From contig NZ_KE384074.1 in NCBI RefSeq assembly GCF_000423665.1, forward strand, positions 148,761-212,760: a DNA stretch of 64,000 bases. The letters run 5' to 3'. Each line of letters starts with the position of its first letter. Positions within the stretch are counted from its first letter, which is position 1. Source of the stretch: Solirubrobacter soli DSM 22325 (GTDB taxonomy: Bacteria > Actinomycetota > Thermoleophilia > Solirubrobacterales > Solirubrobacteraceae). Position numbers and translations under genes: made by a program. The notes beneath the pieces are model-generated. The model made no database searches. It worked only from the letters and a program-made list of their open reading frames with translations, and was not told the DNA's origin. This document shows, one piece after another, positions 1 through 64,000 of the stretch.

Positions 1-72
1 GTGAGCAGCGCGGGTGGCGCGAGACGCCGCGGCTGCGCCGCAGCGGGCGCACCGTTATTCGTCAACCGGCTC

Positions 73-357
73 CTAGGACTGGTAGTCGCGCAGACCCGAC
101 CAGTACTGCTTCGCGCACCAGCGGTCGAACCGCCAGAACCCGAGCGCCACGTTGAAGCACAGCAGCAGGTAGCCCGCGAGCTGGCCGAACGCGTCACCGA
201 CGACCGGCACGAGCAGCATCAGCCCGATCAGCAGCGTGGCCCACATCAGGAACCGCCACGGAACACCCCACGTGCGGTTGCGCCGCTCCTTGTCGCCATC
301 GCCGTTTCCCTCGGGAGGTTCCCACCTGGGGTCACTGACGAGGCCAACGAAAGGCAT
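73..357 (-). CDS. small membrane protein, unknown function
   Basis: I do not recognise the family of this 94-residue protein. It has a charged N-terminal stretch rich in Asp, Glu, Arg and Asn up to about residue 30. A hydrophobic region at about residues 36-76 can be read as two membrane segments around a short polar turn, and the tail is basic and aromatic. The protein is therefore probably an inner-membrane protein with two passes. The start is backed by a good promoter directly upstream: a TTGTAA hexamer, a 17-nt spacer and TAGCCT, with the ATG 7 nt later, so the message would be leaderless. No neighbour suggests a job. Confidence 0.6.
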   Translation of the reverse strand: MPFVGLVSDPRWEPPEGNGDGDKERRNRTWGVPWRFLMWATLLIGLMLLVPVVGDAFGQLAGYLLLCFNVALGFWRFDRWCAKQYWSGLRDYQS

Positions 358-364
358 GCGATCG

Positions 365-393
365 AGGCTACTCGAACGTCCCTTCGCTTACAA
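365..393 (-). promoter_or_regulatory. promoter of the small membrane protein gene
   Basis: On the minus strand a TTGTAA -35 (388-393) and a TAGCCT -10 (365-370) are separated by exactly 17 nt, and the ATG at 357 follows 7 nt after the -10. Transcription would begin at or next to the start codon. Confidence 0.5.
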
Positions 394-521
394 GGCGTTA
401 GTTACTGCGACGCAACGAATCATGAGATGTCTAAAGACAGTGGCCGAATCTGGTGGTCTGATGAGCGCTCCGGGCGCATTCCTCGTGGCCTGACTGTTCG
501 TCCTGAGCGGGTGTGGTGGGG

Positions 522-660
522 CTAGTCCGCCTGTTCGGCGGTTGAGACCTCGAAGACGCCGTCGAGGTCGTCGAGGGCGGCGACCAGCTCCTAACGCGGT
601 CCGGCCCGGCTCCAGCACGTCGGTGAACCCGTACTCGCCGGCCGCGCTCGATCAGGCGCA
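522..660 (-). pseudogene. possible remnant of a gene 3' end
   Basis: On the minus strand two frames that look protein-coding follow each other but are joined by a frame change near 583-590. The first reads EYGFTDVLEPGRT. The second reads ELVAALDDLDGVFEV and ends at a TAG at 522-524. The second frame has a stop directly before it, so it has no start of its own. Both pieces have the Asp/Glu/Val/Ala balance of real proteins in this window, unlike the Arg/Pro-rich shadow frames. The parent family is not recognised. The remnant lies directly downstream of the aldolase gene. Confidence 0.25.
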
Positions 661-674
661 AGGCGCCACGATCC

Positions 675-1484
675 TCATGGCGCGAGCAGGGCGATCTTCT
701 CCTCGGCGACGCCGGTCATCGCCTCGATGGCGAGCCGCTGCAGCGCACGGACGTCGTCGCCGACGTCGGCCTTCAGGGCTTCGATGTGCGCACGGCGCAG
801 CTCGGCGTTGACGTTGACCTTCACGACCCCGGCGGCGACGGCGCCCAACAGGTCCTCGTCGGGCAGTCCGGACGCGCCGTGCAACACGAGCGGTGCGCTA
901 CACACCGCGGCGATCGCGCGCAGCCGGTCGAGATCGAGCCGCACCGGCTCGGGCGTGAAGCCATGGACGTTGCCGACGGCGACCGCGAGGGCGTCGACGC
1001 CGGTGCGCTCGACGAACTCCGCCGCCTCTGCCGGGTCGGTCATGCCTTCGGAGGCCGCTTCCCCGGACCGGTCCTCGTCGCCCGCCAGCGCGCCCAGCTC
1101 GGCCTCCACCCACGCGCCCGCGGCGTGCGCGCGGGCGACGACCTCCCGCGTGACCGCGACGTTCTCCTCGAACGGCAGGTGCGAGCCGTCGATCATCACC
1201 GAGCTGTAGCCGAGCGCCAGACAGGCGTCGATCTCGGCTCGATCGCGGCAGTGGTCGAGGTGGACGCCGACCGGAACGCTCGCGGCGCGGGCCGCGGCCA
1301 GAGCAGCGGCGGCGAGCAGCTCCCGCCCGACCGCGGCGTAGGAGCTGACCCCGGCGGACAACAGGACGGGTCGCCGCAACCGTTCGGCGGCGGCGACGAT
1401 CGCCACCGTCGACTCCAACGTGTAGGTCGTGATCGCGGCGACGGCGCGGCCGCGCTGCAGCACGGAGGTCCCGGTGGCGAGCAT
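675..1484 (-). CDS. class II (zinc) ketose-bisphosphate aldolase family protein
   Basis: This 269-residue protein has the length and motif order of GatY/KbaY/Fba class II aldolases. HLDHC (about residue 97) holds the catalytic Asp region and first metal ligands, SVMIDGSHLPFEENV follows, then HGASGLPDEDL with a further metal-ligand His, and VKVNVNAELRR in the phosphate-binding strand. These enzymes cleave ketose-phosphates to dihydroxyacetone phosphate plus an aldehyde. The gene is third in an operon: its ATG starts one base after the stop of the DUF1537 kinase. It therefore probably splits the phosphorylated acid sugar made by that kinase. That substrate is inferred from context; tagatose or fructose bisphosphate cannot be excluded. 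Confidence 0.85.
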   Translation of the reverse strand: MLATGTSVLQRGRAVAAITTYTLESTVAIVAAAERLRRPVLLSAGVSSYAAVGRELLAAAALAAARAASVPVGVHLDHCRDRAEIDACLALGYSSVMIDGSHLPFEENVAVTREVVARAHAAGAWVEAELGALAGDEDRSGEAASEGMTDPAEAAEFVERTGVDALAVAVGNVHGFTPEPVRLDLDRLRAIAAVCSAPLVLHGASGLPDEDLLGAVAAGVVKVNVNAELRRAHIEALKADVGDDVRALQRLAIEAMTGVAEEKIALLAP

Positions 1485-1485
1485 G

Positions 1486-2646
1486 TCAGCGGAACCGTTC
1501 CACGATCTCGGCCAGCGTGTGCTCGTCGCCCACGTTGCCGGCGAAGACCACGTACGGGATGCCGACCGCGCGCGGGTCGGCCTCGGTCGGGCGGAACACG
1601 GAGATCATGCCCGGCAGCAACTGGCCCAGGACGGTCGCGCGGCGGATGCCGAGCCCGTGCACGGCGACGTCGTGCGAGGTGATGCCACCCTTGGCGATCA
1701 CCCACCCGGGGCGGGCGTCAAGCGCGATCCGAACCACCTGGGTCACCGCGCGGGAGACCTCGCGGGCGGTCTCGAGCCCGCCGCAGCGCAGCGTCCGGCT
1801 GGTGTAGATGAGCACGTCATCGGTCGCGAGCGCCTCGCGCACGCGCGCGCCGATGCCCTCCGGGTCCAAGGCCTCGACGTCGAGCTCGAACTCGCGCAGC
1901 CCCGTCGTCGCCTCGACCTGGCGGGTCGTCAGCCCGACGTGCGAGCCGACGACCACGAGCCCGTGCCCGTCACCCGTGGCCACGTCGCGCAGCGGCGGCT
2001 TGGCCGGCAGCCCGGCGAGCGCCCGCACGAATGACGGCCCGGAGCGATACAGGAACCGGCGACCGGAGTCGCGGACCGCCCGGACGACCGCCTCGAGGTC
2101 CTCGTAACTCTCGGCGTTGACGACGATCCAGCCGCCCGCCGTCAGCGCATCGCAGTCGTCCGCCGAGACGCTGTGCGCGTCCTCGCCGGTCTTCTCGCGC
2201 ACGAAGTCGATCAGGTTCGAGCTGCGGTAGCCGAAGGTGGCATCACGCGCGAACTCGGTCTCCCCCACCGGCACCTCGCCCGCGTAGTGGACGTCGCCGC
2301 GCGTGTACCGACCCGCCTCGAAGAAGGCCGGGACCAGGAGGACGCCGTCGTACGGCTCCGGGCTCGCGCGCCGGATCGCCGCGACCTCGGCCGCGACATG
2401 CCCGCGCAGCGTCGAGTCGCTGCGGCTCACGATCTCGACGCCGGGATCGCGCTCGAACAGTGTTCGAGCGACCCGTTCCGTCAGCTCGGCGGCCTCCGGC
2501 TCGCCCAGTGAGCGCGTGTTGGTGAGGAAGAACGTCGTCTCGCCGGCGAGATGCAACTCGTCCTCGTCGAGCGCCATGACGATCGCCACGTCATGGACGG
2601 TCTGCGACCCGGTCGGGTCGTCATCGAGGACGGCGATCGGCGGCAT
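1486..2646 (-). CDS. four-carbon acid sugar kinase family protein (DUF1537, OtnK/DtnK-like)
   Basis: The protein opens with the DUF1537 signature VLDDDPTGSQTVHDVAIVM, which in this family carries the substrate-binding Asp residues. A second typical stretch is SRSDSTLRGH at about residues 96-105. The C-terminal half holds the Gly-rich nucleotide-binding part (WVIAKGGITSHDVAVHGLGI, then PGMISVF). Its 386 residues are usual for the family. DUF1537 kinases phosphorylate sugar acids such as threonate, erythronate or 2-oxo-tetronate in catabolic pathways. The gene sits 3 bp after the PucR-type regulator and 1 bp before the aldolase, so all three are co-transcribed. The exact acid sugar cannot be read from the sequence. 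Confidence 0.88.
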   Translation of the reverse strand: MPPIAVLDDDPTGSQTVHDVAIVMALDEDELHLAGETTFFLTNTRSLGEPEAAELTERVARTLFERDPGVEIVSRSDSTLRGHVAAEVAAIRRASPEPYDGVLLVPAFFEAGRYTRGDVHYAGEVPVGETEFARDATFGYRSSNLIDFVREKTGEDAHSVSADDCDALTAGGWIVVNAESYEDLEAVVRAVRDSGRRFLYRSGPSFVRALAGLPAKPPLRDVATGDGHGLVVVGSHVGLTTRQVEATTGLREFELDVEALDPEGIGARVREALATDDVLIYTSRTLRCGGLETAREVSRAVTQVVRIALDARPGWVIAKGGITSHDVAVHGLGIRRATVLGQLLPGMISVFRPTEADPRAVGIPYVVFAGNVGDEHTLAEIVERFR

Positions 2647-2649
2647 GGC

Positions 2650-3657
2650 TCAGGATCCGGCAATACCCGCCCGGACCTCGAGCTCAACGAGACCCTTGAA
2701 TGTGCGCGGGTCCGATCCCGTCTCGTCGGCGATCCGCTCCAGCCGGTAGCGGACCGTGTTCGGATGCACGTGCAGCGCGGCGGCCGCCCGAGCGATGTTC
2801 AGGTCGGCCGCGGCGAAGGCGCGCACGGTCGCGGCGTCCTCGCCCGTCGCGAGCGGCTTGGCGGCGATCACGGCGCGGGTGGTCACGTCCGCTCCGACGA
2901 GGAGGCACTCGAACGCCGACAGCTCGGCGAGCGCGACGACGGGGCGCTCAGCGGTCGCGTAGGTCAGCGCCAGCGCGGCTTCGCGGTACGCCTGCGGGAT
3001 GCCGGCGATCGCGCCGACGGGCAGGCTCACGCCCAAGCGGCCGACGAGACCGGCCGCGTCGGCGGCGATGATCACCACCTCGTCCTCGCGCACCGCCGCC
3101 AGCGCGCGCTCGGGCGCCTCGCCGTGCCCGACGGCGACGATGAACGGCGGGCGCGGGAGGCGCACGTGCTCGGCCGGCAGGCCCCGCAGGAGCCGCTCGA
3201 TCGCGTCGCGCGCGAGCCGGCCGGACTCGGTCCGCAGCCGCGCTTCCTCGCGCAGGTATCCCTCCGCGGCGTGGGTGGTCATCAGGTCCATCGCCTCGAG
3301 CGCGGTGCGCGCCAGGTCCAGAGCACCGGCGCGGCTGAGGTGCGCGTGCTCGGCCTCCTCGGCACAGACGTCCCAATAGGCGAACAGCGCGACGCGGTAG
3401 GCGTGCAGGAAGCCGTCGAGGCTGACGCCCTGGTGGACGCGGCGGGCCGCCAGCTCGCGGATGACCGCGAGCTCTGCCCGCTCCAGGCGTCCGGCGAAGG
3501 CGCGGGCGAGCAGCCCGGCCGTCGCCGTCGCGCCCTGGACGAGATCTTCGATGACATCCTCGGGAGCGCGGGCGTACTCCGGGATCTCGGCGACGACCCG
3601 CTGGGCGATCGCGCGGCCGATCTCCTCTTGGCGGGCGGCGAGCGCGGCCTCGATCAT
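2650..3657 (-). CDS. PucR/CdaR-type transcriptional regulator
   Basis: The C-terminal helix-turn-helix is of the PucR (HTH_30) type: LNIARAAAALHVHPNTVRYRLERI at about residues 285-308 of 335. The N-terminal two thirds are helical and correspond to the ligand-sensing and GGDEF-like parts of this family. Members sense purines, sugar acids or amino acids and activate nearby catabolic genes. It is the first gene of the operon with the DUF1537 kinase and aldolase and is divergent from an SDR gene. An 8-bp-arm palindrome covers its -10 element, which suggests that it regulates itself. The ATG is 6 nt from a TAGGAT hexamer, so the message is probably leaderless. Confidence 0.88.
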   Translation of the reverse strand: MIEAALAARQEEIGRAIAQRVVAEIPEYARAPEDVIEDLVQGATATAGLLARAFAGRLERAELAVIRELAARRVHQGVSLDGFLHAYRVALFAYWDVCAEEAEHAHLSRAGALDLARTALEAMDLMTTHAAEGYLREEARLRTESGRLARDAIERLLRGLPAEHVRLPRPPFIVAVGHGEAPERALAAVREDEVVIIAADAAGLVGRLGVSLPVGAIAGIPQAYREAALALTYATAERPVVALAELSAFECLLVGADVTTRAVIAAKPLATGEDAATVRAFAAADLNIARAAAALHVHPNTVRYRLERIADETGSDPRTFKGLVELEVRAGIAGS

Positions 3658-3659
3658 TG

Positions 3660-3680
3660 GCCGATCCTACAAGGATCGGC
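3660..3680. promoter_or_regulatory. perfect palindrome over the regulator's -10: likely operator
   Basis: GCCGATCC (3660-3667), spacer TACAA, GGATCGGC (3673-3680). The arms match at all 8 positions. The minus-strand -10 TAGGAT (3664-3669) lies inside the palindrome, 6 nt from the regulator's ATG at 3657. A protein bound here would block or control the PucR-type gene and could also act on the divergent SDR gene, whose possible -10 TACAGT is at 3684-3689. Confidence 0.5.
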
Positions 3681-3738
3681 GCGTACAGTTGGATCTCTCG
3701 CCAAGAAGCACGGCGCGGGTTGCGGGACGCTTCTGCCC

Positions 3739-4437
3739 ATGGAACGAGCACTGATCACAGGAGCGACGTCAGGCATCGGCCGCGCCGTCGCCGAGAAACT
3801 CGCCGCCGACGGCTACGAGGTCCTCATCCACGGCCGCGACCCGGTGCGGGGCGCCGCGGTCGCGGCGGCGACGGGCGGGACGTTCATCGCCGCCGATCTC
3901 GGTGACGCCGACGACGTCCGCCGCCTCGCCGAGCAGGCCGGGGACGTGGACGTCCTCGTCAACAACGCCGGAATCTCCGTCTGGGGCCCGACGAGCGAGT
4001 TCGACCTCCCCGCCTACGACGCGATGTTCGCGTCCAACGTGCGCGCGCCGTTCATCCTCGTCGCCGCGCTCGCCCCGGGGATGGCCGAGCGCGGCCACGG
4101 CGCCATCGTCAGCGTCTCGAGCATGGCCGCACACGTGGGCATGGCCGGGGGCGCCGCCTACGGCGCGACGAAGGTCGCCCTCGAGGCGCTCACGCGCTCA
4201 TGGGCGAACGAGTACGGCGAGGCGGGCGTGCGGGTCAACGCGATCGCCCCGGGGCCGGTCTACACACCGACCCCCAGCGGCCCGGCGTTCATCCGCGCGC
4301 TCGGTGAGACCACCGCGATGAAGCGCGCCTCGCAGCCCGAGGAGATCGCGGAAGTGGTGAGCTTCCTCGTCTCCCCGGCGGCGAGCTATGTCACGGGCGC
4401 GGTCCTGGCCGCGGACGGCGGCCGAACGGCGATCTGA
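3739..4437 (+). CDS. SDR family NAD(P)-dependent oxidoreductase
   Basis: This is a classical short-chain dehydrogenase of 232 residues. The cofactor motif TGATSGIG is at residues 7-14, NNAG follows the fourth strand, and the catalytic Ser lies in VSVSSMAAH with YGATK (Tyr and Lys) further on. It ends with the usual glycine-rich tail (YVTGAVLAADGG). The ATG at 3739 is used because it sits directly before the Rossmann fold; longer upstream readings do not look like protein. The gene is divergent from the PucR-type regulator across 81 bp and may oxidise the sugar acid handled by the neighbouring kinase and aldolase. That role is inferred from position only. Confidence 0.9.
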   Translation: MERALITGATSGIGRAVAEKLAADGYEVLIHGRDPVRGAAVAAATGGTFIAADLGDADDVRRLAEQAGDVDVLVNNAGISVWGPTSEFDLPAYDAMFASNVRAPFILVAALAPGMAERGHGAIVSVSSMAAHVGMAGGAAYGATKVALEALTRSWANEYGEAGVRVNAIAPGPVYTPTPSGPAFIRALGETTAMKRASQPEEIAEVVSFLVSPAASYVTGAVLAADGGRTAI

Positions 4438-4447
4438 AAGCTAAAGC

Positions 4448-4476
4448 CCACCTAAGGGGTCTGACCCCTTAGGTGG
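4448..4476. terminator. palindrome between convergent genes, GGGG/CCCC family
   Basis: Fourteen-bp perfect arms (4448-4461 and 4463-4476) meet around one central base. The core is GGGGTCTGACCCC flanked by CCTAA/TTAGG. It lies between the stops of the SDR (4437) and P5C dehydrogenase (4486) genes and can form a strong hairpin on either strand. A related core recurs at 24825, 49916 and 60049, always downstream of genes. Confidence 0.5.
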
Positions 4477-4485
4477 CGTTTAGGT

Positions 4486-6030
4486 TCAGACCACGAGACC
4501 GTGGCGGACGGTGTTCTCCGTCACCGCGCGGGCCTCGACGAACTGCAGCAGGTAGTCCGGGCCGCCGGCCTTCGGGCCGGTGCCCGAGAGACGCCCGCCG
4601 CCGAACGGCTGGCGGCCGACCATCGCGCCGGTGATCTCGCGATTGACGTAGAGGTTGCCGACCGGGGTGCGGTCGCTGACGTACTCGATCGTGCGGGGCG
4701 AGCGGCTGAACAGACCGCCGGTCAGCGCGAAGCGCGAGGCGTCGACGACGTCGCAGGCGTGCTCGACGCTCTGCACGGTCTCCAGCGAGAGGACCGGGCC
4801 GAAGATCTCCTCGTTGACGACGTCGTGGTCGGCCGGGAGGTCGTGGAAGATCGTCGGCGGGACGTAGAAGCCGTCCTCGCGGGTCTCGGCCTGCGCCAGC
4901 GGCGTGGCGGAGGCGATGTAGCGCTGGATCTTCTGCTGGGCGGCGACGTCGATCACCGGCGGGACGTCGGTGGCGAAGTCGGCGGCCGGGCCGACGCGCA
5001 GCGTCGTGACGGCGCCCGCCATCCGCTCGGCCAACTCGTCGGCGACCGCGGCGTGGACCAGCGCGCGGCTCGCGGCGCTGCACTTCTGGCCCGCGAACGC
5101 GAAGGCGGACTTCAGCAGCGCGGGGACGACGTCGTCGAGATCGGCGTCGGAGTCGACGATGATCGCGTTCTTGCCGCCCATCTCGGCGATGACCTTCTTG
5201 ATGTGACGCTGGCCCGGGAGGACCTTCGCCGCCTGCTCGATGATCTGCAGGCCGACCGCGCAGGACCCGGTGAAGGCGAGCGTGTGGATGCGCGGGTCGG
5301 CGACCAGCGCCTTGCCCGCCTCATCGCCGCCCGGCAGCAGGTGCAGCGCGTTCAGCGGCACGCCGCCCGCGTGCAGGGCATGGACGACGGCCTGGGCGGA
5401 CGCGGGGGTCTGTTCGGCGGGCTTGAGGACGACGGCGTTGCCCGCGGCCAGCGCGGCGGCGACCATGCCGCAAGCGATCGCGAGCGGGAAGTTCCACGGC
5501 GCGATCACGCCGGTGACGCCGCGGCCGACGTAGCGCAGCGCGTTGCGCTCACCCGGCAGCTGGAGCAGCTGACGGCCCTCGGCCAGCGCGAGGGCGCCCA
5601 TCGCGTAGTACTCGAGGAAGTCGATCGCCTCGCAGACGTCGGCGTCGGCCTCGCCCCACGGCTTGCCGGCCTCGCGGACCGCGAGCGCGGCGAGCTCCAG
5701 GCGGCGGTTGCGCAGGACGCCTGCGGCGCGGGAGAGCGCGGCGGCGCGCTCCGCCGCGGACTTCCGCGACCACGCCTTGTGGCCGATCTCGGCGCTCGCG
5801 ATCGCGTCCTTGACGTGCTGCTCGGTCGCCTCGTGGGCGTGGGCGACGATGCGGGTCGGCTGCGAGGGATCGACGGACGCGAACTTGCGGCCGGTGACCG
5901 TCGCGTCGCCGATCAGCATCGGGACCTCGAGCGGGAGCTTGGCGTCCAGCGCGTGGAGCGCTTCAAGCGCCTCACGGCGGACGGACTCGCGGCGCAGCTC
6001 GAGGAGGGGCTCGTTGCGGAAGGTGGTCAT
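4486..6030 (-). CDS. L-glutamate gamma-semialdehyde (P5C) dehydrogenase
   Basis: This 514-residue aldehyde dehydrogenase oxidises the proline-derived semialdehyde to glutamate with NAD+. PWNFPLAI marks the cofactor site and TFTGSCAVG the Rossmann loop. The catalytic Glu is in EMGGKNAIIVDSDADLD and the catalytic Cys in FAGQKCSAASR. EEIFGPVLS and the C-terminal GGGRLSGTGPKAGGPDY are typical of P5C dehydrogenases, including the dehydrogenase half of PutA. Its ATG overlaps the stop of proline dehydrogenase by 4 bp, so the two enzymes are translationally coupled, as expected for a pathway with a reactive intermediate. Confidence 0.95.
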   Translation of the reverse strand: MTTFRNEPLLELRRESVRREALEALHALDAKLPLEVPMLIGDATVTGRKFASVDPSQPTRIVAHAHEATEQHVKDAIASAEIGHKAWSRKSAAERAAALSRAAGVLRNRRLELAALAVREAGKPWGEADADVCEAIDFLEYYAMGALALAEGRQLLQLPGERNALRYVGRGVTGVIAPWNFPLAIACGMVAAALAAGNAVVLKPAEQTPASAQAVVHALHAGGVPLNALHLLPGGDEAGKALVADPRIHTLAFTGSCAVGLQIIEQAAKVLPGQRHIKKVIAEMGGKNAIIVDSDADLDDVVPALLKSAFAFAGQKCSAASRALVHAAVADELAERMAGAVTTLRVGPAADFATDVPPVIDVAAQQKIQRYIASATPLAQAETREDGFYVPPTIFHDLPADHDVVNEEIFGPVLSLETVQSVEHACDVVDASRFALTGGLFSRSPRTIEYVSDRTPVGNLYVNREITGAMVGRQPFGGGRLSGTGPKAGGPDYLLQFVEARAVTENTVRHGLVV

Positions 6031-7340
6031 GGTGCCTCCAGGAGCTCGGCGGTGGTGATGCCGCTGGCGTGGGCGGCGAGGAAGGAGTCGTTGGCGGTGT
6101 TCTCGAGCAGGCGGCGCACGAGGTAGGCCATGCCGGCGACGAGGTCGCCGACCGGGCAGTAGCAGCGCACGCGGCGGCCGGTGGCGGCGATCGCGGCCTG
6201 CGTGTCATCGCCCAGCCCGCGCAGGATCTGGAACTCGAGCAGGTCGTTGCCGACGTTGCGGGAGTCCGCGTAGGCCGCGGCGGCGGCGATCGAGCGCAGG
6301 TTGTGGCTGGCGATCGCGACCTTGACCGGGCCGGCGTTGTCGATCAGGACCTTGGTCAGCTTCTCGAAGTTGCGGTCGCACTCGCGGCGGTCGGTGAAGA
6401 CCGGCGGCGTCCAGCCGTTCTGGGCGGCCTGGACGACCTCGTGGTCCCAGTACGCGCCCTTGACGAGGCGGATCGTGAAGGGGTGCTTGCGCGGGGTATT
6501 GCGCGCCCACGTCAGCAGCTCGTCCAGGTAGTCCGGGGAGTCGACGAGGTAGGCCTGCAGGACGATGCCGGCGGACGGGCCGTTGGCGAACTCCGGCTCG
6601 CTGAGGAGATCGAGGGTGAGCCTCGTGATCGCCTCGCGGGTGTCGAAGGACTCCATGTCGACGTGCAGGTGCGCGTTGACGTCGCGGGCGACCTGCATCA
6701 GGTGGCGCAGGCGCGGGCGGGCGCCCTCGATGCCACGCTCCGGCGCCATCGGGTTGCGCAGGAGCGGCGTGAGCGCGGAGACCTTCACCGAGAGGTTGAC
6801 GTCGCGGTTCGGGTACTTCTTCGCGGCGGCCGCCAGCGCGCGGAGCGTCTCCTCGCAGCGGCGCATGTAGGCGTCGGCCTCAGTCTCGGTGACCGTGGCC
6901 TCGCCGAGCAGGTCGACGGTGGCATCGACGCCGTTCTTCCACAGGCCGGTGATCGTCGGCAGCGAGTCCTTGGCGTCGGCCCCGACGATGAAGCGCTGCG
7001 CCATCTGCTTGACGCCGGTGGCGGCGATCGCGGCGACCGGGCGGGTCGCGAACTTCTTCGCGGTGATACCCGTGGCGCGGTTGGCGAGTTTGGACTCCTC
7101 CTCGGCCTCGGCGAGCAGCTCGTGGAGGTGGCGGGTCACGTCCTGCGGCGTCGCGCACGCGGGGCGGACGTCGACGAAGCGGAAGAGCGCCGCGCGCAGC
7201 GCGGGGTCGCTCATCAGGAGTTCCTGCATGCGCCGCTCGACCCGGGCCGTCGAGACGGCACGTGGACGCGGCATCTTCGTGGCGAGATCGGTCCCGATCT
7301 GGAGGATCGGGCCCTCGAGGTCTTGGGTCAGTGCGGCCAT
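6027..7340 (-). CDS. proline dehydrogenase (FAD-dependent)
   Basis: The protein (437 residues) carries the PRODH barrel signatures: VSALTPLL, LHVDMESFDTRE, GIVLQAYLVDSP, TIRLVKGAYWDHEVV and, at the C terminus, YLVRRLLENTANDSF, which contributes the proline-binding arginines. It oxidises proline to P5C with FAD. The long N-terminal helical arm resembles that of PutA rather than the short stand-alone enzymes. The start at 7340 gives MAALTQDLEGPI; upstream of it the frame becomes low-complexity Arg/Pro and is not believable. The next gene downstream is P5C dehydrogenase (ATGA overlap) and the upstream neighbour is a PucR-type regulator. Confidence 0.93.
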   Translation of the reverse strand: MAALTQDLEGPILQIGTDLATKMPRPRAVSTARVERRMQELLMSDPALRAALFRFVDVRPACATPQDVTRHLHELLAEAEEESKLANRATGITAKKFATRPVAAIAATGVKQMAQRFIVGADAKDSLPTITGLWKNGVDATVDLLGEATVTETEADAYMRRCEETLRALAAAAKKYPNRDVNLSVKVSALTPLLRNPMAPERGIEGARPRLRHLMQVARDVNAHLHVDMESFDTREAITRLTLDLLSEPEFANGPSAGIVLQAYLVDSPDYLDELLTWARNTPRKHPFTIRLVKGAYWDHEVVQAAQNGWTPPVFTDRRECDRNFEKLTKVLIDNAGPVKVAIASHNLRSIAAAAAYADSRNVGNDLLEFQILRGLGDDTQAAIAATGRRVRCYCPVGDLVAGMAYLVRRLLENTANDSFLAAHASGITTAELLEAP

Positions 7341-7393
7341 GGCGGAAATCCTCGTTTCCGGGGGCCGCGGGTCCCAGGGGCCGGTCGTCGCGG

Positions 7394-8494
7394 TTATCGC
7401 GGCGGGGGTGCGACAGTTGTCGCGTTCAGCTTGAGGAGTCTCAGGCCCAGGTGCGCGAGCAGGCGGTCGTCGCCTCGTTGCAGGTCGAGTCCGGTGATCT
7501 CCTCGACGCGCTCCAGGCGGCGGTAGAGCGTCGCGCGGTGCATGTTCAGGCGCTTGGCGGCCTCGGCGACGTCGCCGCCGTGCTCGAGCAGGCCTTCGAG
7601 CGCCTCGAGCAGCTGGTCGCCGCGGCGGTGGGTGGCGAGGAGCTGGATCTGTGTCGGCGTCGCGTGGTGGGTGCGGGTCCAGAGCTCGGCGATCGGCGCC
7701 CAGCTGCCGAGCTCGTCGTACGCGGCGACGGGGCCGAGTTGCGCTCTCGCGCACAGCGCGGCGATCTCGGCCTGCTCGCGGGCTTTGGGCGCGTCAGAGA
7801 GTTGCGTAAAGGAGGACGAGATCCCGCCGTTCCTTACGTTCAGCGATCCCTTTAGCTGGGCGGGATCACGGACGAGGATGGTCAACGTGTCGCCGTGTTC
7901 CAGGTAGGCGACGTCGTGCGCGGCGCGGCTGCGTCTGAGCTTCTCCGCGTCCTGGTCGGTTCCTGCACAGACGACGACCGCGTAGGAGCCAGCGACCGGC
8001 CACCGGAGGATGGCGGCGAGGTCGGCGGCGGCGCCGGTCGCGCCGTGGAAGAGCGCCGTCAGGTGCTCGCGGGTGCGGCGCAGGCGCTCGTCGGCGGCGC
8101 GATGGCGCGCCCACAGGTTCGCGGCGACCTCCTCCCCACCGCGCTTCAGGCTCTGCTTCTCCGCGTCGGTGAGCGGATGGTCGCCGACGATGACCCAGAG
8201 GAACCCGAGCAGCACCTCCCCGTGGCGGATCGGGAGGCAGCCGCGGCGCGTCATGCCGAGCGCGTCGTTGCGCGGGAGGTCCACCAGGTCGCGCGCCCTC
8301 TGCAGCCCGAGCCCGTCGAGCCAGGCGATGACGTCCGGCGAGGTCTCGCGGGTCAGGATCGACGACCGCCGGACGGCGTCCGCCTCGTCGGGCTGCGCGC
8401 TGTGGGCGAGCAGCCGCCAGCGACGGTCCTCGACCGAGATCGGGCGCCGGATCTCGGCCTCGAGGTCATCGACGATCTCCTGCAGGTCGGCCAA
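7394..8494 (-). CDS. PucR-type regulator, probably of proline catabolism
   Basis: The C-terminal HTH_30 domain reads DVAEAAKRLNMHRATLYRRLERVEEITG, at about residues 318-345 of 366. The N-terminal part has alternating helices and strands as in other PucR/CdaR proteins with a sensory region. It lies 53 bp upstream of proline dehydrogenase on the same strand, so control of the proline genes is the likely job; PucR-family activators of proline catabolism are known in actinobacteria. The start codon is TTG (8494), placed 7 nt after a TAGATT hexamer. It diverges from the FAD oxidoreductase gene, and the two -10 elements overlap. Confidence 0.85.
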   Translation of the reverse strand: MADLQEIVDDLEAEIRRPISVEDRRWRLLAHSAQPDEADAVRRSSILTRETSPDVIAWLDGLGLQRARDLVDLPRNDALGMTRRGCLPIRHGEVLLGFLWVIVGDHPLTDAEKQSLKRGGEEVAANLWARHRAADERLRRTREHLTALFHGATGAAADLAAILRWPVAGSYAVVVCAGTDQDAEKLRRSRAAHDVAYLEHGDTLTILVRDPAQLKGSLNVRNGGISSSFTQLSDAPKAREQAEIAALCARAQLGPVAAYDELGSWAPIAELWTRTHHATPTQIQLLATHRRGDQLLEALEGLLEHGGDVAEAAKRLNMHRATLYRRLERVEEITGLDLQRGDDRLLAHLGLRLLKLNATTVAPPPR

Positions 8495-8501
8495 GGCGAA
8501 G

Positions 8502-8511
8502 AATCTACGAT
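8502..8511. promoter_or_regulatory. overlapping divergent -10 elements
   Basis: Minus strand TAGATT (8502-8507) precedes the TTG of the PucR-type gene (8494) by 7 nt. Plus strand TACGAT (8506-8511) precedes the ATG of the FAD oxidoreductase (8518) by 6 nt. The two hexamers share two bases, so the promoters should compete, and both messages would be leaderless. No good -35 hexamer is visible on either side. Confidence 0.45.
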
Positions 8512-8517
8512 GCGCGG

Positions 8518-9450
8518 ATGCGGGTCGCAGTCGTGGGCGCCGGAATCTGCGGGCTGGCCGCGGGTTTCGAGCTGCAGCGCCGCGGCGCGCGCGTGACGGT
8601 CTACGAGTCCGTCGGCGTCGGGGCGGGACAGTCGCTCGGGCTCGCCCGGATCTTCCGGATCGCCCACGCGTCGCCGCTGCTGTGCGAGCTCGCGTTGGAG
8701 GCGCGGGCGGGCTGGAGAGCGTGGGAGCGCGAGTTCGGCGTGCGCCTGCTGGGCGCGGAGGGGCTCGTCGTGGTGGGCGATGAGGCCGCGGCGGGCGCGG
8801 CAGGCGAGCCGGGCGGGTCGCGCGGTGACGCCATGCGGGCGGCCGGCGCCCCCGTCGAGGCCGTCGACGACGCGCGGGCGCGGCTCCCGTTCTTCGGCTA
8901 CGACTGGGGCGACGGGATCTTCGACCCGCTGGCGGGCTCGCTGCGCATCCGCCGGGCGCTCGACGCGCTCGCGTCGCGTGTTTCGGTCGAGCCGCGCACA
9001 GTCACCGACGTCGACGCGCTCGAGGCCGACGCCGTGCTCGTCTGCGCCGGGATCGGGACGCACGCACTCGTGCCGGAGCTCGACTTCCAGCTCACCTACG
9101 AGCCCCACATCCGCATCACGTACGAGCTCGGGACGAGCGCGCCGTGCGTCATCTCACCCGAGCTCTACGGCTGTCCGCTCGGCAGCACCGGCCGCTACGC
9201 GATCGGGATGCACGACCAGGGGCGACACGCGGCGGTCTCGCTGCCCGCGGTCGGGCGCGTCGAGTGCGTCTCGCCGCACGCACCGTGGCTCGACGCCCAC
9301 GGCGACGGCTTCCTCGCGCTCCGCCGCGGCCGCGTCACGGCGTTCACCGGCTCGAACCTCATGAAGTTCGGCCCGCTGATCGGCGACCGGCTCGCGGTGT
9401 CGGTGCTCAGCGGCGAGATCCACGCGGATCTACGATCCCGCGCCGATTAG
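8518..9450 (+). CDS. FAD-dependent oxidoreductase, sarcosine/N-methyl amino acid oxidase-like
   Basis: The N-terminal dinucleotide motif VVGAGICGLAAGFELQRRGA (residues 4-23) is followed by GQSLGLARIFRIAH, equivalent to the flavin-linking Arg-rich loop of monomeric sarcosine oxidases. Near the C terminus NLMKFGPLIGDRLA matches their FAD-contacting tail. The protein is 310 residues against about 380 in the family, so some substrate-domain strands are missing or short. It would oxidise a small secondary or N-methyl amine, releasing H2O2. It diverges from a proline-linked regulator and its last 21 bp overlap the convergent EamA gene. The substrate is unknown. Confidence 0.75.
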   Translation: MRVAVVGAGICGLAAGFELQRRGARVTVYESVGVGAGQSLGLARIFRIAHASPLLCELALEARAGWRAWEREFGVRLLGAEGLVVVGDEAAAGAAGEPGGSRGDAMRAAGAPVEAVDDARARLPFFGYDWGDGIFDPLAGSLRIRRALDALASRVSVEPRTVTDVDALEADAVLVCAGIGTHALVPELDFQLTYEPHIRITYELGTSAPCVISPELYGCPLGSTGRYAIGMHDQGRHAAVSLPAVGRVECVSPHAPWLDAHGDGFLALRRGRVTAFTGSNLMKFGPLIGDRLAVSVLSGEIHADLRSRAD

Positions 9451-9843
9451 CACCGCGCCGGTGACGGCCAGCAGGATGCCGAAGTACTGGACGCCGTTGA
9501 GCTTCTCGCCGAGGAAGGCGACCGAGAGCAGCGCGACGATGGCCGGGTACAGGCCGATGATCGGGACGACGGCGCTCGCCTTGCCGTTCTGGAGCGCGAG
9601 GTAGAAGGTGATCATCCCGGTGCCTCCCGAGATGGCGCTGATCACGGCGATCCAGAGCGCGCTGGGCGACCAGGAGGTCGTGCGCTGGCCGAGTGCGATC
9701 GCGACCAGGCCGACGAGCGTGGTGACGACGCCGAAGACGATCGCCGCCTGGACCGACGTCGTGTGGTCGAGGGCGATCTTGCCGAAGAACGACCACCCGG
9801 TCCATAGCGCGACGGTGATCAAGGTGTAGGCGAGCCAGGCCAC
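9430..9843 (-). CDS. half-size EamA/DMT-family membrane transporter
   Basis: The 137-residue protein has one EamA repeat: about five hydrophobic segments, with [22 protein letters not shown] at the C terminus, which is the hallmark end of an EamA domain. Full DMT exporters have two repeats, so this one probably acts as a dimer. The start codon is GTG. The gene is convergent with, and overlaps by 21 bp, the FAD oxidoreductase. The cargo cannot be inferred. Confidence 0.8.
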
Positions 9844-9910
9844 GGCCGAGCAGTATGAATGGCCAGGCGCGGGGGATCCGCCTCAGGCGGGCGCTGTCGG
9901 AGCCGAAGAC

Positions 9911-11806
9911 GTGGGTGTGCGCCTCACGCTCCTGCTCGCATTCGCCGCTCTTGCGCTGCCCGCGACCGCCCGGGCCGATGACGCCATCATCGTCAAGCGC
10001 GTGCCCGGCCTGGACCGGGCGGAGCGCGCCGCCGTGCGCGCCGATGCCGACGTCACGCTCGACGCCAAGCTCACGCTGCCGGACACGGAGGTCGTCGTCG
10101 CCGAGCCCGGTGAGCTCGACGCGGCGCTCGACGCGTTGAACGCCAATCCGGACGTGCTCTACGCCGAGCCGGACCTGCCGGTCGCGCCCGCGTCCCACGA
10201 CGCGCTGTTCGGCAACCAGTGGGGCCTGAACAACACGGGGCAGACGATCGGGACGGTCGGGACGCCCGACGCGGACATCGACGCGCCTGAGGCGTGGCTG
10301 AAGAGCCGCGGCGCGGGGGCGACCGTGGCGGTCGTCGACACCGGCGCCGAGGTCACCCACCCGGACCTCGCGGGCCAGTGGACCGGCAACCCGGGCGAGC
10401 GCGGCGGCGGCAAGGAGACCAACGGCGCCGACGACGACGGCAACGGGTTCGTCGACGACTGGCAGGGCTGGGACTTCGTCCACAACGACAACTCGCAGGA
10501 GACCGAGGGGAACTTCCACTCCACGCACGTGTCGGGGACGATCGCGGCGCTGACCGACAACGGCCCCGGCGTCGCGGGCGTGGCGCCGGACGCGAAGGTC
10601 GTCCCGATCAAGATCTTCGGGCCGTCCGGCTCGACCGCGTCCTCGAGCATGATCGCGGAGGCCTTCGACTATGCGGGCGACCTGGGCGTGGACGTGGTCA
10701 ACGCGTCGCTGGGCGGGGCTGGGACGTCGTGGACCGTGACCAGCGCGATGCTGGACCATCCGAACACGCTGTACGTGGTCTCGGCCGGCAATAGCGCCGA
10801 CGACGCCAACTTCTACATGCCGTGCAACTCGCCGGCGCTGAACCTCGTGTGCGTGGCCTCGAGCGACAACCGCGACCTGCGCTCGGACTTCTCGAACGTG
10901 AGCGCGACCGTCGTCGACCTGTTCGCGCCGGGCTCCTACGTCCTCTCGACGGGCCTCAACGGCGGCTACACGTTCGCGAACGGCACCTCGATGGCCGCGC
11001 CGCACGTCAGCGGCGTCGCCGCGCTGCTGGCGGCGGACGAGCCGGACGCGACGGTGGCGCAGATCAAGGCCGCGCTGCTGTCGTCGGTGGACGTCAAGGC
11101 CGCGTTCAGCGGACTCGCGTCGACCGGCGGGCGCCTGAACGCCGCGGCCGCGCTGAACGCGCTGGAGGCCGCCGTCGCGCCGACCCCGACGCCCACGCCC
11201 ACCCCCACGGCCACGCCTGAGCCGACGGCGACCTCGACGCCCACGCCGACGCCCACGCCCGAGCCGACGGCGACCTCCACGCCCACGCCGACGCCTGAGC
11301 CGACGGCGACCTCGACGCCGACGCCCACGCCGACGTCCACGCCGACGCCCACGCCGACGCCCACGCCCACGGCGAGCCCTTCCCCCACGCCCACCCCGGT
11401 CAAGACGCCGACGCCCACGCCGACCGCGACGCCCGTCACGACCCCCGCCCCCACGCCCGCCCCGCCGGTCGCCACGCCCACGCCCGCCCCCACCGCCGGC
11501 CCGCCCGCGCCCAGGAAGCCGCGCGTCTCGCGGCCGAAGATCACCGGGACGGTCACCACCAAGCAGGCCGCGAAGGTCACCTACACGCTCACCGAGGACG
11601 CGACGGTCACCTACACCATCCGCTGCGCCGGCTCGAAGGCGTGCGCCAGCACCCGCCCGGCCCGCGCGTCGCAGACCGCGAAGGCCGGAAACCGGTCCTT
11701 CGAGCTCACGCGCCGGCAGGGCGGGAAGCTCCTGCCCGCGGGCAAGTACACGCTCACGCTGAGCGCCGGAGACTCCTCCGCCGGCGCCGCCTTCACGGTG
11801 AAGTAG
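9911..11806 (+). CDS. secreted subtilisin-like serine protease (S8) with PT-rich linker
   Basis: This 631-residue protein has a signal peptide (residues 1-22), a short inhibitor-like propeptide (about 25-90) and an S8 domain. The catalytic residues are D143 in [16 protein letters not shown]203 in [10 protein letters not shown] (the usual Gly after His is Ser here) and S360 in [12 protein letters not shown]. The domain ends near residue 425. Then comes about 110 residues of Pro-Thr repeats, a flexible linker as in exported wall-spanning proteins. A C-terminal beta domain follows (about 540-631). The start codon is GTG, with a second GTG two codons later. A hairpin terminator follows the stop directly. 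Confidence 0.93.
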
Positions 11807-11827
11807 CCGCCGCGGCGGCTATTTTGG
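11805..11827 (+). terminator. intrinsic terminator of the S8 protease gene
   Basis: A 16-base perfect palindrome (AGCCGCCG/CGGCGGCT, 11805-11820) overlaps the stop codon and is followed by ATTTTGG, a weak T tract. It lies directly before the histidine kinase start. Confidence 0.55.
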
Positions 11828-11833
11828 CCGCTG

Positions 11834-13141
11834 TTGTTGTCTGATCGCCGGACCCTGATCATCGCCCTCGCGGCGCTCGTGTGCGGGGCCGTGTCGGCGT
11901 ACGTCGGCGCGACCAGCGAGCGCGCCGACAGCCCGATCGCCTGGGCGATCGCCGGCCCGGCGATCGGCCTGAACTTCATCGCCACCGGGCTCTACGCGTG
12001 GCGCCGGCTGCCCGACAACCGAACCGGGCTGCTGATGGTCGCGCTCGGGTTCGCGTGGCTGAACTCGACGCTCGCCAACGCGAACGCCGACCTCGTCCAC
12101 GAGTACGCGGGCGTCACCGGCGGCCTGTGGGGCGCGGTCTTCCTGCACCTCGGGATCGGCTTCCCGCGCGGTCGCGTGACGACGCCGCTGGACAAGGGGA
12201 TCGTCGCCGCCGGCTACGTGATCTTCCCGCTCGCGTTCCTCCCCGGCCGCGTGGTCGGCGCGGTGCTCTACGCGGCGCTGCTGATCGTCGTGCTGTTCCG
12301 CAGCGCGCACAACTGGCGTCACGCGGACATGTTCGAACGCATCCAGCTGGCGCCCGCCTACACGTTCGCGCTGGCCACGTTCGCGCTGGCCACGATCTCC
12401 CAGGCCGCCGACAGCGCCGTGCTCGGGTGGGCGACGCTGGCGACGACGTTCCTGATGCCGTTCGCCTTCATCGTCGGGCTCACCCGCAGCCGGATCAGCC
12501 ACCTGGACGCCGAGTTGCACGTGCGCATGGAGGAGCTGCGGGCGTCCCGGGCGCGGCTCGTGCAGGCGGGCGACGCGGCGCGCCGCAAGCTGGAACGCGA
12601 CCTGCACGACGGGGCGCAGTCGCGGCTCGTGGCGTTGTCGCTGACGTTGCGGATGGCGCGCAAGCGGGCGGACGACCCGGAGCTGGTCGAGTTGCTGGAC
12701 CGCGCGCAGGACGAGCTCAAGACGAGCCTGGCGGAGCTGCGCGAGCTGGCGCGCGGCATCCATCCCGCGGTGCTGACGGAGCGGGGCCTCGAGGCCGCGG
12801 TGCAGACGCTCGTGCAGCGCGCACCGGTGCCGGTGACGGTCGAGGCGGAGAGCGCCGGACGGCTCCCGGAGCCGGTCGAGAGCGCGGCGTACTTCGTCGT
12901 CTCGGAGGGACTGGCGAACGTCGCCAAGTACGCACAAGCCACGCAGGCTTCGGTGGCGGTGCGGCGCGAGGACGGGAGAGTGACGATCGAGGTGGCCGAC
13001 GACGGCGTCGGCGGAGCCGATACGGCGAACGGCTCAGGTCTGCGAGGGCTGGCCGACCGCGTAGCGGCGCTGGATGGCACCCTCACCCTGGAGAGCCCGG
13101 CCGGCCGCGGAACGCAGCTGAGGGCCGAGATCCCTATGTAG
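11834..13141 (+). CDS. membrane sensor histidine kinase, NarL/DesK-like (HisKA_3)
   Basis: The N-terminal half (about residues 5-215) holds roughly seven hydrophobic segments, so the sensor is integral to the membrane. After a coiled-coil stretch (about 222-245) comes RKLERDLHDGAQSRLVALS with the phospho-accepting His, then a HATPase_c domain with an N-box (SEGLANVAKYAQA) and G1 motif (VADDGVGG). Such kinases phosphorylate LuxR-type response regulators, but none is adjacent, so this is an orphan. TTG at 11834 is the best available start and is uncertain; the coding signal is clear from about codon 3 onward. Confidence 0.88.
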   Translation: MLSDRRTLIIALAALVCGAVSAYVGATSERADSPIAWAIAGPAIGLNFIATGLYAWRRLPDNRTGLLMVALGFAWLNSTLANANADLVHEYAGVTGGLWGAVFLHLGIGFPRGRVTTPLDKGIVAAGYVIFPLAFLPGRVVGAVLYAALLIVVLFRSAHNWRHADMFERIQLAPAYTFALATFALATISQAADSAVLGWATLATTFLMPFAFIVGLTRSRISHLDAELHVRMEELRASRARLVQAGDAARRKLERDLHDGAQSRLVALSLTLRMARKRADDPELVELLDRAQDELKTSLAELRELARGIHPAVLTERGLEAAVQTLVQRAPVPVTVEAESAGRLPEPVESAAYFVVSEGLANVAKYAQATQASVAVRREDGRVTIEVADDGVGGADTANGSGLRGLADRVAALDGTLTLESPAGRGTQLRAEIPM

Positions 13142-13226
13142 TGGGGGGCGGTTCGTCTCCGCTGGCTCGATCCCCGGTGTGGCGGATGCGCTTCATGCCC
13201 TCTATGACTGCGGCGCCCCTGGAAAC

Positions 13227-14366
13227 TCATCGGACTTTGACGAGAAATTTCTGGAGCGTCTGCGTGGTGAGCGTCGGGGCGTAGTCCAGCGGCTGCCCTG
13301 CGACGGCTTCCAGGCCCGGATGGCGGTCGAGCAGCACGTCCAGCGCGACCCGCGCCTCGAGCCGCGCGAGCGGCGCCCCGAGGCAGAAGTGCGTCCAACG
13401 ACCGAACGCGAGGTGGTCCTGCTTCGGGCGGTCCAGGTCGAACGCTCGCGGGTCCTCGAAACGCGTCGGGTCGTGATTGGCGGCCGCGAAGAGCACGTGG
13501 ACGATGTCACCGTCCACAATCGTCTCGCCGCCGAGCTGCACCGACCTCGTCGCCCGGCGGAACAGGCCCTTGCTGGACCCGCGCCGGCGCAGCGTCTCCT
13601 CGACGGCGACGGGCACGAGCGAGCGGTCCGCCCGCACGCGTTCCCACCGTGAGCGGTCCTGCAGCAGGTAGCCGACCATGTGGGCGATCAGGTTCGCGGT
13701 CGTGTCGTTGCCGGCGATCACCAGCTCGAGCGCGAGGGTGATCGCGTCGTCGTCGGCGAGGTCGAGCGCCGCGAGCGCGGAGATGACATCGTCGCGCGGC
13801 GTCGCCCGGCGCTCCTCGATCAGCGCGCGGGTGCGGTCCATGACGGCGTGCATGCGGGCGATCCGCTCCGGGTCTCCCCCGTCCTCGTCCCCCGCCGGGG
13901 TCGCGAGGACGAGGAAGTCCTCCGTCCATTGCCGCAGCGCCGGGCCCTCGTGGGGCTCGAACCCGAGGATCTTCGTGATCACCCGCAACGGCAGCGCGTT
14001 GGCGTACTCGGCCATCAGGTCCGTTTGCAACGCGTTTGCCAATTCCGCGCACGTTTGCGCGATGAATGGCTCCATTTCAGCCACTCTTCGCGGCGTGAAT
14101 GCTCGTTGCATGCGTTTGCGCAGCGCGGTGTGCTCGGGTGGGTCCTTGGCGACGAGCATCCGCGGGCGCGGGAAGCCGCGCAGGGCGAACGCGTCGGCCG
14201 AGGAGAACGTCGCGGTGTCGCGCAGCACGGCGAGCACCTCGTCGTAGCCGGTGACCGACCACATGCCGAGCCGGTCGTCATAGAAGACCGGCGGGCGCTC
14301 GGCCCAAGCCGGGTACGGGTCGCGGAGCTGCTCCGGCGAGAGCGGCTCGTAGGGGCAGGCGGTCAT
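13227..14366 (-). CDS. cytochrome P450
   Basis: This 379-residue soluble P450 has the I-helix oxygen-activation motif AGNDTT, the K-helix ExxR (EETLRR) and the heme loop FGRWTHFCLG with the thiolate ligand at C328. The usual Gly in the third-fourth loop position is Trp. The length suits bacterial class I enzymes that need ferredoxin partners, and none is encoded nearby. Its ATG overlaps the stop of the importer permease by 4 bp, so it is the last gene of the ten-gene catabolic operon. It may hydroxylate or O-demethylate the imported compound before ring opening; this role is inferred. Confidence 0.93.
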   Translation of the reverse strand: MTACPYEPLSPEQLRDPYPAWAERPPVFYDDRLGMWSVTGYDEVLAVLRDTATFSSADAFALRGFPRPRMLVAKDPPEHTALRKRMQRAFTPRRVAEMEPFIAQTCAELANALQTDLMAEYANALPLRVITKILGFEPHEGPALRQWTEDFLVLATPAGDEDGGDPERIARMHAVMDRTRALIEERRATPRDDVISALAALDLADDDAITLALELVIAGNDTTANLIAHMVGYLLQDRSRWERVRADRSLVPVAVEETLRRRGSSKGLFRRATRSVQLGGETIVDGDIVHVLFAAANHDPTRFEDPRAFDLDRPKQDHLAFGRWTHFCLGAPLARLEARVALDVLLDRHPGLEAVAGQPLDYAPTLTTQTLQKFLVKVR

Positions 14367-15342
14367 GGCTTGCGCGAGAGCCGGGCGAGCGTCACCGCGA
14401 TCAGCAGCGCCGCGCCGTTGAACACCTGCTGCACGAACGGCTGCGCGCCTTCCTGCTGCAGCCCCGTGATGCCAGTCGCGACGAGGTAGACCGCGATCAG
14501 CGTGCCGATCGCGTTGAAGCGGCCTGGGCGGATCGACGTCGCGCCGAGGAACGCACCGGCGAACGCGGGCAGCAGCGAGCCGAGCCCGACGGTCGGCGAC
14601 GACGCGCCGAGGATCATCACGCTCAGGCAGCCGGAGAGCGCGGCCAGGAGCGCGGCGAAGACGAACGCCTGGACCGTCCGCCGCTCCGTCCGCACGCCGG
14701 CGAGCAGCGCGGCGCGCTCGTTGCCGCCGGTGGCGTAGCACTCGCGACCCCACGGCGTGTACTCGAGCGCGAGCCACAGCACCGCGGTGGCCGCCAGCAC
14801 GTAGACGAACGGGAGCGGGACGCCGAGGATCGCGTTGCGGCCGAGGTCCGTGAACAGGGCCGGCAACGCGCCCGTGATCGTCACGTCCTTGGTCAGCGAC
14901 TGCGTGAGGCCGAGCACGAGGATGCCGACCCCGAGCGTCGCCACGAACGAGTTCAGCTTGACCTTGGCCACGAGCACGCCGTTGACGAGGCCGACGAGCG
15001 CGCCCGCGGCGAGCACGACGACGATGGCGAGCACCGGCGCCACGCCTTCGTTGACGATCAGGTGCGCGCAGAGACCCTGCGCCAACCCGAACTGGTAGCC
15101 GACCGAGATGTCGAACTGGCCGACGACCAGCGGCAGCATCGCGGCCAGCGCGAGCAGCGCGACCGTGGCCTGCGTGGACGCGATCGTCTGCGCGTTCGCG
15201 CCGGTCGCGAAGACGGCGGGGTTGAGCACGCTGAACAGCGCGACGATCGCCGCGAACACCACGATCAACGCGTACTTCTGGCCCGCGGCGCGGCTGACGC
15301 GCCGCCAGCGCCCGGTCTCGGGCCGAACGAGAATGGCCGTGC

Positions 15343-15346
<4 letters not shown>
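14363..15346 (-). CDS. sugar-type ABC transporter permease (RbsC/BPD_transp_2 family)
   Basis: The protein (327 residues) has about nine to ten hydrophobic segments. Typical RbsC-family stretches are VVGQFDISVGYQFGLAQ, VNGVLVAKVKLNSFVATLG and TGGNERAALLAGVRT, the loop that contacts the ATPase. The GTG start at 15346 overlaps the ATPase stop (GTGA). It would form the membrane channel with the ATPase and binding protein encoded just upstream. The family carries pentoses, inositol, autoinducer-2 and some other compounds, so the family alone does not name the cargo. Confidence 0.92.
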
Positions 15347-16883
<1,537 letters not shown>

Positions 16884-16887
<4 letters not shown>

Positions 16888-17975
16888 CGCCCCCAGAGCT
16901 CCTTGTAGGCGGCCTGGTAGTCGACGTCGCCCGTCCAGCCCTTGCCCGACGGCACGTTGGACTTGTCGAAGAGCCGCTGCGGGAGCACCGCGTTCTCGAC
17001 CGGCGAGCCGGCCATGTGGCGGACGAGCAGGTCGACCGCCGCCCAGCCGCCCCACGGCGGGACCGTGGCGAGGTCGACGGCCTGGCCGCCGTTCTGGACG
17101 CCCTCGATGCCGTTCGGGTCACCCTCGGCGCCGACCATCTTCACCCGCCCCGACGCGCCCGCCGACCGGATGCCCTGGCCCGCGAAGATGCCACTCGAGT
17201 CGAACGGCGCGACGACGTAGGTCACGTCCGGATGCCGTTGGAGCGCCGAGGTCACCGCGCCCGCCAGCTGCGACGCCATCGTGCCGATGTTGAAGTCGAC
17301 GGTGTCGACGACCGTGCAGCCGGAGCAGGCGGCCTTGAGCTCGTCCGTCAGCGCGGCGTTGCGCTTGACCAGTTCCGGGAACGCCTTCTCCTGCAGCATC
17401 AGGACCTTGGCCTTGCCGCCGGAGTCCTTGATGATCCAGTCGGCGAGGATCTTGCCGCCCTCGGCGTGGTCGGTCGACGCGTAGCCGTCGACGGCGGTCG
17501 GCCCGAGCTTGGGGATGAACGTCGACACGACCGGGATGCCGGCGGCCTTGGCCTTCGCCAGGGCGCCCGCGACCAGCGCCGGGTCGACGGCGAGCAGCAC
17601 GATGCCATCCGCCTTGGCGGTCACGGCCTGCTGGATCGCGCTGCTCCACGTGGCGGGGTCGCCCTTGCCGTCGGCGACGGTGACGTTCCAGCCCAGCGCC
17701 TTGCCCGCCTCCTGCACCCCGATGCCACCCTGCACGCACCCGTAGCCCTGCGAGCTGCAGGTGATCGCGACGATCTTCTTGCCTGCGGGCGCCCGCACCG
17801 CGGCGCCCGGGGCGGCGAACTTCTGTACCGGCGCCATCGCGCCGCTGACGGTGTCCGTGACGGTGGCGCTCGCGCCACCCGCGGCCGGCGCTCCCCCGCC
17901 GGACTCCGCCGGCGTCGAGGACCCGCACGCGGCCAGGGTCAGCCCAGCCGCCAGCACGGCGACGAATCCACGCAT
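16884..17975 (-). CDS. sugar-type ABC transporter substrate-binding lipoprotein (Peripla_BP_4)
   Basis: The 363-residue protein starts with a lipoprotein signal ending LTLAACGSS, so Cys17 is the likely lipidated residue. A Gly/Ala/Ser-rich spacer follows, then the two-lobe fold of RbsB-like proteins (KKIVAITCSSQGYGCVQGG, ADGIVLLAVDPALV, VVAPFDSSGIFAGQG). A strong Shine-Dalgarno (GAGGAGAGAG) precedes the ATG. Extra paired Cys residues (CSSQGYGC and CSGC) hint at disulfides outside the cell. The gene sits 24 bp after the MhpA-like monooxygenase and is coupled to the ATPase gene, so it probably selects the substrate of the catabolic operon. Confidence 0.93.
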
Positions 17976-17999
17976 GATCTCTCTCCTCTGTGTTGCGAG

Positions 18000-19523
18000 T
18001 TAGGCGATGACGGGTGCGCGCAGGCGCGCCGCGAGGTCGTCGACGAGCGCGCCGAGGTCCCCCAGCGACGGCGCGGTGCCGAAGACGTAGAAGTCCGGGC
18101 GGGCGATCGAGACCTCGATGCCACGCGCGGCGAAGTGGTCGGCGTACTCCCCGCCGACCTCGGCGAAGACGACCCCGAGCGACTCGAGGAACGCGACCTG
18201 ACGCGAGCTCAACACGCTCCGCGGATCGCCGGCGGTCGAGAGCACCTGCCAGCGGCCGGCGGCGTCGAACGCGCGGTCGAAGAGCTCGCCGTCGACCCGC
18301 CCCTGCAGCGACAGCTCGCCCGCGCCCGCGGTGTCGGCGATGACGCCGTGCCGGACCTGCGGGAACTCAGGGAGCGGCGGCCGGAAGCCCGCGCGGAACC
18401 GAGCGTCGCGCTCGGCGGCCGCGACCGGATCGGTGATGCACGGCACGCGACCGGCCTCGAGCGAGATCACGGTCCAGTCCGTCACGTACGGGCGCAACTC
18501 CTCTTCGTACGAATCGAGGAGGGCGTCCGCCGCCAGCCCGCGCAGCACGAGGTCGAGCTTCCACACGAGGTTCTTGGCATCGCGCATCCCGCTGCACATG
18601 CCCTGGCCCATGAACGGAGGCATCGTGTGCGCGGCGTCGCCGATCAGGAACGTCCGCCCGCGCCGCCACTGCTCGGCGGTGCGCGCCTCGAACGTGTAGA
18701 CGAGCTGCCGCACGATCTCGACGTCGTCCGGCCCGAGCCCGAGGTCGCCGAGCAACCGCCACGCGGTCTCCGGCCGCTGCATCTCCTCGACCGTCTCCCC
18801 CGGCAGCAGCGCCCACTCCCAGCGGCGGTGGCGCTTGCCCAGCGGCAGCACGGTGATCGGCCGCGCGGGATCGCAGATCTGGCCGCAGTCGAAGTCGAAG
18901 GTCAAGTCCCGCTTCATCCGCGCGTCGACGTCGAGCCACTGCTCGTTGAAGCCCAGGTCGGTGCGCTCGATGCCGAGCCAGCGGCGGACCGTGGAGGACG
19001 CGCCGTCGGCGCCGACCAGGTAGCGCCCGCGGAGCACCCGCTCCTCATCCGTGACCACCGGCCGGGCCTGCCCGGGGACGAGCACGGTCTTGCGCACCAC
19101 CACCTCGACGTGGTCGTCGTGCTCGGAGAAGGCGATCGCCTCCCAGCCGGCCAGCACCTCGACACGCGGGTCCGAACGCACCCGCGATGCCAGTGCATCC
19201 TCGAGCACCGGCTGGTACTGCATGTAGTCGGAGTTGTAGCCGGAGACCGCCTTCGCGCCCCAGTCGAACTCCATCAGGGTCTCGCCGTCCCCGTTCACCC
19301 ACACGTAGTCGAGCGTGGGGTACGAGTCCGCGAGCACGGGTCCCTCGCAGTCCAGGGACTGCAGGATGCGCACGATCTCGTGGTCGATGTGACCCGCGCG
19401 CGGCAGGCCGTACAGCCCGGCATGACGCTCGATCACGGCGACCGAGCGCCCGGCCTGCGCGGTCAGCGCGGCCATCGTCAGGCCGACCGGGCCGAGCCCG
19501 ACCTGCACGACGTCATAGATCAT
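18000..19523 (-). CDS. FAD-dependent aromatic monooxygenase, MhpA-like
   Basis: This is a class A flavoprotein hydroxylase of 507 residues. The FAD motif is VVQVGLGPVGLTMAALTAQAG (about residues 5-25, with the expected GxGxxG). The DG motif appears as YLVGADGASSTVRRWLG and the GD motif as FLIGDAAHTMPPFMGQGM, followed by RDAKNLVWKLDLVLRG. The sequence is closest in style to 3-(3-hydroxyphenyl)propionate hydroxylases, which add an ortho hydroxyl to a phenol and so make a catechol. An extradiol dioxygenase gene upstream in the same operon fits that product. The start overlaps the creatininase-family gene by 11 bp. Confidence 0.9.
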   Translation of the reverse strand: MIYDVVQVGLGPVGLTMAALTAQAGRSVAVIERHAGLYGLPRAGHIDHEIVRILQSLDCEGPVLADSYPTLDYVWVNGDGETLMEFDWGAKAVSGYNSDYMQYQPVLEDALASRVRSDPRVEVLAGWEAIAFSEHDDHVEVVVRKTVLVPGQARPVVTDEERVLRGRYLVGADGASSTVRRWLGIERTDLGFNEQWLDVDARMKRDLTFDFDCGQICDPARPITVLPLGKRHRRWEWALLPGETVEEMQRPETAWRLLGDLGLGPDDVEIVRQLVYTFEARTAEQWRRGRTFLIGDAAHTMPPFMGQGMCSGMRDAKNLVWKLDLVLRGLAADALLDSYEEELRPYVTDWTVISLEAGRVPCITDPVAAAERDARFRAGFRPPLPEFPQVRHGVIADTAGAGELSLQGRVDGELFDRAFDAAGRWQVLSTAGDPRSVLSSRQVAFLESLGVVFAEVGGEYADHFAARGIEVSIARPDFYVFGTAPSLGDLGALVDDLAARLRAPVIA

Positions 19524-20196
19524 CGGTCTCTCTCCATTCCAGCCGCTCTCTCAACAGCTCCACCGCCGCGTCCCAGACGCGCCGGGTGTCCTCCTCGGGT
19601 CGCTGATACGGCCCGCCTGACGGCCCGTCGCCGAGCAGCGCGCGGACCTCAGCCGGGTCCGAAACGCCCGCGAAGGCGACGACGTCCTTGCGCCCCGCCG
19701 GGATCTCCACGCCCGGCAGCCGCACGGCGGCGAAGTTCTCGACCCACGACGCGTGCCCGACGTCGTCGATCCCGCCCGCCAGCCCCCAGATCGCCGGATC
19801 GATCAGCCACGAGTGGAAGCGGACCTGCTCGTACTCGGAGGCCAATCGGGCAGCGACGAGGTTCCCGCCGTGCCCGTTGACCAGCAGTATCCGCCCGAAG
19901 CCCTGTGCGAGCAGCGACTCGATCACCTCGCGGATCACGGCGAGATAGGTCTCCTCGCGCAGCGTGATCGTGCCCGGGTAGGCCATGAACCCCGGCGTCA
20001 GGCCGAACGGCAGCGCCGGCAGGACCGGGATGCCGAGCGGCGCGGCAGCCTCGGCGGCCGCGAGCTCGCAGAGGATCGCGTCCGTGCCGAGCGAGAGCCG
20101 CCCGTGCTGCTCGGTCGAGCCGAGCGGGACGAGCACGCGGTCGTCGGTCCGCAGGTACGCCTCGACCTGCTCCCAGTGGGCGTCCCAGAGCCTCAT
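19513..20196 (-). CDS. creatininase-family metal-dependent hydrolase
   Basis: The 227-residue protein has the family motifs PLGSTEQHG (metal-ligand Glu and His), GTDAIL (Asp ligand) and LLVNGHGGN (His). The family includes creatinine amidohydrolase, a formamide hydrolase of riboflavin synthesis, and the peptidase MftE, so the fold implies amide or cyclic-amide hydrolysis by two metal ions but not a substrate. No mycofactocin genes are present. Its ATG overlaps the HisD-family stop by 4 bp. In this operon it may cleave an amide side chain of the imported compound; that is inference. Confidence 0.85.
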   Translation of the reverse strand: MRLWDAHWEQVEAYLRTDDRVLVPLGSTEQHGRLSLGTDAILCELAAAEAAAPLGIPVLPALPFGLTPGFMAYPGTITLREETYLAVIREVIESLLAQGFGRILLVNGHGGNLVAARLASEYEQVRFHSWLIDPAIWGLAGGIDDVGHASWVENFAAVRLPGVEIPAGRKDVVAFAGVSDPAEVRALLGDGPSGGPYQRPEEDTRRVWDAAVELLRERLEWRETDDL

Positions 20197-21443
20197 GCCG
20201 CCACCCGCGCCATCCGCAGCCGCGCGGTGATCGCGTGGCCGTGCATCTCCTCGGCGTCGCAGATCGCGGCCACGACGGGAGCGATCCGCGCCGTGCCCTC
20301 GTCGGTGAGCCGCTGGTAGGTCAGCGTCTTGAGGAACTTGCCGACCCAGAGGCCGCCGGTGTAGCGGGCGGCGCGCTCGGTCGGCAGCACGTGGTTGACC
20401 CCGATCGCCTTGTCGCCGTACGCGACCGTGGCGCGTTCGCCGACGAACAGCGAGCCGTAGTTGGTCAGCACCCGCTCGAAGAACGCGTCGTCGCGGGTCT
20501 GGACCTCGAGGTGCTCGGGCGCATACCGATCGCTGACGCGTGCCATCTCGGCGTGGTCGGCGCAGATGACGATCTCGCCGCGCGAGTGCCACGCCGCCCC
20601 CGCCACGTCAGCGGTCGGCCACGTCTCCAGCCAGCGCTCGACCGCCGCGCGCACGGCGACGCCGAAGTCGCGCGAGTCGGTCACGAGGATCGCGGGCGAC
20701 GTCGGCCCGTGCTCGGCCTGGCCCAGCAGGTCGGCCGCGACCAGCTCGGGGTCCGCGGAGTCGTCCGCGAGCACAAGGATCTCCGAGGGACCGGCGATCA
20801 GGTCGATGCCGACCGGGCCGAACAGCTGGCGCTTGGCCTCGGCCACGTAGGCGTTGCCGGGCCCGACGATCATGTCGACGGGCTCGAGCCCTTCGATCCC
20901 GAACGCCAGCGCGGCGAGCGCCTGGACGCCGCCGAAGCACCACACCTCGTCGGCGCCCGACGCGAGCATCGCGTACAGCTGCGGCGGGTGGATGCCGATG
21001 CCGTTGCGGGGCGGCGCGCAGGCGACCACACGACGCACGCCCGCGACCTTCGGCACCGCCACGGTCATGATCGACGACCCGATCAGCGGATACTTGCCGC
21101 CCGGCGAGTAGGAGCCGACGGCGTTCACCGGCACATGGCGATGCCCGAGCGTGACGCCCGGAAGCGTCTCGACCTCCAGGTCGGTCAGCGTCGCCCGCTG
21201 CGCGGCCGCGAAGCCACGGACCTGGGCCAACGCGTCATCGATGTGCTCACGCAGCGTGGCGTCGATCTCGGGGGCGGTGCCGACGCGCAACGACGCGGGC
21301 GACCAGCCGTCGAGCCGTTCGCTGTAGCGGCGCACCGCGCGCTCGCCTTCGCGCTCGACCGCGAGCAGGATCTCCGAGACGGTGTCACGCACGTTCTGCG
21401 TGACCGCCTCGGGCGCCGGCGCGGCGCGCTTGAGATAGTCCAT
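20193..21443 (-). CDS. histidinol dehydrogenase-family alcohol dehydrogenase (catabolic type)
   Basis: The fold is clearly HisD: VGPGNAYVAEAKRQLFGPVGIDLIAGPSE, ADLLGQAEHGP and YAPEHLE, which carries the catalytic Glu/His pair and ligand His, then NHVLPT. The stretch ARYTGGLWVGKFLKTLTYQ replaces the usual histidine-biosynthesis tail and, as I recall it, is typical of the subgroup that includes sulfopropanediol dehydrogenase. It is therefore probably a zinc, NAD-dependent enzyme oxidising a primary alcohol to a carboxylate in two steps. No his genes are near. It sits between an SDR (9 bp upstream) and the creatininase-family gene (4-bp overlap). Confidence 0.8.
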   Translation of the reverse strand: MDYLKRAAPAPEAVTQNVRDTVSEILLAVEREGERAVRRYSERLDGWSPASLRVGTAPEIDATLREHIDDALAQVRGFAAAQRATLTDLEVETLPGVTLGHRHVPVNAVGSYSPGGKYPLIGSSIMTVAVPKVAGVRRVVACAPPRNGIGIHPPQLYAMLASGADEVWCFGGVQALAALAFGIEGLEPVDMIVGPGNAYVAEAKRQLFGPVGIDLIAGPSEILVLADDSADPELVAADLLGQAEHGPTSPAILVTDSRDFGVAVRAAVERWLETWPTADVAGAAWHSRGEIVICADHAEMARVSDRYAPEHLEVQTRDDAFFERVLTNYGSLFVGERATVAYGDKAIGVNHVLPTERAARYTGGLWVGKFLKTLTYQRLTDEGTARIAPVVAAICDAEEMHGHAITARLRMARVAA

Positions 21444-21452
21444 GTCAACTCC

Positions 21453-22142
21453 TCACTGAGCGGTGTAGCCGCCGTCGACGACGAGGCTCGTCCCGGTGAT
21501 CAACGAAGCCGCGGGAGAGCACAGGAACAGGACGGCGCCGGTGACGTCCTCGGGCTCGCCGATGCGGCCGAGCGGGATCGCCGCCTCGGTCGCGCGCTCG
21601 AAGGCCCCGTCGGCGAAGAACGGCGCGGTCATCGGCGTCCGGATGTAGGTGGGCGCGACCGCGTTGACACGCACGCCGGCCGGTGCCAGCTCGACCGCCA
21701 GCGCCTTCGTCAGCCCTTCGATCGCGTGCTTGGACGCGCAGTAGACGGTGCGGTTCGGCGCGCCGACGTGTCCCATCTGCGAGCTGACGAAGACGATCGA
21801 GCCGTGCCGGCGCTCGACCATCCCGCGAGCGACGGCCTGCGCGGTGAAGAACGCCGCGCGCAGGTTGAGCTCCACGACGCGGTCGAACGTGTCGGGCGCG
21901 ACGTCGAGGAACGGCTCCGGGACGTTCGTGCCGGCGCTGACGACGAGGACGTCGGCATCGGGCAGCGAGGCGAGCGCCGCCCGGTCGGTGACATCGCACG
22001 GCAAGCCGCGGCAGCCGTCCAGCGACGCGAGGTCGCTCGCGGTCCGCGCGACCGCGGTGACCTCGGCGCCCGCCGCGGCGAAGGCCGCCGCGATGTCGCG
22101 CCCCAGGCCGCGCCCGGCGCCGGTGACGATGGCGCGCGTCAT
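21453..22142 (-). CDS. SDR family NAD(P)-dependent oxidoreductase
   Basis: Classical SDR of 229 residues: TGAGRGLG at residues 7-14, VVSAGTN in place of NNAG, the catalytic Ser in IVFVSSQMGH, YCASK with Tyr and Lys, and TGTSLVVDGGY near the end. The changed NNAG (SAG with a Thr-Asn) is a small oddity. The ATG overlaps the dioxygenase stop as TGATG. It probably oxidises a secondary alcohol on the same route as the following HisD-family enzyme. Confidence 0.9.
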   Translation of the reverse strand: MTRAIVTGAGRGLGRDIAAAFAAAGAEVTAVARTASDLASLDGCRGLPCDVTDRAALASLPDADVLVVSAGTNVPEPFLDVAPDTFDRVVELNLRAAFFTAQAVARGMVERRHGSIVFVSSQMGHVGAPNRTVYCASKHAIEGLTKALAVELAPAGVRVNAVAPTYIRTPMTAPFFADGAFERATEAAIPLGRIGEPEDVTGAVLFLCSPAASLITGTSLVVDGGYTAQ

Positions 22143-22999
22143 CACACGGGGACCGGGACCGCCAGCGGCGTGAAGGCGTCGACGAACTCGGCCGGCGGCG
22201 CCGGGTTGCCCCAGCGGTTGACGGTCAGCGGCTCGTCCGGCCAGACGCGCGGCTCGTAGGCCGCCTCGTCCTCGATCCGCTGGATGCCGGCCGAGCACTC
22301 GACCACGGCGCCGTCGCCGTCGCGGTAGTAGCAGAAGTAGTTGTCGCCGATGCCGTGGTGGCCGGGGCCCCAGAGGAACGTGCGACCGTGCTGGAGCAGA
22401 TGGTCGCCGATGCGCGCGAACGTGCCGAAGGCGTCGAACTGCCACGCGTAGTGGTGCAGGGCGTCGACGTCGGCGCCGATCACGGACACACCGTGGTGCT
22501 CGTCGCTCGCGCGCAGCCAGGACACGGCGTCATCGGCGCGATCCGACAGGCGCAGTCCGAGGACGTCGACGAGGCACGCTTCGAGCTCGTCCTTGCGGGT
22601 CGACTTGACCGTGACGTGCTCGAACTTGAGCGGCCGCGGCGCGACGCTGTCGTAGTGCCGCGGCTGGTCGTGCGCCATGCCGTGCAGGACCTCGATCACG
22701 TGCCCGCCGGGCGCCACGAACCGGAAGGCGTCGGCGACACCCGCCGAGCCGCGCTCCACCACATCGACGCGCGCCTCGATCGCGGCGAACGACGAAGCGT
22801 CGACCTCGAACGCGATGTGGTCCAGCGCGGCCGCGCCACCCGCGTGCAGCGAGAGCTCGTGGTGGCGCTCGTTGCAGGTCAGGTACGCGATGTCATCGGC
22901 ACGCTCGGACACCCGCAGGCCGAGGATCCGCTCTGCGAACGCGACGCTCGCGTCCAGGTCCGGCACCTGCAGGCCGACGTGGGCGACGCGCAGCATCAC
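22142..22999 (-). CDS. VOC-fold extradiol (catechol-type) ring-cleavage dioxygenase
   Basis: This 285-residue, two-domain VOC protein has the layout of type I extradiol dioxygenases. The N-terminal domain begins LRVAHVGLQVPDLD. The catalytic C-terminal domain has a His in KFEHVTVKS (about residue 124), a His in ALHHYAWQFD and a Glu in GAVVECSAG, the expected two-His-one-Glu iron site. It also has GPGHHGIGDNYFCYYRD, matching the family signature near the third ligand. It would open a catechol next to the hydroxyls with O2. The start overlaps the FAH stop (ATGA). Confidence 0.85.
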   Translation of the reverse strand: MMLRVAHVGLQVPDLDASVAFAERILGLRVSERADDIAYLTCNERHHELSLHAGGAAALDHIAFEVDASSFAAIEARVDVVERGSAGVADAFRFVAPGGHVIEVLHGMAHDQPRHYDSVAPRPLKFEHVTVKSTRKDELEACLVDVLGLRLSDRADDAVSWLRASDEHHGVSVIGADVDALHHYAWQFDAFGTFARIGDHLLQHGRTFLWGPGHHGIGDNYFCYYRDGDGAVVECSAGIQRIEDEAAYEPRVWPDEPLTVNRWGNPAPPAEFVDAFTPLAVPVPV

Positions 23000-23820
23000 G
23001 CCTCCACGGCGACGAGCGCCGCGACCGGGTTGCGCAAGGTCCCGAGACCCTCGATCTCGATCTCGACCACGTCGCCGTCCTGCAGGAGGACCTGCGGCGA
23101 ACGGGAGATCCCGACGCCCGCGGGCGTGCCGGTGGCGATGATGTCGCCGACCTCGAGCGTCATCAGGCTGGAGACGAACGCGATCGTCTCGGCGACCCCG
23201 AAGATCATCTGGCTCGTGTGGCCGTCCTGGACGGTGACGCCGTTCACGCGAGCGCGGATCGCGAGGTCCTGCAGGTCGCCGGCCTCATCCAACGTGACCA
23301 GTGCGGGCCCGCAGGGCGCGAACGTGTCGATCGCCTTGCCCGCCGTCCACTGCGACGTCGCGTGCTGGACGTCGCGCGCGGTCACGTCGTTGAAGACCAT
23401 CGCGCCCGCGATGTGCTCCAGGGCGTCCGATTCGGCGATGTCCTTGCCACGCCGCCCGATCACGACCGCCAGCTCGGCCTCGTAGTCGATCAGCTCGCCG
23501 CGCGACGGCAGCACGATCGGGGCTGTCGGACCGGTCAAGGAGTTGCGGAACTTCGCGAACAGCAGCGGCGCCTTCGGCAGCGCCAGGCCGGACTCGGCGG
23601 CGTGATCGCGGTAGTTCAGCCCGAGGCAGATGATCTTGTCGGGGTCGGTGACGGGAGCCAGCAGCTCGACCTCGTCCACCGCGCCCACCCGCTCGCGCGG
23701 CGCGATCGACCCGGCTTCCAACGCCGCCCGGGTCGTCGCGAACCCCGTGTCGTAGACGTCGGCGCCCACGACGATCCCAGAGCGGCCAAGGCCGTTCCTC
23801 TGGTACGTGACCAGTCGCAT
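22996..23820 (-). CDS. fumarylacetoacetate hydrolase (FAH)-family protein
   Basis: The 274-residue protein shows the FAH domain from about residue 60: KIICLGLNYRDHAAE, then IDYEAELAVVIG with the metal-binding Glu residues, FNDVTARDVQ with the Asp ligand, and GDIIATGTPAGVG near the end. Members hydrolyse or decarboxylate acylpyruvates made by ring-cleavage pathways. It is the first gene of the operon, preceded by a strong Shine-Dalgarno (AAGGAGAG). After the extradiol dioxygenase it would supply the C-C bond hydrolysis or isomerisation step. Confidence 0.9.
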   Translation of the reverse strand: MRLVTYQRNGLGRSGIVVGADVYDTGFATTRAALEAGSIAPRERVGAVDEVELLAPVTDPDKIICLGLNYRDHAAESGLALPKAPLLFAKFRNSLTGPTAPIVLPSRGELIDYEAELAVVIGRRGKDIAESDALEHIAGAMVFNDVTARDVQHATSQWTAGKAIDTFAPCGPALVTLDEAGDLQDLAIRARVNGVTVQDGHTSQMIFGVAETIAFVSSLMTLEVGDIIATGTPAGVGISRSPQVLLQDGDVVEIEIEGLGTLRNPVAALVAVEA

Positions 23821-23870
23821 CTCTCTCCTTCGTCAGGGCCGGCGAGGAAGGTGCCGGCGACAGGAAACAG

Positions 23871-23893
23871 CTTCGCGGCGCAACGCACCGAAG
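23871..23893. promoter_or_regulatory. possible LysR-type operator between the operon and its regulator
   Basis: The inverted repeat CTTCG (23871-23875), 13-nt spacer, CGAAG (23889-23893) lies in the 111-bp gap between the FAH gene and the divergent LysR gene. LysR proteins bind short dyads of this size there. The arms are short, so chance is possible. Confidence 0.3.
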
Positions 23894-23919
23894 TCCAAGA
23901 CCTTTGCCGCGCCGATCAA

Positions 23920-23925
23920 TACGAT
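23920..23925 (+). promoter_or_regulatory. -10 element of the LysR gene
   Basis: TACGAT ends 6 nt before the ATG at 23932, the same arrangement as at 8506 and 31608. It implies a leaderless message and supports this start codon. Confidence 0.45.
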
Positions 23926-23931
23926 CGCGAC

Positions 23932-24831
23932 ATGGATGCTGAGCCGACCGGCCAGCTCGACCTCGATCTGCGCAAGCTCCGCTACTTCGTCGCGGTCGCC
24001 GAGGAGCTGCACTTCGGGCGTGCGGCCGAGAGGCTCTTCCTCGCCCAGCCGGTCCTGAGCCGCCAGATCCAGAAGCTCGAGCAGGAGCTCGGCGTGACGC
24101 TGTTCGAGCGCACCAGCCGCAACGTCGCGCTGACCAGCGCCGGCCGCCAGCTCGTCGACGAGGCGCGCCCGCTGCTCGCGGCGGGCGAGGCCGCGCGCCG
24201 CCGTGTGCGCCAGGCGGCCGAGGCGCGCCCGACGCTCACCGTGGGCTTCTTCATCGGCGACGCCACCGTCACCCGCGCGATCCGCCGGTTCCGCGAGCGC
24301 CGTCCCGACGTCACCACCCAGGTCCGGCGGATCTACTGGTCAGACCAGGCGCAGGTGCTGATCGACGGCGCCGCCGACGTCGCCTTCGTGCACCTCCCGA
24401 TCGACGAGCGCGGGCTCGAGCTGGTGCCGCTCTACGCCGAGGAGCGCGTCGCGCTGCTGCCCTCCGATCACCCGCTCGCCCGGAGCAAGTGGGTCGAGAT
24501 CGCCCAGCTGGCCGACGACCCGGTCGTCCTGCACCGCGGTGCCAGCGACGACTGGGAGGCGTTCCACAACCAGAACCCGCGCCCGGACGGCCACGTCGCG
24601 CCCGAGGGGCCGACGGTGAGCAACCTCGAGGAGAAGCTCGAGGTCGTCGCGTCCGGCGCGGCGATCAGCTTCGTCCCACGGTCCGTCGCCGCCGCGGCGC
24701 AACACCAGCCCGGCGTGGCGATCGTGCCGGTGCGCGACATCCCACCCACCCAGGTCTGCCTGGCGTGGAACAGCACGCGGGTCTCCCCGCTCGTGCACGG
24801 CTTCTGCGAAGCCGCCCGAGAGCCAACCTAA
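23932..24831 (+). CDS. LysR-family transcriptional regulator of the catabolic operon
   Basis: The winged helix-turn-helix reads LRKLRYFVAVAEELHFGRAAERLFLAQPVLSRQIQKLE in overlapping pieces at about residues 13-50; the effector-binding domain spans about 95-295. Total 299 residues, normal for the family. It is divergent from the ten-gene operon across 111 bp, the classical arrangement for an activator that answers to a pathway compound. The gene's TAA lies inside the first arm of a hairpin that it shares with the convergent HxlR gene. Confidence 0.92.
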   Translation: MDAEPTGQLDLDLRKLRYFVAVAEELHFGRAAERLFLAQPVLSRQIQKLEQELGVTLFERTSRNVALTSAGRQLVDEARPLLAAGEAARRRVRQAAEARPTLTVGFFIGDATVTRAIRRFRERRPDVTTQVRRIYWSDQAQVLIDGAADVAFVHLPIDERGLELVPLYAEERVALLPSDHPLARSKWVEIAQLADDPVVLHRGASDDWEAFHNQNPRPDGHVAPEGPTVSNLEEKLEVVASGAAISFVPRSVAAAAQHQPGVAIVPVRDIPPTQVCLAWNSTRVSPLVHGFCEAAREPT

Positions 24832-24853
24832 AGGGGTCAGGCCCCTTTAGGTT
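24825..24853. terminator. palindrome supplying stop codons to two convergent genes
   Basis: Arms of 12 bp (24825-24836 and 24842-24853) around TCAGG. The left arm contains the TAA of the LysR gene and the right arm, read on the minus strand, contains the TAA of the HxlR gene. The core is the GGGG-N5-CCCC type seen at three other places. Confidence 0.6.
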
Positions 24854-25317
24854 GTGGCGAGCTCGCGGGCGCCCGGGCCCGGCTGGCGCTCGAGCTCTTC
24901 GACGGGCACCTCGTGGCCGGCGTCGCACATGATCTTCGCGTGCACCTGCGCGCCGCAGCCGGCGTGGGTGATGAGCGACTGCGGGCCCTCGGGGCCGACG
25001 AGGTACTTGTCGCCCCACTGACGCAACGCGGTCAGCACCGGGTACAGGTCGGCTCCCTTCTCGGTCAGGTGGTACTCGAAGCGCTTGCGCTGGCCGGGCT
25101 CCCGATACTCGCGACGCTCCAGCACGCCGTGCGTCACCAAGTGGTCCAGGCGGTCGCTGAGGACCGACTTGGACACGTTCATGTGGGCCTGCATGTCGCT
25201 GAACCGGCGGACGCCCCAGACGACCTCCCGCAGGATCAGGACGACCCACGGCTGCCCCACGAGATCGACTGCCCGGCCGAGCGAGCAGTTCTCGGTGTCG
25301 GTGTGGAGGTAGTCCAT
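24847..25317 (-). CDS. HxlR-family transcriptional regulator
   Basis: The 156-residue protein matches the HxlR winged-helix family: CSLGRAVDLVGQPWVVLILREVVWGVRRF with SDMQAHMNVSKSVLSDRLDHLV (recognition helix) and RFEYHLTEKGADLYPVL (wing and last helix). A tail with two Cys residues (about 119 and 129) may sense redox or reactive compounds, as in some relatives. ATG 25317 is preferred over two in-frame ATGs upstream because a TATGAT hexamer lies 7 nt before it and overlaps the earlier codons. It is divergent from an MFS exporter gene, its likely target. Confidence 0.88.
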   Translation of the reverse strand: MDYLHTDTENCSLGRAVDLVGQPWVVLILREVVWGVRRFSDMQAHMNVSKSVLSDRLDHLVTHGVLERREYREPGQRKRFEYHLTEKGADLYPVLTALRQWGDKYLVGPEGPQSLITHAGCGAQVHAKIMCDAGHEVPVEELERQPGPGARELATT

Positions 25318-25324
25318 GCGCCTC

Positions 25325-25365
25325 ATCATAGCTGGGTTTGACATCAGAACCTAGCCTGCTACTCT
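25325..25365. promoter_or_regulatory. divergent HxlR/MFS promoter with operator dyad
   Basis: For the MFS gene: -35 TTGACA (25338-25343), 16-nt spacer, -10 TACTCT (25360-25365), ATG 7 nt later. For HxlR on the minus strand: -10 TATGAT (25325-25330), ATG 7 nt later. The dyad GCTGGGTT-N9-AACCTAGC (25331-25355, one mismatch) covers the TTGACA and touches the HxlR -10, so one bound dimer could repress both genes. Confidence 0.6.
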
Positions 25366-25372
25366 CCACCCC

Positions 25373-26608
25373 ATGCTGAGTACGCAAATCGAACCCAGGA
25401 CCGGCCGCCGCACGCTCTCGCCCCGCGTCGCTTACGCGCATGTCGCGGCGGTGATCGGCCTCGCGCTGTTCGCGTCCGGCACGCCTTCTCCCCTCTACGG
25501 CACCTACCGCGAGCTCTGGGGCTTCTCGCCGGTCGTGCTGACGCTGATCTACGCGACGTACGCGTTCGGCGTGCTCGCCTCGCTGCTGTTCGCGGGCCGG
25601 CTCTCGGACGAGATCGGCCGCCGCCCGGTCCTGCTCGCCTCGCTCGCCACGTTGATGGCCACGAGCGTGCTCTTCGCGCTCGCCGACTCGACCGTGTGGC
25701 TGTTCGTCGCCCGCGGCATCCAGGGCCTCGCCACCGGCCTCGCCCTCGGCGCCGCCGCGGCCGCGCTGCTGGACCTGCATCCGACGCGCAACCCGGCGTC
25801 GGTCGGCCTCACCAACGGCGTCGTCAGCGCCGGTGGCATGGGCCTCGGCATCGCGATCTCCTCACTGCTCGTCGAGCTCGCACCCGCTCCGCGCGTGCTC
25901 CCCTACGTCGTGCTCTTCGCCCTGTTCGCGATCGCGTTCTACGGCGCGCTGCGGATGCCCGAGCCCGTCGAGGCCACCGGCCGCGTCCAACTGACCCCGC
26001 AGAGGCCGAACATCCCCCCGGTGGTGCGCCGCCCGTTCTTCCTCGCCGCGATGGCCGTGACCGCCAGCTGGGCGATCGGCGGCCTGTTCATCTCACTCGG
26101 CCCGGCGCTCTCGGCGCAGCTGCTCGGCACGACCAACCACATCGTCACCGGCCTGGGCGTCTTCTCCCTCGCCGCATCCGGCGCCGCCGCCCAGCTCGCG
26201 TTCGGCCGCACCGCGCCGTGGGCCGGGACCTCCGGTGGCTCGCTCGCGCTGGCGATCGGCATGATCGCGATCGTGCTCGCCGCCTCGACGGAGACCACCG
26301 CGCTGTTCTGGTTCGGGACGGTCGTCGGCGGCGCCGGCTTCGGGGTCGCGTTCCTCGGCGGCCTCCGCGCCCTGTCGGCGGCGATCCCGCCCCAGCACCG
26401 CGCCGAGGTCATGTCCGCGTTCTACGTCGTCGCGTACCTCGCGATCTCCGTGCCCGCCGTGATCGCGGGCGTGCTCGTCACGCCGCTCGGTCTCGAGACG
26501 ACCTTCGAGATCTTCGGCTCGGTCGTCGCCGCGCTCGCCCTCGCGGTCGCCTTCGAGGCCTACCGCACGCGCCCCACTCAGGCGCGGGTCGCGGTCGAGA
26601 TGGCCTGA
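25373..26608 (+). CDS. MFS transporter, probable drug/solute exporter
   Basis: This 411-residue protein has about 12 hydrophobic segments and the MFS loop 2-3 motif (AGRLSDEIGRRPVLL). GLTNGVVSAGGMGLGIAISS in helix 5 resembles the exporter-type motif C. The N-terminal 20 residues are polar and cytoplasmic. Control by a divergent HxlR regulator suggests induction by a toxic small molecule. The last 31 bp overlap the convergent acyltransferase gene. Confidence 0.9.
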   Translation: MLSTQIEPRTGRRTLSPRVAYAHVAAVIGLALFASGTPSPLYGTYRELWGFSPVVLTLIYATYAFGVLASLLFAGRLSDEIGRRPVLLASLATLMATSVLFALADSTVWLFVARGIQGLATGLALGAAAAALLDLHPTRNPASVGLTNGVVSAGGMGLGIAISSLLVELAPAPRVLPYVVLFALFAIAFYGALRMPEPVEATGRVQLTPQRPNIPPVVRRPFFLAAMAVTASWAIGGLFISLGPALSAQLLGTTNHIVTGLGVFSLAASGAAAQLAFGRTAPWAGTSGGSLALAIGMIAIVLAASTETTALFWFGTVVGGAGFGVAFLGGLRALSAAIPPQHRAEVMSAFYVVAYLAISVPAVIAGVLVTPLGLETTFEIFGSVVAALALAVAFEAYRTRPTQARVAVEMA

Positions 26609-27567
26609 GCCGCCCGCTGCTCGCCGACCCACGCGTCGAGCCGCTTCCACCAGTCGAACAGCCACTCGATGCGGGCCTCCGTGCCGGCCGGGATCTCCCC
26701 GGCCGGCACGTGCCACATCTGGACCAGGATCGGCGTCCGCTCGGGGAGCTCGCGCCAGGCCTGGCCGAAGCCGTCGGGGAAGCCATGGTGGGCGAGGAAG
26801 ACGACGTCGGCGTCCGGCGCGCTCTCCAGCGCGGCGAGCGCGCCGCCCGGGCGCGGCGCCGAGATGTTCGTCATCGCCTCGGCCTGCGCCGCCTGATGGT
26901 GATGGCCGCGCTTGAGCAGGCGCTGGATGCTCGCGATCCGCCGCTCCGGGGTGAAGTTGCCGCCCTCCGGGAAGATCAGGACCGCGTCGGCGGCGCCGAG
27001 GTCGCGGCTCATCGCGGCGATCTCGACCTCGATGTCGCCGCCGCGCGGGTCGATGAACCGGTTCGGCAGGCGGTTGCCGAGCATGTCGATCAGCGGGTCC
27101 AGCGCAAGCGCCTGGTGCATGACGATCCGCGGGTTGCGGTGGTGGCGGCGCAGGAGCAGGTCCAGGACGAGCAGCGAGTCGCCCTCGCCGGAGTGGATGC
27201 TGAGCGCCAGGACCGGCGTCTCGCGCGCGGAGAGCACGGCCTCGGCCGCCGCCGAGTCGCGGACCTCGACCCGCACGCGGGCGACCCGCAGCGCGGTGCG
27301 CGCGACCGACCCGACGAACCAGCGCATGACGCCGTAGTGCTCACGGTGCCCCGCCCCGGCGAGGACGACGCAGGCGCCGACGCTGGCGATGTGGGTGCTC
27401 GCCCACGCCAGGGCGAGCGCCAGCACCCGGATCGGGCGGCGCCCGCCGAAGATCAGCGACAACACCGCGGACGCCGCCGCGAGGAACGGGGCGAAGACGA
27501 GCACCCCGAACTCGACCGCGAGGATCAGCGGCGCGACCAGCGCCCGCCGGAGCATCGGCGACCTCAC
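26578..27567 (-). CDS. PlsC-like acyltransferase family membrane protein
   Basis: After two N-terminal hydrophobic segments (about residues 10-75) comes an acyltransferase domain. LALSIHSGEGDSLLVLD carries a His-x4-Asp catalytic pair (H-S-G-E-G-D), and FPEGGNFTPER corresponds to the EGT substrate motif. Length 329. The enzyme probably transfers an acyl chain to a glycerophosphate-like acceptor at the membrane. It overlaps the patatin gene (ATGA), so an acyltransferase and a lipase are co-expressed, consistent with phospholipid remodelling. Confidence 0.82.
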   Translation of the reverse strand: MRSPMLRRALVAPLILAVEFGVLVFAPFLAAASAVLSLIFGGRRPIRVLALALAWASTHIASVGACVVLAGAGHREHYGVMRWFVGSVARTALRVARVRVEVRDSAAAEAVLSARETPVLALSIHSGEGDSLLVLDLLLRRHHRNPRIVMHQALALDPLIDMLGNRLPNRFIDPRGGDIEVEIAAMSRDLGAADAVLIFPEGGNFTPERRIASIQRLLKRGHHHQAAQAEAMTNISAPRPGGALAALESAPDADVVFLAHHGFPDGFGQAWRELPERTPILVQMWHVPAGEIPAGTEARIEWLFDWWKRLDAWVGEQRAAQAISTATRA

Positions 27568-28391
27568 AGCTCGCGCTCCGCCAGGTACGTCGACGAGGCC
27601 TCGTACGCGCGGTCGATGCTCTCCCCCACGCCCGCCTGGACGCGGTAGCGCAGCGCCGAGAGGTCGTTGTACTTCGGCGGCTCCGGCTGGCCGGTCGGCA
27701 GCACGTGGATCTCGACGTTCTCAGGCAGCGACGCGAGGTCGCCGAGGAAGCGGTGCCGGCGCGCGATCTCGAACGCCACCAGCGCGACCTCCCACGGCCA
27801 GCGCGGCGGCTCCAGCGGGCGGTCGAGCCGGCCGACGTGCATGACGAAGATGCGCGTCGCGCCGAGCTGCACGGCCCGATCGACCGGGATGCTGTTGACG
27901 ATCCCGCCGTCGATGTAGTGCTCGCCGCGCACCTCGACCGGCGGCAGGATGCCGGGCACCGCGGCGCTGGCGAGGACCGCGTCCACCACCGGGCCGTCGA
28001 TGAACCAGTGCTCGGCGGCGCGCTCGATCGAGGCCGCGACGCACTGGAAGCGCACCGGCAGATCCTGGATCAGCGCGATCGGGAGCGCCTCGGTGATCGT
28101 GGCCCGCAACGCGTCGTTGCCGTGCAGGTGGGTGCCGGTGCGGGCGAGCGTGGCGAGGCGGTTGAAGAACGAGCCGGCGAAGACGTCCGAGCGCTCGATG
28201 TCCGACCAGGTGGCCTGCAGCCGCGCGACCATCGCGGTCGTCGGCTCCGACGCCACGGCGGCGCCGTTGATCGCCCCCACGCTGGTCCCGACCACGAGGT
28301 CGGGCGTGATCCCCCGCTCGAGCAGCGCGCGCAGCATCCCCACCTCGCTTGCCCCGAGCTGCCCTCCGCCGCCGAGCACGAACGCGTCCAT
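27564..28391 (-). CDS. patatin-like phospholipase
   Basis: All patatin signatures are present in 275 residues: the oxyanion loop GGGGQLGASEVGML (about 7-20), the nucleophile elbow GTSVG with Ser at about residue 42, and YIDGGIVNSIP with the dyad Asp near residue 162. The protein has no signal peptide, so it acts in the cytoplasm or at the inner membrane face on acyl lipids. The start is 7 nt after TAGGTT on the minus strand. Confidence 0.92.
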   Translation of the reverse strand: MDAFVLGGGGQLGASEVGMLRALLERGITPDLVVGTSVGAINGAAVASEPTTAMVARLQATWSDIERSDVFAGSFFNRLATLARTGTHLHGNDALRATITEALPIALIQDLPVRFQCVAASIERAAEHWFIDGPVVDAVLASAAVPGILPPVEVRGEHYIDGGIVNSIPVDRAVQLGATRIFVMHVGRLDRPLEPPRWPWEVALVAFEIARRHRFLGDLASLPENVEIHVLPTGQPEPPKYNDLSALRYRVQAGVGESIDRAYEASSTYLAEREL

Positions 28392-28398
28392 GAGCCCG

Positions 28399-28404
28399 AA
28401 CCTA
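28399..28404 (-). promoter_or_regulatory. -10 element of the patatin/acyltransferase operon
   Basis: TAGGTT on the minus strand ends 7 nt before the ATG at 28391, a leaderless layout. No clear -35 is visible. Confidence 0.4.
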
Positions 28405-28408
28405 CCGG

Positions 28409-28951
28409 GTGGACGGATGGACGGGTTCGGCGGGCGGCCCGCAGTTCGTACGGTTGCGCACCGAAATGCTCGAGGTGCACATCGCGTACCCGCAGGACCC
28501 GCTCGCCGAGCACGCCCGCGCGCTCGAGCCGACGGCGTTCGAGGACGGATACGAGCGCGCTTCGCTGTTCTTCGTCGCGGTCGAGGACGGGCGCGTGGTC
28601 GGGATGATCCGCGTGATCGGAGACTCGCCCGCTGGGCTGAAGACCCTCAACGAGGTCGGTCCGGTGCCCGGATTGGACCCGTTCTTCACCTGGGACATGG
28701 CCTCGTCCGTGTCCGAGGACGCGGTGGTTCGCCATGCGCTGTACTCGGCGTTCCTGCGTGAAGGCCTCCGTCAGGGGGTCTACGCGGCGGTCGCGAAGAT
28801 CGACGGCCAGGCCGTGGTGACGCGGCTGCGGCAGGTCCCCGCGATCCTCGCCGGGGACCCGCCGCTCTATGACCGCATCGTCCTGGGGACGGGCTTCGCG
28901 CGCCCGGTCAGGTTCCCCGCCCGACGCGAGCTCGCGCCGGCGCTCCGCTGA
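28409..28951 (+). CDS. GNAT-like acyltransferase fold protein, unknown substrate
   Basis: The protein has the general look of a GNAT or autoinducer-synthase-like fold: an N-terminal helical part, then ASLFFVAVEDGRVVGMIRVIGDS, the central beta hairpin of GNAT domains, and a later helix with FLREGLRQGVYAAVAKI. The acetyl-CoA loop (Q/R-x-x-G-x-G/A) is not clear, so activity is uncertain. An internal ATG at 28466 is an alternative start. Its last 44 bp overlap the convergent secreted-protein gene, which is unusual for two real genes. Confidence 0.6.
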   Translation: MDGWTGSAGGPQFVRLRTEMLEVHIAYPQDPLAEHARALEPTAFEDGYERASLFFVAVEDGRVVGMIRVIGDSPAGLKTLNEVGPVPGLDPFFTWDMASSVSEDAVVRHALYSAFLREGLRQGVYAAVAKIDGQAVVTRLRQVPAILAGDPPLYDRIVLGTGFARPVRFPARRELAPALR

Positions 28952-31541
28952 CGCCGTTCTCCAGCACCGCCTTGACGCTGACCGTGCCGGTCGTGGCGCG
29001 CTTGACGCCGCCGACGGTCAGCGTGCGCTTGCGCGTGTGACGGACGATCCGGCGGCCGTCGGCGAGGCGGATCGTCGCCTCGTGCGTCCCGCGGTCCTTC
29101 CACGCGACGCGCACCCGCGTCCCGCGGTGGGTGACCCTCAGCCCGCGGGTCCTCCCCGGCCGCGCCGCCGCCGGCGCCGTGTAGCGGGCGACCTCGTACT
29201 CGCCACGGCCCTCGACGAGCGCGACGATCGTGCGCTCCTCGGCCGCGCCCGCCGCCGGGTGAAACGTCAGCTTGCCCTTGCCGTTCACGGTGCCGAGCGT
29301 GTTGCCGGTGCTCGCGCCGCGCTCGATGAACGTGACGCGCTGATCGGTCGCATACGTCAGCGCGCGCGTCTGGCCGCGGCCGGTGACCTTGGCCTGGAGC
29401 TTCGGCGGCTGCAGGCCCTCGGCGGACTTCAACGATCTCAGCGGTGCCGAGCCGGGCTCGACCACGACGCGCCAGCGGCCGGCGGACGGCTTGGCGATGA
29501 CGAACTGCGTCAGGTCCGCGCGCGGGTCTTTGAGGATCAGGAACGGCGCCTGCTCGACAGGCTTGAGACCGTCCGGAGCGGTGATCCGCTCGCCCTTCGG
29601 GCCGATCAGCGTGACCTTGGGCGGCGCGCCCTGACCTTGCGCGACGATCGTGGCGCCGGGGAGCCCGGCCGGGAAGTCGATCGCCCGCTCGGTCTCGATC
29701 TGCGCCGAGTGCGCGTTGATGTGCTCCTTGTACGAGCCGACGTCACAGCCGGCGAAGTACAGGGTCGGCAGCGGGTCGCCCCACGCGTAGCCGAAGCCGG
29801 GGTGCCAGTCGTCGAAGATGAGGTCGATCTTCAGGCAGACGGCGACGCCCTTGGAGGACACGAGCGCCTTCCCGCCCGCGCACCAGTCGACGAACTCCAG
29901 GCAGGCGTCGACGTAGGCGGTCGCGTTGAACTTCGGCGCGAGCATCTCGAACGACAGCCCGCCCTTGAGCGTCGCCAGGTCCTCGATCCCCCAGTCGAAC
30001 CGCGCGTGCATGCGGGTGTAGCCGTTGGTGTGGACCTCCATCTCGGCCTTGGCAAGCGGGATCTCGACGAGGCTGACGTCGCCGAACGCGCGGAAGACCG
30101 TGGGACGGTCGGCGTACGTGGCGACGCCGAGGCCGGCGTCGAGCCGGATCGCGGCCGCGCCGAGCACGGTCGGGCCGGCGGTCAGCCCGACCTCGCCGCA
30201 CAGCGCGAACGTCGGGATGCCGTGGTCGATGCGCAGGTCGTCGACGTCGAACCAGCGGCCCGTGATGTCGTGCAGCATCTTGCGCATGTCGATCGTCTCG
30301 ATGCCGGTCTTCCCCACGCATTGGCTCTGCTTGGGCTTGAGCTCGACGCGGAACGCGATCCGCTGAAGGAAGATCGGGCCGAGCGGGCCGATGCCCGGCG
30401 ACGGGAACGTCAGCGAGGCCCCCGCGTGCTCGAAGTCGCCGTTGCGGATGCCGGCGTCGCCGTCGATCCGGGCCGCGATCGGCTCGGGCAGGGCGACGCC
30501 CGCGCTGATCGTCCACAGGTCCTCGCCGTCGAACGCGACGTCGAGGTGGTCGAGGCCGATCGGACCGATCTTCGCGTCCCGGACGGAGAAGTGCAGCGGC
30601 TCGGACGCGGCCGCGGCGGCCTTGCCGGGGGTGAGGACGATCGGGTCGTCGGAGGTCGGGCCGCCGAACTGGGTCGGGAGCGCGACCCGCACGCCGAGCT
30701 TGGAGGAGCTCTTGTCGGCGCTCAGCTCGGCGGTGGCGCCGGTGATCTCCAGGCCGTTGAGGCGACCGGTGGGCTTGACGCCGGTGAGGTGGATGCCGTC
30801 GGCGAGGCCCCAGGCGAAGTTCCCGTCGAGCAGCGTGACGGGCGCGCCTTTGGCGGTGAAGGTCACCTTCGCGCCGGTCGAGGAGATGCGGTCCTTGGCG
30901 ATCGTCACGGTGCGGCCGGCGGCCGGTGTGATCGTCATGCCGTTGACCGTGATCGGGTCCTTGGAGGTCCACTGCTGCTTGCGGTGGCGCATGCAGAGGC
31001 CGGTGGCCCTCAGACGTCCGAGCTGGACGGTGGATTCACACGTCGGCTCGAGCAGCCGCAGCGTGATCGAGGTCTCCGCGGTCGCTCCCCTGTCGTCGGT
31101 CACCTGCAGGCGGACGGTCCGCTTGCGGTCGTCGACGAGCTCGTGGGGCGTGAAGGTGTGGGTGAGCGTCGGGCCGGCCTCCAGCGTCACGCCCTCGACG
31201 GTCCACTCGTAGCGCACGATCGTGCCGTCCGGGTCGTGGCTCGGCGTGCCGTCGAGTGTGTGCGGCCGCTCCTCGCGGGCGTAGAGGCCGGAGCAGACCC
31301 CGCCCGGCTGACAGCCGGTGGCGATCTGCGCGACGGGCGGTTGATTGGTCGACGTCGGCTCGGGCGGAGTGGGCGTGGCCGTCGCCGTCGGCGTCGGTGT
31401 GGGGGTCGGCGTGGGTGTGGGTGTCGGTGTCGGCGCGGTCGAGGTCGGCTCAGGCGTCGGCGTGCGCGTCTGCCCCTGCGCCGGTGCGGAGACCAGCAGC
31501 AGGAGCGCGAGCGCCACCGCCAGGATCAGTTTCGGGTTCAT
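28908..31541 (-). CDS. large secreted PKD-domain protein of unknown function
   Basis: The 877-residue protein starts with a signal peptide (about 1-23) followed by about 45 residues of Pro-Thr repeats. A PKD-like beta domain comes next, with DGTIVRYEWTVEGV and VRLQVTDDRGATAET. The long middle (about 170-640) has repeating beta-rich stretches and several Cys pairs and belongs to no family I recognise. The end (about 780-877) resembles a fibronectin-like domain with an Arg/Lys-rich strand (VTHRGTRVRVAWKD). ATG 31541 is preferred to one 12 codons earlier because the signal peptide begins there. Likely a wall or extracellular matrix protein. Confidence 0.85.
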   Translation of the reverse strand: MNPKLILAVALALLLLVSAPAQGQTRTPTPEPTSTAPTPTPTPTPTPTPTPTATATPTPPEPTSTNQPPVAQIATGCQPGGVCSGLYAREERPHTLDGTPSHDPDGTIVRYEWTVEGVTLEAGPTLTHTFTPHELVDDRKRTVRLQVTDDRGATAETSITLRLLEPTCESTVQLGRLRATGLCMRHRKQQWTSKDPITVNGMTITPAAGRTVTIAKDRISSTGAKVTFTAKGAPVTLLDGNFAWGLADGIHLTGVKPTGRLNGLEITGATAELSADKSSSKLGVRVALPTQFGGPTSDDPIVLTPGKAAAAASEPLHFSVRDAKIGPIGLDHLDVAFDGEDLWTISAGVALPEPIAARIDGDAGIRNGDFEHAGASLTFPSPGIGPLGPIFLQRIAFRVELKPKQSQCVGKTGIETIDMRKMLHDITGRWFDVDDLRIDHGIPTFALCGEVGLTAGPTVLGAAAIRLDAGLGVATYADRPTVFRAFGDVSLVEIPLAKAEMEVHTNGYTRMHARFDWGIEDLATLKGGLSFEMLAPKFNATAYVDACLEFVDWCAGGKALVSSKGVAVCLKIDLIFDDWHPGFGYAWGDPLPTLYFAGCDVGSYKEHINAHSAQIETERAIDFPAGLPGATIVAQGQGAPPKVTLIGPKGERITAPDGLKPVEQAPFLILKDPRADLTQFVIAKPSAGRWRVVVEPGSAPLRSLKSAEGLQPPKLQAKVTGRGQTRALTYATDQRVTFIERGASTGNTLGTVNGKGKLTFHPAAGAAEERTIVALVEGRGEYEVARYTAPAAARPGRTRGLRVTHRGTRVRVAWKDRGTHEATIRLADGRRIVRHTRKRTLTVGGVKRATTGTVSVKAVLENGVSGAPARARVGRGT

Positions 31542-31607
31542 GAACGAGACCGTCTCGAAACGGCCACGTGACGTCATCGGGCATCACCCTGAGCCGAGCA
31601 CCCTGAG

Positions 31608-31613
31608 TACGAT
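31608..31613 (+). promoter_or_regulatory. -10 element of the FHA-HTH gene
   Basis: TACGAT ends 6 nt before the ATG at 31620. The hexamer and the following CGCG match the LysR promoter at 23920 closely. A leaderless message is implied. Confidence 0.45.
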
Positions 31614-31619
31614 CGCGGG

Positions 31620-32288
31620 ATGGCCTTCCCTGCGCAGTCGGTCGCCGAGGTGCGGGCCCGCGCGGATGCGGAGCGCGGCGGACGGCCGTTCCTGCTCTAC
31701 CGCGACGCGGACGGCCGCCAGCAGGTCTTCGTCCTCACCGGCGACGGTGCCCCGGTGCCGATCGGGCGTCGCCCCGACAGCGGGGTCACGCTCGGCTGGG
31801 ACCGCGAGATCTCACGCGTGCACGCGGTGCTCGAGCCGGTCGGCGGCGCGTGGACGCTCGTGGACGATGGGCTCTCGAGCAACGGCACGTTCGTCAACGG
31901 CACGCGGGTCGTCGCGCGGCGCCGGCTCGACGACGGCGACGTGATCGCCTGCGGCAGCGTGCAGCTCACCTTCCGCAGCCCGGACGCGACGCTCGACGAC
32001 GAGACGCACCGGGTCATGCGCGTGGCTCCGAGTGCGCTCTCACCCGCGCAGCGGCGCGTGCTGGTCGAGCTCTGCCGCCCGCTCCAGGACACGCCCTACG
32101 GTCCCCCGGCGACCAACAAGGCGATCGCCGCACAGCTGCATCTGAGCGTCGACGCGGTCAAGACGCATCTGCGACGCGTGGCCGACGTGCTCGAGATCGA
32201 GGACCTCCCGCAGAACCAGAAGCGCGCGCAGCTGGCCTGGAAGGCGCTCAACGCCGGGATCGTCACCACGCGCGACTTCCAGGGGTGA
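31620..32288 (+). CDS. FHA-domain protein with C-terminal HTH-like region
   Basis: An FHA domain occupies about residues 45-118: IGRRPDSGVTLGWDREISRVHA with the conserved Gly-Arg and Ser-Arg-x-His, then LSSNGTFVNGTRV. FHA domains bind phosphothreonine. The C-terminal part (about 138-205) reads LSPAQRRVLVELCRPL, then ATNKAIAAQLHLSVDAVKTHLRRV, a LuxR-like helix-turn-helix. The 222-residue protein may therefore be a kinase-controlled DNA-binding protein. A Ser/Thr kinase gene lies 0.6 kb downstream on the other strand and is a candidate partner; that pairing is inference. Confidence 0.88.
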   Translation: MAFPAQSVAEVRARADAERGGRPFLLYRDADGRQQVFVLTGDGAPVPIGRRPDSGVTLGWDREISRVHAVLEPVGGAWTLVDDGLSSNGTFVNGTRVVARRRLDDGDVIACGSVQLTFRSPDATLDDETHRVMRVAPSALSPAQRRVLVELCRPLQDTPYGPPATNKAIAAQLHLSVDAVKTHLRRVADVLEIEDLPQNQKRAQLAWKALNAGIVTTRDFQG

Positions 32289-32402
32289 CGAAAGCGCCAC
32301 CCACGCCACCCCTGAGGGCGCGCGACTGACCCCCTAGGGCCTCTGGCCGGCAGGCCGCCGTGACGAGATCGTCATCGCGTCCCCCGACCAGGAGTCACGC
32401 GA

Positions 32403-32942
32403 ATGTCCCCCAAGCTCCTCTGCCGTGCCGCCGCCGCGGCCCTGCTCGCCGCGGCCGTCGTCGCCGCCCCGGCGCACGCAGCGGCCGGCAAGCCCGCCGC
32501 CAAGCCGCGCTACCAGGTCCAGACCGAGACCGGCAAGGCGCCGCTCACGTTCAAGAACAAGGCCACGTTCGAGGCCTACGTGCGCGACACGATGAAGCTC
32601 GATCTCTCCAAGGCGCCGCGCAAGGCCACCAAGCCCAAGGCCAAGGCGACGTGGAACGGCGACTACGCCACCTTCTACCAGCACTACGACGGCTACGGCT
32701 GGGCGTTCAACATCAACTCCGGCTACGGCGAGAGCGATCTCTACCGGGTCGGCTGCTTCCTCTGGTTCTGCTCGAACTACAACGACGCGATCTCGTCGGT
32801 CTACACCCACGGCGTCCCCGCCGTCCTGTACTCCGAGACCGGCTACCGCGGCAGCGTCTTCGTCGTCGGCGCCAATGTGAAGACCAACATCCCGTACTGG
32901 TTCAACGACTACGCGTCCTCCGCGTACGTCTACTGGTCCTGA
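32403..32942 (+). CDS. secreted beta/gamma-crystallin-like protein
   Basis: The 179-residue protein has a signal peptide (about 1-27) and a Lys/Pro-rich spacer to about residue 80. An aromatic beta domain follows: ATFYQHYDGYGWAFNI, NDAISSVYT and VLYSETGYRGSVFVVG repeat the crystallin-type Greek-key pattern (aromatic, Gly, then Asn-Asp-x-Ile-Ser-Ser). Such domains often bind calcium. A Shine-Dalgarno (AGGAG) sits 9 nt before the ATG. The end overlaps the convergent kinase gene by 13 bp. Confidence 0.75.
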   Translation: MSPKLLCRAAAAALLAAAVVAAPAHAAAGKPAAKPRYQVQTETGKAPLTFKNKATFEAYVRDTMKLDLSKAPRKATKPKAKATWNGDYATFYQHYDGYGWAFNINSGYGESDLYRVGCFLWFCSNYNDAISSVYTHGVPAVLYSETGYRGSVFVVGANVKTNIPYWFNDYASSAYVYWS

Positions 32943-35900
32943 ATCAGCCGCACCATCGACGTGATCCCGCTCGCCGCGTTGCGCGCGAGCGCGAGCGCGA
33001 CGTGCTCGTCCGCCGCGGCCGCATCGCCGGCCGCGGCGGCCAGCAGCGCGAGATAGCGCTCGGCCGAGCCCCAGCAGGTCGCCATGCCCACCATCACGTT
33101 GCGCTCGCGGTGCGGCAGGATCAGCGCGTACAGGACACGAGCGCGCTCGGCATCGCCGAGCAGCGCGCAAACCTCGCCCAGCAGGCAGATCGCGCTGAAC
33201 CACAGGATGTCGCGCGGGACCGCCGCGAACCCGTCGCCGGCCAGGGCCTCGAACTCGCGCCGGCAGCCGTCGCGGTCGCCCGCGCGGCCGAGCGCGAGCG
33301 CCAGGGCGGGCCGGTAGAGGACCAGGTGCGGGTTCGCCTCCACCGCCCCGGCGAGCATCGGGGCGAGCCCCGCGATCGCGCCCTGACGGTAGGCGAGCGC
33401 GAGCCGCTGCGCCGCGTACTCGGTGTCCGCCTCGGGCGCCAGCGCGCGGCGCCCTAGCTCGTGGACGCGTTCGATCAGCGTGTCCGCCGTCTCCAACTCG
33501 TCGGCCATCTGCGCCCACACGAGGTCCCAGCGCAGCGCGTCGTAGGCCAACCGCGGCTGGCGACGCTCCGCCGCGAGCGCGGCGAGCCGGGAGTGCGCGG
33601 TCCGCGCCGCGGCGACCTCGCCGCCTTCGATCAGGTCGTACACGCGCCAGTGGAGCGCGAGCCCTTCGAGCTCGCGGTCGGCGATCGACAGCGCCAATTC
33701 GAGCAACTCGCTCCCGAGCGCCAGGCGCTCGTCCAGGTGCGAGATGTGAAAGCGCGCACCGTGGCGGCTCTCGATGGCGGCCACGAGCGCGACCGGGTCC
33801 CCGCTCGCCTGGGCCGCCGCGAGCGCCCGGGCGCTCAGGTCGTTCACCCGCGCCTCGCCGGCCGCGAAGTGCAGCGCGTTCGCCAGCGCCGCGAGCACGC
33901 GCGCCGCCAGGGCGCCCGAGCAGCCGTGCAGCGCCTCTTCGAGCAGCGCAACGGGGCCCGTGTCGATCGACGCGCCCTGCACGCCGCGGCCGGCCAGCCC
34001 GAGCGCCGCCTCGGCCAGCCGGTCGCCGTCGCCGGCTTCGCGCGCCAGACCGGCCGCAGCGCGAAACGTCGTCGCCGCCGCCGGGTCGCCCGCCCGCTGC
34101 TCGGCCGCGCCCAGCGCCACCAGCAGCGCGGCGTCCTGCCGCTCCGCCGCCGCGACCCGCAGATGCGCGACCGCCTCGTCGTAGGCCAGCGATGCGGTCG
34201 CCTGCTCGGCCGCCAGGACCGAGTACCGGACGGCGGCGCCGCCCGTGTCGAGGTGGCGGGCCGCGCGGAAGTGGTGCGCCAGCTCGGCCGCGGGCGCGCG
34301 ACCCTCGAGCGCGAGCGCGATCCGGTGGTGGGCGCGGACGCGACGGCTCGTGCTCTGGCGCTCGTAGAGCGTCTCGCGCACCAGCGCGTGCACGAACGCG
34401 AAGCGGTCGGGCACGTCGGGCAGCTCGCGCACCAGCCCCGCCGCGACGGCGTCCTCGAGCCCCGAGATCAGCTCCTCCTCCGGCGCGTCGACGAGGGCCT
34501 CGATCACGTCCAACCCGAACTCGCGGCCGACCACCGAGGCCAGCGTGAGCACCTCCACCGTGGTCGCGTCCAGCCGCGACAGCCGTGAAGCGATCAGCGC
34601 CTTCACGCTCTCCGGGACCTCCAGCGCGTCGAGATCACCGCCCGCGTCGGCGAGGCTGCGGAGCGTCTCCTGGATGAAGAAGGGGTTCCCGTCGGTGCGT
34701 TCGAGCAGGCTCGCGACATCGTGCTCGGCGCCGACGAGCGCCCGGACCTCGGTCGCGTCGAGCCCGCCCAGCGCGATCCGCTCCCAGTCGCGATAGAGCG
34801 CCGCCATCGCCGGCGCGGGCTCGCGCACCGTGCCGATCACGAGCAGGCACGACGGCTCGGCGTCGCGCAGCAGATGCGTGAGCAGCCGGACGGTCGACGC
34901 GTCCGCCCACTGCAGGTCGTCGAGCACGAGCACGACCGGCCCGAGCGAGTCGAGCACGCGCGCGACCGCCGCGAACAGCCGGTAGCGACGCATCTCGGGG
35001 TCGTCGGCGATCGAGTCGCGGACGCGGTGGCGCAACGCCGGGATCAGCCGCGCCAGCTCCTGCAACTCGGGCTCCAACCCGGTCGGCAGCTCAAGGTCGT
35101 TCCCGGCGGCGAAGTGGCGTGAGAGAGCGGTGACGAACGGCTGGTAGGGCACGAGCGAGTCCGCGTCGGAGCGCCCGTGCAGGACGACGGCGCCGGTGCG
35201 CCGAGCGGCCTCCAGCGCCAGCCGCGTCTTGCCGATCCCGGGCTCGCCCGCGAGCAGGACGAACTGCCGGCGGCGTTGCGCGACCAGCGCGAACTTGTGC
35301 TCGATCCGGTCCAGCGGCCCGGCGCGGCCGACGAACCCGGTCCCCGGCTCGACCGCGGCCAACGCGGCGCAGCCGAGCGCGCCCGCGGTCGCGTAGCGCT
35401 CGCCGGGCGCCTTCGCGAGCGCCCTGGCGACCACGGCCGACAGCTGTGCATGGCCGAGTTCGGGTGGCGGCGCCGTCAGGTGGGCGTGCAGCTTCGCGCC
35501 GAGGTTCTCGCGCGGGAACGGCACCGAGCCGGTGAGGGCGAAGTAGAGCACCGCGCCGAGCGCGTACACGTCCGTGCGCGCGTCGACCGGGCTCTCCTCG
35601 ATCTGTTCCGGCGCCATGTAGTCGAAGCTGCCGAGCATCGTTCCCGCCGCCGTGGAGGAACCGTCCGCGCGCGTCGTCAGCCCGAAGTCGGTCAGGATCG
35701 CCTGCTCGCCGTCCAGGAGCACGTTCGCGGGCTTGACGTCGCGGTGAACGACTCCGCACGCGTGGGCGGCGTCCAACGCGCCGGCGACCTGGGCCACCAC
35801 CGCGGCGGCGCGCGCGGGCGGGAGCGGCCCGTCGCGCGCGACGACCGTCGCGAGGTCGACGCCGTCGACGAAGCGCATCGTCACGTAGAGGCGGCCGTCC

Positions 35901-36145
35901 GCCTCGCCGGCGTGGTGGATCGCGACGACGTTGGGGTGCTGGATCGAGGCGGCGACTTCGGCCTCGCGCCGGAACCGCGCCCGGAACTCCTCGTCGGCCG
36001 ACAGCGCCGGGGCGATCACCTTCAGCGCGACCTCGCGCTTGAGCGGGATGTGCCGCGCCCGGTAGACGACGCCCATCCCTCCGCGTCCGGCCACCGCCAC
36101 GATCTCGTGCTCGGCGAAGGTGGAGCCGACCACCAGCTCGGTCAT
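32930..36145 (-). CDS. Ser/Thr protein kinase fused to AAA-type ATPase and TPR-like region
   Basis: This is a 1071-residue fusion. The kinase domain (about 12-265) has GRGGMG, K42 in VALKVI, HRDVKPANVLL with the catalytic D136, DFG at 153-155 and APEQ. An AAA_16-like ATPase follows (about 270-560) with Walker A GEPGIGKT (301-308) and Walker B VVLVLDDLQWAD (404-415). The rest (about 600-1060) is Ala/Leu-rich helical repeats, as in TPR scaffolds of LuxR-type ATPase regulators, but no DNA-binding domain follows. There is no membrane segment. It probably links phosphorylation to an ATP-driven signalling complex. Confidence 0.92.
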   Translation of the reverse strand: MTELVVGSTFAEHEIVAVAGRGGMGVVYRARHIPLKREVALKVIAPALSADEEFRARFRREAEVAASIQHPNVVAIHHAGEADGRLYVTMRFVDGVDLATVVARDGPLPPARAAAVVAQVAGALDAAHACGVVHRDVKPANVLLDGEQAILTDFGLTTRADGSSTAAGTMLGSFDYMAPEQIEESPVDARTDVYALGAVLYFALTGSVPFPRENLGAKLHAHLTAPPPELGHAQLSAVVARALAKAPGERYATAGALGCAALAAVEPGTGFVGRAGPLDRIEHKFALVAQRRRQFVLLAGEPGIGKTRLALEAARRTGAVVLHGRSDADSLVPYQPFVTALSRHFAAGNDLELPTGLEPELQELARLIPALRHRVRDSIADDPEMRRYRLFAAVARVLDSLGPVVLVLDDLQWADASTVRLLTHLLRDAEPSCLLVIGTVREPAPAMAALYRDWERIALGGLDATEVRALVGAEHDVASLLERTDGNPFFIQETLRSLADAGGDLDALEVPESVKALIASRLSRLDATTVEVLTLASVVGREFGLDVIEALVDAPEEELISGLEDAVAAGLVRELPDVPDRFAFVHALVRETLYERQSTSRRVRAHHRIALALEGRAPAAELAHHFRAARHLDTGGAAVRYSVLAAEQATASLAYDEAVAHLRVAAAERQDAALLVALGAAEQRAGDPAAATTFRAAAGLAREAGDGDRLAEAALGLAGRGVQGASIDTGPVALLEEALHGCSGALAARVLAALANALHFAAGEARVNDLSARALAAAQASGDPVALVAAIESRHGARFHISHLDERLALGSELLELALSIADRELEGLALHWRVYDLIEGGEVAAARTAHSRLAALAAERRQPRLAYDALRWDLVWAQMADELETADTLIERVHELGRRALAPEADTEYAAQRLALAYRQGAIAGLAPMLAGAVEANPHLVLYRPALALALGRAGDRDGCRREFEALAGDGFAAVPRDILWFSAICLLGEVCALLGDAERARVLYALILPHRERNVMVGMATCWGSAERYLALLAAAAGDAAAADEHVALALARNAASGITSMVRLIQDQ

Positions 36146-36199
36146 CGGAGCGATCCTCGCCGATCCGCGCCGCGTGGCGCAACCCCTCGGCGGATCAGG

Positions 36200-36227
36200 C
36201 CGCGCCCTCGGAGACCCGAGGGCGCGG
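36200..36227 (-). terminator. hairpin after the metalloprotease gene
   Basis: Perfect 12-bp arms, CCGCGCCCTCGG (36200-36211) and its complement (36216-36227), around AGAC. It is 12 bp downstream of the metalloprotease stop and before the kinase gene on the same strand. No T tract follows on that strand. Confidence 0.5.
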
Positions 36228-36238
36228 TTGTGCCGTCT

Positions 36239-39200
36239 TTACGGGGTCGTGGTCGACAGCGTGAACGTCAGCGTCTTCGAGTACGTGCCCGTACGGAGCG
36301 CGTCGCTCGAGCCGATCGCCTGCTTGAAGGTGATCGGGACGGACTCGTTCGAGGTCGGCGCGGCCCAGGTCTTGATGACGCCGAGGCCCTGCAGCGGCTG
36401 CGGCAGGGCGAACGTCCCGTTGACCAGCCGGCCCGGGAACGTGGTGCTCGGATCGGCGACCGACAGGGTCGCGTCGCCCGCGGTGGAGATCACGTTCGCC
36501 GTGGTCGAGGCCGTGTACTCCTTGGCGACGCCGGGCGTGAACGGCCCGAAGTTCGCCGGGGCGCCCATCGTCAGCGCGAGCGTGGCCGGCACCGAGCCGC
36601 CCACCGGGGCGGTCGGGGCCACGACCGACGTCAGGTCGGCGTCGGAGACATCGAAGAAGATGTTCCCGACCGCCGCGACCTTGACGCGGGCGTGGGTGCC
36701 GGCGACGTTCGGCCAGGTGCCGGTCCACGTGCCCGTGTTGGGCACGTTGTCGGCGATCACGGTCTCACCCTGGTCGGAGATCAGGCTGATCTTCACGTTG
36801 GCCGTGTTGATCGGCGAGACGTCCGTGCCGGCGACGTCCCACGTGATCGTCTGCGCGATCGTGCCGTAGAGGACCTGCGAGACCGCCTGCGAGGTGACGC
36901 GGAACGGGCCGGCGAGCGGCGCGATCGTCACCTTGGTCTGGGCGAACCCGATCGACCCGCCGCCCGGCTTGCTGTCGCGCGCCGTCAGGCGGAAGTTCAG
37001 CGTGCGGTCGCCGAGGAAGCCGACGTACTCGCTCGTCGGCAGGTACTCCGAGAAGCAGTCGCGGGCGTCCTGCGAGGCCGTGGCCGTGACCGGCGTCCAG
37101 GTCGGGCACGTGCCCGTGGCCGCGTTCGTGTTGCCCGACATGATCTGCGCCAGGTCCGGGAACGTGCGGCTCGGGTTGCTGTTGACGGCGTTCTCGCCCG
37201 GCGAGTGGTACTTGAGCGTGTCGGTCGCCGAGACCTCGGCCGACGTCCCGAACTGGCGGAACAGCGGGCCGTTGGTCTTCGGCTGCGCGACCAGGCCGGT
37301 GCCCGCGGTCGAGCCGCCGTTGGGCAGGCCGCCGCGGTCGTTCTGCTCCCACATGTAGGTCAGCGGGTCGCCGTCGGAGTCGGTCGCCGAGCCGGTCAGC
37401 GTGAACGGCGTCCGCGGCGGGATCGTGAACCCGGCCGGCACGGTCACGTCCGGCGAGTGGTTGCCGGTGTCGGTGACGATGTTGCCGTTGTTGCCGGGCG
37501 GGCCGCCGTGGGCGGTCTCGCCCACGAAGCCGGTGCCGCCGGTGACGGTCAGGTCCAGCGACGGCTGATCCAGGCCGGCGAGCGTGCCGCCGAACGTCAC
37601 CTGGAACCCGGTGTCGTCGAACGTGCCGGCGCCGAAGCCGGCGACGGTCGCCGTACCGCCCGCACCCACGATCCCGGGCGTGCCCTTGGTCGTCTCGACC
37701 ACGGCTCCGGTCGCGCCGGTCGCGTTGGAGACGCTCAGCGGGTCGACGTCGACGCCGGCCAGCGTGCCGCCGAAGAGCAGGTTGTAGCCCGCGTCGGTGA
37801 TCGTGCCGACCGTGACGGTGGCGCCCGCCGGCCACGTCGCGAGCGCCGGGCTGCCCTTCACGTTCTCGCGCACGGATGAGGTGCACGTACCGGTGCAGTT
37901 GACGATCGAGAGCGCCGCGATGTCGGTGTTGGCCGCGGTGCCGCCGAACGTCACGGTGAAGCCCGTGTTGCCGGCGCCGGTGACGGTCGCGGTGCCGACC
38001 CCGGTGATCGCGCTGATCGCGGTCTGCAGGTTGGTCGCGTTGACCGCCACGCCGCCGAGGCCGAAGACCGTCGGCGACGTGGTCGCGCCGACCGCGAGCT
38101 GGAACGACTGGGTGGTGGCGTTGAAGGAGCCGAGCGTGACGGCCTGGGACTCGCTCCCGCCCATCAGCGCGGCGGTGATGCCCGCTGCGGTGTTGTTCTG
38201 ACCGCGGACGATCGGCACCGAGGTCGCGCCCTTGTAGGTGAGCGCGTACGAGTCGCCGTTCGCGTCATAGCCGGTCAGGACGACGTTCTGGACCTCCTGG
38301 CCGTTCAGCGCGCCCTGGATGTCGGCCGCGGTGTAGTTGGTGCCGCGGACGAACGGGCCGACGGTCGTGCCCTTGAAGCCGAGGGTCAGGGAGTCCGTGC
38401 CGTCGAAGCCGCGCAGCGAGATCGTCTGGACCTCGTTGACGTTCGGGCGCACGCCCGTCACCAGCGCCGTGATCTCGTCGTAGCTGCGCTGCGACCAGTA
38501 CGGGTCCGAGTGCGGCTGCAGGTTGTCGGACTGGCAGATGCCGGCGTAGGCCATGATCGAGGAGCCCGAGCCCGGCTCGACGGACGTGCCCGCGTTGCGG
38601 TTGCCGGCCGAGCAGTTGGACTGCACGCCGTTGAAGGTGTGATTGCCGGCGAACTGGTGGCCCATCTCGTGCGCCACGTAGTCGACGGCCATGAAGTCGC
38701 CGACCGGGGTCGGCAGGCCGGTGCAGCCCTGGGCCTTCCCGTTCTGACCGATCACGCCGAGGCTGGCCACGCCGCCGCCGTTGCGGCCGAGCATGATGTG
38801 GCCGACGTCGTAGTTGGCGGCGCCGATGATCTGACCGAGCACGATCCGGTTGCGGCCGAGCGTGCCGCTGCCGCAGGTCGACAGCTGCGCCGTCGTGTAG
38901 CACGCGGCGGCGCCGCACGGCCCGTTCGGGTCGGTGGCGAGCGCGGCCGTGTCGAGGTTGGTCTTGTCGGTGTCGTTGATCAGCACGAGCCGGATCGCGG
39001 TCTCGTCCTCGTAGATCTGGTCGACCCGGTTCATCAGCGTGACCTTGGCCGGGGTCACATTGGCCGACCCGCCGAAGTAGGTGGCGTAGGTCGGGTCGGT
39101 GATCAGCGCCAGCCGGTAGGTGCGCAGCTGGACCGATGGCCCCGCGGCGGACTTGGTCTTGAACGGGCCGGCGCCGAGCGCGAACGGGTCGGCGTCGCCC

Positions 39201-39766
39201 TCGCGCTCCACGAACTGCGTGTCGTCAGGCGCGACGTCCTTGGCGAAGTAGCTGATGTAGACGCTGTCGTCGTTGCGGTAGTACGGGTCGATGTACCAGG
39301 CGCCGTCCGACGAGCGGACGCTGGCGTGGAAGCCGAGCGCGTTCGACGTGTCGGCGCGGATCGTGGACGTCGGGTCGTCGATCCCGCGGCCGGCGTAGGT
39401 CTTGATGTCCGGGTGCGCCGCGGCGAGCTTGGGCTCCATGATCGGTGCCTCGTAGACCTCGAAGCGCTCGAAGCCGCCCTTCGGGGACGGCAGCGTCAGC
39501 AACGTGGACCCGCTCGGCGCCGCCGAGCGCAGCCCCGCCTTCGGGGCCGCCTTCAGCCCGGCCTTCAGGCCGGCCTGGTCGAGCGTGAACGCCCGGTAGG
39601 AGGACGGTCTGATGTCCGCCGGTGAACCTCCCTTCGTGGCGGGGAGACTCCCCGACACCGCGTCCCAGACGCTGCTCCGTGCCTGCGCTGCGGCCACCGC
39701 GGGCGCAGCCGCGATCACCGCGAGTCCCAAGCTCAACGTCGCCGCGACCCGCATCCCTCTCGCCAT
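36239..39766 (-). CDS. secreted zinc metalloprotease (reprolysin-like, M12) with repeat domains
   Basis: This 1175-residue protein has a signal peptide (about 1-27), a propeptide-like region and a metzincin domain. The zinc site is HEMGHQFAGNH: H366, E367, H370 and H376, with a Met-turn SSIMAYAG about 30 residues later. After about residue 440 come beta-rich repeats with recurring FxVTFGGTxAxxD and NYTAADIQGAL-like units (about 440-710), then a region with DSDGDPLTYMWEQ. A C-terminal domain (about 1055-1175) ends DALRTGTYSKTLTFTLSTTTP in overlapping pieces; nearly the same domain ends the phosphatase at 52100. The enzyme is probably cell-surface or extracellular. Confidence 0.92.
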   Translation of the reverse strand: MARGMRVAATLSLGLAVIAAAPAVAAAQARSSVWDAVSGSLPATKGGSPADIRPSSYRAFTLDQAGLKAGLKAAPKAGLRSAAPSGSTLLTLPSPKGGFERFEVYEAPIMEPKLAAAHPDIKTYAGRGIDDPTSTIRADTSNALGFHASVRSSDGAWYIDPYYRNDDSVYISYFAKDVAPDDTQFVEREGDADPFALGAGPFKTKSAAGPSVQLRTYRLALITDPTYATYFGGSANVTPAKVTLMNRVDQIYEDETAIRLVLINDTDKTNLDTAALATDPNGPCGAAACYTTAQLSTCGSGTLGRNRIVLGQIIGAANYDVGHIMLGRNGGGVASLGVIGQNGKAQGCTGLPTPVGDFMAVDYVAHEMGHQFAGNHTFNGVQSNCSAGNRNAGTSVEPGSGSSIMAYAGICQSDNLQPHSDPYWSQRSYDEITALVTGVRPNVNEVQTISLRGFDGTDSLTLGFKGTTVGPFVRGTNYTAADIQGALNGQEVQNVVLTGYDANGDSYALTYKGATSVPIVRGQNNTAAGITAALMGGSESQAVTLGSFNATTQSFQLAVGATTSPTVFGLGGVAVNATNLQTAISAITGVGTATVTGAGNTGFTVTFGGTAANTDIAALSIVNCTGTCTSSVRENVKGSPALATWPAGATVTVGTITDAGYNLLFGGTLAGVDVDPLSVSNATGATGAVVETTKGTPGIVGAGGTATVAGFGAGTFDDTGFQVTFGGTLAGLDQPSLDLTVTGGTGFVGETAHGGPPGNNGNIVTDTGNHSPDVTVPAGFTIPPRTPFTLTGSATDSDGDPLTYMWEQNDRGGLPNGGSTAGTGLVAQPKTNGPLFRQFGTSAEVSATDTLKYHSPGENAVNSNPSRTFPDLAQIMSGNTNAATGTCPTWTPVTATASQDARDCFSEYLPTSEYVGFLGDRTLNFRLTARDSKPGGGSIGFAQTKVTIAPLAGPFRVTSQAVSQVLYGTIAQTITWDVAGTDVSPINTANVKISLISDQGETVIADNVPNTGTWTGTWPNVAGTHARVKVAAVGNIFFDVSDADLTSVVAPTAPVGGSVPATLALTMGAPANFGPFTPGVAKEYTASTTANVISTAGDATLSVADPSTTFPGRLVNGTFALPQPLQGLGVIKTWAAPTSNESVPITFKQAIGSSDALRTGTYSKTLTFTLSTTTP

Positions 39767-39835
39767 CCTCGACCCCCCAGAGTCGTCCTTAACCTGCCCC
39801 TCCGCGGAGCATCCTTTCGGGTGCGAATCGTCAGG

Positions 39836-42238
39836 TCAAGTGGTCGGGATATCCAGAGCCAGCACGGCGGTGTCGTCGGCTTGATCGCCCTTCTGGAACG
39901 CGTTGAGCGCATTGTCGATCGCGGCGACGGCGCGGGCCGCTCCGGTGACGTCGCGCAGCGCCTCCAGCAGCCGTTCCTCGCCGAAGCGGCCGTCCGCGCC
40001 GACCGTGTCGGTGACGCCGTCGCTGAAGGCCACGAGCGTGTCGCCCGGCCGCAGGTCGATGCGCTCCGCGGTCCACTGGGCGTCGGCCCAGGCACCGAGC
40101 ATCGCGCCGAAGCGGCCGACCGGGCGCACGTCGCCGTCGCGCAGGAGCAGCGGCTGCGGGTGCCCGGCGCAGAGGATCTCGGCGCTGCGCGCGTCGGGGG
40201 CGACGTGGATCAGCGCGACCGTGCACGGGGTCAGCTCGGCACGGTCGGCCAGGGCCCGGTTGAGCCGCTCGAACGCCGCCGCGGGATCGCCCAGGAGCAT
40301 CCCGGCCGTGCGGAGCGTGTGGCGCGCCTGACCGGTCAGCGCGGCGGCCTCGGCGCCACGGCCGGTCACGTCGCCGACGAGGAGCATCCAGCCGGTCGGC
40401 GTCTCGAACGCGTCGTAGAAGTCGCCGCCGACGAGGTTCTCCTCCCCCGCCGGGCGGTACAGCGAGGCGACCTGGAGGCCGGGGATCGCGGGCAGCTCGT
40501 CGGGCAGCAGGCCGCGCTGGAGCGTGGCGGCGATGTGCGAGCGCTCCTGGTAGAGGCGGGCGTTCTCGACCGCGGTTCCCGCGCGGCGGCCGAGCTCCTC
40601 GGCGAGCTCGAGGTCGGCCGTGGTGAAGCGCCGGCCGGACTCTGAGCTGACGAAGCTGATCACGCCGATGATCCGCGGGCCGGCGACCATCGGCACGACC
40701 ATCACCCAGCGCAGCCGGAGGCTCTCCAGAGCGGCGCGCTGCACGGGGTCGGCGATCGCCTGCTTGAGCAAGGCGTCGTCGATCGGCCCGATCAACTGGC
40801 TCGACCCGTCGCGCAGGACCTGGGGCGCGCCGATCGGCCCGTCGACCGGTGACGGGTAGTGGCGGTCGTACTCCGCGGCGAACTCGCGCTTGGCCGGGTC
40901 GACGTGCGCGACCGCGACGGTGCGCAGCCAGTCGCCGGCGGGGACCGTCACCGAGCACCAGTCCGCGAGCCCGGGCACGGCGAGGTCGGCGATCGCGGCG
41001 AGGGTCTGCTCGTGGTCGAGGCCGGAGGCGAGGACCGCGCCGGCCTCGGCCAGGAACCGCTGACCGAGCTCGGCGCGCTTGACGTCGGTCACGTCCTCGA
41101 TCACGTTGACCGCCAGGCGCGGGTCCCCCTCGACGGCGGAGGCCTTCACCAGCCGCCAGCGCTCCTCGCCCGTCTCGCGGCTGATCGACCGGATCAGCCG
41201 CGGCTCCGGCGTCTCGCCCGCCAGCGCCTTGCGGCCGGGCAGGTCGTTCAAGTCCAGCGGCGTGCCGTCCTCGTTGAAGGAGATGAAGTCGGCGGGGATG
41301 TCCTGCGTGTTCCCGAACGCGGCGCGCGCGGCCTGGTTGAGGTAGATCGTCTTGAAGTCCGTGTCCTGGATCGTCACGGCCTCGGCGAGCGTGTCGAGCG
41401 CGGTGGTCAGGCGCAGCTGCAGCGACTCGAGCTCGGCGAACAGGCCGGCGTTGTCGAGCGCGAGGCCGATGCGGCCGGCGATCAGCTGGGCGAGCTCGAG
41501 GTCCACCGGGCCGTAGGAGCGGTGCACGCCGAGCAGCGCGAGCGTGCCGACGTTGCGCCCGCGGCTGCGCAGCGGGACGTTGATGTGCGAGCGCTCGTTG
41601 AGCGAGCGCAGGAAGCGATAGTCGTCCTCGTCGTGGGCGTTGGCGCGCAGGAACGCCTCGTCGACGTGCTCCTTGAGCACCGGCCGGACGAGCGCGGTGG
41701 CCTCGATCGTCGCCGGGCCGCGGGCTCTGAGCCGCTGCTCGACGTAGGCGGCGTCCGGCTCGCTGGAGATCACGCCGATGCGTTCGACGTGGTCGCCGCT
41801 GCGCACGTCGATCACGCAGATGTCGGCGAACGCGGGCACGAGCAGCTCGCCGACGCGCTCCACCACCTCGGGGATGGTGTTCGCGGTGTCGGCGAGCTCG
41901 GCGGCGCCCTTGAGCAGCGCGAAGCGGTGCTGGTCGGCGGTCAGGCGGCGCATCGCGTGGGCGGCGAGGATCGCGAACGCGCCGCCGGCGATCGTCGCGC
42001 CGAGCCGAACGAAGTAGTCTCTCGACCCGTAGTTGTCGTTGTAGCCGCCGCTGAGGATCGCGCTGAGGACCGCGAAGGCCGCCACCAGCGCGGTGTTGCG
42101 GACGCTGGCGAAGATCGCCGTCAGGAACGGGCCGATCACGACCGTCGCCGCGATCACCGTCCCCTCCCACGCCGCGTCGAGGTAGGCGAGCGCGAAGATC
42201 AGGACGACGCCTGCGACGGTGGCGTCGAAACGCTTCAC
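39836..42238 (-). CDS. membrane SpoIIE-type PP2C phosphatase with GAF and PAS domains
   Basis: Domain order in 800 residues: hydrophobic N-terminal segments (about 5-95), GAF (about 110-275), PAS (about 280-385), a second GAF (about 390-560) and the PP2C_SIG/SpoIIE domain (about 580-795). The phosphatase has VGGDFYDAF and LLVGDVTGRGAEAAALT with metal-binding Asp residues, then FSDGVTDTVG and DDTAVLAL. Such enzymes dephosphorylate STAS anti-anti-sigma factors; one is encoded directly upstream with an ATGA overlap. The PAS domain is similar to that in the RsbW-like protein at 54147. Confidence 0.93.
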   Translation of the reverse strand: MKRFDATVAGVVLIFALAYLDAAWEGTVIAATVVIGPFLTAIFASVRNTALVAAFAVLSAILSGGYNDNYGSRDYFVRLGATIAGGAFAILAAHAMRRLTADQHRFALLKGAAELADTANTIPEVVERVGELLVPAFADICVIDVRSGDHVERIGVISSEPDAAYVEQRLRARGPATIEATALVRPVLKEHVDEAFLRANAHDEDDYRFLRSLNERSHINVPLRSRGRNVGTLALLGVHRSYGPVDLELAQLIAGRIGLALDNAGLFAELESLQLRLTTALDTLAEAVTIQDTDFKTIYLNQAARAAFGNTQDIPADFISFNEDGTPLDLNDLPGRKALAGETPEPRLIRSISRETGEERWRLVKASAVEGDPRLAVNVIEDVTDVKRAELGQRFLAEAGAVLASGLDHEQTLAAIADLAVPGLADWCSVTVPAGDWLRTVAVAHVDPAKREFAAEYDRHYPSPVDGPIGAPQVLRDGSSQLIGPIDDALLKQAIADPVQRAALESLRLRWVMVVPMVAGPRIIGVISFVSSESGRRFTTADLELAEELGRRAGTAVENARLYQERSHIAATLQRGLLPDELPAIPGLQVASLYRPAGEENLVGGDFYDAFETPTGWMLLVGDVTGRGAEAAALTGQARHTLRTAGMLLGDPAAAFERLNRALADRAELTPCTVALIHVAPDARSAEILCAGHPQPLLLRDGDVRPVGRFGAMLGAWADAQWTAERIDLRPGDTLVAFSDGVTDTVGADGRFGEERLLEALRDVTGAARAVAAIDNALNAFQKGDQADDTAVLALDIPTT

Positions 42239-42552
42239 GCGCCAGGCGGCGGCTCGTCGAGCATGTCGAGGCGCTCGTCGAGTCCGACGAGCCCGAACAC
42301 CCGCTGGACCTCGCGCGGGCCGCGGACCACGCTGAACGGGGCGGCCTTGCGCGAGGTCTCCAGCACCAGGCGTAAGCCCGCGGAGTCGATGAAGGTCACG
42401 TCGCGCAGGTCGAGGACCAGCGCCGGCGTCTCGTCGATCGCGGCGGCGATCTCGGCCTCGACCACGGGGACGGTGGCGAGATCGATCTCGCCCACCGGGG
42501 CGACGACGATGGCGTCGCCGGCACGGCGGCGCGAGACCGAGAACTCGTCCAC
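42235..42552 (-). CDS. STAS-domain anti-anti-sigma factor
   Basis: The 105-residue protein is one STAS domain with the phospho-acceptor Ser in VTFIDSAGLRLVLE (about residue 58). RsbV/SpoIIAA-type proteins bind the RsbW-like kinase when unphosphorylated and so free a sigma factor. Start GTG at 42552. The coupled SpoIIE phosphatase would activate it. The matching kinase may be the HATPase protein at 54147, 12 kb away. Confidence 0.92.
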   Translation of the reverse strand: MDEFSVSRRRAGDAIVVAPVGEIDLATVPVVEAEIAAAIDETPALVLDLRDVTFIDSAGLRLVLETSRKAAPFSVVRGPREVQRVFGLVGLDERLDMLDEPPPGA

Positions 42553-42582
42553 GGGCGCGATCTTCTCACGCCCATCGGGCGT

Positions 42583-43284
42583 CTAACTTGCCACGGCGAT
42601 CATCCGGTACTCACCGAGGCGGTATTCCTGGGCGCCGTCGGGGCCCTTGAGCTCGACCGTTTCGAACCCGGCGTGGTGCAGCATCCGCACCACCTCGCCG
42701 GTCGTGTGGACGTGGTGGGCGCCGCTCGCGCACTCGGTGCGGCCGTCCTCGTCCGTGAACACCCACTCGCTCTCGAGCCGGCTCTTGCGCGGGTTGTAGG
42801 TGTTGGTCGCGGACATCGTGATGCCGCCGAACGTGTAGTCGGCGGTCGGGGCCAGCTCACGCGTGAGGAAGCCCTCCGCGACCGTCAGCGACTCGAGGAT
42901 CAGGCGACCGCCCGGGTTGAGCCGGCGCTTGAACCCGTCGAGCGACCGCTGGGTCTCTTCGGGGGTGGTGTAGCCGAAGCTGTTGCCCCAGCTCAGGACG
43001 GCGTCGAACGTGCCGAGGCCGTCGGGCAGCGCGCGCAGGTCCCCCTGCACGAAGCGCGGGTCCTGTTGGACGATGTCCACACCGGTGACGTCGTAGCCCG
43101 CGTGCTGGAGCGGGTCGGCGATGCGCCCGTCGCCGCAGGGCACGTCCAGGACGCGCGCGGGCGGGGCGGGCAGGAGCTGCGTGATCACTGCGAGGTCGGC
43201 CTGCGCCATCGTGGCCCCCGCGGCGCGCCAGAAGCGCGCTGCCAGGCCCGTGTGGAAGCCGACGTACCACTCGTCTTGAAGCAA
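42583..43284 (-). CDS. class I SAM-dependent methyltransferase
   Basis: The 233-residue protein has motif I VLDVPCGDGRIADPL (about 44-58), an acidic end of strand 2 (GVDIV), motif II FDAVLSWGNSFGY and motif III LNPGGRLILES. The start is TTG at 43284, with GGAG 8 nt upstream; no better start is in frame. The acceptor is unknown. The gene is divergent from a VOC protein gene over a region with two dyads. Confidence 0.85.
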   Translation of the reverse strand: MLQDEWYVGFHTGLAARFWRAAGATMAQADLAVITQLLPAPPARVLDVPCGDGRIADPLQHAGYDVTGVDIVQQDPRFVQGDLRALPDGLGTFDAVLSWGNSFGYTTPEETQRSLDGFKRRLNPGGRLILESLTVAEGFLTRELAPTADYTFGGITMSATNTYNPRKSRLESEWVFTDEDGRTECASGAHHVHTTGEVVRMLHHAGFETVELKGPDGAQEYRLGEYRMIAVAS

Positions 43285-43302
43285 TTCGGGTTCTCCGGAA
43301 CG

Positions 43303-43357
43303 GGGCGCGGTGTCGCGCCCGTCATTGACTAGGACGGTGAGGTACTGCCGGTCCTAG
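43303..43357. promoter_or_regulatory. hairpin and inverted repeat between methyltransferase and VOC genes
   Basis: Two structures lie in the 132-bp divergent gap. GGGCGCG-GTGT-CGCGCCC (43303-43320) is a 7-bp hairpin with a four-base loop, 18 nt before the methyltransferase TTG, so it would be in that gene's leader. CTAGGAC-N15-GTCCTAG (43329-43357) is a wider dyad that could be an operator. Confidence 0.4.
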
Positions 43358-43416
43358 CCGGCGGCGATGCTGTTCCGGTGGATGCGCAGAGGCGTCGAGA
43401 CGGCATGCTAGGGCGC

Positions 43417-43794
43417 GTGAGTGTCCTCATCAACCACGCGATCCTCGGCGCGACCGACAAGCTCGAGTCCGCCCGCTTCCTCTGCGACCTCTTCGACCTG
43501 GCCGAGCCCGAGGAGGCCGGCCCCTTCGCCGTCGTCCGGTTGTCGAGCGGCGAACTGGTGCAGTTCGCGGTGCCGCCGGGCGGCGAGGTGGCGCCGATCC
43601 ACCTCGCCTTCCTCGTCGACGACGCCACGTTCGACCACCTCGTCGCGCGACTGGAGGCGCTCGGCCTCGACCACTGGGCCGACCCGCGACGCTCGCAGGC
43701 GGGCATCAACCACAACCACGGCGGGCGCGGCGTCTACTTCCTCGACCCCGCCGGCAACTACTTCGAGGCGATCACGGCGCCGTATTCCGGCTAG
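43417..43794 (+). CDS. VOC (glyoxalase/bleomycin-resistance fold) protein
   Basis: The 125-residue protein is a single VOC domain: INHAILGATDKLESARFLCDLF at the start, VAPIHLAFLVDDATFDHLV in the middle and GGRGVYFLDPAGNYFEAIT at the end, which contains the last metal-ligand Glu. It probably binds a metal and a small substrate as a dimer; the reaction is unknown. GTG 43417 is chosen because the domain begins directly there and CATGCT lies 7 nt upstream; ATG 43405 is the alternative. Its TAG overlaps the convergent gene's stop by 4 bp in the palindrome CTAG. Confidence 0.82.
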   Translation: MSVLINHAILGATDKLESARFLCDLFDLAEPEEAGPFAVVRLSSGELVQFAVPPGGEVAPIHLAFLVDDATFDHLVARLEALGLDHWADPRRSQAGINHNHGGRGVYFLDPAGNYFEAITAPYSG

Positions 43795-44111
43795 CCGGTG
43801 ATCACCATGCGCGCGACCTTGCCGCCGGGCGCGAGCGTGAACGTGAAGGCGCCGCCGCCGTTGTACCCGTCGCCCGAGACGGTGACGCCGACCTTGATCG
43901 CGTCGCCGTCGCGGGTGACCTCGCCCGGCTCGATGTGGGCGTTCACGCCGATGTTCTCGTTGGCGTTCCAGCCCGCGATCGCCTCGTGACCGGTGAAGGT
44001 GCGGCCCCAGTCGTCGATCGTGCCGTCGGCGGCGAAAGCGTCCACGAACGCGTCGGAGTCGGCGCGGTTGGTGGCGTCGAAGACCTGCTGGATCGCGGGC
44101 TCGAGGGTCAT
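43791..44111 (-). CDS. NTF2-like (SnoaL/DUF4440-type) protein
   Basis: The 106-residue protein has the NTF2-like order: helix (LEPAIQQVFDATNRAD), FVDAFAADGTIDDWGRTFTG, then a curved sheet with GDGYNGGGAFTFTLAPGG. These proteins are small cone-shaped binders or enzymes and the fold does not give a function. The ATG overlaps the lipoprotein stop (ATGA), making it the last gene of the ECF sigma operon. Confidence 0.8.
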   Translation of the reverse strand: MTLEPAIQQVFDATNRADSDAFVDAFAADGTIDDWGRTFTGHEAIAGWNANENIGVNAHIEPGEVTRDGDAIKVGVTVSGDGYNGGGAFTFTLAPGGKVARMVITG

Positions 44112-45376
44112 GGACTCGGATTCAAGCGCGCCGTCCGCATGCCCGTGTAGCGGACCGGGGCGCCGCGGCGGGCGGCGTGCAGCGTGAAGGTGCCGCCTCG
44201 CGCGTGCTTGCCGCGGATCGCGATGAAGAACGCCCCGCTGCGTTTGGCCGGGCGCAGGACGAAGGCGCCGGAGGCGACCGTGGAGCGCTCGACCAAGACG
44301 TAGCTGATCCGGTCGCGGTCGACGAAGCCCTCGAGAATCACGTCGCCGGACGGAAGGCGGGTGGCGTGGACGATGAAGCGCTCGGCCTTGAGCTTGGCGT
44401 CGGCGACGCAGAAGCGATGGGCGGACCCGCCCGCGCGCAGGCGCTTCTCGCTGTCGATCAGCAGGCAGCGGCGGCCGCCGTTGCGGGTGGTCGCGCCCGC
44501 GAGCAGCGGACCGGAGTCCTCGGGTTGCCAGCGGCTCGTGGTGAGCTCCAGCCGGGCGCCGCCGGGGAGCTCGGCGGGCGGCTCCAACCGTTGGCCGAGG
44601 CTCTGCTTCGACGGCGGTTCGCACGGCTCGTCGAGGTGGCGTGTCGTGCGCGGGTCGATCGCGTACTCGAGCGGCTTGGCCGTCGTGGTCGACGTGATGT
44701 GGGCGGGCAGGCCGGCGGGCGAGTCCGGGCGGTCGCGCTCGACGGCGACGAGGTTGTCGGTGGGCGCCGCCTGGATGATCCCGCCGTCGCGGGCGGTCAC
44801 GGTGACCTGCGCGGCGCCGTCGGGAACGATCCCGGAGATCGTGATCCGGTTGCGCATCGGCCCGGTGCAGCCCTGGATGGTGAACGCGCGGCCGGCGACG
44901 ATGTCGTCGGTCGACCAGGGATGCGCGGGTTGCCCGCCGGCGCTGACCAGCACGACGCCCTCGACCTGGGTGGGGTCGCGCAGCGAGGCGAGGACCTGCC
45001 GGCGCTGCTCGGGCGCCATCGAGCGCAGGCAGGTGTCCGAGGGCACGGGGTGGGCCGTCACGCTCTCGACCGGGACGATCCAGCCCCCTGCGACCCGGCG
45101 CGCGGAGCCGAGCATCACGCCGCCGACGAACGGCGCGTCGCGGAAGGCGTCAGCCGGCGGCGTGTCCTGGGCGGTCTTCGGGCGGCGCAGCACGCCGAGC
45201 GCCATCTGCAGGCGGGGGCTCGGGAACGCGGTCGACGGCGGCGGCGCCGGCGGCAGCTTCGAGCAGGCCTTGCTCAGCTGGGGCGATGTCGTGATCGGTC
45301 TCGGCGGTGCGGCGACCTGGGTCTCGGCGCCGCAGCCGGCGAGCGCCAGCACGGCGAGGGCGAGGATTCGCTTCAT
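44108..45376 (-). CDS. predicted lipoprotein of the ECF sigma operon, unknown family
   Basis: The protein starts MKRILALAVLALAGCGAE, a lipoprotein signal with Cys16 as lipid site. The remaining about 400 residues are beta-rich with several Cys pairs and belong to no family I recognise. The tail (about 325-422) is rich in strands and basic residues. ATG 45376 is preferred because it overlaps the preceding stop (ATGA), as in most pairs here; an in-frame GTG two codons earlier is possible. Being downstream of a sigma factor and a one-pass membrane protein, it may be the extracytoplasmic sensor or the effector. Confidence 0.78.
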   Translation of the reverse strand: MKRILALAVLALAGCGAETQVAAPPRPITTSPQLSKACSKLPPAPPPSTAFPSPRLQMALGVLRRPKTAQDTPPADAFRDAPFVGGVMLGSARRVAGGWIVPVESVTAHPVPSDTCLRSMAPEQRRQVLASLRDPTQVEGVVLVSAGGQPAHPWSTDDIVAGRAFTIQGCTGPMRNRITISGIVPDGAAQVTVTARDGGIIQAAPTDNLVAVERDRPDSPAGLPAHITSTTTAKPLEYAIDPRTTRHLDEPCEPPSKQSLGQRLEPPAELPGGARLELTTSRWQPEDSGPLLAGATTRNGGRRCLLIDSEKRLRAGGSAHRFCVADAKLKAERFIVHATRLPSGDVILEGFVDRDRISYVLVERSTVASGAFVLRPAKRSGAFFIAIRGKHARGGTFTLHAARRGAPVRYTGMRTARLNPSP

Positions 45377-46017
45377 CGGCACAGCTCCTGGTCACAGCGC
45401 ATCGTCGGGTGGCCGTCGGCGTCGGTGCCGACGACGGTGATCAGCCGCACGTCACCGCGCAGGCGCGCGACGTACACGGCGGTCCGTGGGTCGTCGACGG
45501 CCCGCGCCGTGATGCGCTGCAGGCGGGTCTTCCGGGTCGCGATGTCCAGCACCAGCGCGTCGACGTGCGTGGTCGCGGGCGGCGCCGCCCCGAACAGCAG
45601 GCCGGGCTCGACGAGCAGCGTCGGCGGCGGCACGACGCCCCGCGCGACCGCCGGCGACAGCGCATTGCACCGCCACCCCGCCCCACTCGTCGCGGTCGTG
45701 AGGAAGACCGCGACCGTCGTCCGGCCGCCGAACCGGCACGCCGACGCGCTCAGCCGCCAATCGCGGCCCGAGGCGACGTAGACGGGCCGCGACGCGGCGT
45801 CCGGCACCGGCGCGCCCTGAGGCCGCGCGGTCACGGAGACGCGGGGCGACGGCGCCCACAAGGAGCTCGTCGCGGCGGCGGTGGCGCCGCCCCCGGCGAG
45901 CAGGACCGCGGCGATCGCGAGCACGCGCCGCCACCGCCGTCGCCGCGGCACCTGCGCGCGCCGCAGGTCGCGCCCGAAGTCGGCGAGCACTTCCTCGGGA
46001 GTCCGGCCGCCGCTCAT
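45373..46017 (-). CDS. one-pass membrane protein, possible atypical anti-sigma factor
   Basis: This 214-residue protein has a short basic cytoplasmic part (residues 1-31), one membrane segment (about 32-50) and a beta-rich outside domain of about 160 residues with four Cys. The layout and the position right after an ECF sigma gene fit an anti-sigma factor, but there is no His-Cys zinc motif and the cytoplasmic part is very short to hold a sigma factor. I do not recognise the family. It is coupled to the downstream lipoprotein gene by an ATGA overlap. Confidence 0.75.
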   Translation of the reverse strand: MSGGRTPEEVLADFGRDLRRAQVPRRRRWRRVLAIAAVLLAGGGATAAATSSLWAPSPRVSVTARPQGAPVPDAASRPVYVASGRDWRLSASACRFGGRTTVAVFLTTATSGAGWRCNALSPAVARGVVPPPTLLVEPGLLFGAAPPATTHVDALVLDIATRKTRLQRITARAVDDPRTAVYVARLRGDVRLITVVGTDADGHPTMRCDQELCR

Positions 46018-46072
46018 GCCGCGTCCCTCCGCGCCGCGCCGCGCGGGCGCGAGCTCCTTGCGCGCTCGCGGG

Positions 46073-46588
46073 TCACGTCGCCGGCTCCTGTTCCAGCGCG
46101 GCGGCCAATCGGCGCAGCCCTCGCGACACGCGGGCACGGGCGGTCGGCTCGGACACGCCGAGGTGGCGGGCGACCGACGGGTAGTCGAGCTCGTCGACGA
46201 CGCGCAGGCGTAGCGCCTCACGCTGGTCGGCGGCGAGCGCGGCGAGGGCATCGGCGACGGCGACGCGCAAGGTCTCGACGCCCGCGAGCTGCTCGATGCG
46301 CTCGATCTCGTCGGAGGTCATCGCCGGGGGCTCCAGGCCGAGCCGGCGCAGCGCGCGCCGCTCGACCCGCCCGCGCTTGAAGAACTCGCCGAGGACGTTG
46401 CGGGCGATGCCCCAGATCCAGGCGGCGGCCTCGCCGTCGCTGTTGCCGCGGAAGCGCGACCGCGCCTCGAGCGCCCGCGCGAAGGTCTCGGCGGTCAGGT
46501 CGAGCGCGACCTCGCCGTCGTAGGTGCGGCGCGTGAAGAACACGAGCACCGACTGCGACATCGAGTCATAGAGATCGGCGACATCCAC
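46073..46588 (-). CDS. RNA polymerase ECF sigma factor
   Basis: The 171-residue protein has region 2 (about 10-75: DLTAETFARALEARSRF and AWIWGIARNVLGEFFKR) and region 4 (about 115-165: LAADQREALRLRVVDELDY then VARHLGVSEPTARARVSRGL, the -35 recognition helix). The GTG start lies 6 nt after TACTAC, so the message may be leaderless. Three genes follow on the same strand. The 89-bp gap to the divergent GH15 gene could hold a promoter read by this factor. Confidence 0.92.
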   Translation of the reverse strand: MDVADLYDSMSQSVLVFFTRRTYDGEVALDLTAETFARALEARSRFRGNSDGEAAAWIWGIARNVLGEFFKRGRVERRALRRLGLEPPAMTSDEIERIEQLAGVETLRVAVADALAALAADQREALRLRVVDELDYPSVARHLGVSEPTARARVSRGLRRLAAALEQEPAT

Positions 46589-46594
46589 GCTCCG

Positions 46595-46600
46595 GTAGTA
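46595..46600 (-). promoter_or_regulatory. -10 element of the ECF sigma operon
   Basis: TACTAC on the minus strand ends 6 nt before the GTG at 46588. No convincing -35 is seen 17 nt upstream. Confidence 0.35.
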
Positions 46601-46677
46601 GCCGAAGGTGCGCAGACTGTGACCGGATAGTGCATGCTCCGAACGACGACGACGTCAGCGTCGGAGAGGAGGAGCGT

Positions 46678-49600
46678 ATGTATGAACGTGTCCTGAACGT
46701 TGCTGCCCTAACGGCGGTGGCGCTCGCTGTCGGGTCGGCGCCCGCTCTGGCGGCGCCCGCGACGGACGGTCCGGGGGCGATGTCGCACTTCGACCTGGCC
46801 CGCAAGGACTGCGTCGGAACGGCGCTCACGGACCGCTCGAAGGTCTGGTTCACGGTCGCCGACGGCGTGCTGAGCGACGTCTACTACCCGACCAACGACA
46901 ACACCAACAACGAGACGCTGCAGTACATCGTCACCGACGGGTCGACGTTCACGGACCTGCAGACCCGCGACATGACTTACACGGTCCAGGCGCTCGACAA
47001 GCGAGCGCTGACGTGCCGAGTCGTCGCGACCGCGAAGAGCCGCAAGTACCGCATCACGACCGACTTCCTGACGGACTCCAACCGCCCCGCGGTGATCCTG
47101 CACAGCCGCTTCGAGGCGCTGAAGGGCCGCGCGAGCGACTACAGGGTCTACGCGCGCTTCGACCCGACCCTCAACGGCAACGGCGGCGGCGGCTCCGGCA
47201 ACGGCGGCCCCGACACCGGCGCCACCCAGGGCAACGTGCTCGTCGGCTCGGACACGGTCACGGCGACCAACGCCGCCAACCGCGACTACGCGCAGCCCGT
47301 CTTCTCCGCCCTCGACGGCGGCTTCACCGAGGTCTCCAACGGCTACGCGGGCGCCGCCAGCGACGGCCTCAAGCAGCTCGACACGAGCCGCAAGCTCACC
47401 AACCTCTACACCGACGCCGCGCCCGGCAACCTGACCCAGACCGGCAAGGTCGCGCTCGGCCACGACGGGACGTTCACGCTCGCGCTGGCGTTCGGCTCGA
47501 CCGCCGCGCAGGCGGTCGGCACGGCCAAGGCCATCCTGCACACGCCGCTGTGGTTCACCGCGCTGCAGTACCTGCTCGGCTGGCACCGCTACGACAACTC
47601 CTTGGTCGAGCCCAAGCGCCCCAAGAAGGTCGACCACGACGAGTGGGAGAACCTGCTCGACACGTACTACGTCAGCGCGAACTACGTCAAGGCCGCCACG
47701 GACAAGACGTTCCCGGGCGCGACCTCGGCCGCGATGGCGTCCCCGTGGGGCCAGGCGATCGCCGCCGGCGATCCCGCCAACACGTACTTCGGCTCCTATC
47801 GCGAGGTCTTCGCCCGCGACCTCTACGAGGCGTGGACGGCGGCCTACCTCGACGGGGATCGCAAGCTCGCGACGGACATGACCCGGTTCCTGTTCGAGCG
47901 CCAGCAGCTGCCCGACGGCTCGATGCCGCGCAACAGCCTGACCAACGGCAAGCAGGCGCCGGACAGCTTCAACACCCAGCTCGACGAGTGCGCCTACCCG
48001 CTGGTGATGGCGCTCGCCGTGGGCCTCACGGGCAAGGACTACTACTCCGCCCACATCAAGCCCGCGGCGAACTTCGTCGCCACGCACGGGCCGAGCTTCG
48101 GGCCTGAGCGCTGGGAGGAGCAGGACGGCTACTCGCCTTCGACGATCAGCGCCGAGATCGCGGGCCTGGTCGCCGCGGCCAGGATCGCGGACATGAACGG
48201 CGACAAGGACTCCGCAGCGGTCTGGCGCGGCGTCGCCGACGAGTTCCAGCGCAACCTGAAGACGTGGACGCTGACGACCAACGGCCCGGCGAGCCCGCAG
48301 CCGTACTTCATCCGGCTCTCCAAGACCGGTGACCCGAACGCGGCGATCACGTACAACGTCGGCAACGGCGGCCCCACGCTCGACCAGCGCGCGGTCATCG
48401 ACGCCGGCTTCCTCGAGTACGCGCGGCTCGGCCTGATGAAGGCCAACGACCCGGACATCGTCCGCTCGCTGAAGGTCGTCGACGCGACGATCAAGCGCTC
48501 GACCGTCAACGGCGACGGCTTCTACCGCTACAACGGCGACGGGTACGGCGACGGCTCGACCGACGGCCACCCGTGGGCGCCCTCGAACAAGGGCAACGGC
48601 CACCTGTGGCCGGTCCTGTCGGGTGAGCGCGGGCAGTGGGAGGTCAGCCAGGGCGACACCGGCGACGCGCTCAAGCGGGCGAAGGCGATGGCCGCGATGG
48701 CGTACGGCGTCGGGCTGATCCCCGAGCAGGCGTGGGAGCTGCCGGACCTCGCGCGCTCCCCGTTCGGCACCGACCCGACGATCGCGTCGATCGGCTTCAC
48801 CAACGGCGAGTCGGTCGGCTCGGCGGCGGCGCTGACATGGTCCGCCGCCCAGTTCGTGCGGCTGATGCTGGTCATCGGCTCGGGCGATCCGCTCGACCGC
48901 CCGGCCGAGACGTACGACCGCTACGTCAAGCACACCCAGGGCACGACCGCGCTGACCGTCACCGGCCCGCCGGACAAGTCCCCCGCGACAGGCTCGACGA
49001 CGGTCACGGGCACGAGCACGCCCGGCAACACGATCACCGTCAGCGCCGTCAATCAGGACGATCACACGTCGCTGACCCGCACCGCGACGGTGCCCAGCAG
49101 CGGCGCGTTCAGCATCCCGATCCCGCTCACCGGCGGGACCACGGTGCTCAACATCGTCGCCACGAGCAAGAGCGGCGGCACCGCGCGTGCGATCCGAACC
49201 GTCGTGTTCGACTTCGCGCCCGGCACGCTGCTGTTCTCCAAGGACGACCCGGACGGCGACGACAACGGCCCGGGCAACTTCGCCTATCCGACGTCGTCGA
49301 ACTTCAAGCCGGGTGCGTATGACCTGCAGCGCTTCGAGGTCTATGACGCGGGCGACCGGATCATCTTCCGCGTCCGCACGCGTGACCTGTCGCCGACGTT
49401 CGGCTCGCCGCTCGGCGCGCAGTTGGTCGACGTCTACGTGAGCATCCCCGGCGCCTCGCCCACCTCGACGAGCGCCGCGTTCACGAGCCGCAACTACACG
49501 CTCGCGACTCCCTGGGCCAAGCGGATCGAGGTCCAGGGCTTCGGCCAGCAGTACGTCGACGCGAGCGGTGCGACGCTCGGCCAGGTCAACATCACCGGCA

Positions 49601-49899
49601 ACGAGGTCAGCCGCTACATCACGTTCAGCGTGACCAAGGCGAGCCTCGGGACGCCGGCTTCCGGCTGGGGCTTCGCCGTCGTGCTGACCGGCCAGGACGG
49701 CTTCAGCTCCGACCAGGCCCGCGGGTTCCAGTCGACGCCGCAGGACTTCCAGTTCGGCGTCTGCGCCACGGCCAGTTCCGACCCGCACTGCACGGTGAAC
49801 CCGGGCACGGTCCCGAAGGCGATGGACACGTTCACGCCCCCGGCCGAGCTCGACTACACGCTGCACCCGGTCGTCCTGACCCCGGTGACGATCCCGTAG
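46678..49899 (+). CDS. secreted GH15 glucodextranase/glucoamylase-like glycosidase
   Basis: The 1073-residue protein has a signal peptide (about 1-25), an N-terminal beta-sandwich with TDRSKVWFTVADGVLSDVYYP as in bacterial GH15 enzymes, and the (alpha/alpha)6 catalytic domain. The catalytic acids are E481 in RWEEQDGYSPST and E655 in GQWEVSQGD. An Ig-like domain (about 765-840) and a glucodextranase C-terminal-type domain with VYDAGDRIIFRVRTRD follow. It probably releases glucose from the non-reducing end of dextran or starch-like glucans outside the cell. A clear Shine-Dalgarno (GAGGAGG) precedes the ATG. Confidence 0.93.
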   Translation: MYERVLNVAALTAVALAVGSAPALAAPATDGPGAMSHFDLARKDCVGTALTDRSKVWFTVADGVLSDVYYPTNDNTNNETLQYIVTDGSTFTDLQTRDMTYTVQALDKRALTCRVVATAKSRKYRITTDFLTDSNRPAVILHSRFEALKGRASDYRVYARFDPTLNGNGGGGSGNGGPDTGATQGNVLVGSDTVTATNAANRDYAQPVFSALDGGFTEVSNGYAGAASDGLKQLDTSRKLTNLYTDAAPGNLTQTGKVALGHDGTFTLALAFGSTAAQAVGTAKAILHTPLWFTALQYLLGWHRYDNSLVEPKRPKKVDHDEWENLLDTYYVSANYVKAATDKTFPGATSAAMASPWGQAIAAGDPANTYFGSYREVFARDLYEAWTAAYLDGDRKLATDMTRFLFERQQLPDGSMPRNSLTNGKQAPDSFNTQLDECAYPLVMALAVGLTGKDYYSAHIKPAANFVATHGPSFGPERWEEQDGYSPSTISAEIAGLVAAARIADMNGDKDSAAVWRGVADEFQRNLKTWTLTTNGPASPQPYFIRLSKTGDPNAAITYNVGNGGPTLDQRAVIDAGFLEYARLGLMKANDPDIVRSLKVVDATIKRSTVNGDGFYRYNGDGYGDGSTDGHPWAPSNKGNGHLWPVLSGERGQWEVSQGDTGDALKRAKAMAAMAYGVGLIPEQAWELPDLARSPFGTDPTIASIGFTNGESVGSAAALTWSAAQFVRLMLVIGSGDPLDRPAETYDRYVKHTQGTTALTVTGPPDKSPATGSTTVTGTSTPGNTITVSAVNQDDHTSLTRTATVPSSGAFSIPIPLTGGTTVLNIVATSKSGGTARAIRTVVFDFAPGTLLFSKDDPDGDDNGPGNFAYPTSSNFKPGAYDLQRFEVYDAGDRIIFRVRTRDLSPTFGSPLGAQLVDVYVSIPGASPTSTSAAFTSRNYTLATPWAKRIEVQGFGQQYVDASGATLGQVNITGNEVSRYITFSVTKASLGTPASGWGFAVVLTGQDGFSSDQARGFQSTPQDFQFGVCATASSDPHCTVNPGTVPKAMDTFTPPAELDYTLHPVVLTPVTIP

Positions 49900-49907
49900 C
49901 ACGTTGC

Positions 49908-49952
49908 ATACCGCTGGTATACCGGGGCCAGACCCCGGTATACCGTTGGTAT
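49908..49952. terminator. large palindrome between convergent genes
   Basis: Inner arms of 12 bp are perfect (49916-49927 and 49933-49944, ending GGGG and CCCC around CCAGA). Extending to 20 bp each adds only 3 mismatches. It lies between the GH15 and cysteine-ladder gene ends and shares its GGGG-N5-CCCC core with the elements at 4448, 24825 and 60049. Confidence 0.55.
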
Positions 49953-49957
49953 CCACC

Positions 49958-49988
49958 TTGCATACCGGGGTCTGGCACCGGTGTGCAA
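49958..49988. terminator. second hairpin in the same intergenic gap
   Basis: TTGCATACCGG (49958-49968) pairs with CCGGTGTGCAA (49978-49988) with one mismatch around a 9-nt spacer. The inner bases repeat the GGGGTCTGG core of the neighbouring palindrome, so it looks like a degenerate second copy, 11 bp from the cysteine-ladder stop. Confidence 0.4.
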
Positions 49989-49998
49989 GTCGTATGCA

Positions 49999-51990
49999 TC
50001 AGCCGATGCGAGCCTTGCCCTTGCAGAAGGCGATGTAGTCCACGAGCGCGTCGGGGACGCTGTCGCCGGTCGTCAGCAGCACGCCGACCGAGCACTTGAG
50101 CAGGTACGCGCACGGCGGGAGGCTGGTGAACGTCCAGCCGTTCGGGTTGGCGGTACCGAACTGGTTGTCCGGCGTCGCGGCGCCGTCCGGCACGAGCGTG
50201 AACGCGTACGGGCCGCCCGGGCCTTCGAGCCACACGCTGACCGCGCCGAGGTGCGGGTGCGCGGCGGTGTACTTGACGGTGAGGCTGTTGGCCAGGGTCG
50301 AGCACGGCGTGCTCTCGAGCTCGGCGATCCCGATCGAGTCCACCGCGAGCTCATCGCTCGCCCCGAACAGGCCACCGGGCCAGTACGGGTGGTGCGAGAT
50401 GTGGTCGTAGTGGGTGTTGTTGATCGCGATGTGCGAGCAGGTCCCGGCGTCGGTGCCGGAGCCGGACGTGCCCTGGTCGCGGATCCGCATGCGGACGCCG
50501 TAGTTGACGTCGCTCGCCGGCACGTTGGCCGCGTCGCCGGCGTCCACCCCGGTCTCGTCGACCGACGCCGTGAACGGAAGCAGCGCGCGCGTGTTGAGGT
50601 TGATCAGGTCCGAGCCGGGCACGAAGCGCCAGCCGGAGCCGGGGACCATCGGCGGGACCGGGAACAGCGGCGGGACCTGGATCCAGCCGTCCGGGTCGGG
50701 CGTGATGTTGAAGACGCCCGAGGCCGGGTTGTTGACCCACACCGGGATGACCTCGATGAACGGCGGGCCGACGATCGGCCGGATGAACGCGCCGATGTTC
50801 GTCGCCACGATCTTGCCGCCGTCGACCTTCGTCCAACTGCCCATGGGGTTGCCGGCCGCGTCGGTCGCGATCGTCTCGAAGCGATACTCGATCAGCGGCG
50901 CGCCGTCGACCACCGAGAGGCCGCCGTTGAGCCGCAGCGTCGAGAAGAACGCCCGCGAGTCGGCGACCGTCAGGCCGCTGCCGCCGACGCCGCTGTCGAC
51001 ATCCGTCGCGTAGAAGAGCCCGCCGATCTTCGTGAACACGCCGATCGTCCGCGGCGGGCAGACGCACACGCAGAACAGCTGGCACCGCAGGAAGCAGACC
51101 CAGTGGCAGAACTGGACGCAGAAGCGCTCGAACTGCAGCTCCTTGGCCAGCGACTGCACGAGCTCCGTGTCCTCGCGCAGGAACGCGGCGGTGAGCCGCT
51201 CGAGCGAGGGCTTCTCCAGCGCCCCGCCGGCGAGCGCGAACTCGCGCATCTCATCCAGCGGCGAAGCGAGCTTCTCCAGCGGGTAGATCCGGCACAGCCG
51301 CAGGCAGACGAGCATGCAGCGCCAGCTGCAGAACCACTCGCACAGGAAGAAGCAGAACCGCCCGAACCCGCCGCCCTCCAGCACGGAGCCGAGCTGTTCG
51401 CAGCTGCCCGCGAGCACGGCCTTGGTCGCCTCGGTGAACGTCTTCTCGTCGCGTGCGAGCTCGCTCAGCGCCGCGCCCGCCGCGACGAGCTCGGGCCCGA
51501 GGTGCGGCCGCTGGACGAGAATCGGCGAGCAGACGACCTCGCAGACCAGCCGGTAGTGCACGGTGCAGACCCAGTGGCACAGCAGATGGCTGAACCGCTC
51601 GATCCCGTTCTTGTCGATCAATGCCCGCCAGGACGAGATGTCGCGGTCCTCGACGGCGTCGACCATCAGCCGCACCATCGCCTCGTCGGCGGTCAACTTC
51701 GCCACCAGCTCCGCGAACTCGCGCGGGTCCGGCGGCTCGAGGTCGGGCAGCGGCGGGCCGGCGAGCTCCAGACAGAGGATCACCGCCTCCTTGCTGCGCA
51801 GCCAGTGACACACGACCTCGCAGCGCTCGGCGAGCTGATGGCGCTCCAGCAGCTTCGCCATCGACTCGCCGTCGTACGCCCGGAACGCGTCGACGGCGGC
51901 GCGGAACACTTCCTCGTCCCGCGCCAGCGCCGCCATCGCGTCCGCACCGGCGACTACCTCATCGAGCAGCGCTCGATCTTGTTCAGCCAT
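49999..51990 (-). CDS. cysteine-ladder repeat protein, no recognised family
   Basis: The 663-residue protein has two parts. Residues 5-315 are four helical repeats of about 75-85 residues. Each ends in a helix with Cys at four-residue steps: 57, 61 and 73; 138, 142, 150 and 154; 213, 217, 221, 225, 229 and 233; 291, 295, 299, 303, 307 and 311. In each repeat the second Cys-step holds CHW or CEW. Residues about 316-663 are a beta-rich domain with few Cys and a P-domain-like end. There is no signal peptide. A strong Shine-Dalgarno (GGAGG) fixes the start. Inference: the Cys stripes bind soft metal ions or form disulfides. The function is unknown. Confidence 0.85.
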   Translation of the reverse strand: MAEQDRALLDEVVAGADAMAALARDEEVFRAAVDAFRAYDGESMAKLLERHQLAERCEVVCHWLRSKEAVILCLELAGPPLPDLEPPDPREFAELVAKLTADEAMVRLMVDAVEDRDISSWRALIDKNGIERFSHLLCHWVCTVHYRLVCEVVCSPILVQRPHLGPELVAAGAALSELARDEKTFTEATKAVLAGSCEQLGSVLEGGGFGRFCFFLCEWFCSWRCMLVCLRLCRIYPLEKLASPLDEMREFALAGGALEKPSLERLTAAFLREDTELVQSLAKELQFERFCVQFCHWVCFLRCQLFCVCVCPPRTIGVFTKIGGLFYATDVDSGVGGSGLTVADSRAFFSTLRLNGGLSVVDGAPLIEYRFETIATDAAGNPMGSWTKVDGGKIVATNIGAFIRPIVGPPFIEVIPVWVNNPASGVFNITPDPDGWIQVPPLFPVPPMVPGSGWRFVPGSDLINLNTRALLPFTASVDETGVDAGDAANVPASDVNYGVRMRIRDQGTSGSGTDAGTCSHIAINNTHYDHISHHPYWPGGLFGASDELAVDSIGIAELESTPCSTLANSLTVKYTAAHPHLGAVSVWLEGPGGPYAFTLVPDGAATPDNQFGTANPNGWTFTSLPPCAYLLKCSVGVLLTTGDSVPDALVDYIAFCKGKARIG

Positions 51991-52099
51991 GGCCGAACCT
52001 CCACTCTGGGATAGGGCTTCAATGCCTCCCGAGTACGAGCGAGCGTACGCCTGCCTGATACGTCGGCCGATGAGAGCGTGTTGATGTGAGTTACAGCAC

Positions 52100-54100
52100 C
52101 TACGGTGTGGTGGTCGACAACGTGAACGTCAGCGTCTTCGAGTAGGCGCCCGTGCGCAGCGCGTCGCCCGCGCTCACGTGCTGCTTGAACGCGATCGTCA
52201 CCTGGTCGTGGCTGACCGGCGCCGTCCAGGCCGCCTTGCTGAGCTCGACCTGCAGTGGCGACGGTAGGGCGAAGGTCCCGTTCATCAGCTTGCCCGGGTC
52301 GCTGAAGCTCAGCGCCGCGTCGCCGGCGCTCGACACGACGTCGGCCGTGGTCTGCGCGGTGTAGTCCTTGTCGACGCCGGGCGTGAACGCACCGAACGAC
52401 GCCGGCGCGCCGAGCGTCAGCGAGAGGGTGGCGGGGACGTTGCCCGCCACCGCGCCCTGGCCGACCGCGGCGAACGGCGCCTGCGCCTCAGGCGTCGAGT
52501 CGTCCGACCAGGCCTTGTCGACGTACCAGCGCCCGTCGACCGACGAGACCTGGATCGCGGACTTGCCGGCGCGGAAGATCCGCGTGCCGAACGCGCTCGC
52601 GGTGGACCCGTTCACGAGCGCCTCGCTGAGGACGCGACCGTCCAGCGGCTCACCCGTCGCCGGGATGCCGGCCAGCGCGAGCACCGTCGGCGCGATGTCG
52701 GCATTGCCCGCCGGCACGTCGGAGACCGCGCCGCGCTTGATGTCCGGACCCCACGCCAGCAGCGTGTTGTGGACGTCCCACGGCGAGAACGAGCCGTGCT
52801 CGGAGCCGGGACCCGTCACGGGGCCGGTCGCGCCGCCGCCCGCGTAGGCCGCGCGGCCGGGCACGCCGTAGGCGTTGGGCTGCGAGGACCACGGGAACGT
52901 GACGATCACGTCGGCGCCGCGCTCCGGGTTGGAGTGATGGATCAGCTCGAGCGAGAACGTGCCGGGCACGAAGCCGTACGGCTTGACCGTGGCGGCGTTG
53001 TCGTCGCCGGGCGACTTCACGTACGCGCCGCCGGCGGGCGCCTCGGCCGCGGTGTAGACGCCGGCCGCCCACGGCTGGGTCTTGAGGAACTCGGCGATCG
53101 CGCGGATCTTGGCCGCGTCGCGGTTCTTGACGTGGACGAGCGCGGGACCGGTGTTGGAGACGATCACGTCGTCGGAGTTCGCCGACGTCTTCAGGCCCGC
53201 GTCGATCAGCGCCTGGGTGACGTTGACGTTGTAGTCGCGCAGCGAGAAGCCGTGATCGGAGGCGACGATCACGTTGGTGCGGCGGCCGAGCGCCTTCGCG
53301 CGGTCGATGACCAGGCCGAGCTCCTTGTCGGAGTTGCGGATCCCGCTCAGCGCCTGCTCGGCGCCGACGCCGTAGGAGTGCTGCGACCCGTCGGGCTCCG
53401 TGATCCAGTTCAGGACCACGTCCGGCCCGTCGGCGGTGAGCAGGCCCTCGCGGAGGACCTTCTCGGCGTACGTGACGCGGACGTTCGCGTTCGGCTGGCC
53501 GGACGTCGACGGCGGCTCGCCGAACTGGGCCTTGATCTGGTCGCCGAGCGCGGCCGGGTAGGCGAACGGCGCGGCGGCGTCGCCCGTGTTGACCATCTGG
53601 CCGACGCCCTTGGGGGCGCGCGGGTTGAGCAGCAGCGTCGCGCCCGACGTGCCGGAGCCCAGCGCGAGCACCTTCATGCCCGCGGCCTGGACGCGCTCGC
53701 CGAGCGTCTGGACGAGGACCATCTTGCCGCCGGTGACCTCGTCGAGCTTGGTCAGCTGGTTGGCGTCGCCGGTGCTGAAGGAGCCGGTCGGGTTCACGCC
53801 CGGCCAGTACATCGCGTTGCCGAGGATGCCGCTGCGCGCCGGGTAGGCGCCGGAGCCGATCGCGGTCGCGTTGCCGCGGGTGACCGTCGGCACGACCGAG
53901 TGGCTGTTGGAGAAGCGCGTGCCCTCCTGCGCCATCCGGTACAGGTTGGGGGTGTCGGTGGCGTTGATCGAGTCAGGCCGCAGGCCGTCGACGACGAAGA
54001 CGATCGTCAGCGGCTTGGGCGTCTGTGCAGCGGCCGGTGCGGCAAGGGCCGCGGAGGCGAGCAGCGCGAGGAGCCCGCCTCGTACGGGGCGTAGTTGCAT
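52100..54100 (-). CDS. secreted alkaline phosphatase/nucleotide pyrophosphatase-type enzyme
   Basis: The 666-residue protein has a signal peptide (about 1-25) and a type I phosphodiesterase/alkaline phosphatase fold. Metal and active-site motifs are FVVDGLRPDS, a Thr-containing VPTVTRGNATAI, WITEPDGSQHSYG, VASDHGFS and GSEHGSF. These enzymes use two metal ions and an active-site Thr or Ser to cleave phosphate esters. After about residue 540 comes the C-terminal module ending TLTFTLSTTTP, almost the same as in the metalloprotease at 36239. The protein is exported; its natural substrate is not evident. Confidence 0.92.
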   Translation of the reverse strand: MQLRPVRGGLLALLASAALAAPAAAQTPKPLTIVFVVDGLRPDSINATDTPNLYRMAQEGTRFSNSHSVVPTVTRGNATAIGSGAYPARSGILGNAMYWPGVNPTGSFSTGDANQLTKLDEVTGGKMVLVQTLGERVQAAGMKVLALGSGTSGATLLLNPRAPKGVGQMVNTGDAAAPFAYPAALGDQIKAQFGEPPSTSGQPNANVRVTYAEKVLREGLLTADGPDVVLNWITEPDGSQHSYGVGAEQALSGIRNSDKELGLVIDRAKALGRRTNVIVASDHGFSLRDYNVNVTQALIDAGLKTSANSDDVIVSNTGPALVHVKNRDAAKIRAIAEFLKTQPWAAGVYTAAEAPAGGAYVKSPGDDNAATVKPYGFVPGTFSLELIHHSNPERGADVIVTFPWSSQPNAYGVPGRAAYAGGGATGPVTGPGSEHGSFSPWDVHNTLLAWGPDIKRGAVSDVPAGNADIAPTVLALAGIPATGEPLDGRVLSEALVNGSTASAFGTRIFRAGKSAIQVSSVDGRWYVDKAWSDDSTPEAQAPFAAVGQGAVAGNVPATLSLTLGAPASFGAFTPGVDKDYTAQTTADVVSSAGDAALSFSDPGKLMNGTFALPSPLQVELSKAAWTAPVSHDQVTIAFKQHVSAGDALRTGAYSKTLTFTLSTTTP

Positions 54101-54146
54101 GCCGCGAAGCCAATGAGACCCGGGCGTCCGCGGTGTGAAGAAGTGG

Positions 54147-55520
54147 TCAGCGCGACGCGGTGACGTCTTCGATGATGTTGACCGCGAGCAGCTCGCCGCC
54201 GTCGTCGAGCAGCGTCGCCTTGGTCAGCAGCCACAGCTCGCGGCCGCTCTCGCGATGCACCGAGCGCGTCAGCAAGGGCGGCGCGTCGAGGCCGGCGAGC
54301 AGGCGCAGCGCCGGGAGGTCGGCGAAGTCGACGCGCCCGCCCTCGGCGTCGAACATGTCGAAGCGGGCGGTCAGCACCTCGGCCGGCGTCGCGAGCAGCT
54401 CCTCAGGAGTCGCGCAGCCGACGAGCCGGGCCGCGGCCGTGTTCGCGTAGACCATCCGCCCGGACGCGTCCTGCACGGTGACCGCCTCGCCCAGCACCTC
54501 GAGGATGCGCTGGAAGCGCTCGCGGGTGCGGCGCAGGTCCGAGATCAGCTGGGTGGTGATCAGCGCGCGGGCGGCGCGGTCGCCGACGGCGCGGTAGAGC
54601 TCGAGCAGCGGCATCGGCGGCGCCCCGCGGGAGGGGCGCAGCCCGAAGTGCAGCAGCCCGAGCCGGCGCCCGTCGGCGGCGAGCGGCACCACGATCCACC
54701 AGTGGATGCCGGTGGCGGCCATCTGCTCGGCGTCCTCGCCGGAGTTGGTGATGCGGGCGATGTGCTCGCGGGTGAGCTCGACGATGTGCAGCGCGCCATC
54801 GTCCATCGCCTGGCGGGCGGCGGACTGCGGGGCGTCGGTGCGCGGCTTCAGCGCGGCGAGCCACAGCGACTGCGCGGCGCCGTCCGGGCCGTCGATGCGG
54901 CCGGCGAACCGCTGCGGGCGCCCGGCCGCGTCCATCACGTCGAGCGCGCAGGCGTCGGCGAGCTCGGGGACGAGCAGGTCGACGAGCCGCTCGACCCCCT
55001 CCCCCGGCCACGTCCCCCCGACGATCCGCCCCACGGCTTCGAGCAGCTCGGCCTCGCGCGCCGCGGGGCGCGGGGGGCCTTTGACGCCGGGAGCCGCGAA
55101 GGTCATCGTGATCACGGTCCCGCCGCCCGGCGGGGCGTGCATGTCCATCGCCGTCGTCAGCGAGGCGATCGTCGGCAGCCCGAGCCCGAGCCCAGGAGAG
55201 TCCGCCCGCGGCTGCATCCCGCGCCCGTTGTCGGTCACGGTCACCACGAGCTCGTCCGCGCCGGCCTGGATCTGCGTGCGCACGAGCCCCGGGTCGCGGT
55301 CGATGAACGCGTGCACTACCGAGTTCGTGACCGCTTCGGTGACCGCCAGCGCGAGGTCGATGAGCAGCGCGTCCGTGGCGCCGTGCTCGCGGGCGAACTC
55401 GCGCACGCCGCCGCGGATCGCACCGACGCTGCCAGGCGCGGCCGGCAGCTCCCACTCGGCACGCGGCTCAGGTGCGCTGGGGGAATTCACCGCGTCACCG
55501 TCGCACACCGTGCCTGACAT
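54147..55520 (-). CDS. RsbW-like HATPase protein fused to GAF-like and PAS domains
   Basis: The order in 457 residues is a HATPase_c_2 domain (about 15-140), a GAF-like region (about 150-335) and a PAS domain (about 340-455). The ATPase has ALAVTEAVTNSVVHAF (N box), VTDNGRGM (G1), GLGLGLPTIASL (G2) and GGTVITMTF, as in RsbW/SpoIIAB anti-sigma kinases. The PAS part, with VTVQD, DLPALRLLAG and AVNIIEDVT, resembles the PAS of the SpoIIE phosphatase at 39836. It should phosphorylate a STAS protein or hold a sigma factor. ATG 55520 is preferred because the longer reading overlaps the tautomerase gene. Confidence 0.87.
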   Translation of the reverse strand: MSGTVCDGDAVNSPSAPEPRAEWELPAAPGSVGAIRGGVREFAREHGATDALLIDLALAVTEAVTNSVVHAFIDRDPGLVRTQIQAGADELVVTVTDNGRGMQPRADSPGLGLGLPTIASLTTAMDMHAPPGGGTVITMTFAAPGVKGPPRPAAREAELLEAVGRIVGGTWPGEGVERLVDLLVPELADACALDVMDAAGRPQRFAGRIDGPDGAAQSLWLAALKPRTDAPQSAARQAMDDGALHIVELTREHIARITNSGEDAEQMAATGIHWWIVVPLAADGRRLGLLHFGLRPSRGAPPMPLLELYRAVGDRAARALITTQLISDLRRTRERFQRILEVLGEAVTVQDASGRMVYANTAAARLVGCATPEELLATPAEVLTARFDMFDAEGGRVDFADLPALRLLAGLDAPPLLTRSVHRESGRELWLLTKATLLDDGGELLAVNIIEDVTASR

Positions 55521-55533
55521 CTGGGCGACGAGT

Positions 55534-55884
55534 CTACGACCAGTCCTGATTGAAACCACCCATGTGCGGGTGCCACATCTCGTCGCCCGCGTGCTGGGTG
55601 AACTCGACCTTCACGTACGCGAGGCCGAGCACGGCAGCGCACGCCGCGGTCAGCCGCCGTGCGAGCTCGGCGCGCTGCTCGGCCGGCCGGCCGCGGCGCA
55701 CGTCGCACATCAGCAAGGCGGACGGCGCGCCGTCGCGCCACACCGCGGCCTCGCGGATGACCACGGTGACGATCTCCGGCGGCGCCTCCATCACCTCGGC
55801 GTAGATCGCCGTCAGCTCCCCCGCGAGCGCGCGTCCCGTCTCGCCGTCGGGCGCCGTCGGGACGTCGAGCTGCAGCGACGGCAT
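55534..55884 (-). CDS. tautomerase-superfamily protein
   Basis: The 116-residue protein begins MPSLQLDVP; Pro2, once Met is removed, would be the catalytic base of the 4-oxalocrotonate tautomerase superfamily. VTVVIREAAVWRDG and a second similar half (YVKVEFTQHAGDEMWHPHMGG) suggest a two-unit fold of the MIF/cis-CaaD size. The substrate is unknown. It sits 3 bp after the DUF3105 gene and 13 bp before the RsbW-like gene, so these are probably one transcript. Confidence 0.75.
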   Translation of the reverse strand: MPSLQLDVPTAPDGETGRALAGELTAIYAEVMEAPPEIVTVVIREAAVWRDGAPSALLMCDVRRGRPAEQRAELARRLTAACAAVLGLAYVKVEFTQHAGDEMWHPHMGGFNQDWS

Positions 55885-55887
55885 GGG

Positions 55888-56553
55888 CTACGGAACGGTC
55901 TCGGGGCCCTTGTCGACGTAGACCTTGCGGAACGCGCGGAGCGCGTCGAAGACCTTGTCGTTGAACTTCGGGCAGCCGAGCAGGTGACCCCAGGCGGTCG
56001 CGGCCACCTCGTACGGCATCTTGGTCGCGTTCTCGAACAGCAGCAGGTGGTAGCCGCTGTCCATCTCGTCGACGAGCTTCTCGAGCTGACCGACCGTGTC
56101 GGGCGACGTGCCCGGCTTGTACTGGATCTCGATCCGGCCGTGCTCGAGCGAGTGCACGAGCCGGCCGAGCTCCGGGGTGTCGCCCGGCGCGTACACGCCG
56201 TCCTCGTACCAGGTCGGGAAGTGCGTCCCGGACGTCGGCGGGTTGGAGTTGTAGTCGGCCTCGGTGAACTCGCGCGCCTCGTGCGCGACGCCCTGGAGCG
56301 GCGGGCTCTGGAGGGTGCAGCCGGCGGCCTTGGCGGCGGCCGGGAGCGACCGGATCTTCACCGCCGGCAGGTCCGGCACCGCGGACGGCGTCGGCGTGGC
56401 GGACTGCGCGGCGCCGGCGGGCGGCGCGGCGGCGGTGCTCGGCGTCGACGCGGGCGCCGGGGACGGCTCGTACGTCGCCAGATAGACGCCCAGCCCGATG
56501 ATCCCCGCGACGAACAGGACGGAGAACATTCCGGCGAACATGGACCGCAGCAC
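55888..56553 (-). CDS. DUF3105 membrane-anchored protein
   Basis: A single N-terminal membrane segment (about residues 5-27) is followed by a Pro/Ala/Thr linker and a DUF3105 domain (about 85-221). Its marks are YNSNPPTSGTHFPTWYEDGVY and LVHSLEHGRIEIQY, with invariant His residues that may bind a metal. The biochemical role of DUF3105 is not known. The GTG start lies 8 nt after TACGCT. First gene of the run with the tautomerase and the RsbW-like protein. Confidence 0.88.
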   Translation of the reverse strand: MLRSMFAGMFSVLFVAGIIGLGVYLATYEPSPAPASTPSTAAAPPAGAAQSATPTPSAVPDLPAVKIRSLPAAAKAAGCTLQSPPLQGVAHEAREFTEADYNSNPPTSGTHFPTWYEDGVYAPGDTPELGRLVHSLEHGRIEIQYKPGTSPDTVGQLEKLVDEMDSGYHLLLFENATKMPYEVAATAWGHLLGCPKFNDKVFDALRAFRKVYVDKGPETVP

Positions 56554-56600
56554 GGCGGCTTAGCGTAGCCGCGCCGCGCCCATGCCCGCCGTGGAGGTCT

Positions 56601-57047
56601 CTACTCGGTGGCGGTCACCGCGCTGGCGGTGACGGTGCCGTTGGCGTTGGTCTCCCCCTGGACGACGACGTTGTCGCCGGGCTCGACCGCGTCGCCGTCG
56701 GCGGCCGCGGTGCGGGTGACGTCGCTGCTCGACTTGAGCTTGACCTTGATCGTGTTCCCGTCGCTGTCCTTGACGTAAAGGACGTTTCCCTTGGTGTACT
56801 CGACCGTGCCCGTCGTGGCGGCGTCGGAGGTGGCGGCGCCGCCGGGCGGGCCGCCGCCCTGGATGCCGGCCGGGAGCTGCCCGCCGGGGAACGACGGCGT
56901 CGAGGTCGTGGCCTGGCTCTTCTGCAGCTGGACGCCGCCGATGAAGCCGCCCGCGGCGAGGATCACCGCCGCCAGCCCGCCGGTGACCGGGGTGAACGCC
57001 CGCCGCCGGGGTCGCCGCGGGGCGGGGTTGTCGATCGCGATGCTCAT
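56601..57047 (-). CDS. one-pass membrane protein with DUF5666-like domain
   Basis: The 148-residue protein has a basic N terminus, one membrane segment (about 24-41), a Gly/Pro/Thr spacer and a small beta barrel. The barrel reads GTVEYTKGNVLYVKDSDGN, then VEPGDNVVVQGETNANGTVTA, the pattern of DUF5666/OB-like domains. It lies 8 bp downstream of the exporter permease, so it is likely an accessory subunit of the MacAB-like system outside the membrane. That role is inferred from position. Confidence 0.78.
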   Translation of the reverse strand: MSIAIDNPAPRRPRRRAFTPVTGGLAAVILAAGGFIGGVQLQKSQATTSTPSFPGGQLPAGIQGGGPPGGAATSDAATTGTVEYTKGNVLYVKDSDGNTIKVKLKSSSDVTRTAAADGDAVEPGDNVVVQGETNANGTVTASAVTATE

Positions 57048-57055
57048 GGGTCTCC

Positions 57056-58270
57056 TTACTCGAAGCGGAGCGCCTGGACCGGGCGCATTCGTGCGGCGCG
57101 CGCCGCGGGATAGGTGCCGAAGAACAGGCCGCACAGGACGGCGGCGCCGAAGGCGAGCGCCACCGTGGAGGCGGCCACGGCGGGCTGGACGCCCGCGATC
57201 TCGAAATGGCTCGCGCCGAGCCCGACGGCGACGCCGAGCGCCCCGCCGATCACCGAGACGAGGATCGCCTCGACCAGGAACTGCTGCAGGACGTCGGCGC
57301 GGCGCGCGCCGATCGCCTTGCGGATGCCGATCTCACGCGTGCGCTCGGTGACCGAGACGAGCATGATGTTCATCACGCCGATCCCGCCGACCAGCAGCGA
57401 GATCGCCGCCACCGCGCCGAGCAGCGTGGTGAAGACGTCGGTGGACGCGCTGCTGGCCTCCCGCACCGACCCCTGGTTGATCACCCGGAAGCCGGGGTTC
57501 GACGTGTCGGTGACGTCCTTGCGCTCGTAGAGGATCGACTGGACCTCGGCCTGGGCGGCGTCCAGCGTGCTCGCCGACGTCGCCTGGACCGTGATCGAGG
57601 ACAGGCCGCCATAGCCGGTCAGCGTGTCCTGGACGGCGGTCAGCGGCGCGAGCACGATGTCGTCCTGGTCGGTCGTGCCATTGGAGCCCTTGCTCGCGGT
57701 CACGCCGATGACGGTGAAGCTCGTGCCGTTGACGCGGATCGTCTGACCCACGGGATCGGACCCGCTGAAGAGGTTCTCGGCCACGGTCGGGCCGATCACG
57801 ACCTTGCGGGCGTGGTCGGTCACGTCCGCGGACGTGAACAGCGCGCCCTCGGAGACCTCGATGTTCTTGGTCGTCGCGTAGGTCGGCGTGGTGCCGACGA
57901 ACGAGCTCGGCGAGTAGCTGGTCGAGCCGGCGGTCAGCGTCGTGCTCTGCGCCGTCACCGCGGGCGCGACGCTCTTGACGTCCGGGGCGTCGAACGTGTC
58001 CGCCAGCGCGGTCACGTCCTTGGTGTCGAACGTGACGCTCGCGCCACTGCCGCCCGGCCCGAAGCGGCCAGGATTGGCCTGCACGACGAGCACGTTGGAG
58101 CCGAGCGCGTCGATCGAGGCCTGGACCTGCTTCTTGGACCCGTTGCCGACCGCGACGAGCGCGATCACCGCGGCCACGCCGATGCACAGGCCGAGCATCG
58201 TCAGCCCGGCGCGCAGCTTGTTGGCCGCGATCGCGCCGAGCGCGGTGCGGACCGTCTCGACCCCGTTCAC
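57056..58270 (-). CDS. MacB-type ABC transporter permease
   Basis: The 404-residue protein has an N-terminal helix (LGAIAANKLRAGLTMLGLCIGVAAVIAL), a large extracellular MacB-PCD domain (about 45-250) and three C-terminal helices. The FtsX/MacB motif is SVTERTREIGIRKAIGARR. Such permeases are mechanotransmitters that work with an ATPase and adaptor without carrying cargo through the membrane centre. The GTG start overlaps the ATPase stop (GTGA). Confidence 0.93.
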   Translation of the reverse strand: MNGVETVRTALGAIAANKLRAGLTMLGLCIGVAAVIALVAVGNGSKKQVQASIDALGSNVLVVQANPGRFGPGGSGASVTFDTKDVTALADTFDAPDVKSVAPAVTAQSTTLTAGSTSYSPSSFVGTTPTYATTKNIEVSEGALFTSADVTDHARKVVIGPTVAENLFSGSDPVGQTIRVNGTSFTVIGVTASKGSNGTTDQDDIVLAPLTAVQDTLTGYGGLSSITVQATSASTLDAAQAEVQSILYERKDVTDTSNPGFRVINQGSVREASSASTDVFTTLLGAVAAISLLVGGIGVMNIMLVSVTERTREIGIRKAIGARRADVLQQFLVEAILVSVIGGALGVAVGLGASHFEIAGVQPAVAASTVALAFGAAVLCGLFFGTYPAARAARMRPVQALRFE

Positions 58271-58956
58271 GCGAGGACCGGGTGCTCGAGGATCTTCCCG
58301 TCCGCCATGCGAACGACCCGCTGCGCGCGGCGGGCGACCTCGTCCTCGTGGGTGATCAGCACGATCGTCCGGCCCTCCGCGTGCAGGGCGTCGAAGATGT
58401 CGAGCACCTCGGCGGTCGAGCGGGAGTCGAGGTTGCCGGTCGGCTCGTCGGCGAGGATCAGCGCGGGGTTGGTGACGATCGCGCGGGCGACCGCGACGCG
58501 CTGCTGCTGGCCGCCGGACAGCTCGGACGGCAGGTGGTCGAGCCGTTCGCTCATCCCCACGGCGGCGAGCGCCGCCTCCGCCCGCCAGCGACGCTCCTTG
58601 CGGCGCACGCCGGCGTAGGCCAGCGGGAGCTCCACCTGGGCCACGGCGCTCATCCGCGGGACGAGGTTGAACGCCTGGAAGACGAACCCGATCTTGGCGT
58701 TGCGCACGTCGGAGAGCTCGTCGTCCTCGTAGTCGCGGACGTCGACGCCGTCCAGCAGGTAGGTGCCCGCGGTCGGCGCGTCGAGGCAGCCGAGGATGTT
58801 CATCAGCGTGCTCTTGCCGGAGCCTGACGCGCCCATGATCGCGACGTGCTCGCCGCGTTCGATCAGCAGCGAGACGCCGTCGAGCGCCCGCACCGCGATC
58901 TCCTCGGTGACCTGGTACACGCGCTCGGCGTCCTGGACGTCGATGACGGGTCTCAT
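58267..58956 (-). CDS. MacB/LolD-type ABC transporter ATP-binding protein
   Basis: The 229-residue ATPase has Walker A GASGSGKST (about 40-48), the signature LSGGQQQRVAVARA, Walker B LILADEPTGNLDS and the family-typical VYQVTEEIAVRALDGVSL start. It drives the permease encoded next. Both ends are coupled by 4-bp overlaps to the adaptor and permease genes. Confidence 0.95.
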   Translation of the reverse strand: MRPVIDVQDAERVYQVTEEIAVRALDGVSLLIERGEHVAIMGASGSGKSTLMNILGCLDAPTAGTYLLDGVDVRDYEDDELSDVRNAKIGFVFQAFNLVPRMSAVAQVELPLAYAGVRRKERRWRAEAALAAVGMSERLDHLPSELSGGQQQRVAVARAIVTNPALILADEPTGNLDSRSTAEVLDIFDALHAEGRTIVLITHEDEVARRAQRVVRMADGKILEHPVLA

Positions 58957-59972
58957 CGGCCGATCCCCGCAGGCGGTGCGCCGCCGGCCGGTGGGCCGCC
59001 GGTGCCGCCGCCGAAGCCGCCGGCCCCGAAGCCACCGTTCTGGACCTGCGATGGCTGCTGGGTCGCGCTGTCGCTTCCGGTCGCGCCGGCGCCCGCGGCC
59101 GCACTCGTGGAGGTCACCACGACCTTGTCGCCCGCCTTGACGCCGCTGACGATCTCCGTCGTCGAGTCGCCCTTGACGCCGGTCTGCACCCGCGCCGTCG
59201 CGCCGGTCGAGAGCGTCAGGGTGTTGCCGCGCAGCGCCTGCGTGGGGACGGTCAGGCCGGTCGCCTGTGAGGTGACGATGTCCGCGCTCGCGGTCATGCC
59301 CAGCTTGAGGTCCTTGCCGGTCTGGGTCAGCCGCAGCGTCACGGGGTAGGCGACCGCACTCGAGGACGAGGACGACGTGGCGCCGCTGTCGGACGACGAC
59401 GAGGACGACAGCACGCCGACGTCGATCACCTTGGCCGCCAGCTCCTCACCCGTGGCGCTGACCGTGACGGTCGCCAGCTGACCCGTCTTGACCTTGCCGA
59501 TGTCGGACTCCGAGAGCGAGACCTGCAGGTCGTACTTGGAGAGCTTGGCCAGGGTGACCTGGGCGGTGGAGTCCGTCGAACCCGAGCCGGAGACGATGTC
59601 GCCCTTCGCCACGCCGAGGCTCGCGACCGTGCCGCTGAACGGCGCCCGGATCCAGGTCACGCCCTGGGTCTCGTCCGTCGGCTGCAGGCGCAGCAGCGCC
59701 TCGCCCGCGTCGACGTGCTCGCCTTCGGAGACGTAGACCCGCGTGATCTCGCCGGCCTGGTCGAACGAGAGGTCGGACTGCTTGACCGCCTCGAGGTTGC
59801 CGCTGCCGGACACGGTCTCCTGCACGACGCCGCGCTTGACGGTCACCGTGCGCGAGGTGGTCGTCGCGGCGCTGGAACTGCCGCCGCCGACGACGGTGGC
59901 CGCGCCGCCTACAGCCACGGCCGCGACCGCGGCCATGGCGACATTCATCGCCCTCAAAGAGTGCTCCTTCAC
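58953..59972 (-). CDS. MacA/HlyD-type exporter adaptor without the coiled-coil hairpin
   Basis: The 339-residue protein has a signal anchor (about 9-30), two half-lipoyl motifs, LSFDQAGEITRVYVSEGEHV and IRAPFSGTVASLGVAKGD, and a beta barrel. The lipoyl halves are joined by about 15 residues (ALLRLQPTDETQGVTW), where MacA has a long coiled-coil hairpin, as expected if there is no outer-membrane channel to reach. The barrel carries Ser-rich loops and the C terminus is a Gly/Pro tail. The start is GTG 59972 or ATG 59948. Confidence 0.88.
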   Translation of the reverse strand: MKEHSLRAMNVAMAAVAAVAVGGAATVVGGGSSSAATTTSRTVTVKRGVVQETVSGSGNLEAVKQSDLSFDQAGEITRVYVSEGEHVDAGEALLRLQPTDETQGVTWIRAPFSGTVASLGVAKGDIVSGSGSTDSTAQVTLAKLSKYDLQVSLSESDIGKVKTGQLATVTVSATGEELAAKVIDVGVLSSSSSSDSGATSSSSSSAVAYPVTLRLTQTGKDLKLGMTASADIVTSQATGLTVPTQALRGNTLTLSTGATARVQTGVKGDSTTEIVSGVKAGDKVVVTSTSAAAGAGATGSDSATQQPSQVQNGGFGAGGFGGGTGGPPAGGAPPAGIGR

Positions 59973-60048
59973 AAAGTCGGGGGAGCCCTCAAGGTGCTGC
60001 CCGACCCTGCGAGAACCCTCCGTTGAGCCTCAGAGCTTCCTGAGAAAT

Positions 60049-60071
60049 CTAAAGGGGTCAGGCCCCTTTAG
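60049..60071. terminator. palindrome after the ATP-grasp gene
   Basis: Nine-bp arms CTAAAGGGG (60049-60057) and its complement (60063-60071) around TCAGG. All 23 bases are identical to the core of the element at 24825. It is 4 bp past the ATP-grasp stop on the minus strand. Confidence 0.5.
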
Positions 60072-60074
60072 GCT

Positions 60075-61058
60075 TCAGCGCGGCGGTCGCGGGCCGTCCG
60101 GCACGATGTCGCGCCCGGTCGGCGTGTAGCTCTCGTCCAGCTCGAGCTGCCAGAAGTAGCGCGTGAAGGTGAAGCCCGAACGGAACTCGCCGACGTGCGG
60201 CTCGACCGTCTCGCCCTGCGCCATCCGCACGATCAGCTCGGGGTAGCTGCGGCCGGGGTGCGCGGCGTACATCGGGCAGGCGAACGCGCCGCCGAAGCGG
60301 GCGTTGATGTCGGTCACGCGCAGCCCGAGCTCGGAGTCGCGGAACATCTGGACGGTGGCCGGCCCGCGCAGCGGCAGCGCCTCGGCGACGGCGCGGCCGA
60401 GGTCGATCAGCTCCGGGTCGGCGATCGCCTGGCCCTTGATCGACTCGCCGCCACGCGACTCGAGCATCGTCCGCGGGATCGCGTTCAGGCACACGCCGTC
60501 GCGGTTGCAGAGCAGGTCGACCGAGAACTCCGGGCCGTCCATCCTGCGCTGGACCATCACCGGCTCCTTCACGTAGCCGGCGAAGAAGTCGGCCTCGCGG
60601 GCATCGGCGCACGGGTGGATGGAACGCGAGCCCGAGCCCTTGCGCGGCTTGACGACGGCGGGGAACGCCGCGGCCTCCTCCCCCGGCAGCCATGTCGGCG
60701 GCGACGGGAGGCCGTGCTGTTCGAGCAGCTGGTGCGCGAGGTACTTGTCGAACGTTGCCTTGCAGACGTCGGCGTCGGGCACGAACGCCGGGAGGTCGCT
60801 GCGCGCCAGGACCTCGAGGTCGAGGTCGGTCAGCGGGATCACGGCGATGACACCGTGCTCGTCGCACAGCTCGGTCAGGAACGGGATGTACGCCGGGTCG
60901 TCCGCCCGCGGTGGGGCGACTCTGACGTCGGCCGCGTACTGGGCGGGCGCGAGCGGGCTCGGGTCCGCGGCGACGACGAACGCGTGCCGCGCGAAGGAGC
61001 TGACGATGTCGTAGCGCTTGCCGACGCCCGTGAGCAGGACGGCGGGACGGTCGCTCAC
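60075..61058 (-). CDS. ATP-grasp family ligase, carbamoyl-phosphate-synthase-like
   Basis: The 327-residue protein has a PreATP-grasp part (VLLTGVGKRYDIVSSF, about 7-22) and the ATP-grasp fold: AVVKPRKGSGSRSIH (ATP loop), VMVQRRMDGPEFSVDLL, then ITDINARFGG in the form VTDINARFGGAF with metal ligands. These enzymes join a carboxylate to an amine or thiol through an acyl-phosphate. The start is GTG. It lies 64 bp after the ComA-family gene on the same strand, so it may ligate a product derived from that enzyme. The substrate is unknown. Confidence 0.85.
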   Translation of the reverse strand: MSDRPAVLLTGVGKRYDIVSSFARHAFVVAADPSPLAPAQYAADVRVAPPRADDPAYIPFLTELCDEHGVIAVIPLTDLDLEVLARSDLPAFVPDADVCKATFDKYLAHQLLEQHGLPSPPTWLPGEEAAAFPAVVKPRKGSGSRSIHPCADAREADFFAGYVKEPVMVQRRMDGPEFSVDLLCNRDGVCLNAIPRTMLESRGGESIKGQAIADPELIDLGRAVAEALPLRGPATVQMFRDSELGLRVTDINARFGGAFACPMYAAHPGRSYPELIVRMAQGETVEPHVGEFRSGFTFTRYFWQLELDESYTPTGRDIVPDGPRPPR

Positions 61059-61122
61059 CGCGCCACAACCGGGATGCCCGGAACCGCACGGCCGAGGCCG
61101 CGGCAGCCGGTTGCCGGGCTCG

Positions 61123-61911
61123 TCATGCGTGGAAGCGGGTCAAGGTGTCCGAGCGCAGGCCGAGCCGGAGGCTCTCGACGCCGATCAGGTCGTGCGGCAG
61201 GATGTTCCCGAGGCCGACGTTGGAGCCGAAGTGGCGCACCAGCCAGGCCTGCTGCGAGCGTCGCGGCGCCTCGAAGATCAGCCGGTCGAGCCCCGCCTCG
61301 CGGACGAGCGCGTCGACGAGCTCGTCGCGGATCGAGCCGTCGGGCCAGTACAGCCCGGCGTCCCCTGACACGCGCCCCTCGCAGATGATCGCGTGCGCCC
61401 CCGCGTCCAGCGCCTCGCTCGCCTGGCGTACCCACAACTCGCTCGCGGGCGCCAGGCGCCCGTCCTTGGAGCCGACCTCGACGAACACCGTGAAGTCCTC
61501 GTCGAGGCTCTGCACCAGCCGCCGCTTGTCGTCGACCGGCAGGTCGAGCGTGCCCTCGGAGACCTCGACGTGGCGGATGCCCAGCCGCAGCAGCGCGTCG
61601 CGCAGCTGCTCGATCCGCCCGTGCCGCCACGCCAGCTCGGTCAGCGTCCCGCCCAGCATCGGCGAGACGCCGTGGTCGAGGTACGTAGCGAGCTTGGCCT
61701 CCAGCGCCTGCGTGACCATGGCCGAGCCCCAGCCCAGCCGGATCACGTCGACGTGATTGGACGCGACCTCCATCAGGCCGGCGGCCTCGACGCACGTCAG
61801 ACCGGGGTCGACGACGTGGGTGACGCCGGTCAGGCGCGGCTTCTCTGCCCGCTCGGGCAGCGGGATCAGGCCCTCGAGCCCCGCCGCCGTGGGTTGTTGG
61901 ATGCGCTCCAC
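61123..61911 (-). CDS. phosphosulfolactate synthase (ComA)-family protein
   Basis: The 262-residue TIM barrel resembles ComA, which adds sulfite to phosphoenolpyruvate to form phosphosulfolactate. Matching stretches are VDVIRLGWGSAMV, PMLGGTLTELAW, IRHVEVSEGTLDLPVD, FVEVGSKDGRL, AIICEGRVSGDAGLY and, most telling, IFEAPRRSQQAWLVRHFGS in overlapping pieces followed by GVESLRLGLRSDTL. The start is GTG 61911; upstream of it the frame has no coding character. No ComB or ComC gene is nearby. Whether it uses sulfite or another nucleophile is open. Confidence 0.82.
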   Translation of the reverse strand: MERIQQPTAAGLEGLIPLPERAEKPRLTGVTHVVDPGLTCVEAAGLMEVASNHVDVIRLGWGSAMVTQALEAKLATYLDHGVSPMLGGTLTELAWRHGRIEQLRDALLRLGIRHVEVSEGTLDLPVDDKRRLVQSLDEDFTVFVEVGSKDGRLAPASELWVRQASEALDAGAHAIICEGRVSGDAGLYWPDGSIRDELVDALVREAGLDRLIFEAPRRSQQAWLVRHFGSNVGLGNILPHDLIGVESLRLGLRSDTLTRFHA

Positions 61912-61959
61912 GGGACTACATGATGGCGGCCCACGTGGTCGGAGCGTCACGATCTCGAC

Positions 61960-62658
61960 ATGAGGATCGCCGTGTTGCATCCCGGAGAGATGGGCGCCGC
62001 GGTGGCGGCGTGCCTGCCCGAACCCGCGATCTGGGTGCCCGAGGGGCGATCGGCGGCGACCGCCGAGCGCGCTCGAGACCTGGAGCCGGGCGACCCGCTG
62101 AGCGCCGACGTGATCCTGTCGATCTGCCCGCCGCACGCGGCGCGCGAGGTCGCCGCGTCGGTGGCGGACTTCGCCGGGATCTACGTCGACGCGAACGCGA
62201 TCTCGCCCGCGCGCTCGCGAGAGGTGCGGGCATTGGTGCCGCGTGCGGACTTCGTCGACGGCGGCATCATCGGTCCACCCCCGACCTTCGAGGGGTCGAC
62301 ACGCCTGTACCTGAGCGGAGAGAGTGCGCACGTGGTCGCCGCCCTGTTCGAGGACACGATCGTCGAGGCGCGCGTCGTCGCGGATGCGAGCGCGCTGAAG
62401 CTGGCCTACGCCGCCTGGAGCAAGGGCAGCGCGGCGCTCTTGCTGGCCGCCCACGCGGTCGCCGAGGCCTACGGGGTCGGCGACGCGCTCGACGGCGAGT
62501 GGGGCGACCTGCGCGGACGATACGAGCGGGCGCAGACCGCCAAGGCGCAGAAGGGCTGGCGTTGGGTCGGCGAGATGGAGGAGATCGCCGACGCGTTCGC
62601 CGCGGTCGGCCAGCCGGAGGGCTTCCACCGGGCGGCCGCCGAGGTCTACCGCGGATGA
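61960..62658 (+). CDS. NAD(P)-binding dehydrogenase with DUF1932 domain
   Basis: The 232-residue protein has a beta-hydroxyacid-dehydrogenase-like Rossmann part: IAVLHPGEMGAAVAACLP (about 3-20, GxxGxxG-like but altered), ICPPHAAREVA, then FVDGGIIGPPP. The C-terminal DUF1932 helical domain includes ALKLAYAAWSKGSAALLLAA with the expected catalytic Lys. It would oxidise or reduce a small hydroxy acid. CACGAT lies 6 nt before the ATG. It is divergent from the ComA-family gene over 48 bp and coupled to a LuxR regulator by an ATGA overlap. Confidence 0.85.
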   Translation: MRIAVLHPGEMGAAVAACLPEPAIWVPEGRSAATAERARDLEPGDPLSADVILSICPPHAAREVAASVADFAGIYVDANAISPARSREVRALVPRADFVDGGIIGPPPTFEGSTRLYLSGESAHVVAALFEDTIVEARVVADASALKLAYAAWSKGSAALLLAAHAVAEAYGVGDALDGEWGDLRGRYERAQTAKAQKGWRWVGEMEEIADAFAAVGQPEGFHRAAAEVYRG

Positions 62659-63704
62659 CGCTCCCCGAGCGCGAGCTCCACGGTCTGCTCGAGCTGCTCG
62701 GCGAGGTCCACCACGCCGAGAACGTCGCCGGCTTCCGCACGGCGCTACTCGACGTCCTGCCGCGGGTCATCCCCGCCGCCTACACGTCCTACAACGAGGT
62801 CAGCGGCGAGGGGAACCCGCTGGTGACGCTGGTCAGACCCCAAGCGCCGCAGCGGGTGATGGCGCAGTGGGGCCGCTACGGCCACCAGAACCCGCTCGTG
62901 CAGCACCACCTGGCCACGCGCGACCCGCGCGCCCACCGGCTCTCGGACGTCACGTCGATGGCCTCGTTCCGGGAGCTCGAGCTCTACCACGAGGTCTTCG
63001 TCCCGCTCGGCGTCGAGCACCAGCTCGCGGTCACGCTGCCCGCGCCACCGCGGCTGCTGATCGGGCTCGTGTTCGCCGACGCCGACGATTTCACCGACCC
63101 CCAGCGGCGGCTCCTCGACCTCGCCCGCCCGCACCTGATCCAGGCGCACGCCAACGCGACCCTGCGCGAGCGCATGCACGACGTGCTCAAAGCGGTCGAG
63201 GCCGGGCTCGACGACGTCGGCGAGGCGATCGTCGTCACCGACGCGAGCAACCGGATCGCGTTCGCCACCGAGGCGGGCCGCGCGGCGCTCGAGCTCGTCG
63301 ACCACGACGCCGCGCACGATCGGCTGCCGGACCGGCTGCGCGACACGCCCGGCCCGGCGCACAGCGTCGTCCCGGTCACCGGGGGCACGCCGCTGATCGT
63401 GCGCACGCTCGCCCCGAAGGGCGGCGCGACCGTGCGCCTGTTCGAGCGCGGCTCGCGCGGCGCGCCGCGGTCGCTGCTCACCTCGCTCGGGCTCTCCCCG
63501 CGCGAGGCCGAGGTCCTGCAGGCGATGATGCGCGGCAACTCGACCGCCGCGATCGCCACCCAGCTCAAGGTGACGCCGAAGACCGTCTACAAGCACGCCG
63601 AGCGGATCTACGCGAAGCTCGGCGTCAACGACCGGATCGCGGCCGTGAGCGCGGCCTGGGCGGCCCTGGACTCAGGTGCGGAAGAGCCCCGGCCGAACGG
63701 CTAG
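62655..63704 (+). CDS. LuxR-family transcriptional regulator
   Basis: The C-terminal GerE-type helix-turn-helix reads LGLSPREAEVLQAMMRGNSTAAIATQLKVTPKTVYKHAERIYAKL in overlapping pieces, about residues 278-325 of 349. The N-terminal part (about 10-180) looks like a GAF-type sensor, and a degenerate PAS-like stretch follows (about 185-265). No receiver domain is present, so it senses a ligand directly. It is coupled to the DUF1932 gene and may control both that gene and the divergent ComA-family operon. Confidence 0.9.
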   Translation: MTLPERELHGLLELLGEVHHAENVAGFRTALLDVLPRVIPAAYTSYNEVSGEGNPLVTLVRPQAPQRVMAQWGRYGHQNPLVQHHLATRDPRAHRLSDVTSMASFRELELYHEVFVPLGVEHQLAVTLPAPPRLLIGLVFADADDFTDPQRRLLDLARPHLIQAHANATLRERMHDVLKAVEAGLDDVGEAIVVTDASNRIAFATEAGRAALELVDHDAAHDRLPDRLRDTPGPAHSVVPVTGGTPLIVRTLAPKGGATVRLFERGSRGAPRSLLTSLGLSPREAEVLQAMMRGNSTAAIATQLKVTPKTVYKHAERIYAKLGVNDRIAAVSAAWAALDSGAEEPRPNG

Positions 63705-63761
63705 GGGTACGCAATTCTCCGAATTGATCGGTGATGAGAGCGCGGAGACACTCGCGCCTCC

Positions 63762-64000
63762 ATGGTCGCCGCTCTCCGCTCGCTGCTCGTCGCGACGGCG
63801 CTCCTCGCCGTCCTCGCCCCCACCGCCGCCGCGCAGGATCCACCCTGCGACAGAACCTGGAACGGAACCTCGGGCAACTGGAACGACGGGAGCAGATGGA
63901 GCGGCGGCGCGGCGCCGAACACGATCGAGCGCGCGTGCCTCCCGGCCGGCAGCTACACGGTCACGGTCACCGGCGGCACCTCGCCGAAGGGGGTGACGGT
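63762..64000 (+). CDS. start of a secreted beta-rich protein, cut by the window end
   Basis: An open frame begins at ATG 63762 and runs to the last base without a stop. It encodes a signal peptide (MVAALRSLLVATALLAVL, cleavage after TAAA at about residue 24) and then DRTWNGTSGNWNDGSRWSGG. This Trp-Gly-Asn-Trp pattern opens passenger-like beta-helix repeats in many secreted proteins. Two Cys residues occur early. The rest is outside the window. Confidence 0.75.
   Translation, partial: MVAALRSLLVATALLAVLAPTAAAQDPPCDRTWNGTSGNWNDGSRWSGGAAPNTIERACLPAGSYTVTVTGGTSPKGVT

What the first reader, a model, noticed from the sequence alone, without database searches (positions are those of the whole stretch)
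49999..51990. Protein with four helical repeats carrying cysteines at exact four-residue spacing
Seen: in repeats 3 and 4, six Cys each fall at i+4 (213-233 and 291-311). Repeats 1 and 2 keep part of the same grid (57, 61, 73; 138, 142, 150, 154), and each repeat has a CHW or CEW step. Preceding segments of about 60 residues also repeat (…ARDEExF… then …LxxxxxxERFC). In an alpha helix i+4 Cys form one thiol stripe, so four such helices could pack into a thiol-lined bundle. Known family logic: copper-storage Csp proteins use CxxxC in four-helix bundles. This is not the DUF326 layout I know, and the attached beta domain is unlike Csp. Soft-metal storage, sensing or a disulfide scaffold are all inference.
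Basis: partly seen in the sequence, partly recalled or inferred. Interest (0 to 1): 0.88.

Follow-up and report, generated by a model that had tools for sequence, protein, structure and literature searches.

The report
Paired-cysteine helical ladder protein family
This soil-bacterial protein belongs to a rare, undescribed family whose helices carry rows of cysteines that appear to pair across neighbouring helices like ladder rungs, so it probably grips a soft metal such as copper or is held together by many sulphur bridges.

Summary
The gene at 49999-51990 (-) encodes 663 aa with four ~78-aa repeats, each ending in a Cys helix. Thirteen i+4 Cys pairs in residues 1-315 were matched by 0 of 20,000 shuffles. 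It belongs to a family of 14 known members (10 with four repeats, 4 with two) in Solirubrobacteraceae and class relatives, Specibacter, Acidobacteriota, and Chloroflexi/Sphingomonadales MAGs. The family is patchy, apparently horizontally spread, and without significant match in the family libraries searched. AlphaFold gives a confident all-helical domain (pLDDT 93.6, pTM 0.91) with no PDB fold match at E <= 0.001.

New here: Cys fills 257 of 288 grid cells. Repeats split into odd and even types, so the four-repeat form is probably a doubled two-repeat unit. When a grid Cys is lost, its partner in the neighbouring repeat is usually lost too, in antiparallel register (odd position k with even 7-k): 14 co-losses, 3 unpaired losses. 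That implies facing antiparallel Cys helices, a ladder. I favour a cytosolic thiolate domain binding soft metal, Cu(I) most likely (0.42); a disulfide ladder is the main rival (0.32). It is not a Csp by sequence or predicted layout.

The parts
49999..51990 (-). Whole gene: 663-aa protein with four Cys-helix repeats and a C-terminal beta region
   Evidence: ORF, translation; dN/dS 0.26 against its closest relative L033 (dS above 1)
51751..51975 (-). Repeat 1 (residues 6-80), odd type; Cys helix 54-77; Cys 57, 61, 73; the other grid positions are R65, A69, A77
   Evidence: profile match E 2.7e-29; model; grid table
51520..51738 (-). Repeat 2 (residues 85-157), even type; Cys helix 131-153; Cys 138, 142, 150, 154; the other grid positions are S134, Y146
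   Evidence: profile match E 8.4e-32
51280..51507 (-). Repeat 3 (residues 162-237), odd type; Cys 213, 217, 221, 225, 229, 233 all present
   Evidence: profile match E 7.9e-32
51049..51264 (-). Repeat 4 (residues 243-314), even type; Cys 291, 295, 299, 303, 307, 311 all present, plus off-grid C309
   Evidence: profile match E 3.2e-28
50944..51054 (-). Low-confidence linker (residues 313-349)
   Evidence: pLDDT below 50
49999..51048 (-). C-terminal part (residues 315-663), all-beta beyond the linker, conserved in the four-repeat class and shared with a Salinibacter plasmid protein that lacks the Cys repeats

Best explanation
The protein is a cytosolic, thiol-rich helical module joined to a beta-sandwich-like region. 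Its basic unit is a pair of repeats, odd plus even, each ending in a helix of about 23 residues with up to six Cys at i+4. The two Cys helices face each other antiparallel, so that Cys k of one lies opposite Cys 7-k of the other, making a ladder of up to six Cys-Cys rungs. The window protein has two such units: ladder 1 is partly reduced (R65/Y146, A77/S134, unpaired A69/C142) and ladder 2 is complete. The rungs, together with the i+4 pairs within each helix, most likely bind several soft, thiophilic metal ions, Cu(I) being the best guess, for buffering or storage. The C-terminal beta region would place or present the module. Shown: the grid, its conservation, the odd/even split, the paired losses, and a confident all-helical model. 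Inferred: the three-dimensional ladder, including rungs other than 3:4 and 6:1 for which no paired loss was seen, cytosolic location, metal binding, the metal, and storage or buffering.
For: Cys fill 257 of 288 grid cells in 48 repeats from 14 proteins, with only 14 off-grid Cys in the profile columns; one column is Cys in 48 of 48, and six of the eight most conserved columns are the Cys columns. Co-loss: 14 of 16 odd-helix and 14 of 15 even-helix losses coincide with loss at the 7-k partner, leaving 3 unpaired; 0 of 100,000 random placements do as well, relatedness ignored. Shifted antiparallel registers give at most 2 co-losses and parallel ones at most 7. The pattern recurs in R1/R2, in R3/R4 of L040 and in a two-repeat protein. 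A crude hydropathy scan sees no strong N-terminal hydrophobic stretch in 14 of 14 (maximum 15-residue mean 1.32, the window protein), so a reducing cytosol is expected. In Csp3, PMC5171941 (passages seen) says eight Cu(I) sites use CXXXC of one helix and the rest use Cys of adjacent helices: the same two kinds of pair as here. Purifying selection, dN/dS 0.16-0.27 for the N-terminal domain in four pairs.
Against: Co-loss in pairs is also the classic mark of disulfides. I noted no metal-handling gene that recurs beside the family; neighbours were read mostly by eye, and the only ion-related item noted was an ArsA-type ATPase pair ~500 bp upstream in L055. No homology to any metal protein was found. 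In an idealised helix pair, rungs 3:4 and 2:5 come close (Cb-Cb about 2-4 and 5-7 A) but end rungs 1:6 stay at 9-11 A, although 6:1 is a co-lost pair. The co-losses amount to only about five independent events by my count on the tree. No signal-peptide predictor was run.
Confidence: 0.42

Rival explanations
1. Disulfide ladder: the Cys pairs form interhelical disulfides that staple a rigid helical scaffold, an enlarged version of the twin CX3C (small Tim) arrangement, after the protein leaves the cell or meets oxidant.
For: Losses come in pairs in an antiparallel n+1-k register. Paired losses are typical of disulfides. PMC3759932 (passages seen) describes the C1-C4 and C2-C3 disulfides of the CX9C protein Cox19 and outer/inner disulfides in the twin CX3C small Tims. 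The C-terminal part is beta-rich, holds three Cys invariant in 9 of 9 aligned proteins, and its weak structural neighbours include many Ig-like folds (best E 0.03), a type common outside cells.
Against: No strong N-terminal hydrophobic stretch in 14 of 14 proteins by a crude scan. Three unpaired losses leave lone grid Cys, for example C142 in the window protein. Ideal-helix geometry puts end rungs at 9-11 A Cb-Cb, too far for disulfides without bent helices.
Confidence: 0.32
2. Buried structural thiols only: Cys is favoured for close packing of the hydrophobic Cys helices and has no chemical role; co-loss reflects volume compensation in the core.
For: Replacement pairs look compensatory (R with F/Y/T/W; A with A, S, I or W; S with S; T with V). 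The helices are quite hydrophobic (best 19-residue Kyte-Doolittle mean up to 1.98; 3 of 48 reach 1.6).
Against: Six of the eight most conserved columns are the Cys columns, whereas core Cys usually exchange with A, V, S or L (general knowledge). In the two-repeat class the second Cys-helix segment is strongly basic (net +4 to +8) yet keeps 23 of 24 grid Cys.
Confidence: 0.13
3. Modified or exported protein: a target of peptide-maturation enzymes (ATP-grasp or radical SAM thioether chemistry), or cargo of a contractile injection system (eCIS).
For: L038 has a BTAD regulator, two ATP-grasp-like genes (TIGR04187 E 9.8e-46 and 7.9e-6, both below its cut-off) and a KFE-rich ORF directly upstream. 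L030 has a radical SAM gene downstream. A regulator 46% identical to the L038 BTAD lies directly upstream in L035/L004. Its nearest own-genome relative heads an eCIS cluster.
Against: Such neighbours were noted in few of 14 loci: ATP-grasp 1, radical SAM 1, BTAD 2 (read mostly by eye). The eCIS marker PF14065 is absent from 10 of 14 genomes searched: 13 carriers plus G313, which holds only a related beta region. Within the class, 1 of 6 carriers has it, against 13 of the other 218 genomes drawn, some of which may themselves be carriers: too few to show or exclude a link. No family gene lies in the one eCIS cluster that was read.
Confidence: 0.08
4. Binding site for another cofactor, such as iron-sulphur clusters or As(III), or a thiol redox buffer.
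For: Dense thiols and Arg/Lys near Cys in several helices; ArsA-type ATPases ~500 bp upstream in L055.
Against: I noticed no CxxC or known Fe-S motif in the repeats (by eye, segments); ArsA genes were noted in only 1 of 14 loci.
Confidence: 0.05

Closest known systems
Csp copper storage proteins (Csp1/Csp3; DUF326, PF03860)
   Same: Many Cys, all on helices, with CXXXC pairs in one helix and Cys pairs between adjacent helices; Csp3 lacks a signal peptide (PMC5171941, passages seen).
   Different: Csp3 are 108-136 aa tetramers of single four-helix bundles with 16-19 Cys and 4-7 His (PMC10155185, passages seen). Here a ~315-aa domain has 16 predicted helices with one long Cys helix per four, uniform i+4 grids, an odd/even repeat origin and a beta region. 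No profile match, and no Csp among the PDB sequence hits shown (14; best 60 of 72).
Twin CX3C proteins (small Tim) and CX9C helical hairpins
   Same: Cys pairs between helices in an n+1-k order.
   Different: Those have two Cys per helix in a small hairpin. Here there are up to six per helix and the paired helices are ~55 residues apart. No sequence relation was found among the PDB hits.
Salinibacter ruber plasmid pSR47 protein WP_118827795.1
   Same: Shares the C-terminal beta region (tblastn E 1e-3; two-sequence BLASTP 5e-11; motifs).
   Different: Lacks the Cys repeats; its N-terminal part has only a sub-threshold CarboxypepD_reg match (E 0.0014).
Designed and natural helical repeat proteins (alphaRep, HEAT, ABLE)
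   Same: The 77-column repeat profile scores alphaRep chains (whole-sequence E down to 8.8e-9) on its non-Cys part.
   Different: Those matches cover columns ~9-45, not the Cys helix. Foldseek of the N-terminal model gives no PDB match with E <= 0.001 and query TM-scores of at most 0.20 among the 50 listed.

Membership tests
Csp / DUF326 (PF03860) | Match to the family profile | tested here: not met
   No PF03860 hit listed at E <= 10 for P0001 or at E <= 0.1 for any of 9 members; HMMER filters can drop very weak matches. 0 of 13 carrier genomes contain PF03860 at E <= 0.001 while the B. subtilis control rings.
Csp / DUF326 (PF03860) | Single small four-helix bundle with Cys on all four helices | tested here: not met
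   Predicted 16-helix domain; only the fourth helix of each repeat carries the Cys grid. By prediction, not experiment.
Csp / DUF326 (PF03860) | Cys side chains point into one shared core | tested here: inconclusive
   Co-loss shows odd/even pairing, but no coordinates were available to see whether both ladders share a core.
Csp / DUF326 (PF03860) | Binds many Cu(I) | not testable with these tools
   Needs protein chemistry.
Twin CX3C / small Tim | Cys pairs between helices in n+1-k order | tested here: met
   Co-loss of odd:even positions 3:4 and 6:1, by covariation only; the other rungs are extrapolated.
Twin CX3C / small Tim | Small helical hairpin with two CX3C motifs | tested here: not met
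   Six-Cys helices ~55 residues apart in a 315-aa domain.
Twin CX3C / small Tim | Disulfides formed in the mature protein | not testable with these tools
   Needs thiol titration or mass spectrometry.
eCIS cargo | Encoded in or consistently with an eCIS locus | tested here: not met
   PF14065 absent from 10 of 14 genomes, several of them incomplete. Own-genome members lie on contigs C11 and C9; Pvc16_N loci lie on C3 and C4.
RiPP precursor or maturase target | Conserved neighbouring maturase | tested here: not met
   ATP-grasp noted in 1 and radical SAM in 1 of 14 loci (neighbours mostly read by eye).

The most novel reading that the evidence does not exclude
A previously undescribed protein architecture, the cysteine ladder: pairs of antiparallel helices with up to six Cys-Cys rungs each, built by duplicating a two-repeat unit. 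It would hold a continuous row of thiolate-bound Cu(I) or another soft metal about 30 A long, a storage rod or even an electron path, on a fold with no solved counterpart.
Probability: 0.2. Interest if true: 0.86.

Novelty: new variant of a known kind. Interest (0 to 1): 0.7.

Why it matters
Few protein families are known to hold rows of thiols along helices; the copper-storing Csps are the clearest example I know. A second, unrelated solution with an evolutionary record of which Cys pairs with which would give directly testable metal or disulfide sites, a possible new route for intracellular soft-metal handling in soil bacteria, and a natural template for designing metal-filled or disulfide-laddered helices.

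Tried and rejected
Single-protein scans of viral contigs, phages and genome contigs (216 pattern matches, no relative) found nothing. An alignment-based scan of viral contigs also found none (102 pattern matches); the alignment-based genome-contig scan found 8 loci. Plasmid tblastn with four other family or related proteins found nothing. Weak Pfam matches were rejected as chance: Clathrin (E 0.11, or 0.039 for the N-terminal part), D27-like_C (0.086, paralogue), Ddi2_HDD (0.018, one of 9 members). The G550 phylum hit (E 7.9e-4) was rejected: its ORF has no Cys grid. AlphaRep hits of the repeat profile were rejected as homology because they miss the Cys helix. Foldseek against BFVD gave no E <= 0.001.

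The eCIS-cargo idea came from the BTAD regulator and was not borne out by co-occurrence. A membrane-helix reading was set aside, though 3 of 48 Cys-helix segments reach a 19-residue mean of 1.6 or more: the segments carry charged residues and are strongly basic in the two-repeat class. My first geometry script (last part) used an objective with a trivial solution; only one search is used. Profile comparison of the four-repeat family with the two-repeat beta region gave probability 2%, so I do not claim that the two beta regions are related. Literature searches for Csp-like, CXXXCXXXC or cysteine-ladder proteins showed no described match in their listings (at most 12, 12, 12 and 10 rows shown; one search returned none), and most subscription papers are not held. 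No paper names Specibacter cremeus in this library. Promoter and terminator scans around the gene found none.

Full report
WHAT IS THERE. The gene at 49999-51990 on the minus strand encodes 663 residues, with a GGAGG ending 7 nt before the ATG. In residues 1-315, 13 i+4 Cys pairs were found; none of 20,000 shuffles reached this. A 77-column profile built from ten repeats of three proteins (A2) finds four repeats in the window protein.

THE FAMILY. No significant match was found in Pfam (P0001 at E <= 10; 9 members; others), NCBIfam (P0001, L030, L034), PHROGs or PADLOC (P0001 and the paralogue); weak chance hits are listed under Tried and rejected. Searches of whole genomes, each count including the window's own genome or the centre genome: 2 of 151 relatives with the single protein; 6 of 399 in the class with the repeat profile; 2 of 396 in the phylum, the other being G550, a chance hit; 3 of 200 in the class of the Terriglobia carrier. 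The genome-contig scan gave 8 loci: two Solirubrobacteraceae MAGs, a Thermoleophilaceae MAG, Terriglobia and Bryobacterales MAGs, Specibacter cremeus C1-50 (a named strain), and Chloroflexi and Sphingomonadales MAGs from one sample, GL140_1 (misbinning possible). Three loci are records seen twice (L028/L033, L004/L035, L029/L038); G356, the genome behind L033, is in the window's family, so the window is probably Solirubrobacteraceae. Its genome is listed at 8% contamination. Counted once, there are 14 proteins: ten with four repeats and four with two. The window's own genome carries one of each kind. L037 is cut by masked bases and L038 by its contig end; both still contribute four repeats.

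EVOLUTION. The tree of N-terminal domains does not follow taxonomy: the Thermoleophilaceae protein groups with the two from the Terriglobia class (100/99), and the Chloroflexi MAG protein is 88% identical to a Solirubrobacteraceae one. dN/dS is 0.16-0.27 for the N-terminal domain in four pairs, and 0.13-0.39 over the whole length (dS is above 1 in three of the four pairs, so those ratios are rough). In a tree of 48 repeats one branch (local support 0.999) separates all 24 odd repeats (R1, R3 and first repeats of two-repeat proteins) from all 24 even ones. The simplest reading is that a two-repeat unit was duplicated to give the four-repeat form.

THE CYS GRID. In 48 repeats, Cys fill 257 of 288 grid cells; 14 other Cys lie elsewhere in the profile columns and none in inserts. 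The six grid columns are among the eight most conserved columns (of those filled in at least 30 repeats); one is Cys in 48 of 48.

PAIRED LOSSES. Writing the six grid positions of each helix as 1-6: position 3 of R1 is Arg exactly when position 4 of R2 is F, Y, T or W (7 of 10 proteins; both Cys in the other 3). Position 6 of R1 and position 1 of R2 are lost together in 5 of 10 four-repeat proteins and in 1 of 4 two-repeat proteins, and neither is lost alone. Position 6 of R3 and position 1 of R4 are lost together in L040. Over 24 odd-even units, 14 co-losses follow the rule odd k with even 7-k, and 3 losses stand alone (L039 R1 position 2, window R1 position 4, L033 R4 position 2). Other antiparallel registers give at most 2 co-losses and parallel ones at most 7. 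Random placement within units reached 14 in 0 of 100,000 trials, ignoring relatedness. By my count on the tree these are about five independent events; the chance that five all hit the 7-k partner is 1.3e-4. Only rungs 3:4 and 6:1 show paired losses; 24 of the 720 possible pairings fit equally well, and the full ladder is extrapolated from the antiparallel register.

STRUCTURE. AlphaFold2 with nine sequences (window plus eight genome-contig loci) gives four helices per repeat: 12-21, 12, 10-11 and 23-24 residues, the last being the Cys helix. For residues 1-314 pLDDT is 93.6 and pTM 0.91. The full-length model (pTM 0.53) has a low-confidence linker at 313-349 and an all-beta C-terminus at lower confidence. 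Foldseek against the PDB gives no match at E <= 0.001 for either model, nor against viral models for the N-terminal one. The second aligner, pdb_via, was not available. The tool gives no coordinates, so the ladder was not measured. On ideal helices, six i+4 Cys wind over 200 degrees. A pair of antiparallel helices crossed at about 30 degrees (best mean on a coarse grid) brings rungs 3:4 and 2:5 close, but leaves the end rungs at 9-11 A Cb-Cb, so the real helices would have to bend, or the end rungs be bridged.

THE BETA REGION. The C-terminal region of the four-repeat class also occurs, without Cys repeats, in a Salinibacter ruber plasmid protein; in 299 class genomes its profile found only the window's own protein. 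The two-repeat class has its own C-terminal region (A9). Its profile matched 21 of 299 class genomes, but besides the members most matches are short, weak ones (E 4e-6 to 9e-4), many inside very long ORFs; one near-full-length match follows an unrelated N-terminal part in G313 (E 1.6e-8). These regions therefore behave like exchangeable modules; their role is unknown.

CONTEXT. I read neighbours of the 14 loci mostly by eye from ORF lists, with Pfam for a selection. I noted no conserved neighbour. In the window the gene lies 109 nt behind a phosphodiesterase gene (signal-like N-terminus by eye) and converges on a GH15 glucodextranase gene. A small BTAD regulator is directly upstream in L035/L004 and at the head of the L038 cluster; its nearest relative in the window's genome (44%, E 6e-47) heads an eCIS cluster. 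But the eCIS marker is absent from 10 of 14 genomes searched (13 carriers and G313). Within the class 1 of 6 carriers has it, against 13 of the other 218 genomes drawn, too few to show a link. DUF326 was found in 0 of 13 carriers.

MECHANISM. A crude hydropathy scan saw no strong N-terminal hydrophobic stretch in 14 of 14 proteins, which favours reduced thiols. Csp3 uses both CXXXC pairs within a helix and pairs between helices to bind Cu(I) (PMC5171941, passages), and this ladder offers both. I therefore favour soft-metal binding at 0.42. Paired loss equally suits disulfides (0.32), for which the twin CX3C small Tims are the precedent; in reduced form those bind zinc (PMC3759932, passages). 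Packing alone is less likely, because Cys is kept even where the helix is strongly basic.

VERDICT. The Csp comparison holds as an analogy and fails as membership. The family appears undescribed in the libraries searched; literature searches (listings only) found no description. The paired-loss pattern makes the metal-or-disulfide question directly testable.

Noticed in passing
L088 (G000:C3:152000-171000): The window's own genome has an eCIS cluster (Pvc16_N, tail sheath, tail tube) headed by a small BTAD-type regulator and a 68-aa ORF; further Pvc16_N genes lie at C3:462691 and C4:37434.
   Followed up: partly
L038:102-3937: In a Solirubrobacteraceae MAG a BTAD regulator, two ATP-grasp-like genes (MvdD/SAV_5884 type) and a 145-aa ORF rich in KFE motifs precede the Cys-ladder gene; it looks like a peptide-modification cluster.
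   Followed up: partly
L030:2482-3966: Behind a two-repeat Cys gene lie a 132-aa ORF (only a sub-threshold HTH_38 match) and an overlapping radical SAM gene.
   Followed up: partly
L078 (G313:C14:18000-26000): BTAD-type regulator, a 77-aa ORF similar to the eCIS-linked 68-aa ORF (36% identity, E 1e-5 for that single comparison), a protein ending in the two-repeat-class beta region but with another N-terminus, and a galactose-oxidase-like gene in one row.
   Followed up: partly
L036:13191-15076: About 1.5 kb beyond the Specibacter cremeus family member sit a resolvase gene (Pfam) and a transposase-like ORF (by eye; no Pfam match above its cut-off), consistent with mobility.
   Followed up: no
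L055:4419-7223: Two ArsA-type ATPase genes with two small similar ORFs upstream (~500 bp) of a four-repeat gene in an unnamed relative of the Terriglobia carrier.
   Followed up: partly
window:46630-49899: Convergent neighbour is a GH15 glucodextranase-type enzyme with N and C domains and a sub-threshold B-domain match.
   Followed up: partly
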